The notes under the pieces are model-generated. The model made no database searches, was not told the DNA's origin, and saw nothing but the letters and a program-made list of their open reading frames with translations. Source: a virus. From it: 23,583 bases of DNA. Below, piece after piece: positions 1-23,583 of the stretch. The stretch lies in the IMG/VR virus record IMGVR_UViG_3300009086_000107, positions 1 through 23,583 of that record. One strand, given 5' to 3'. Positions within the stretch are counted from its first letter, which is position 1. The number at the start of each line of letters is the position of its first letter. A program made the position numbers and the translations under genes.

Positions 1-599
1 CCGTCTTCGATCGCAATACCTAGGATCTCTCCTCCGATTGCGTTACTCTGTAGACTTTTCTGTTCGATAGTCTCTGCGATGGTACCTACACCGGTGATCA
101 CTTGTACTGGCATGAAGTCAGTTGTTTTGAAATTGTTTATGGAACTACCGGACATCTTATACAGATATCTCCAGAGATACCCATCACCCGTAGGGAAAGT
201 TTTTTGTATTCCATTGTATGCAGTTGCAATTTCGACAGTAGGTTCTACCGTTGAAGCTGTAGAGACACCTGTACTGTTCTTTCCTTGTTCTATTACAATG
301 AAGACTTCGTTCTTACTGTTTGCGACATAGAATGCACTACGAGTAGTATCGTTGTTGTCGTATCGACTGTAAACAGTACCGGAGATCCAGTCATTTGTTT
401 CTACAACAAAACTGTTTGCACTGACTGACTTGACAAAATGCATTTCATTTCTTGTCAACAATTGGTCATGTAATCCCGCAGACGATGAATCTCTACCGGA
501 AAGACCAATATAATACGTATCACTATCCCCGTCCAAACTCTTTTTGAACTGGTTGATTAGGATCTTTCTACCGTCAGATGTTATTGAACTGGTTCCCAT
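1..599 (-). CDS. gp8: Baseplate wedge subunit gp8, C-terminus cut by window edge
   Basis: An uninterrupted frame runs from ATG at 599 to the left edge, giving 199 visible residues and no stop. The start reads MGTSSITSDGRKILINQF, followed by a DTYYIGLSGRD stretch and, further on, FPTGDGYLWRYLYKM. The last motif corresponds to T4 gp8 GDGYVWEYLFEI, the best-conserved part of this wedge protein. In T4, gp8 (334 aa) is a dimer that joins gp10, gp7 and gp6 in each baseplate wedge, so over a third should lie outside the window. It is the last gene of the minus-strand baseplate block and has its own late promoter box 28 nt upstream. No strong Shine-Dalgarno sequence precedes the ATG. The assignment rests on the motif, the position after gp6 and the absence of any competing frame. 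Confidence 0.85.
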   Translation of the reverse strand, partial: MGTSSITSDGRKILINQFKKSLDGDSDTYYIGLSGRDSSSAGLHDQLLTRNEMHFVKSVSANSFVVETNDWISGTVYSRYDNNDTTRSAFYVANSKNEVFIVIEQGKNSTGVSTASTVEPTVEIATAYNGIQKTFPTGDGYLWRYLYKMSGSSINNFKTTDFMPVQVITGVGTIAETIEQKSLQSNAIGGEILGIAIED

Positions 600-627
600 G
601 AAACTTACACTCTGTTATTTGTTTATC

Positions 628-635
628 TATTTATA
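628..635 (-). promoter_or_regulatory. T4-type late promoter box for gp8
   Basis: The minus strand reads TATAAATA, the exact T4 late -10 consensus recognised by the phage sigma factor gp55. It lies 28 nt upstream of the gp8 ATG. The box overlaps the end of gp6: the TAA stop (633-631) is inside it. Two other exact copies precede gp25 and gp48, which makes a chance match unlikely. No -35 is expected for this promoter class. Confidence 0.65.
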
Positions 636-2427
636 ATGAATCTGTGAGGATAGCATTCGCAAATGATGACGCAGCGTCATATCTTAGAATGTTATTTCGC
701 AGAGGCGATATTGTTGCCTGATTTTCTGGAGTCGCAATGATCTTAACGTGGTCTCCACTTGTCATACTGATAATAAAGTTCTCTAAGTTCAATGTGCCCG
801 TTGCTGCATCATAGGTACCTACATTGTCAAGTGCAAGTTTACCTGTATTGACGTTGAACAACTCAAGGACATTAGAACTCAGACGATTACGCAGGTAACA
901 AGTGTCACCTTTGTATCGGAAGTTCTTTGATAAGACTGTGTGTACTGTATCGTCAGGTGCAGCAATTGACGTTGGGTAGTACACTTTATAATTGGTTTGA
1001 CCGACTATAGGTACTAATCTGTTCTGCATTTTGATTTCTGCACGAGAAGATAGGACAGAAGGATCTGTATCATCTATCTCTGTCAACAGATTAGAACGCC
1101 GGAATGACTGATCAAAGTCACCGAGGTTCGCATCGAAATGAGTCTGCATGGTTGTCTTGACGTTGTTCTGAACCGATGATTGGTTCAATGCAGTCAGGTT
1201 CTGATTGTATTGGAAGAAAGTTTGTACTTCAATGAAGGTCTCAATAGGATCTACAAAATCTAGACTGAAAGTAACTACTGCGAGATCCTTTAACAGTCTT
1301 CGAATACCATCCTTAGTTGTCTGCTTGATTGTCGCATCTTCGGATGAGAAAACAAGTGACGTGAATACTGTTCCGTATTGAGGAGGTATATTATCCTCAC
1401 CACCCCATGTCTTCACGTCTGTAATGACGTTACCGTACTCACGTAGTATCAACGAAGAGTAATCTTCTGCGGTCACTGCACGATTCTGTGCAGCATACTG
1501 ATAGGGTGCATTCTTACGAATAGACTCCAAGTCTTCTTTGAGAGTTCCGCCAGAAGAGATAGTCGTGGTGGTAATCTGTAACTCTTTACCATTTATTCCC
1601 GAGCCAGGTGTAAACGTTCTTGCACCGTTTGCTTCTGGGCCACCGGTGATATCGTAGATGACCTCGATTCTATTCCCAGACTGAGGAGAAAGACCCAAGG
1701 TAGTACCGTTAGAAAAAGTAATCTCATACGATCCATTTGGAGTCTCCTTGATTACGAAGATCTTAGATGAGGAACTGATATTAGTGGTGGTGTTTAGGTT
1801 TGTATAGACATCATATGAAGAAGTCGAAGTGTCATTATACACCCTAACCTCTACTGTGTCAAGGTCTAATCGTGACTCAGGTATAACATATGAGTCGTTC
1901 TCTGAAACAGGGCCAGCAATAAAGTTTTTAGTTCTTGAAGTTCCTTCGTATACTGCAACGTTGGTGTTCGCGTTGACCTGAAAGTAGTACAGACCATTAC
2001 CATCATCGGTCGCGGTCAATACATCTCGTGTCTTAAATGTAAACGTCTTATTGTCCACCGTACTAGTAAACTGAAAACCTTTAGGCATAGAGATAGATGC
2101 AGGGCGAGTCGCGTCAGACGAGTAGTCCAGATACATTCTTAGAACTGCAAAGGATGCATTGCGAGAAGATACCGTGTACCCAAGTGAACTCGCAAGACCC
2201 ACCAAAGAAGATCTCAACTGTGCAGTGGATATGAAGGACTCATTCAATGCAAAGTTTGCAAGTAGTGCATTATAATGCGTGTTATACGCAAGCACGTCCA
2301 GTAAGTTTGAGACACCAGATGCTTCGAAGTTGTAATCAACAAACTCTTCCTTCTGTGCAAGGAATAACTTGAGATTGTTTTTAATTCCATCGAAGTCTAA
2401 CTCTGTCGACTTGATTGTTGTTGCCAT
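631..2427 (-). CDS. gp6: Baseplate wedge subunit gp6
   Basis: 598 aa, against 660 aa for T4 gp6, the protein that forms the continuous inner ring of the baseplate and links the wedges. The N-terminus (ELDFDGIKNNLKLFLAQ, then DYNFEASGVSNLLDVLAYNTHY at about 30-52 and NESFISTAQLRSSLVGLASSLGY at about 62-84) is the hallmark of gp6 in marine T4-like phages. It also resembles gpJ-type wedge proteins of simpler contractile tails. A central stretch around residues 300-330 (ESIRKNAPYQYAAQNRAVTAEDY) is the segment shared by J-like baseplate proteins. ATG at 2427 directly abuts the stop of the preceding small gene. A GGAG lies 9 nt before the start. Its stop lies within the late promoter of gp8. Confidence 0.94.
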   Translation of the reverse strand: MATTIKSTELDFDGIKNNLKLFLAQKEEFVDYNFEASGVSNLLDVLAYNTHYNALLANFALNESFISTAQLRSSLVGLASSLGYTVSSRNASFAVLRMYLDYSSDATRPASISMPKGFQFTSTVDNKTFTFKTRDVLTATDDGNGLYYFQVNANTNVAVYEGTSRTKNFIAGPVSENDSYVIPESRLDLDTVEVRVYNDTSTSSYDVYTNLNTTTNISSSSKIFVIKETPNGSYEITFSNGTTLGLSPQSGNRIEVIYDITGGPEANGARTFTPGSGINGKELQITTTTISSGGTLKEDLESIRKNAPYQYAAQNRAVTAEDYSSLILREYGNVITDVKTWGGEDNIPPQYGTVFTSLVFSSEDATIKQTTKDGIRRLLKDLAVVTFSLDFVDPIETFIEVQTFFQYNQNLTALNQSSVQNNVKTTMQTHFDANLGDFDQSFRRSNLLTEIDDTDPSVLSSRAEIKMQNRLVPIVGQTNYKVYYPTSIAAPDDTVHTVLSKNFRYKGDTCYLRNRLSSNVLELFNVNTGKLALDNVGTYDAATGTLNLENFIISMTSGDHVKIIATPENQATISPLRNNILRYDAASSFANAILTDSL

Positions 2428-2619
2428 TTAATTTGTCTCCATAAAACAATTACGTTTAGTTGTTTTATTAATTGCTTGTTGTGCCCAATCTAACTCTTGG
2501 ATTATTCTTTGATACCATGCAGAATCGATTTCGTTGTTATTCGGATTGTCTCGTTCTATGGATAACTGTTCCATCCGCATTTCAATATAGTCCGATCTTC
2601 GAGATTGTCTTCTTGTCAT
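2428..2619 (-). CDS. Small conserved baseplate-operon protein, function unknown
   Basis: 63 aa, strongly charged and probably helical (RRQSRRSDYIEMRMEQLSIERDN, then WYQRIIQELDWAQQAI). There is no signal peptide, membrane segment or cysteine cluster (one Cys near the C-terminus). It lies between gp25 and gp6 with 9 nt to the upstream stop and zero to the downstream start. A clear GAGGG ribosome site precedes ATG 2619. Small proteins in this slot occur in marine T4-like phages. The helical, amphipathic look suggests a small structural or assembly partner of gp25/gp6, but this is inference only. Confidence 0.72.
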   Translation of the reverse strand: MTRRQSRRSDYIEMRMEQLSIERDNPNNNEIDSAWYQRIIQELDWAQQAINKTTKRNCFMETN

Positions 2620-2628
2620 AGTACCCTC

Positions 2629-3318
2629 TTATGCATCTTCATTTATTAATACTAGTTCGTTTAACGCTGGATTAGGATCTTCTGTCAATAACTGGAACTC
2701 AAATGGATCGTATACTGTCAAGATTGCGCCAGGAATGATACCAAGTTCGTCTGTTCTTAACAACAATCCATCAAATGTCAATAGACGTGAACCAGCTTCA
2801 GACAATAAAATCTCATCTGGTACCGGTGTTGCGGTGACCGGTAGAACAACAGGTATTGCACCGCCACCGTCTGCGATCTTAATACGTAATGTATCTGATA
2901 CCTGTGAGTTAACTACCCTAAACTCGATGACTACCGATATCTGATTGTAATCTGGTGTTGCAACTATCTTTAAATTAGTGATGATTGCACGTGGTTCAAA
3001 ACGTTTGACAGAAGCACGAATCTGTTGAATCATCTTATCCGCAGTAGTCTCGTCCATCATCTCGAACAATAGACCACCAAGGTCACCACCAAATGCGGGT
3101 CTGAACGGTTTCTCGAATCGATTGGTCAACAATAGATTCTTGAGTGACTGTTTTACCGCAGCCGCATCCACTTTACGTAAGACATCTCCATCACCAGAAG
3201 AGTATGTAGGCGCAACCCGTGCGTCTAATGTCAAATCGACATCAGAAAATGCACGTTCTCGGGTGACCCTAGGACTCTTATTGAGGTCTTTGTCGTCCGG
3301 TGAAAATATTTTTGCCAT
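2629..3318 (-). CDS. gp25: Baseplate wedge subunit gp25 with C-terminal extension
   Basis: 229 aa. Residues about 50-150 form the gp25/GPW domain: VKQSLKNLLLTNRFEKPFRPAFGGDLGG is split across 55-82 and is followed by LLFEMMDE. This is the part of the wedge that starts sheath polymerisation on the gp6-gp25-gp53 core. T4 gp25 is only 132 aa. Here about 45 residues precede the domain and about 80 follow it, ending in acidic Leu-rich stretches (LLTFDG, LLLRTDE, LLTEDPN, LVLINEDA). ATG 3318 is preceded by an AAAGG 12 nt away, a long spacing. A late promoter box lies 24 nt upstream. The extensions could interact with other wedge or sheath proteins. The family call is secure; the role of the extensions is unknown. 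Confidence 0.91.
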   Translation of the reverse strand: MAKIFSPDDKDLNKSPRVTRERAFSDVDLTLDARVAPTYSSGDGDVLRKVDAAAVKQSLKNLLLTNRFEKPFRPAFGGDLGGLLFEMMDETTADKMIQQIRASVKRFEPRAIITNLKIVATPDYNQISVVIEFRVVNSQVSDTLRIKIADGGGAIPVVLPVTATPVPDEILLSEAGSRLLTFDGLLLRTDELGIIPGAILTVYDPFEFQLLTEDPNPALNELVLINEDA

Positions 3319-3341
3319 GTCTCAGTGAAACCTTTTTCTTT

Positions 3342-3349
3342 TATTTATA
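3342..3349 (-). promoter_or_regulatory. T4-type late promoter box for gp25-gp6
   Basis: Exact TATAAATA on the minus strand, starting just downstream of the stop of the 207-aa gene (3353) and 24 nt upstream of the gp25 ATG. It would re-initiate late transcription for gp25, the 63-aa protein and gp6 inside the long baseplate block. Confidence 0.68.
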
Positions 3350-3352
3350 CTA

Positions 3353-3976
3353 TTATTCGGGTAGTATCTCTAACAACTCGGACTGAGTTTGTAAAGTACC
3401 GTTGAATGTGGTGTTTATATCATAACCAAAAGAAACATCAAAGTTTTCATTGACTTTAGGCATAGAAACTAGTATACTTGCAACCAGATCACCACTAGGA
3501 TCAAAGGTGTCATATGCCAGTTCTATCTCATCGTAGTCTAGATAATCTTTCCAAAACACTGCGAGATCATAACTCTTACGGGGATCACTCTTACCGTTCT
3601 TATCGATCAACTGGTAACCAATACCTTGACCGTTTCTTCGCAGTTGGTTGAAACCACTAGGGTATTCACCTTTGTATCCGCTCGCAGTAAAGTCCTGATA
3701 GGGTTCGTATACACCGTCAGACACAATCAATCTATGTTGTGCAAACTCTTCGTTAGTAGAGATCAAGACCATTGCATTTGCATGGAGAACTAGATTACGT
3801 GCAACCTGTGCACGATCGATAGGGCCACTGAACATGTCGTTGTATAGTCTATCAAACTGTGTACGTGATCCTAGTGCACCAAGGAACTTGGCACAGGTAA
3901 TGCCTGGCGCAAGACTAGTAGACGAACTGATCTCTTTCCCTGCGGGATTATACTTGGGGTCAACTAATATTTTCAT
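3353..3976 (-). CDS. Baseplate-hub-associated protein, possible degenerate M15-like fold
   Basis: 207 aa, not recognised with certainty. Visible landmarks are ITCAKFLGALGSRTQFDRLY near 27-46, a helix LVLHANAMVLI, RLIVSDGVYEP, NGQGIGYQLIDKNGKSDP, and FWKDYLDYDEIELAYDTF followed by SILVSMPK. That order resembles M15 D,D-peptidases of phages: helix, a GYR-type strand, SxHxxGxAxD, then a FDQLI-like helix and a WVHVS strand. However, the positions of the three zinc ligands would be Asn, Gln and Leu here, so an enzyme is unlikely. The start overlaps the stop of the beta-helix gene by 4 nt (ATGA), which suggests co-translation with the hub genes. Could equally be an unrelated structural protein. Confidence 0.78.
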   Translation of the reverse strand: MKILVDPKYNPAGKEISSSTSLAPGITCAKFLGALGSRTQFDRLYNDMFSGPIDRAQVARNLVLHANAMVLISTNEEFAQHRLIVSDGVYEPYQDFTASGYKGEYPSGFNQLRRNGQGIGYQLIDKNGKSDPRKSYDLAVFWKDYLDYDEIELAYDTFDPSGDLVASILVSMPKVNENFDVSFGYDINTTFNGTLQTQSELLEILPE

Positions 3977-5430
3977 GTGTTCTCATTCACCTTGAATCTC
4001 TTACTTCTGTTATCGGATGGATTGTTACCAATCAACTCTTGTCCGAATCTCATCGTACCCTTCTTGTTTGCAGATCGTCCTATGTTCGTAGGTATGTTAA
4101 CCTTGAACTCACTGTTCAGTTTACCTTCACCTACAAGGAAACTGGTGAACTTACCGTTGTTGAGATTAGACGGATCCCGTAACTTAGAACGTATCTCTGA
4201 TATGGTAGGATCGTGACTAAACAACTCGGAATAGTCATCTGATTTAAGTATCTTCTCTTCCAACTTATCATCAACACTTACACCTCGAATACCATAACGA
4301 CTTGTAGATAACTGTAGTTCTACAATTGCAGGGTTGGGTAGAGGTGCAGTGGGTGGAAGAGGAACGTAAGGCATGATGCCAGGTTTTGGTATTCCCGGCT
4401 TTACAACACACGGTGCTTCTTTTAGAGCCTTGACCGCAGCCTTTGCACCTAACGCAAAGTCAGCGTAGGTTGATTTGATTGCATAGTCTGCATGGAATGC
4501 TTCGGTTGCACGACCTACCAGTGAACCATAGAAGGTAGACAGGTTAGTCAGTCCGCCAGGCATACCACCGTAAGTCTTACCGTAGTAGTCCATCATAGGG
4601 CCACCAAACGTTCCCTTGTGACCAATCATTGATACGTGTCGTGCAGTTATGTTTGCAGTAGAAGACGCAGCGACCCACTCGTTTACCGCAGTGGTAATCA
4701 GATCCACACCCGTCAAGAGTTCGGTTGATGCTTCGGTAAACATATTCAGGTTACCTTTAGTGATCAAGTATCGATCACCTAGAGTGGTAGACGTATTCAT
4801 ACCTACAACCTGTTCACCTTTGTTCCCCTTGATAGTCGAGTTGTCGTCTCGGTTTACTGTGGTGGTTCGTCTTCCTTTGACATTAACAACTTGATCTCCA
4901 GCCACATCGACATTATAATCACCACCGACAGAAACATTAAAATCTCCGTCCACCCGTAAATCCACATTTCCTTTATATACGAGATCACCTTCACCCTCCA
5001 CTATAGTTTTAGAATCCCCACCTACAACCTCGATACGTTGTTTGCGGGTTGATATGACAACACTACCATCTGCACGTAATTCAATACCTGCACCAGTACG
5101 GTGTTTAATTAATACACGTTCACCGCCAGGAGTGTCGTCCATCTCAAACGAATGACCACTAGGAGTTTCAGATACCTGATTGTAAGGAAAGACAGAGGGT
5201 TCTTGATCCGGTAGATCTAAGTCAACTCCAAAGTCTCCGCCACCCAGTGAAAGGTTATTGACTCTCTCACCAGTTGCAGCTTTGTTAATACTATTATCGT
5301 AGAAGTAGTCCCGTTTAGGATACTCACCACTAGGATCGGAAAATCCGTCCTTGGGGATACCTTCTGTAACCTCTTTCGCAATACCCTGTTTTTCTACTCG
5401 GGTCTTGTACTCATCAGAAAAGTTTGTCAT
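3973..5430 (-). CDS. gp5: gp5-like spike protein: C-terminal beta-helix part as a separate gene
   Basis: 485 aa. Residues 29-41 (GFSDPSGEYPKRD) match the T4 gp5 linker GFSDPTGQYPRR. Residues 87-105 (SETPSGHSFEMDDTPGGER) match T4 gp5 TESGHIQEFDDTPGQER, the entry to its needle domain. From about 150 to 215, VxGDxxVxV-type octad repeats (GDFNVSVG, GDYNVDVA, GDQVVNVK) are the triple-stranded beta-helix that forms the membrane-piercing spike. The repeats are fewer than in T4. A Pro-rich hinge at about 345-370 (PGIPKPGIMP, PLPPTAPLP) leads to a C-terminal region of unknown role with no T4 counterpart. The lysozyme domain of T4 gp5 is absent here. Both ends overlap neighbours by 4 nt. Confidence 0.88.
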   Translation of the reverse strand: MTNFSDEYKTRVEKQGIAKEVTEGIPKDGFSDPSGEYPKRDYFYDNSINKAATGERVNNLSLGGGDFGVDLDLPDQEPSVFPYNQVSETPSGHSFEMDDTPGGERVLIKHRTGAGIELRADGSVVISTRKQRIEVVGGDSKTIVEGEGDLVYKGNVDLRVDGDFNVSVGGDYNVDVAGDQVVNVKGRRTTTVNRDDNSTIKGNKGEQVVGMNTSTTLGDRYLITKGNLNMFTEASTELLTGVDLITTAVNEWVAASSTANITARHVSMIGHKGTFGGPMMDYYGKTYGGMPGGLTNLSTFYGSLVGRATEAFHADYAIKSTYADFALGAKAAVKALKEAPCVVKPGIPKPGIMPYVPLPPTAPLPNPAIVELQLSTSRYGIRGVSVDDKLEEKILKSDDYSELFSHDPTISEIRSKLRDPSNLNNGKFTSFLVGEGKLNSEFKVNIPTNIGRSANKKGTMRFGQELIGNNPSDNRSKRFKVNENT

Positions 5431-7340
5431 GCGTTGATCTCATCCACAGTGAATGGCCCCCTAGTTATTGGTGTCTCGAACTTGGAGTCTTTATCAAAGT
5501 TTGCCTTGACATATGCACGGACATCAAAGCCAGGATCGTTGGTCAAATTGTCGATGTCGGAATGACCTAACACCTGACCGCCTGGCCATACATTGTAGAA
5601 TGCACGACAGAAGTGATCGAAAGAATTGAATTGACTGCGTGTCAAGGATTGTACTGATATGTACTGTGTGAGGTTGATAGTCTCACTAGGTACATTGATA
5701 CCACCCACAAAACAAACCGCAATACTATATCGATTGTGATTATTGACGATACCCGTGGAAGCGTGTTCACCTTCAATATTGACAGGTCGACCACGTTGAA
5801 TAGATCCGTCTCTACGAATAATATAGTGATAACCGATACCATTCAACCCTTGATCTAGGTGAAGGTTATTGATCTCCTCACTACCGATATTCTTGTTAGT
5901 TGGGGTTTCTGTCCAGTGACAAACCACCTCGGTGATATCTCTACGAACATTACGCAGTTCTGCCTGTAACTCTTCTACAGAGGATACGTAAGGGAAGATA
6001 GGATCGTTCTTACCATTAGACCATGACTTTGCAAACGAACCAATCACGTAGGGTTCATCAAAGACTTGTGTACTTATCTCACCACGGGTTGCATTGGTAA
6101 TAGTAGTGTCGATGGTCTTTAGGAAGGTTCGTATCGTCTGTGAATCTTTGCCAGTCGACTGATTAAGTAGATCTATGCATAGAGACACGTCTTGTGAATT
6201 ACCTTGAGACAACTTTATTACACGTGAGTATTCGTTTCTTGGTAACCTAGGAGCAAATGCCTTTAGACGTTTGTTTATATCAGTTAGAGTATCTATGGAC
6301 AGTGAGCTTATTATACCAGTTTCGCCACCATTGGCAAGCCTTGATTGCACTAAACTGTTCTTTTGATCTACTTGTGCCTGATACCTATTACGCAAGGTTT
6401 GTTGATTTTGTGTGGACGAAATGATCTCATCACCAGACGCAGTTTCACTACCAGATAATGTTTTGAAATCATTTGCACCCCCAACCAGATTCTGTTTGAT
6501 CTCTTGTGCCTTGGTAATGACATTTGATAGAGATGCAAGTGGATCTGTCTTGACGTTCTTGATTGCAGATGAAAACTCACTGTCACCTGTAGGTCTGGAA
6601 GAAGTAAATGTTGCAGTAGTGAACTCCCCAAACGTAGGAGAGGTTGAGTCATTGTCCATCGTACTAGGTAGAGTTACCGATAGGTTGTGATCTGTTACAC
6701 TACCAACCAAAGTGGTTAACTCATCTGTCACACTACTCACCGCATCTGTCGCAAGTGAATTGATCGTTGTAGAGGTGAATGCACCAATCTTACCTGTTAG
6801 ATCTGTACCTGCCTGTAACAAACCAGCGGGAGATGCATCCATCACCTTCTTGGTCAGATCACCTGCAAGATCACTAGGATCAGGTAAACCTTTCCCCAGT
6901 CCTGTAATTGCTTGTAGGATTGCTGCAACTGTACCCGAAATACCCCCTGTAACGTCCAGACTTGACGTGTCAGGGATCGCAATGCCATCTGAGTCTAGGA
7001 CAAAGGTTATGTCAACCTTCGCAGCGAATGCACCTGAGATCTTACTCTTGACCGCATTGACCGCATCAGTCTTGAGGTTCTCGATACTCGCAGACCCCGC
7101 ATCCAATAGACCTTCGGTAGTAACACCCTTGAGTTTAGCAGACGCATCCTGAAACTTGTCGACCTTTGAGGTCAGTGACTTGACTCCACCATTAACCTCA
7201 TTGACAATCGCACCTGCTTGAGAAACCTTGGCGTTGACCTGTGCATCTACCGCAGTTTGTGCAGCATTTGTCAGTGAAGTCTTGTCAAATGACTTGGAAG
7301 TCTGGTTTACTAGACTCTTTAATTTTTGTTTATCTGTCAT
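5427..7340 (-). CDS. Baseplate hub protein with C-terminal N-acetylmuramoyl-L-alanine amidase domain
   Basis: 637 aa. Residues 1-450 are Ser/Thr/Ala/Val-rich with coiled or fibrous character and no recognised domain. Residues about 468-615 are an Amidase_2 (T7-lysozyme/PGRP) zinc domain. VVCHWTET gives H475, IGYHYIIRRDGSIQ gives catalytic-type Y504, GEHAST follows, and VLGHSDIDNLTNDPGFDV gives H593 and D602. H475, H593 and D602 are the expected zinc ligands. T600 or a neighbour replaces the usual Lys. Such domains cut the amide between MurNAc and L-Ala of peptidoglycan. The gene lies exactly between the OB and beta-helix parts of gp5, overlapping each by 4 nt. It probably supplies the wall-cutting activity that lysozyme gives the T4 hub. 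Confidence 0.87.
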   Translation of the reverse strand: MTDKQKLKSLVNQTSKSFDKTSLTNAAQTAVDAQVNAKVSQAGAIVNEVNGGVKSLTSKVDKFQDASAKLKGVTTEGLLDAGSASIENLKTDAVNAVKSKISGAFAAKVDITFVLDSDGIAIPDTSSLDVTGGISGTVAAILQAITGLGKGLPDPSDLAGDLTKKVMDASPAGLLQAGTDLTGKIGAFTSTTINSLATDAVSSVTDELTTLVGSVTDHNLSVTLPSTMDNDSTSPTFGEFTTATFTSSRPTGDSEFSSAIKNVKTDPLASLSNVITKAQEIKQNLVGGANDFKTLSGSETASGDEIISSTQNQQTLRNRYQAQVDQKNSLVQSRLANGGETGIISSLSIDTLTDINKRLKAFAPRLPRNEYSRVIKLSQGNSQDVSLCIDLLNQSTGKDSQTIRTFLKTIDTTITNATRGEISTQVFDEPYVIGSFAKSWSNGKNDPIFPYVSSVEELQAELRNVRRDITEVVCHWTETPTNKNIGSEEINNLHLDQGLNGIGYHYIIRRDGSIQRGRPVNIEGEHASTGIVNNHNRYSIAVCFVGGINVPSETINLTQYISVQSLTRSQFNSFDHFCRAFYNVWPGGQVLGHSDIDNLTNDPGFDVRAYVKANFDKDSKFETPITRGPFTVDEINA

Positions 7341-8188
7341 TCAAAAGCCTCATCGTATGCAGTCTGTGCGAGTATCTCTGTATTGTTTGTTGTGATAACA
7401 TAGTTCCTATTCACGATTTCGCTCGCGGTTTCGATATCTGTGGTATTTAACAGTTTACGATTGACTGAACTATATCTATTCCTCAACTCAAACAACACAT
7501 AGGATAGTTGAATCGAGAATAATCTCCAGTCGGATGTGGGTTGGAACTGTTGTGAGAATGCAAGTAGTCCATTGAATCGACTACCTATGTTATCAGAACG
7601 TTCCCAAGAAACTATACCTATTTGAGGAGTTTCTTCCTCGTGAAAGGTCAGGAACCTAGACACACCCTGTAACGCACCAGTAATGGCAGCAGAGTGAATC
7701 AGGTTATATCCGTTGTCAAGGAAGAACTTCATACACTGTTGTCTACGCAGTTGTATTGATGTTTCTGCAATGTCGTCTTGTGCGAGAGGATTCTGTACAG
7801 AGTTTTGTAGACGTGCATTAGTCTCCACTGTTCCGGTCTTACCCAATTGAACGTTGGTAGGAAACTCTAGTCTAGGCAAAGAACCCATAATCAATGGTAT
7901 CTGTGATGACTTACCATCAAGGAAACAACCAAAGACAAATGACCCTGCAAGGATTTGGGGTATACGTCCATATCCAGATACACCACCTTCGGTAGTAGGA
8001 ATAAGAACCTGTGCCCACGGTAGATCCTTCTCAGGTATCTCACCTGTACTTGGATTGTGTACACCGTTGATACGTACCTTCACACGTCCTTCTAGTCCAC
8101 TTGGTGGTTGTGCATTGATAACCGTACCAAAGAACCATCGATGGTCGTCTCCATAGAACTCGTGCTGTATGGGTCTTAAAATATTCAT
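7337..8188 (-). CDS. gp5: gp5-like baseplate hub OB-fold protein with lysozyme-like C-terminus
   Basis: 283 aa. Residues about 17-110 are the gp5/VgrG OB fold: WFFGTVINAQ, GRVKVRINGVHNP, EKDLPWAQVLIPTT, GGVSGYGRIP, VFGCFLDG, PLIMGSLP. They parallel T4 gp5 WFVGVVEDR, GRVRVRVVGLHPP, EKLPWMSVIQPIT, SGIGG and GHFLD. This domain seats gp5 on the gp27 ring. From about 145 to 265, MKFFLDNGYNLIHSAAITGALQ, GIVSWER, RLFSIQLSYVLFELRNRY and a final IETASEIVNRNY follow the order of phage tail lysozyme domains. The catalytic Glu of the GNLxxES-type motif appears to be Val, so it is probably inactive. Overlaps by 4 nt on both sides. Domain one is secure, domain two is my reading from memory of the family. 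Confidence 0.86.
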   Translation of the reverse strand: MNILRPIQHEFYGDDHRWFFGTVINAQPPSGLEGRVKVRINGVHNPSTGEIPEKDLPWAQVLIPTTEGGVSGYGRIPQILAGSFVFGCFLDGKSSQIPLIMGSLPRLEFPTNVQLGKTGTVETNARLQNSVQNPLAQDDIAETSIQLRRQQCMKFFLDNGYNLIHSAAITGALQGVSRFLTFHEEETPQIGIVSWERSDNIGSRFNGLLAFSQQFQPTSDWRLFSIQLSYVLFELRNRYSSVNRKLLNTTDIETASEIVNRNYVITTNNTEILAQTAYDEAFE

Positions 8189-9537
8189 AACGTTACACTC
8201 GGTAGATCACCCAGTTTGACTAATCGTGCACTCACTGTGTGGGATTCATCCAACATATTATGTGCGGTATTCATCAATAGATAATCTCCTGATCTCTTTG
8301 AGTCAATACTTTTAGTCTGGTCTTTAGAGTCAGAAGAACTATTGGGGTTAAGGAATATCAGTCGCAGTCTTGCGCCGGGTGATATTTTACCCTCTATGAA
8401 TAATGCACCATCCATCTCAATGTCAATCATATTCTTCTTGAGAATCTGTCGTATGATTTTGTTCTTGACCTTTAGTCTTGACTCATATAAGGTAGTACCA
8501 TCGATCAGTTGTGTTTCATCGTGGTAACTCTTGAATTGATTGAACGTATTCGATGAAGTCACTTGGTGTATTGCAATTGCATCGTATTCGTCTGAGGGTT
8601 TACCTCCGATAATTAGAGAGGGATCGTAGATGTTCTGACTAGTCGATTCACTGATCAACTCGTTGGTATAGAAGTCTTGAATAATCTCTCTTACAGAAAT
8701 GTGAGTATCAAACCGTTGACCTGTATGTGCGTCCAGTGTAGAATATAACGAACCAATCGCACCCTCTTCGTAGAGTCCAAGTGCATCCTCTGTGTCAGTC
8801 TCTTCGAAGTGATTGATCTGGTAGTAGATCTTCTTGAACTCTTCTTCTCCCTCTGCGGATGCCATCGCATCAGTGTATCGTAAGGGTAAAGATTCATTGA
8901 CAACATCCGTACGTAACAACTCGTCCAGTGACGTGAACACGAGGTCGTTGTTATAGAGATCCGCTGAGATGTAGATAGGAGAACCTGTACGTGTTGTCAT
9001 ACGATCCTTCAACCACTTTATAGTCTCCAGAGGACTCATGTAAGGGATGATAAACTTTCGTTGCCCCTGTGCACTACCTAAGAACTTAGATGTTTTGAGA
9101 ACATCCTTTCCTAGATCACGTGCAGAGATATCGATAATCGCATCTTCCAACGTACCTTCATATGACCTACTGATACATTTCATCGCATTGACATAGACAT
9201 GTTCCTCTACTAAATCAATCGATAATATCTCAGAACGTTCGTTGGTCTTCTCTACATCGTTAACCTTGGAGAAGAAAAACGTCTTGGATATCTTTGCATC
9301 ATTGGGGTCATTACCATCCGCAACAACGATATTGATTCTCTCTGTACCGGTGGTGGATAGTTCGGTTCGGAAACCAAAATCATCCAACATAACGATACGT
9401 GCGTCTACATATTCTTTATGCAAACTCTCAAAGAAACTTAGTTCGATAATGTTCGAACGTATGTCAATGACCGTATTCTCCGCACCCGAAGATAGGACAA
9501 CATCTGCATTTATGATAGTGAATCGAGATCTATTCAT
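8185..9537 (-). CDS. gp27: Baseplate hub subunit gp27-like
   Basis: 450 aa (T4 gp27 is 391). Placed directly upstream of the OB gene, as gp27 partners gp5 in every contractile hub. The N-terminal part has tube-like strand features (FTIINADVVLSSG, IIELSFFESLHKEYVDARIVMLDD, ERINIVVAD), and the middle (SRSYEGTLEDAIIDISARDLG, FIIPYMSPLETIKWLKDRM) resembles gpD/gp27-type hub proteins, where a four-domain ring adapts the six-fold tube to the three-fold spike. A late segment is rich in beta strands (GDYLLMNTAHNMLDESHTVSARLVKLGD), typical of the gp27/gpD C-terminus. ATG 9537 shares its first base with the last base of the gp53 stop. Call by synteny plus features; sequence identity with T4 gp27 is low. 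Confidence 0.8.
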   Translation of the reverse strand: MNRSRFTIINADVVLSSGAENTVIDIRSNIIELSFFESLHKEYVDARIVMLDDFGFRTELSTTGTERINIVVADGNDPNDAKISKTFFFSKVNDVEKTNERSEILSIDLVEEHVYVNAMKCISRSYEGTLEDAIIDISARDLGKDVLKTSKFLGSAQGQRKFIIPYMSPLETIKWLKDRMTTRTGSPIYISADLYNNDLVFTSLDELLRTDVVNESLPLRYTDAMASAEGEEEFKKIYYQINHFEETDTEDALGLYEEGAIGSLYSTLDAHTGQRFDTHISVREIIQDFYTNELISESTSQNIYDPSLIIGGKPSDEYDAIAIHQVTSSNTFNQFKSYHDETQLIDGTTLYESRLKVKNKIIRQILKKNMIDIEMDGALFIEGKISPGARLRLIFLNPNSSSDSKDQTKSIDSKRSGDYLLMNTAHNMLDESHTVSARLVKLGDLPSVTL

Positions 9538-10289
9538 TAGTCAGCGGCCAAGAGTCTCTTCAACTCACCTGACAACTGTCCTACTAGGTTCTTTTTGATG
9601 ATCTTTATCCTCTTAGACTTGTCGTTTTCGTTAACTAACCATTGCAGGTTAGTAACCGGTGCCGTCCCATCCATGTTATCAAAGAACAAATCTTTCTGTT
9701 CTTCCGAATCGTTTTCATAATGATGTGTCCCTTCATACTCATAGACTGTATTGGTCAAACTTGTACCCAACTGAAGAGGATCACTACTGTCCGGTGTCAG
9801 GTAGGCAAGTGTCACCGAACCTGTAACGTTGTCATTTGAAGAGACAACAATTTCTGCGAGATCTAGGTTCTTTCGTATGACCTTACCTCTCTTGGTGCCG
9901 ATCAATACTTCAGTACCTGTCTGATATAAACCAGAGAACTGTGCTGCACTATCCGCAGTGGTCAACGCAATCTTACATGTGTAGTGTTGAAAGAAGTCGG
10001 TACTTGCTCGTTCCATGATCTGTGTCATAGACATTGGCCATCCAGTCTCTCGCAGTCGATCGTTCATTAGATAGAACGTCCAATCATAGTCACTCTTGTC
10101 ATAGAGACGGTGTGATAATGTGTCAGGTCTTTCTCCGTCACGGATCTCCATCTCGATGTATGCGTTTGCATCATCACTGTATGTGTCAATCAGGTCTGAA
10201 TAGTTTGCAATGTTTTGAAACTGAACTGGATCATTTTCATCACCGAACAAGTATGCAATCTTGGGAACGTTCTCGAAATAACTGGACAT
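9537..10289 (-). CDS. gp53: Baseplate wedge subunit gp53
   Basis: 250 aa (T4 gp53 is 196). The start SSYFENVPKIAYLFGDEN, then DPVQFQNIANYSDLID, and the key stretch RDGERPDTLSHRLYDKSDYDWTFYLMNDRLRETGWPMS at about 51-88 match gp53. T4 has SPRPEELANAIYGNPQLYWVLLMCNDNYDPYYGW at the same place, a LysM-like fold. The C-terminus KSKRIKIIKKNLVGQLSGELKRLL parallels T4 RQIKIIAKSDINSFMNDLIRIM. gp53 sits on top of gp6-gp25 and clamps neighbouring wedges. It overlaps gp48 by 1 nt, with no room for a separate promoter. An insert in the middle explains the extra length. Confidence 0.9.
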   Translation of the reverse strand: MSSYFENVPKIAYLFGDENDPVQFQNIANYSDLIDTYSDDANAYIEMEIRDGERPDTLSHRLYDKSDYDWTFYLMNDRLRETGWPMSMTQIMERASTDFFQHYTCKIALTTADSAAQFSGLYQTGTEVLIGTKRGKVIRKNLDLAEIVVSSNDNVTGSVTLAYLTPDSSDPLQLGTSLTNTVYEYEGTHHYENDSEEQKDLFFDNMDGTAPVTNLQWLVNENDKSKRIKIIKKNLVGQLSGELKRLLAAD

Positions 10290-11404
10290 TAGAATCCTCC
10301 TTTAACGACTTTGCCTTTATGCATCGCGGAGATCTCTCTAAACGACAATTGCACTTGAACCTCAATAAACTCCTTACCCTCGTACATACCACTTGAAGTT
10401 CCGTTGAACGTAGTGTCAACACTTTCTAGATAACACCGTTGTATGTTAAAGCCAGGGTTTGAACCATCTTTGTTTTTAATATCGATCTGAAACACATTGG
10501 GGAACTCGTACGCGAATGGTGTAGTCCCGACAGTGATCGCTTCTGGATATACCTCGGAACGGAAGAACTTCAATATCTCCTTGATCTCTCTTGACTCATC
10601 TGCATCTCGTGCGATCAATGTAAACCCAAATGCGAAGTTACGCATCTTAACTCTTTCGAATAGAGTTCTTTCATTAGGTGCGGTTGCAACTCGTGTCGCA
10701 CTCTGTGCAATGGCACCGGTCTGTGCAGATGCATTACCACCTGCGATTCCCCCTAATAGTGCACCCCCACCTAGTCCTCCACCTAATTTACCTAATGCAC
10801 CACCAACAGCAGCACTCGCGATTGGAGGTAATGCCTTAGCCATTGCGTTCATTGCAAGAGACTTCGCGGCACCAGATAATCGTCCATCACTCATTGATGC
10901 TTCACCCATATCACCAGCGGCACCAAGTAAACCAACATCTACAACATTGTACTGCACACCGTCAGTATACTTCAATCCACGTGACAGAGGGAACATGACA
11001 GAACCCATTGGAGTTCCTTCACTGACATTCTCATATGACTTTAACGCTTGTTTGATTATACCTACTTCTGCCTCTGTCTCACGTGCTTCGGCTAACTTCT
11101 TATCTGCTTTAGATTTGATTTCGGCAAGTTTCTTTTTTGCCTTGGACATGTATTTCGATCGTGCACTAGTGTCCACCTCATCACCAAGACTGAAGAAAGG
11201 TTCAACCTTGAATGCAGTAAAGATAATACGACCCGGCGCAGTTTCAAAACCAGCATTGAGTGGGTATCTAAAATCACGTGCACGATCACGACTTTCTAAT
11301 GACGGATCTTCAGCGATCTGAGTATCCTGATTGGTGTAGTTCGCAAGGACTTTCTCTTCATCTTGTTGCAGATTGAGATTCCTTGAATCTTGGCCTGTTG
11401 TCAT
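10289..11404 (-). CDS. gp48: Baseplate tail-tube junction/cap protein gp48
   Basis: 371 aa (T4 gp48 is 364). The C-terminal half carries the tube-type domain: RTLFERVKMRNFAFGFTLIARD, EIKEILKFFRSEVYPEA, TPFAYEFPNVFQIDI, RCYLESVDTTFNG, EVQVQLSFREISAMHKGK. These are the conserved lines of gp48/gp54 proteins that cap the hub and start tail-tube growth. Residues about 83-115 form a Lys/Ala-rich coiled stretch. About 180-230 is a very Ala/Gly-rich segment (SAAVGGALGKLGGGLGGGALLGGIAGG) that looks hydrophobic and may contact the tape measure or the membrane. First gene of the minus-strand late block, with a late box 42 nt upstream. gp48 rather than gp54 is chosen by length and by the gp54-like gene at 12681. 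Confidence 0.84.
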   Translation of the reverse strand: MTTGQDSRNLNLQQDEEKVLANYTNQDTQIAEDPSLESRDRARDFRYPLNAGFETAPGRIIFTAFKVEPFFSLGDEVDTSARSKYMSKAKKKLAEIKSKADKKLAEARETEAEVGIIKQALKSYENVSEGTPMGSVMFPLSRGLKYTDGVQYNVVDVGLLGAAGDMGEASMSDGRLSGAAKSLAMNAMAKALPPIASAAVGGALGKLGGGLGGGALLGGIAGGNASAQTGAIAQSATRVATAPNERTLFERVKMRNFAFGFTLIARDADESREIKEILKFFRSEVYPEAITVGTTPFAYEFPNVFQIDIKNKDGSNPGFNIQRCYLESVDTTFNGTSSGMYEGKEFIEVQVQLSFREISAMHKGKVVKGGF

Positions 11405-11416
11405 GTTTAGTATACC

Positions 11417-11423
11417 CTAAATA
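11417..11423 (+). promoter_or_regulatory. Candidate late promoter box for gp4 (plus strand)
   Basis: CTAAATA on the plus strand, 38 nt upstream of the gp4 ATG. It differs from the T4 TATAAATA box at the first positions, but variants of this kind are reported for late promoters of cyanophage T4 relatives. Together with the minus-strand box at 11446-11453 it would make the 57-nt gap between gp48 and gp4 a divergent late promoter region. Weaker than the three exact boxes. Confidence 0.4.
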
Positions 11424-11445
11424 AGTTTTGTAACATTTGTCTGTC

Positions 11446-11453
11446 TATTTATA
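11446..11453 (-). promoter_or_regulatory. T4-type late promoter box for the gp48 block
   Basis: Exact TATAAATA on the minus strand in the intergenic gap, 42 nt upstream of the gp48 ATG. It heads the longest co-oriented run of overlapping genes in the window. It lies just upstream of the gp4 ribosome site (AGGA at 11453-11456) on the other strand, so the two divergent units share this short region. Confidence 0.68.
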
Positions 11454-11461
11454 GGAAAAAT

Positions 11462-11947
11462 ATGGCGTATAAAGGAAAGTTTAAACCAAAAAACACTAAG
11501 AAATATGAGGGTGACCCCACTACTATTATTTATCGTAGTCTGTGGGAACGACAGTGTTTCCGTTGGTGTGATGATAACAAAGACGTGAAGTCATGGTCAA
11601 GTGAAGAAGTAGTGATTCCCTATCTCTATGAGGTAGACAAGAAGTACCATCGTTACTATATGGATCTCAAGATCGTGTATAACAACGGTAAAACTGTACT
11701 TGTTGAAGTCAAACCAGATGCACAAACTCGTCCTCCTACTGGACAGAGACGCACCAAACGGTATATCAATGAGGGATACACCTACGTCAAGAACATGAAC
11801 AAATGGGGTGCAGCGCAAGTCTATGCGTTAGATCGAGGTTGGTCGTTTGAGATATGGACAGAGAAGACTCTCAGTAAAATGGGAATACTACCTAAGTCAA
11901 CAAAACCATTGAAACCATTAAAACCCTTCAAGAAAAAGACTAAATAG
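11462..11947 (+). CDS. gp4: Head completion protein gp4 (TnsA-like nuclease fold)
   Basis: 161 aa (T4 gp4/50 is 150). IIYRSLWERQCFRWCDDN at about 22-39, SSEEVVIPYLYEVDKKYHRYYMDL at 46-69 and TVLVEVKPDAQTRPP at 78-92 match T4 gp4. This is a TnsA/restriction-like nuclease fold with candidate acidic residues E48 or E49, D68 and the E82-x-K84 pair. gp4 acts after DNA packaging, when heads are made ready for tail joining. The tail of the protein is Lys/Pro-rich (KPLKPLKPFKKKTK), suited to DNA contact. ATG 11462 follows a good AGGA site. First gene of the plus-strand block. Confidence 0.93.
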   Translation: MAYKGKFKPKNTKKYEGDPTTIIYRSLWERQCFRWCDDNKDVKSWSSEEVVIPYLYEVDKKYHRYYMDLKIVYNNGKTVLVEVKPDAQTRPPTGQRRTKRYINEGYTYVKNMNKWGAAQVYALDRGWSFEIWTEKTLSKMGILPKSTKPLKPLKPFKKKTK

Positions 11948-11951
11948 ATTC

Positions 11952-12107
11952 ATGAGTCATTTAAACGAAATCAGAGAGACATACTTTCATCACATGAAGT
12001 TTGCATGGACGGTTGCGTTCGTGTTGATTGTTCATGGGGTATTACCTAATGTTTGGACAGATAAAGCGTCAGACATGATGGAAGAGTGGGAGAAGAAACA
12101 TCAGTAA
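11952..12107 (+). CDS. Small membrane protein, DUF6356-like
   Basis: 51 aa. Starts MSHLNEIRETYFHHMKFAWT, then one hydrophobic segment (VAFVLIVHGVLPNVW, about 21-35) and a charged tail (DKASDMMEEWEKKHQ). The pattern HLxExxxxYxxHxxFA followed by a membrane helix and HxxxPxxW/F resembles the small DUF6356-type proteins seen in many bacteria and in T4-like phages near head/tail genes. ATG lies 4 nt after the gp4 stop with only a weak ribosome site, so it probably relies on coupling to gp4. It overlaps the apparent start of the next gene. Function unknown; a cytoplasmic-membrane location is inferred. Confidence 0.75.
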   Translation: MSHLNEIRETYFHHMKFAWTVAFVLIVHGVLPNVWTDKASDMMEEWEKKHQ

Positions 12108-12681
12108 TCTATTTAAGACAGTAGAACTCGAAGCGTTCCGTGCAGGTATTACACCTCGTACTCGGGAAAGTCGTGCGTGGTTCCGTAAGAAAGTACAGAA
12201 CATGGGTGTGAATAGACGTGGTCTAATGAGAGAAGACCCAGTAGAACAACGTGCAAAGTATGTTGCGGGTTCTATGTTCATGTTCTTCTATGATCCTAAA
12301 CATCGTGCAACTCTACCCTACTATGATTCCTTTCCATTGATCATCGCAGTTGGCCCAGCGCCTGGCGGGTTCTATGGGTTGAACCTACATTACTTACCCA
12401 TACCGTTACGTGCAAAGTTTCTAGACGAACTCGTGGGTATCACAAGCAACAACCGGTATGATGAGTCGACTAAGTTTGATCTGTCATACCAGTATTTGAA
12501 GACCACTTCCAGTATGAAGTACTTCAAACCATGTTATAAACATTACCTTACCAAACAGGTAGAGGGCAAACTCGCATACATTCCACCACCTGAGTGGGAG
12601 ATTGCAACGTTTCTACCCGCTGCACAATGGCAGAAAGGTGGTAGAAGTCAAGCATATTCAGACGCAAGGAAAATGATCTAA
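12100..12681 (+). CDS. Conserved T4-like phage protein, probably starting at AUC
   Basis: Counting from 12202, the first ATG, this is 159 aa. The same frame stays open upstream to 12079 and reads like protein: SNLFKTVELEAFRAGI, then TPRTRESRAWFRKKVQ. No ATG, GTG or TTG exists in that extension. ATC at 12100 is preceded by GGGAG with 7 nt spacing, and would give 193 aa. The core FFYDPKHRATLPYYDSFPLI, VGPAPGGFYGLNLHYLP and RAKFLDEL is familiar from unassigned structural-region proteins of marine T4-like phages. I cannot tie it to a named T4 gene. Its stop overlaps the next ATG (TAATG). The start could also be 12202, or a sequence error may have destroyed an ATG. Confidence 0.78.
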   Translation: MSNLFKTVELEAFRAGITPRTRESRAWFRKKVQNMGVNRRGLMREDPVEQRAKYVAGSMFMFFYDPKHRATLPYYDSFPLIIAVGPAPGGFYGLNLHYLPIPLRAKFLDELVGITSNNRYDESTKFDLSYQYLKTTSSMKYFKPCYKHYLTKQVEGKLAYIPPPEWEIATFLPAAQWQKGGRSQAYSDARKMI

Positions 12682-13442
12682 TGAGAATCCCTAACGTAGA
12701 TGATTTGAAGTCTAAAATCACCGCAGGTAAAGGATACGCAAATCCTAGTCTATATTATGTACAGTTACCTGCTCGTAACCTGAACAATGAACAGAAACAA
12801 TCGGTTGAATTGTTTGTTCGGAATATCACATTACCTTCAAGAAACATGTTGACGGTAGAAAGAAACATCGGAGTAGATCAGACCAAAGTACCCTATGGGT
12901 ATTCGAATGGTGCAGTCTCGATGACCTTCCGTGTACTCAATGATCAGTTGACACGACAGTACATTGAAGACTGGCAAGAAGCAATGGTTTCTAGGTACGA
13001 TGACACAGTAGAAGGTCATGTTGCAGTTGCATACCCTAAGATGTACATGAGAGACATCAAGATATCTCAGTTGGATCGTGGTATCTCTTTCTCGGGTATC
13101 AACTCTAATAAAAGTGTAGGACTTGGCCCTGTCAACATCAACGTGGGTCTAGACGTTGATATACGCCAATCTGGACGTGAGGTATATCGATGGGTACTAA
13201 GAGATGCATATCCTATATCCTTCACTCAGGAACAACTGAGTGACGACAGGAAGGGTGTTACGAGTGAAATAACCGTAGAGTTCGCATACAAGTACTGGAC
13301 TGGTGATGCAGTCAGTGGCAACAGATCAAGTAGTATTGATACAAATGTTCGTGTCTCATCAGACGCGGCACAGAAGGCAGGAAAAGTAGTTAACGACACA
13401 TTTGATAAACTCGGAAAGAAGATATCAGATTTATTATTTTAA
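12681..13442 (+). CDS. gp54: Tail-tube-fold protein, gp54-like tube initiator
   Basis: 253 aa. Residues about 40-135 show the contractile-tail tube signature: SVELFVRNITLPSRNMLTVERNIG, PYGYSNGAVSMTFRVLNDQLTRQYIEDWQEAM, then YPKMYMRDIKISQLD. This pattern is shared by gp19, gp54 and gp48. The length, the single copy here and the location next to gp26 and the tape measure favour gp54, the tube initiator placed on gp48, over the main tube protein gp19 (163 aa in T4). The C-terminus turns charged and Ser/Asp-rich (NRSSSIDTNVRVSSDAAQK). Overlaps the preceding stop (TAATG). An alternative is a divergent gp19. Confidence 0.76.
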   Translation: MRIPNVDDLKSKITAGKGYANPSLYYVQLPARNLNNEQKQSVELFVRNITLPSRNMLTVERNIGVDQTKVPYGYSNGAVSMTFRVLNDQLTRQYIEDWQEAMVSRYDDTVEGHVAVAYPKMYMRDIKISQLDRGISFSGINSNKSVGLGPVNINVGLDVDIRQSGREVYRWVLRDAYPISFTQEQLSDDRKGVTSEITVEFAYKYWTGDAVSGNRSSSIDTNVRVSSDAAQKAGKVVNDTFDKLGKKISDLLF

Positions 13443-13457
13443 TATTGGAGCTTTATA

Positions 13458-14141
13458 ATGGCACTACCTAAGTTAAATGAAACACCCAAGTACAGTTTGA
13501 CAGTCCCTTCAACGGGAAAGGAATTGAGATACAGACCGTACCTTGTGAAAGAAGAAAAGATCCTTCTCATGGCATCATCGTCAGAGGATCCCAAACAGAT
13601 TATGAACGCAGTGCATGATACAATTGCTGCCTGTGTGGAAAACATTGATATACGGTCACTGACAACGTTCGATCTGGAGTATATCTTTATCCAGTTACGT
13701 TCTAAGTCAACGGGTGAGACGAGTGAAATACTCATCAAGTGTCCTAAGTGTGAGAGTCAGCAGAAGGTGACGATCCCACTGAACGAGATTGCAGTTACTG
13801 AGACTAACGTAAATCCGGTAATTAAGATATCAGATAATGTGACTGTGGTAATGAAGTACCCTAGTTATCAAGATATACCCAGTGACACAGATGATGTAGG
13901 TTTCACATTAATCGCAGCCAGTATCAAGGAAGTGATTCATGGAGATGAGAAGGTTGATATTGATGATGAACCGATCGAAGCAGTTATAGCATTCTTAGAG
14001 TCTATGACAAACGATCAGTTTCAGTTGATTGCAAAGTTTTTCGAAGACGCACCATCGGTGAAGTATGATCTAGAGTTGGTGTGTCAGAGTTGTGGTGAAA
14101 TCTCTGATATTGAAATAAAAGGAATGCAAAGTTTTTTTTGA
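13458..14141 (+). CDS. gp26: gp26-like baseplate hub/tape-measure assembly protein (zero frame)
   Basis: 227 aa (T4 gp26 is 208). YRPYLVKEEKILLMAS at about 25-40 is the signature of the T4 baseplate protein family. A zinc-ribbon pair is visible: C95/C98 (KCPKCES) and C209/C212 (CQSCGE). T4 gp26 and gp51 are needed for hub assembly around the tape measure and are thought to behave like tail assembly chaperones. The gene ends with TTT TTT TGA inside a run of eight T, and a different frame continues without a proper start (see 14138). GGAG lies 8 nt before ATG. The gene would therefore give two products, a normal one and a longer -1 fusion of about 292 aa. Confidence 0.88.
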   Translation: MALPKLNETPKYSLTVPSTGKELRYRPYLVKEEKILLMASSSEDPKQIMNAVHDTIAACVENIDIRSLTTFDLEYIFIQLRSKSTGETSEILIKCPKCESQQKVTIPLNEIAVTETNVNPVIKISDNVTVVMKYPSYQDIPSDTDDVGFTLIAASIKEVIHGDEKVDIDDEPIEAVIAFLESMTNDQFQLIAKFFEDAPSVKYDLELVCQSCGEISDIEIKGMQSFF

Positions 14142-14203
14142 TATGCCTCGCACATGAAGAGCTTTCTAATTATTTTAAAGTAAACTTTTTGTTGCAGAGG
14201 CAT
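14118..14203 (+). promoter_or_regulatory. Candidate programmed -1 ribosomal frameshift signal
   Basis: Three elements line up. (1) The heptamer T TTT TTT at 14132-14138, a canonical X XXY YYZ site read in the gp26 frame and followed at once by TGA. (2) AAGGA at 14119-14123, 8 nt before the heptamer, as for the internal Shine-Dalgarno stimulator of dnaX. (3) ATGCCTC at 14143-14149 pairs perfectly with GAGGCAT at 14197-14203, a 7-bp stem starting 4 nt after the heptamer with a 47-nt loop. A -1 slip continues into the next frame for 65 codons. Confidence 0.62.
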
Positions 14204-14335
14204 CATAATTATACATTGACAGAACTAGATATGATGATACCGTGGGAGAAAGAGGTACATACCATTCTCCTACTTCAAGCAATGGAAGAAGAAAAAGAAG
14301 CTAAAGAGAAGGCGAAACATGGCAATAACACTTGA
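14138..14335 (+). CDS. gp51: gp51-like hub assembly segment, expressed as -1 extension of gp26
   Basis: 65 codons in the -1 frame relative to gp26: ICLAHEELSNYFKVNFLLQ, HHNYTLTELDMMIPWEKEV, then an acidic/basic helix EEEKEAKEKAKHG. The coding character begins right after the T run. The only standard start there is TTG 14138, which lies 14 nt after the nearest AAGGA; the first in-frame ATG is half-way in. The position between gp26 and the tape measure corresponds to gp51 in T4, and to the T part of lambda G/GT. WExE-type helices are common in such chaperone tails. I read it as the C-terminal part of a gp26-gp51 fusion; independent TTG initiation is the alternative. Its end overlaps the tape measure start by 17 nt. 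Confidence 0.75.
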   Translation: MICLAHEELSNYFKVNFLLQRHHNYTLTELDMMIPWEKEVHTILLLQAMEEEKEAKEKAKHGNNT

Positions 14336-15818
14336 AGACGTAGTCCTCGAACAAATGGGCACCAACGAAACTCTCGGTATGTTAGTCGATAACACTAACA
14401 TTCTGATCGAGATGGAAGGTGACAGTTTCGCGGGTCTTGAGTTACTCAACGAACAGTTTGAGGACTTCCTTGGCCTTGTGCGTAAACAATATGCACTTGA
14501 GGACGAGGCACGCCGTGAGAAAAGGGATGGACTCGTACCTGCTCCTCAAGATGACGAGGAGAAGTTGAAACCTGAAGAAGCGTACAAAGGCATTGGAATG
14601 CCTATCATCACTTTAGGTGCGGGACTCGCGGCATTTGCAAGCAACTTTGTTAAAAGTTTTGTTGAGAGCACCAAGAAGATGTTTAGGATAAACGTTTTCA
14701 AACCAATAGAGTCTATATTTGGATTCATCGGTGATAAACTCAAGTCAATCGGAAACTTCTTTAAGAACATCGGTAGTAAGATATCTGGTCTATTTGGTGG
14801 AATATCAACCAGTGGTTTAGGCATTGTAGATAACATCAAGAAGATGTTGTTGCCTGTCACAGAGTTCGGTGCGAACTTGATGAAGAGTCCTTTTGTGAGG
14901 TTCTTAGCGGGTGTTGGTAAACTACTAGGTAGGATTGCTTGGCCCTTTGTCGTGGCGTACGAACTCTATCAGAATCTGACGGAAGAGTTTGCAAAGTCAA
15001 CGGGCGGCATTATGGGTGGTATTGGTGCAGCCATTTGTGGAGTTTTAAAGGCGGCCGTAGACTTCTTTGCAATCTTCTTAGACCTACCCAAAGACATTAT
15101 TAGTTGGTTTGCTGGTTTAGTTGGGTTTGACGGTGTAGAGAAGGCACTAGACTCCTTTACTTTCGCCGGTCTTGGTGATCTTCTTGTCGATGGTTTATCA
15201 GATCTCATTGGATTCGCAGTTGATTGGCTTGGCAACCTCTTCGGTGATATCGGTACGGATATAAAAGATTTCGCAAGTGGGTTTAGCTTTGAGGACTTTG
15301 GTAAAAACATAGTCAGGGCAGTGTTACCTGCTCCAGACTTCTTAGCGTTTGAGGTGCCTTCAATAGAGGTACTTGGTAAGACTATTGGTGGAGGTTCGAT
15401 TGACCTCAATCCAATTCCTGCCTCAGTCTATGAGTATGCGGGACTGAATGCGCCAGAGGGTTCTTCTTCTGAAACTCCTAGTGGTGGTGGTGATACAACG
15501 ACAAACAATGTGTCGACTGTAGGAGGTACTGAGGTAACAGGGGGAGATAAACTATCTTCTGAAAACATTGAGGTATTGCGTCAACAGTTTAATGCGGAGG
15601 CATTGCAGGCAATTAATGAAGAGAATGCGATCACGAATGCGATCAATACAGAGAGTGTTACTAATGTAGGTAGTTCACAGAGCGCCCCAATAGTGATTCA
15701 GGACAACTCTGTGAACTCCTCCAATCAATCAAACGTCAATCAAAGTGTCCAGAGTCGAAGATCAATGCGATCCCCGACTCGGAACAATGGGACACGAGCG
15801 AGTGCATATGAAGCTTAG
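14319..15818 (+). CDS. gp29: Tape measure protein (gp29-like)
   Basis: 499 aa. N-terminal 1-90 is helical and acidic (MLVDNTNILIEMEGD, FEDFLGLVRKQYALEDEARR). About 95-330 holds several hydrophobic amphipathic segments (PIITLGAGLAAFASNFV, GRIAWPFVVAYELY, GIMGGIGAAICGVLKAAVDFFAIFL) typical of tape measure proteins that line the tube and can enter the cell membrane. The C-terminal 390-499 is Ser/Asn/Gln-rich and low in complexity. No catalytic motif is seen. It directly follows the gp26/gp51 chaperone-like pair, where tape measure genes lie in most long-tailed phages. At about 1.5 angstrom per residue, 499 aa predicts a tail of about 75 nm, shorter than T4. Sequence likeness to T4 gp29 (590 aa) is weak; the call rests on context and composition. 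Confidence 0.76.
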   Translation: MAITLEDVVLEQMGTNETLGMLVDNTNILIEMEGDSFAGLELLNEQFEDFLGLVRKQYALEDEARREKRDGLVPAPQDDEEKLKPEEAYKGIGMPIITLGAGLAAFASNFVKSFVESTKKMFRINVFKPIESIFGFIGDKLKSIGNFFKNIGSKISGLFGGISTSGLGIVDNIKKMLLPVTEFGANLMKSPFVRFLAGVGKLLGRIAWPFVVAYELYQNLTEEFAKSTGGIMGGIGAAICGVLKAAVDFFAIFLDLPKDIISWFAGLVGFDGVEKALDSFTFAGLGDLLVDGLSDLIGFAVDWLGNLFGDIGTDIKDFASGFSFEDFGKNIVRAVLPAPDFLAFEVPSIEVLGKTIGGGSIDLNPIPASVYEYAGLNAPEGSSSETPSGGGDTTTNNVSTVGGTEVTGGDKLSSENIEVLRQQFNAEALQAINEENAITNAINTESVTNVGSSQSAPIVIQDNSVNSSNQSNVNQSVQSRRSMRSPTRNNGTRASAYEA

Positions 15819-16699
15819 TCTTCGTTCGCGAGTTTGGCGAAGAATGACATCGTGTCTTCGTCGCCTTCAGATACCGCAGGCGTTGGAGCACTACTCGATT
15901 TCATTGGCGCTGGCTCAAGGCTTTCATCCAGTGCTACCTGCTGAGTGGTTGGTATCACCCTTGGCACCTCACCTAGAACCATCTGAAGACGAGACTTCAA
16001 CTCATCATAAGTCTTGTAAGAAGCAGGATCAGTAAACTCGTTAAGATCATACAACTTATTGTAGACACCTTCCAACACCTCGTCATCTTCTGACAGTGCG
16101 GTGGGTGATGCGAACTCAGACTTATCGTAGTTACGATATCCCTCAACGTTACGAATCTTCAACTTGAACGATGCACCTTCCCAGAAGTCGAACGGATTAA
16201 CCGGATCTTCATCTTGGAATTGTGGTTGCATCATGTCCATGACCTTATCAAAGATCTTCTTACCGAAAGTGTAAAGGAATACTTTACCTTCGTTCTCAGG
16301 GTTAGATGGATCAGACTCGACTATGATGTTAGCAACATAGTGTAGACGGCGTTTACGTTCGCGAACGATCGCACGGTTGTCGTCAGACTCAGTTGCCCAT
16401 AACTCGCTGTTCATTTCTGATACAGGATCTTGTTGACCAATAGAAGTCAAAGATCGTTCGATGTACCATTGACCAGTTGGCCCCTTAAAACCGTGATCCC
16501 AATATCTAACGAATGGTACGTCTCCATCCTTGCCAGGCAGGAAGCGAACAACAGCATAACCATTACCTGCTTTATCAACAGTAGGTTTCCACTGACGTTC
16601 GTCAATATAAGATTTCTTGTCGGATTTAGTTTCGGGGGTTGCTGCGGCAACTAGGTCGCCAATAGAACTGCGGTTACGTTTTAGATTTGCAAAAGACAT
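15815..16699 (-). CDS. gp32: Single-stranded DNA-binding protein gp32
   Basis: 294 aa (T4 is 301). The N-terminal cooperativity motif FANLKRNRSS, the core AGNGYAVVRFLPGKDGD (45-60), HGFKGPTGQWYIE (69-81), ENEGKVFLYTFGKKIFDK, FWEGASFKLKIRNVEGYRNYDKSEF and an acidic tail (EGDEDTMSFFAKLANED) follow T4 gp32 domain by domain. It coats ssDNA in replication, recombination and repair and recruits partners through the acidic tail. The T4 zinc ligands C77, C87 and C90 are missing; the protein has no cysteine at all, although His69 remains. A good AAGGA lies upstream of ATG 16699. The gene has its own sigma70-like promoter. It ends tail-to-tail with the tape measure gene, overlapping by 4 nt. Confidence 0.97.
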   Translation of the reverse strand: MSFANLKRNRSSIGDLVAAATPETKSDKKSYIDERQWKPTVDKAGNGYAVVRFLPGKDGDVPFVRYWDHGFKGPTGQWYIERSLTSIGQQDPVSEMNSELWATESDDNRAIVRERKRRLHYVANIIVESDPSNPENEGKVFLYTFGKKIFDKVMDMMQPQFQDEDPVNPFDFWEGASFKLKIRNVEGYRNYDKSEFASPTALSEDDEVLEGVYNKLYDLNEFTDPASYKTYDELKSRLQMVLGEVPRVIPTTQQVALDESLEPAPMKSSSAPTPAVSEGDEDTMSFFAKLANED

Positions 16700-16749
16700 A
16701 TGTTTTTTCCTTGTATGAACAATGTGTATTCTAGTTTATTTGTTGCCAC

Positions 16750-16778
16750 TGTATACGTGACATAGTATATAGTATCAA
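16750..16778 (-). promoter_or_regulatory. Sigma70-like promoter for gp32
   Basis: On the minus strand TTGATA (16778-16773), a 17-nt spacer and TATACA (16755-16750) form a host-type promoter. It is in the 81-nt gap between the DUF2452-type gene and gp32, giving a leader of roughly 40 nt. It would let gp32 be made independently of the long upstream unit. Confidence 0.52.
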
Positions 16779-16780
16779 AA

Positions 16781-17146
16781 CTAATCCGGTTTGGCAAGTG
16801 TTTTCCAAACTGAATCAGCAGTGAATACATATGACCCTAAGAACTCTTGATCCCAACGTTCAGGTTCAATCAGACTTAGAATCACCTTACCGTTGATACG
16901 GTAAAGATGGTACTCCACTCCTACCCGAGGTGTGAAGTTATAGGATGCAGTATATATCAATTCGTTCAAATTGGCAAGCTCTACCAATCTTTTATATTCT
17001 GCATTGAGTTGATCTATTTTGTTTTCAAAGTAATTACGTGCAAGAGACCCGCGTTGAGATAGGAACATATCATTGTCCGGTAACTCAATCGCGGGCATAT
17101 TTGAACTAGTACCATAAGGTAACAGTGCGTTCTTAGAAGAGGTCAA
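16781..17146 (-). CDS. DUF2452-type conserved protein
   Basis: 121 aa from TTG 17146; the frame stays open to ATG 17185. The body is PAIELPDNDMFLSQRGSLARNYFENKIDQL, then EYKRLVELANLNELIYTASYNFTPRVGVEYHLYR, VILSLIEPERWDQEFLGSY and TADSVWKTL. This sequence pattern (QRG, NFxPxxGxxYHLY, SLIxPxxW) is that of DUF2452, a family found in bacteria and phages with no known function. I prefer TTG 17146: GGGAG lies 4 nt before it, whereas ATG 17185 has no ribosome site and would overlap metK by 53 nt. With TTG the overlap with metK is 14 nt. No cysteines, signal or membrane segment. It lies between metK and gp32. Confidence 0.83.
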   Translation of the reverse strand: MTSSKNALLPYGTSSNMPAIELPDNDMFLSQRGSLARNYFENKIDQLNAEYKRLVELANLNELIYTASYNFTPRVGVEYHLYRINGKVILSLIEPERWDQEFLGSYVFTADSVWKTLAKPD

Positions 17147-18209
17147 GTTTCTCCCAAGGAAGATCAGTACGACCAAAGTGACCATAGTTGGTGGTTCGAG
17201 TCAGATCAAGTTGGAACAGTTTGAACCGATCAATGATACCCTTGGGGGTGAGATCTACCGTCTCTCTGATCTCTGATACGAGGTCATTACGGACTCTACC
17301 ATCTGCATAGATGTACAGACTGGTGGGTTCTTTAACACCGATCGCATAACTCAACTGAACAGTACAGTTCCCTAACTCTTTATAGTGCACAAGGTTCTTT
17401 GCGAGGTAACGTGCCATGTATGCACCAGACCGATCTACCTTAGTACAGTCCTTACCAGAGAACGCACCACCACCGTGAGGACAATATCCACCATAGGTAT
17501 CTACGATGATCTTACGTCCTGTCAGACCCGCATCACCGTCCGGCCCACCTATGATAAACTGACCTGTAGGATTGATCAGATACTCAGTGTCTTCGTCTAC
17601 CCAGTAACCTAGGATGCGTTGAATGACACCAATAACCGTATGACGTAACAACTCGATTGATTGATCTTCTCGATGTTGGACACTGCACACAATCTTACTT
17701 ACTCGCAGAGGTTTACCTATCGTATCATAATCTACCGAGACCTGTGCCTTCGCATCAGGGCCATAAGGTAACCATTCGATGACTCCCTGTAGTATCTCAT
17801 GACTTAGAGAGATCGCAAGGGGCATAAAGTTAGGTGTCTCTGTGGTTGCATAACCAAACATCAACCCCTGATCCCCAGCACCAAAGTCATCGGTACCAAG
17901 TGCGATATCCGCAGACTGACCATGCAGTTCGTTGTATATCTTCAAGTGTTCCCAATGGAAACCTTCTTGTTCGTAACCAATATCTTCTACTACATCACGA
18001 ACGATTTGTTCGATCTCATTCTTGTCGAACTTATCACTTCGGTATTCTCCAGCAAGTGTTACCATGTTGGTGGTAACCAAAGTCTCAACCGCCGCACGGT
18101 TGTTTTCATTGAAGTCAATAAGGTATGTAGCAACAGCATCCGAGATTGCATCAGCAACCTTATCCGGATGTCCCGCACTCACACTCTCACTGGTAAACGT
18201 GTATTCCAT
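17133..18209 (-). CDS. metK: S-adenosylmethionine synthetase
   Basis: 358 aa (E. coli 384). MetK makes S-adenosylmethionine from methionine and ATP. Full signature set: FTSESVSAGHPDKVADAISD at the N-terminus, VETLVTTNMVTLAGE, DDFGAGDQGLMFGYA (ATP site), GGPDGDAGLTGRKIIVDTYGG, GGGAFSGKDCTKVDRSGAY (phosphate-binding loop, with Cys for the common Pro), and C-terminal NYGHFGRTDLPWEKLD. All three repeat domains are present, so it is probably active; the E. coli C-terminal tail after PWEK is shortened to a few residues. ATG 18209 is chosen because GGGAG lies 5 nt before it; the frame also has GTG 18221. It sits between gp33 and the DUF2452-type gene. SAM could serve DNA or RNA methylation or polyamine synthesis during infection. 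Confidence 0.97.
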   Translation of the reverse strand: MEYTFTSESVSAGHPDKVADAISDAVATYLIDFNENNRAAVETLVTTNMVTLAGEYRSDKFDKNEIEQIVRDVVEDIGYEQEGFHWEHLKIYNELHGQSADIALGTDDFGAGDQGLMFGYATTETPNFMPLAISLSHEILQGVIEWLPYGPDAKAQVSVDYDTIGKPLRVSKIVCSVQHREDQSIELLRHTVIGVIQRILGYWVDEDTEYLINPTGQFIIGGPDGDAGLTGRKIIVDTYGGYCPHGGGAFSGKDCTKVDRSGAYMARYLAKNLVHYKELGNCTVQLSYAIGVKEPTSLYIYADGRVRNDLVSEIRETVDLTPKGIIDRFKLFQLDLTRTTNYGHFGRTDLPWEKLDLF

Positions 18210-18221
18210 ACTATCTCCCAC

Positions 18222-18476
18222 TTATTCTATGGGTAATACCGAATCGTCCTGTTGGATATACCGGAGACGTTTTGCATCTGCCTCTAGTTTACCCTTAATG
18301 ACTGGACTGATATACTTCTTGCAGTCTTCAGGTTCGATCGTGTATTTCTCACATAGGTAAATTATCGAATCAAGGTAATTCATATCTAGTCTCAACACCA
18401 CATCTTCGATCATGGTTTGAAAACGTTTCTTGGTCATTACCACATCTTTTAGTTCAGGTTCAATGATCTCAGTCAT
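18222..18476 (-). CDS. gp33: Late-promoter transcription coactivator gp33
   Basis: 84 aa from ATG 18476 (T4 gp33 is 112). TKKRFQTMIEDVVLRLDMNYLDSIIYLCEKYTIEPEDCKKYIS, then IKGKLEADAKRLRYI match the gp33 core (T4: FIIEKMVEEFGMSYLEATTAFLEENSIPETQFAKFI, then IIEKIQSEAIDENLL). In T4, gp33 binds the RNA polymerase beta-flap and the sliding clamp gp45 and turns on late promoters together with gp55. The T4 C-terminal clamp motif LDFLL is not seen; the protein ends DDSVLPIE. The frame is open further upstream, but ATG 18476 has AAGGGG just before it and overlaps the preceding stop by only 8 nt. Confidence 0.86.
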   Translation of the reverse strand: MTEIIEPELKDVVMTKKRFQTMIEDVVLRLDMNYLDSIIYLCEKYTIEPEDCKKYISPVIKGKLEADAKRLRYIQQDDSVLPIE

Positions 18477-19194
18477 CAACCCCTTCGCCTTTCCATACTC
18501 TGCATAGATCAGGATAATATACTCCTTTAGTTCGTTTCGCAAATCCCTCATTATCATAAGCAAGGGCCACACATATCGGGGTGATTCTTTTGTCACGGTT
18601 TAGTCCGTAACAGTCATCTTGCCAACACCCAGTCCTGAGATAAGACTGCATATTGGAGATGTACATCTTAGACACAGCGTCAGTATACTTCCCATCTTTC
18701 CATGCAGCAATCCATACCTTAACTTTGTCTGGATGTAGTTTGTGATCTTCGTCTAGATCTTGAAGACTAGGGTGGATCAGTGGTTCACGATGCATATTTG
18801 CACGGGTTTCTTCCGCACGAGCATACATTGGGATCAGAATCCTACGCAAAGACTCAACGTATGAATCTGGCATAAACCCCAGACGTATCGCTTTCCATCC
18901 ATGTTTAGCAACAGATACTATGTATATGTCTGGTAACGCACGGATATCTACATCGAACCCAGAGTGATCGCGGATCCACTTCTTCATAGAGTGCAACCAT
19001 TCCTTCTCGGACACTTCACCGTGGACAAACGCCTCACAGTCTTTGAAGGCAGCGATCTGTTCTTCTTCAGTCTTCGCCTTCTTCAGGGTGTCCCATTTTG
19101 GGACTGGTATCAACGTCTTGATCTGACGCCGAGGTAACGGTTTCTTTTTCTTTCTTGCTTTGGTATTGAATCCAGTAATCTTTAAAGCTGTCAT
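18469..19194 (-). CDS. Unknown conserved phage protein upstream of gp33
   Basis: 241 aa, not recognised. The N-terminus is very basic (TKARKKKKPLPRRQIKTLIP). The middle holds EVSEKEWLHSMKKWIRDHSGFDVD, LPDIYIVSVAKHGWKAIRLGFMP and ESLRRILIPMYARAEE. The C-terminus carries Cys and aromatic residues (TGCWQDDCYGLNRDKR, YYPDLCRVWKGEGV) that might bind a metal. The mix of a basic tail and compact helices suits a nucleic-acid-associated or RNA-polymerase-associated protein; its constant company with gp33 here is only suggestive. ATG 19194 overlaps the stop of the previous gene (TAATG). Confidence 0.8.
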   Translation of the reverse strand: MTALKITGFNTKARKKKKPLPRRQIKTLIPVPKWDTLKKAKTEEEQIAAFKDCEAFVHGEVSEKEWLHSMKKWIRDHSGFDVDIRALPDIYIVSVAKHGWKAIRLGFMPDSYVESLRRILIPMYARAEETRANMHREPLIHPSLQDLDEDHKLHPDKVKVWIAAWKDGKYTDAVSKMYISNMQSYLRTGCWQDDCYGLNRDKRITPICVALAYDNEGFAKRTKGVYYPDLCRVWKGEGVDD

Positions 19195-19403
19195 TAATCT
19201 AATTCTCCATTCTCATTTAGACCACACCAATTACAATGTTCACCTACAAGGTTAGCAAGATTGGCACCATCATTACTTTTACAGTCATGACGCCACCACG
19301 TGGGAGTTTTCTTCGACTTATCACCGAATGCTTTGTCCCAGTTACTTTCCATTGTTTTAGAATCAACCGAGTATGGTCTCGGTCTGTCCCCTTTCCCACT
19401 CAT
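19194..19403 (-). CDS. Small Cys/His protein, possible zinc ribbon
   Basis: 69 aa from ATG 19403. Starts MSGKGDRPRPYSVDSKTMES, then NWDKAFGDKSKK. A C-terminal WWRHDCKSN and GEHCNWCGLNENG carry one HxC and one HCxxC set, enough for a small zinc site. SGKGxxPRP starts occur in small proteins of other marine T4-like phages. ATG 19403 is chosen because GGAGAA precedes it by a few nt; it lies inside the end of the upstream gene, a 41-nt overlap. The open frame runs upstream to 19508 but without a ribosome site. Function unknown. Confidence 0.74.
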   Translation of the reverse strand: MSGKGDRPRPYSVDSKTMESNWDKAFGDKSKKTPTWWRHDCKSNDGANLANLVGEHCNWCGLNENGELD

Positions 19404-19953
19404 ACTTTCTCCACCATTCTGGTTTAGGACGATTTGTCCATTTTGCGAATGCGTATTTATCTTCCCAGTAAAACTGTCTGTATGATGTGAGGGAGTCGCC
19501 CTCCACAATACAGTGCGGATACTGTGCCATCGCAGGTGTTGGTTGCGTGAACCGTTTTTCTGAGTTGATTGCCAGTGGTGGAATCAACAGCAGGTATTCT
19601 AACTTGACTTGACTAAGGTGTTTTCGACCATACCGGTAGGTGTACTCATGACACAAGGCAACCCACATCTCGTACAACCAGTTGTAGTTTGCCGCAGACT
19701 CACGTACCCACCTTGCAGACGGGTGATTGATATGACACGCCTTGTACAGGTACATGTTTAAGTCAGGGTCAGGGTGAAAGAACCTCTTGATACGATGACC
19801 CTTAGTGGTACGACCTTCCCACTCTGTGCCATCTACCATACGATGTGCCGTAGACATCAGCTGAGCGTATTCTATGATCATTTTTACGACATGCTTGTCG
19901 CAGTGTTGTTCTGCACATCGGACAGGATCTGGATCTAGATAAAAGATATTCAC
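19363..19953 (-). CDS. Conserved phage protein, MNIFYLD family
   Basis: 196 aa, starting NIFYLDPDPVRCAEQHCDKH, then VVKMIIEYAQLMSTAHR. Other landmarks are KACHINHPSARWVRESAANYNWLYEMW at about 72-98, CHEYTYRYGRKH, and YRQFYWEDKYAFAKWTNRPKPEWW near the end. This family is frequent in marine phages and is usually left unnamed. The many conserved His, Arg and Trp residues look like an enzyme or nucleic-acid-binding protein, but I do not assign one. The start is GTG 19953, overlapping the previous TGA by 4 nt (GTGA). Confidence 0.84.
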   Translation of the reverse strand: MNIFYLDPDPVRCAEQHCDKHVVKMIIEYAQLMSTAHRMVDGTEWEGRTTKGHRIKRFFHPDPDLNMYLYKACHINHPSARWVRESAANYNWLYEMWVALCHEYTYRYGRKHLSQVKLEYLLLIPPLAINSEKRFTQPTPAMAQYPHCIVEGDSLTSYRQFYWEDKYAFAKWTNRPKPEWWRKYEWERGQTETILG

Positions 19954-20105
19954 TTGAACTTGGACTCCAAATAGTTACCACCGTTTTTATCTATCCATGT
20001 CGCTGCATGGTAGACTTTAGATATGATATAATACACCATATCCCACAGAAAGGCAATAGGGTACAACACACAATACTTAAAGTATTTGTTTTTATTCAAC
20101 ATCAT
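19950..20105 (-). CDS. Small membrane protein
   Basis: 51 aa from ATG 20105. One hydrophobic segment (YCVLYPIAFLWDMVYYIIS, about 11-29) is followed by a soluble tail (VYHAATWIDKNGGNYLESKFK). The frame is open to 20372 but that part is the shadow of dCMP deaminase. Two consecutive ATG codons (20105, 20102) and a TTG (20099) follow a GGGGG run; any could be the start. Overlaps dCMP deaminase by 14 nt and the next gene by 4 nt. Function unknown; translational coupling is likely. Confidence 0.6.
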   Translation of the reverse strand: MMLNKNKYFKYCVLYPIAFLWDMVYYIISKVYHAATWIDKNGGNYLESKFK

Positions 20106-20574
20106 CCCCCAGTTTTTTAAGTTGAACTCCACTTTTGAGAAGGAAGTCTTTACCTTTTCCTTTACCAGCATTGTATTCAATATCATAATAGACGGTCTCG
20201 ATTCCTGATTGGTATAACAGTTTGGCACACTCGATACATGGCAAGTGTGTCGTGAATAGGGTTGCACCTTCACCAGACTCGGTAGACTTCGCAAGTTTGG
20301 TGATTGCATTAGCTTCTGCGTGAAGAACCTCGGGTTTAGTTTTGTAATGCCCGTAGATGTCTTTGTCTTCATCGTGTACCTTAAAGGTCACGCCATCATT
20401 GGGTACCCAATCCTCACACTGATTATCCCAACCAGTCGGGGTTCCATTGTACCCAATACTTATAATTCGATCATCCTTGACAATAACCGCACCAACTTGT
20501 GCTTTAGTTGCAGAACTAAGTTTCGCGGTAGAGTATGCGATATCCATATAGTAGTCAAGAAACTTATCCTTCAT
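20092..20574 (-). CDS. cd: Deoxycytidylate (dCMP) deaminase
   Basis: 160 aa (T4 Cd is 193). Converts dCMP to dUMP, feeding thymidylate synthesis. The zinc site is complete: H85-A-E87 (LHAEANAI) with catalytic E87, and PCIEC with C113 and C116. AQVGAVIVKDDRIISIGYNGTP (25-46) is the substrate-side motif and DNQCEDW follows; YGHYKTKPEVLHAEANAI is typical of the T4/eukaryotic type that is regulated by dCTP and dTTP. ATG 20574 is chosen because MKDKFLDYYMDIA is the usual N-terminus and GGAG lies about 7 nt upstream; the frame continues open upstream only as a shadow. It overlaps the 58-aa gene by 11 nt. Confidence 0.95.
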   Translation of the reverse strand: MKDKFLDYYMDIAYSTAKLSSATKAQVGAVIVKDDRIISIGYNGTPTGWDNQCEDWVPNDGVTFKVHDEDKDIYGHYKTKPEVLHAEANAITKLAKSTESGEGATLFTTHLPCIECAKLLYQSGIETVYYDIEYNAGKGKGKDFLLKSGVQLKKLGDDVE

Positions 20575-20740
20575 TAATGAACTCCAGATCAGTGACCGGA
20601 TAAAGATACTCCTGCCCATTGGAATGACGGCACAGAACCCGATCAGGGTTGGTCTGTTCGATAACCTGATACACCGCTCGGAACTCATAACCGTACGGTG
20701 AAGGGCCATAGACAAAGTCGCGAGCGTTAAATACCATCAT
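20564..20740 (-). CDS. Small unknown early protein (58 aa)
   Basis: Reads MMVFNARDFVYGPSPYGYEF, then RAVYQVIEQTNPDRVLCRHS, NGQEYLYPVTDLEFINEG. It is likely a small beta-barrel or SH3-like domain by its alternating pattern. ATG 20740 overlaps the previous TGA (ATGA) and its TAA overlaps the dCMP deaminase start by 11 nt, which argues that it is real and translationally coupled. The Shine-Dalgarno of dCMP deaminase lies inside it. Function unknown. Confidence 0.72.
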   Translation of the reverse strand: MMVFNARDFVYGPSPYGYEFRAVYQVIEQTNPDRVLCRHSNGQEYLYPVTDLEFINEG

Positions 20741-20970
20741 GCGACATTCAGATCCGGATGGTAAGCATACTGTTCATCACCGTAGATCGAGTTGAAAAGA
20801 ACATCGATATCTTGGGCAGACAAAGTCTTGTCGCAGATGACCATGTCAGTGTCACCTTCCATCTGGAGAAACTCCATACGTGTCGTGAAGACATCACGAG
20901 TACGGTTGTAGAAGTAAGTGAACGTCTGGTCAGTCTCGTTGCGCTTAAAGATCATGTTTTTCTTGAACAT
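20737..20970 (-). CDS. Small unknown early protein (77 aa)
   Basis: Reads MFKKNMIFKRNETDQTFTYF, then YNRTRDVFTTRMEFLQMEGD, TDMVICDKTLSAQDIDVLFNSIYG. ATG 20970 follows an AGGA at 8 nt, placed just after the stop of the preceding gene. An upstream in-frame ATG (21000) has no ribosome site and would overlap that gene. Ends with the ATGA overlap into the 58-aa gene. No known domain. Confidence 0.72.
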   Translation of the reverse strand: MFKKNMIFKRNETDQTFTYFYNRTRDVFTTRMEFLQMEGDTDMVICDKTLSAQDIDVLFNSIYGDEQYAYHPDLNVA

Positions 20971-20980
20971 AAAAGTATTC

Positions 20981-21199
20981 CTATCGAAGGTGGAAATCAT
21001 GGTTAGGGTTGTTCCAGAACTCTGAAACATCTGCGTAGAGAACGACACACTGGTCGTGCTGATAGTACTTACGCAGGTTATAAACGAAGTTGGAAAGAGT
21101 GGAACACCACTCTTGGGAAATCTCGTTCCCATAGTTCCAACGCTGATAGGCAGACTTGATGTAGGACATGGGTAACGGACTTGGTGACTTTTTATTCAT
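20981..21199 (-). CDS. Small unknown early protein (72 aa), first gene of a promoter unit
   Basis: Reads MNKKSPSPLPMSYIKSAYQR, then WNYGNEISQEWCSTLSNFVY, KYYQHDQCVVLYADVSEFWNN. Start at ATG 21199 rather than ATG 21214: the second would lie only about 8 nt from the predicted 5' end of the mRNA, and the first sits at the same distance (7 nt) from the conserved GAGAGA as the start of the 22124 gene. Preceded by a strong sigma70-like promoter. Function unknown; its place as first gene under a strong promoter suits a host-takeover protein. Confidence 0.72.
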   Translation of the reverse strand: MNKKSPSPLPMSYIKSAYQRWNYGNEISQEWCSTLSNFVYNLRKYYQHDQCVVLYADVSEFWNNPNHDFHLR

Positions 21200-21204
21200 A
21201 ATTA

Positions 21205-21258
21205 ACTCTCTCATCTCAATAGGGTACTATTATAACATTGTTTTCATAACAAAGTCAA
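21205..21258 (-). promoter_or_regulatory. Strong sigma70-like early promoter with conserved leader, copy 1
   Basis: Minus strand: TTGACT (21258-21253), 18-nt spacer, TATAAT (21234-21229), then a leader reading GTACCCTATTGAG and ATGAGAGAG up to the start of the 72-aa gene. The block from the second base of the -10 through the leader is repeated almost base for base in front of the 22124 gene. The leader is about 25 nt. Confidence 0.72.
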
Positions 21259-21289
21259 CTATAAAGTTCGACTAATTTCAACTATCTGG

Positions 21290-21775
21290 TCACGCCGCCT
21301 TAGCAGCCTCCAACTCCGCAACGAACTCACTGTACGGAAGAACTGTGCCATCCATCTTCTCGATGACGGTACACATGTCCGTCTGTTCGCCTTCTACCTG
21401 CACATAGGTAGAGATACGACCCTTGCAAGTAGACGAGTAGTCAATCTTAGTGGACTGGACACACGAGAACCTATTGCCCTCGATCAACTCCATGTACACC
21501 GGAGATTCCCAAGATTCGCAGAAGTCCTCGATCTTGAAATCGCACTGGTCTACCACAGTCTCGCCCACAACGTACTCCTCAGCGTACTCAGACTTGTGAG
21601 TCACACAGCCTTCTATGAGGCTATAGAACTCTTCTGACTGCGCCTGCTCGAGATCCATCTCGCAGATGTAGGTGTTACCACCCTTCATCTTCCAGTACTG
21701 CGGGCATTCACCCTCGCCGTCCCAATCATGGGCGCCATAGTTTTCGCGGAACTGTGTGTGTAGAACTAATTTCAT
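21290..21775 (-). CDS. Unknown conserved phage protein (MKLVLHTQ family)
   Basis: 161 aa, acidic, starting MKLVLHTQFRENYGAHDWDG, then EGECPQYWKMKGGNTYICE. Six other Cys are scattered through the rest (EGCVTH, DQCDF, DFCESW, SCVQS, STCKG, DMCTV), unusual for a cytoplasmic phage protein; they may bind metal. Related openings (ENYGAHDWDGEGECPQYWKxKGG) are familiar from other marine T4-like phages, always unnamed. ATG 21775 lies 1 nt after the previous stop, with AGGA about 10 nt before. The sequence is richer in C and G at third codon positions than its neighbours by eye. Confidence 0.8.
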   Translation of the reverse strand: MKLVLHTQFRENYGAHDWDGEGECPQYWKMKGGNTYICEMDLEQAQSEEFYSLIEGCVTHKSEYAEEYVVGETVVDQCDFKIEDFCESWESPVYMELIEGNRFSCVQSTKIDYSSTCKGRISTYVQVEGEQTDMCTVIEKMDGTVLPYSEFVAELEAAKAA

Positions 21776-21776
21776 A

Positions 21777-22124
21777 CTATGCTATCCTCTCAATACCAAA
21801 ACCATTACGCAGACTGCGTGGCGGTTGACGTTTCTTTCTAGGTTTCCACCCCAAATATTCCATTGCTTGCATCGGGGAGGATTCTTCACTCAACTCGATA
21901 TATTCTTCAACCGAAGTAGTCTTACAAAGGAAGTTGACCCACGACTTCCAAGGCTTAGAACCGTACTTGAATCGCGCAATGAAAGTTGGTTGTGGCTTAC
22001 CGTGCCAAGATGGGTGACAGTCAGGTCTCGCGACCTCCATGTTCACAGACTTACTGTGACGACCACGGTACATCAAGTACATACCGTCCCAAACAAACTG
22101 GTCTTTCTCAAATCGTGTTTTCAT
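21777..22124 (-). CDS. Unknown phage protein (115 aa), first gene of a promoter unit
   Basis: Reads MKTRFEKDQFVWDGMYLMYR, then GRHSKSVNMEVARPDCHPSW, TFIARFKYGSKPWKSWVNFL, and ends in a very basic stretch (GWKPRKKRQPPRSLRNGFG). The basic tail and aromatic-rich beta segments hint at nucleic-acid binding. ATG 22124 lies 7 nt after GAGAGA of the conserved leader. No recognised domain. Confidence 0.76.
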   Translation of the reverse strand: MKTRFEKDQFVWDGMYLMYRGRHSKSVNMEVARPDCHPSWHGKPQPTFIARFKYGSKPWKSWVNFLCKTTSVEEYIELSEESSPMQAMEYLGWKPRKKRQPPRSLRNGFGIERIA

Positions 22125-22131
22125 AACTTAA

Positions 22132-22182
22132 TCTCTCATCTCAATAGGGTACTATTATCTCATGTTTTGAGAACAAAAGCAA
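22132..22182 (-). promoter_or_regulatory. Sigma70-like early promoter with conserved leader, copy 2
   Basis: Minus strand: TTGCTT (22182-22177), 17-nt spacer, GATAAT (22159-22154), then the same leader as at 21205-21258, identical for 27 nt (22158-22132). The spacer contains TCTCA-N5-TGAGA, an inverted repeat. Three 33-bp-spaced repeats lead into the -35. Confidence 0.68.
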
Positions 22183-22261
22183 CACTTTTCTTAGACCAAT
22201 TTGTCATAAAAATCACACTTTTATGCACTTTAGTTTGGTCAAAACACACACTTTTATGCAC
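22181..22261. repeat. Three repeats with 33-bp period upstream of an early promoter
   Basis: ACACTTTT occurs at 22182-22189, 22215-22222 and 22248-22255, each exactly 33 bp apart. The two copies farthest from the promoter extend to 15 identical bases (CACACTTTTATGCAC at 22214-22228 and 22247-22261), followed by TTAGT one base later in both. The nearest copy ends on the -35 box of the promoter at 22154-22182. A GACCAA/TTGGTC inverted repeat (22194-22199, 22235-22240) spans the middle. The layout suggests stacked binding sites on one face of the DNA. Confidence 0.66.
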
Positions 22262-22262
22262 G

Positions 22263-22805
22263 TTAGTCTTGACGGTAGAAGATATGAGATCCAATAGTCC
22301 CTACTTGTTGTAAGGATGGAGCCCAATAGGGATTGACATAGGTAGTGTGGTAATGGGTGGCACCCTCTGTAATACCACGGAACTTACCAACATGTAACAT
22401 TCTGTAAGCAACATACACCGATTCTTCCCATGCATCTACTTCAGTTGCGGTATCACCTTTCCCGTCACAATACCAACTGAACTGACAACGATTTCTTACT
22501 GGTACAAGAATGGTAGGATCTTTCCAAGAGGGTTTAGTCTCACCTTGATACACCACTGAACAGACATCACTTGGATATCTGTCGTCACGTACGCGATTCA
22601 GAACTACATCGGCAACTGCATATTTACCTGCAAGGTTCTCTGACCTCGACTCATGATAAACATTCATCGCCAAACAATGCAGGTCTTGTGATCGATATTC
22701 CAACGAACTATCCATCGTGATGCCATCATCAAAGGTGCTTGCATTGATCCCATTGATGATCAATAACAGAAAGAATGCAGGTAACACTAGTTTGATTATA
22801 TTCAT
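22263..22805 (-). CDS. Secreted SleB-type cell-wall hydrolase (probable endolysin)
   Basis: 180 aa. The N-terminus MNIIKLVLPAFFLLLIINGINA is a signal peptide with possible cleavage after Ala22. Residues about 41-178 are the hydrolase_2/SleB domain: LHCLAMNVYHESRSENLAGKY (E52 as catalytic acid), AVADVVLNRVRDDRYPSDVCSVVYQ, CQFSWYCDG, GATHYHTTYVNPYWAPSL and IGSHIFYR. These enzymes are lytic transglycosylases that cut peptidoglycan glycan strands. The signal sequence suggests export by the host Sec system, so no pore-forming holin is strictly needed for export. It lies in the early-type block, not with late genes. TAG of the 84-aa gene is 2 nt before ATG 22805. A role in host wall modification rather than lysis cannot be excluded. 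Confidence 0.92.
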   Translation of the reverse strand: MNIIKLVLPAFFLLLIINGINASTFDDGITMDSSLEYRSQDLHCLAMNVYHESRSENLAGKYAVADVVLNRVRDDRYPSDVCSVVYQGETKPSWKDPTILVPVRNRCQFSWYCDGKGDTATEVDAWEESVYVAYRMLHVGKFRGITEGATHYHTTYVNPYWAPSLQQVGTIGSHIFYRQD

Positions 22806-22807
22806 AT

Positions 22808-23062
22808 CTACGTTTCTTTCGGAAATAAAGACAGTTGACGAGGAGCGAAAGGATCTGGGACAATAAGCGCCATCCCCTCTTCCTCTTCTACGTAATTCGA
22901 AACTTCTTCTACCGCATCTACATAATCTATGCGTTCACAAAGTTTACCAACTATACGTTCTTGGTTCTCTATAGACGCATCGTTGGATAGATCTTCGAGT
23001 TGATCTAAACACCACTCGCCCATTTCACCTCGGGCATACCAAGGGGTTCCTGTTGTTCTCAT
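22808..23062 (-). CDS. Small acidic protein with C-terminal sliding-clamp-binding motif
   Basis: 84 aa, acidic (EEVSNYVEEEEG). Mostly helical in look (GEMGEWCLDQLEDLSNDASI, ENQERIVGKLCERIDYVDAV). The C-terminus PFAPRQLSLFPKET holds Q76-L77-S78-L79-F80, the exact bacterial beta-clamp pentapeptide consensus QL(S/D)LF, preceded and followed by Pro in an exposed tail. No other domain seen. Its start overlaps the stop of the 62-aa gene by 4 nt and it ends 2 nt before the hydrolase. I infer that it can bind the host DnaN clamp or the phage clamp. Confidence 0.76.
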   Translation of the reverse strand: MRTTGTPWYARGEMGEWCLDQLEDLSNDASIENQERIVGKLCERIDYVDAVEEVSNYVEEEEGMALIVPDPFAPRQLSLFPKET

Positions 23063-23247
23063 ACTACCTCCATTACAATTCCAATTCTCTTTTCACGGTT
23101 GACCTCAATAGTCACCGTATCACCAACCCGCCGGCGTTCGCCTTCGGCATCACAAAACACGTGGGTCTTTATTACCCGTTTACCATAGTAACGGTACTCA
23201 ATCTTATACTCATTCCAGTTCCAGACTGGAAGGGTGAAAAAACTCAA
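23059..23247 (-). CDS. Small unknown protein (62 aa), TTG start
   Basis: Reads SFFTLPVWNWNEYKIEYRYY, then GKRVIKTHVFCDAEGERRRV, GDTVTIEVNREKRIGIVMEVV. The alternating strands and the closing GDxVxIE...GIVxEV pattern look like a small SH3/KOW-like beta barrel. The start is TTG 23247: AAAGGAGG lies 7 nt upstream, as strong a ribosome site as any in the window, and TTGA overlaps the previous stop. Function unknown. Confidence 0.76.
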   Translation of the reverse strand: MSFFTLPVWNWNEYKIEYRYYGKRVIKTHVFCDAEGERRRVGDTVTIEVNREKRIGIVMEVV

Positions 23248-23579
23248 GCTGCAACCTCCTTTCCATAAACATGATCAACTTCAAAACCGCACATCGCGAC
23301 TTTGTATTTTATATTACCCATTAACATCTGATCACCCATTGAGGTAGACCGCAGACCGTACGTCACACCTTCGTGGACTGGCAGTTCTGCCATGACGGTC
23401 ACATCTTCTGAATAGTCGGGATTAGGTTCAAAGTCATTACGACTCCACGAACCACCAAGGTTCTGAGTACGATGGTATGCATACTCAAGGGCTTCATCAC
23501 CCGTACGATTACCAACCTCAACAAAGGCAACAACTCGGGGCGAATCTTCAAACGCCGTGTGGATAACTGATATTTTCAT
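23244..23579 (-). CDS. Unknown conserved phage protein (111 aa)
   Basis: Reads MKISVIHTAFEDSPRVVAFV, then EVGNRTGDEALEYAYHRTQN, GGSWSRND, VTVMAELPVHEGVTYGLRST and SMGDQMLMGNIKYKVAMCGF. The EALEYAYxRTQNxxGSWS and GLRSTSxGD phrases are of the kind seen in small proteins of other marine phages, so I regard it as a conserved gene. ATG 23579 is 4 nt from the window edge, so the ribosome site cannot be judged. It is the first visible gene of a four-gene unit ending with the hydrolase. Function unknown. Confidence 0.8.
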   Translation of the reverse strand: MKISVIHTAFEDSPRVVAFVEVGNRTGDEALEYAYHRTQNLGGSWSRNDFEPNPDYSEDVTVMAELPVHEGVTYGLRSTSMGDQMLMGNIKYKVAMCGFEVDHVYGKEVAA

Positions 23580-23583
23580 TAGA

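Follow-up and report, generated by a model that had tools for sequence, protein, structure and literature searches.

A candidate −1 frameshift cassette joining gp26 to a gp51-like tail in a T4-like virus and its relatives

The locus described here very probably encodes the T4-like pair of tail assembly chaperones, the two members of which would be made from one gene by means of a −1 frameshift. What was computed is the cassette itself, its conservation in phase, the constraint on the slippery heptamer and on both arms of a downstream stem, the lack of usable start codons in many relatives and the homology of the fusion protein to gp51. The first-pass annotation of this DNA had proposed that a −1 frameshift yields gp26 and a gp26 fusion in the manner of the lambda G and GT proteins, and conservation, start codons, constraint, profile comparisons and structure all support that proposal.

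The window, that is, the whole stretch of DNA that was analysed, is a virus record of 23,583 bases, presented as one strand; those of its features that are discussed below are on the plus strand. The gp26-like gene (13458..14141) encodes a protein of 227 residues, the putative short tail assembly chaperone (TAC-N). It ends in a run of eight Ts (14132-14139), which is read in the gp26 frame as AGT TTT TTT TGA. The heptamer T TTT TTT occupies positions 14132..14138 and, by a base-by-base check, abuts the TGA stop codon (14139..14141), so that the earlier placing of the heptamer directly before the stop was exact to the base. The −1 frame tail (TAC-C, 14138..14335) would add 65 residues to gp26 after the shift. 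The predicted fusion has 292 residues, the size that had been anticipated, and includes the peptide QSFFLICLAHE. A perfect 7-bp stem, formed by ATGCCTC (14143..14149) and GAGGCAT (14197..14203), begins 4 nt past the heptamer, precisely as it was first described. The sequence AAGGA, resembling a Shine-Dalgarno (SD) motif, is located at 14119..14123 with a spacer of 8 nt between it and the heptamer.

Slippery site and its conservation

A run of seven Ts is not rare in the window as such, and this argument was rejected: there are two overlapping matches, compared to 4.65 expected, and 90 of 100 shuffles contain at least two. What goes beyond chance is the place of the run, the sole one of its kind, which lies in phase where gp26 ends, together with its conservation.

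Relatives were collected as 126 loci from viral contigs, queried both with gp26 and with the tail; one of the two locus sets consists of the best 80 of at least 591 confirmed loci. Some contigs are included twice, and the resulting 127 loci, counting the window, contain 97 distinct sequences. From these, 60 representatives (the window included) were chosen at less than 90% gp26 identity. The −1 ORF is shorter in L015, L043 and L045 because the contig ends there, and none of the three is among the 60. A larger set of 78 sequences comprises the 60 representatives, seven named phages and 11 loci picked by hand from 28 further ones. Of the rest of these 28, L176 and L177 have no stop within the locus and most others are near copies. 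Because the sequences are related, no p-value is given for conservation of the heptamer.

Each of the 60 representatives has a short ORF that is extended by an overlapping −1 ORF, the latter being open for 61-69 codons from the heptamer. Where the short ORF ends, the heptamer stands in phase and reads T TTT TTT in 41 representatives, T TTT TTC in 15, T TTT TTA in two and T TTT TTG in one. The pattern T TTT TTN is therefore kept in 59 of the 60, the exception being G TTT TTT. The gp26 stop codon follows at 0 nt in 52 representatives and at 3 nt in the other eight. The expectation that an alignment of relatives would preserve the T run and the −1 phase has thus been borne out.

The first Phe codon of the heptamer is TTT in all 60 representatives, compared to 344 of 490 Phe codons (70%) elsewhere in gp26. 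The codon that ends in the first base of the heptamer encodes Asp in 34, Ser in 30, Asn in 10, Gly in two, Ala in one and His in one of the 78 sequences, and despite this variation in residue its last base is T in 77. The ratio of observed to expected synonymous identity reaches 2.5 at codon −3 and 1.7 at codon −2, both in the heptamer; codons 0, 1 and 3 of the −1 frame have about 2.2 and codons 17-20 have 1.6-2.5. The peaks of synonymous constraint therefore coincide with the heptamer and both arms of the stem. Codons 23, 26 and 27, which are away from the stem, are also raised, with a value of about 1.6.

The AAGGA motif upstream of the heptamer, part of the cassette as first proposed, is present, but a functional role for it did not stand up. 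The Gly codon inside it has a ratio of 0.78. The residue is invariant and the codon varies freely (GGA in 20, GGT in 18 and GGG in 15 of the 60 representatives). The motif was rejected as a conserved stimulator and is probably incidental.

Start codons and downstream RNA structure

The first codon of the −1 ORF in the window is TTG (14138), and the closest SD-like sequence, AGGA, ends 14 nt upstream of it. The statement that the 65 codons have no good start of their own is thereby upheld. In 32 of the 60 representatives there is no ATG, GTG or TTG within the first 16 codons of the −1 frame, in line with the expectation that the TTG need not be kept. The first ATG or GTG comes at codon 16 or later in 46 representatives, and the first ATG in 56. 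Most representatives carry the motif FFL[IV].L[SA]H..L.N, which begins at the heptamer and lies within those 16 codons. Since the conserved protein sequence starts at the heptamer and 32 of the 60 have no start codon there, separate initiation would hardly be possible in these phages.

These findings bear on the alternative of a tail made as a small protein in its own right, its translation starting at TTG 14138 or resuming past the gp26 stop by re-initiation. The records of S-SM1 and S-PM2, in which gp51 is annotated apart, are in its favor, and so are the ATGs that five phages (S-SM1, S-PM2, VH7D, 6E35.1a and Atu_ph07) have between codons 3 and 6 of the −1 frame, in addition to the TTG of the window. 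A start at codon 6 or earlier occurs in 22 of the 78 sequences, including S-PM2, S-SM1, VH7D and 6E35.1a, and in these re-initiation may take place. An independent start with its own ribosome site had been named at the outset as evidence against a fusion; the early starts exist, but a search for four SD words near those of the representatives found none closer than 14 nt. Furthermore, the absence of ATG, GTG and TTG in 32 of the 60, and of ATG in 56, applies to the very codons that span the motif, and a re-initiated protein would have no use for an in-phase T TTT TTN. The tail does not qualify as a free-standing gp51 either, because the 65-codon ORF lacks a proper start and a match to the full length of gp51 is seen for the fusion alone. 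A separately made tail protein is given a slim chance, and the frameshift is the preferred reading.

Stimulatory RNA structures downstream of the slippery site are common, although not universal, in frameshifted chaperone genes. Folding of 75-nt segments of the 78 sequences gave a mean z of −2.36 at +3 from the end of the heptamer, with 71% of the sequences below −1.5. The mean z is −1.58 at +8, −1.26 at +30, −0.64 at +83 and −0.09 at +110. Four segments upstream of the site gave means of −0.09 to −0.45, and the one straddling it −0.54. The 75-nt segment of the record itself has a z of −3.35 at +3; its 100-nt fold is weak (z −1.58, with 13 of 200 shuffles as good).

The 7-bp stem belongs to a part of the set. 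In the 'Arg clade', which consists of the 37 representatives whose codon 20 encodes Arg and was defined after the alignment had been inspected, at least six of the seven pairs are held in 31. Pair-keeping changes are found in this clade at the last pair (C-G to G-C in four representatives) and at one other (C-G to U-A in one). In total, 229 of 259 pairs are held, which was matched in 1 of 5000 swaps of whole arms among sequences. Over the whole set, taken as 59 distinct rows, the share of pairs actually seen was equalled by 38 of 500 shuffles and the covariation score by 9 of 500; a partner displaced by +2 scores as high on covariation. In the remaining 23 of the 60 representatives the stem is absent. 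The forecast that the stem would be kept along with the T run thus proved right for the Arg clade and wrong for the others. A single stem common to the whole set was rejected, as RNAalifold found no consensus pairs in the 60 representatives and the 7-bp stem fails in those 23. The putative stimulatory structure downstream of the heptamer is consequently supported by the mean z of the 78 sequences and by covariation in 37 representatives, and is not one shared stem. In the window, the 3' arm has the support of synonymous constraint, pairing and the 75-nt fold.

Hairpins of a different kind occur in other lineages, such as one of 14 consecutive base pairs in S-PM2 (z −4.02). Judged by z, the structure signal is absent in Aswh_1 (−0.11), S-SM1 (−0.93), L154 (−0.03) and L168 (0.01). 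A very strong nested hairpin is predicted for Atu_ph07 (in the region of position 4184 of locus L148), with −32.1 kcal/mol for 80 nt and a z of −8.16 for 75 nt.

Slippage could in principle occur during transcription instead, if RNA polymerase slipped on the T run and some mRNAs with one extra or two missing Us encoded the fusion. The run of eight Ts found at the site in 43 of the 78 sequences, the window included, would suit such slippage. However, 29 of the 78 have only six uninterrupted Ts (T TTT TTC in 26, T TTT TTA in two and T TTT TTG in one) and yet keep the codon phase of the heptamer. Six Ts are too short for efficient slippage by the polymerase. The constraint on the stem arms and the structure signal also fit ribosomes rather than the polymerase, for which a very slim chance is left. 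A sequencing or assembly error that splits a true in-frame fusion gene has a negligible probability: errors in homopolymers are common in general, but the same phase recurs in seven named phage genomes and throughout 97 distinct sequences, which stem from many metagenomes, and the site is not one plain homopolymer, since 19 of the 60 representatives lack seven Ts and eight stop one codon later.

Relation to gp26 and gp51 of T4 and to other chaperones

The gp26-like protein belongs to PF12322 (E=1e-60; 205.6 bits compared to a cut-off of 24.5) and matches phrog_150 (E=2e-64). The tail ORF matches positions 58-116 of the 121 of phrog_634, the baseplate hub assembly catalyst gp51 (E=9e-19). Profiles were compared using hhalign, the fusion profile being built from 66 fusions (Atu_ph07 was left out) and that of T4 gp51 from nine T4-type gp51 proteins (L131-L133 and L138 were left out). 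In L138, a T4-type contig, the gp51-like frame (positions 3001-3746) stops after 120 codons and similarity runs to residue 247. The gp26-like family aligns with T4 gp26 (E 7.6e-32). The tail alone aligns to columns 201-256 of the gp51 profile with a probability of 97.1; against the T4 gp26 profile it gave nothing, and neither did the reversed-sequence control. The fusion matches the T4 gp51 family end to end, columns 1-292 against 1-256, with a probability of 99.8% and an E-value of 7.6e-28. The tail had been called gp51-like, which is correct as far as those columns are concerned; it is the whole fusion, and not the tail, that is the counterpart of gp51.

T4 gp26 and gp51 align to each other with a probability of 99.7% (E 7e-26), and Pfam assigns both to PF12322. 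On this evidence the two T4 proteins are paralogues. As the fusion matches gp51 over its entire length and gp26 and gp51 are paralogous, gp26 would represent the short form of the chaperone and gp51 the long form. In T4, where genes 26 and 51 are adjacent and transcribed divergently, the short and long chaperones are, by this comparison, the products of two paralogous genes, whereas here one gene and a −1 shift would provide both.

The AlphaFold models have a pLDDT of 88 for gp26 and 83 for a T4-type gp51. Inspected by eye, the gp51 model has nearly the same order of elements as gp26, with the addition of one short strand and C-terminal helices. In a structural comparison, the first ~90 residues of the gp26 model were matched by 3fgx with Z 8.2 and by 2ob9, the HK97 tail assembly chaperone, with Z 7.4, the next row being at Z 4.7. 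The alignment with 2ob9 is at 3.1 Å over 84 residues, and its Foldseek E-value of 2.3 is not significant. Foldseek found no match in the Protein Data Bank at E ≤ 0.001 for either model, the second structural comparison gave nothing above Z 4.8 for gp51, and searches of the same bank with both sequence profiles produced nothing of use. The resemblance of the gp26 model to the HK97 chaperone is thus suggestive. It covers the N-terminal ~85 residues; unlike 2ob9, gp26 has a further ~130 residues that bear CxxC motifs. The gp26 fold is widespread among models of viral proteins, including those of Bacillus phage SP-15 and Campylobacter phage CP220.

The CxxC motifs form a split pair (C95, C98, C209 and C212). 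All four cysteines are invariant across an alignment of 44 sequences, outside of which are S-SM1 and S-PM2. The gp26 proteins of these two phages (loci L129 and L150) are missing most of the CxxC cysteines, so that the presumed zinc site is not shared by all.

The arrangement resembles that of lambda gpG and gpGT in that a short chaperone gene would be subject to a −1 shift close to its end, directly before a tape measure gene (here a presumed one), and by analogy a longer form of low abundance would be expected. The likeness is one of arrangement. The slippery heptamer of lambda is GGGAAAG, which differs from the T run found here, and gp26 has the split CxxC pair.

The ORF that follows the tail (14319..15818) encodes 499 residues and overlaps the tail ORF by 17 nt. 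It has no match to T4 gp29 and no confident family in Pfam, and its PHROGs matches are weak; identification as the tape measure protein by homology was rejected on these grounds. Where the ORF is complete within the locus, its length ranges from 357 to 918 residues, leaving aside Atu_ph07 with 164. The corresponding ORF of S-PM2 has 1167 residues by annotation, and the length differs strongly even between the near relatives L097 and L098. The gene is likely to be that of the tape measure protein on account of its position, and variation in length is to be expected of such a gene.

Proposed mechanism and distribution

From sequence comparison we infer that the shift occurs, that it does so at some frequency and that its products act as chaperones. 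Most ribosomes would stop at TGA and release the gp26-like short form of 227 residues (TAC-N). A minority would slip back by one base with two Phe-tRNAs on T TTT TTT, helped by the RNA stem 4 nt downstream of the heptamer. The ribosomes that have slipped would read 65 more codons and make the long form of 292 residues (TAC-NC). By analogy to lambda gpG and gpGT, the role of the short form would be to coat the tape measure protein, and that of the long form to bring in tail tube subunits through its C-terminal helices.

Among 14 named phages that were fetched, seven (S-PM2, S-SM1, VH7D, 6E35.1a, Aswh_1, Astolliot and Atu_ph07) carry the cassette in its T TTT TTC form. In the Agrobacterium jumbo phage Atu_ph07, the gp26-like gene ends in T TTT TTC and is followed by a −1 ORF of 75 codons, which is a presumptive counterpart only. 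Three phages, T4, Aeromonas phage 31 and RB43, have two genes and no such overlap. RB43 (L151:2501-3794) differs from T4 in having the genes in tandem, the gp51-like gene being first and the overlapping gp26-like gene next.

The heptamer is lacking but a −1 ORF is present in the remaining four phages (Ag3, 3M and 207E48.1, which belong to the Ackermannviridae, and K475, which is unclassified), as well as in 18 contigs similar to Ag3. The −1 ORF is kept and the heptamer is missing in all 22 of these loci (L140, L142, L146, L147 and L180-L197). In place of T TTT TTN they have NTT TTY, separated from the stop by one codon, and the five bases that begin with the stop are TAATG in six, TAATT in 15 and TGATC in one. 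Slippage of a single tRNA on T TTY, or re-initiation, may possibly operate in these phages.

An evolutionary scenario to which we give about an even chance is that the T4-like pair, be it the product of frameshifting or of two genes, is homologous to chaperones of the HK97 and lambda type and that the common ancestor used frameshifting. In the T4 branch, duplication of the gene (giving gp26 and gp51) would then have taken the place of the shift, the Ackermannviridae would have turned to the weaker T TTY or to re-initiation, and many branches would have acquired, in that same position, a stimulatory stem of their own.

Vladimirov, Gautam and Davidson (2022, Virology 566:9-15) reportedly found that several T4-like groups have retained frameshifting, whereas separate genes are used by the T4 group. 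A passage of a 2016 review describes G-T frameshifting as widely conserved except in T4 (PMC5009743). Statements in two later papers cite Vladimirov et al. 2022: according to one, frameshifting is replaced in some T4-like phages by two genes, of which one is short and the other a longer fusion (PMC10885494), and according to the other, poly-T sequences are known −1 signals in the TAC-N genes of T4-like phages (PMC12846349). As far as these citing passages go, the principle has already been published for T4-like phages, and the locus described here agrees with it in having a short and a long form and a poly-T signal in TAC-N (PMC10885494, PMC12846349). The link of the T4 pair to G/GT, which had been put forward as an inference from this sequence, is therefore supported but not new, and equating gp26 and gp51 with G and GT was rejected as a new claim, being cited to Vladimirov et al. 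2022 in the same passages (PMC10885494, PMC12846349). Compared to that work, as known here through the papers citing it, the difference is an uncultivated clade with its own covarying 7-bp stem. A search of open-access titles and the openings of abstracts, in which the RNA stem was not queried as such, found neither this clade nor a stem at this site. The apparently covarying stem of the clade is the main added detail.

Taken as a whole, the comparison lends strong support to a switch at the level of translation in marine T4-like phages for which public records show two separate genes in the tail region. The ratio of the short to the long chaperone would thereby become testable in cyanophages. 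This reading would also account for the appearance of T4 gp51, which looks like gp26 with an extra tail.
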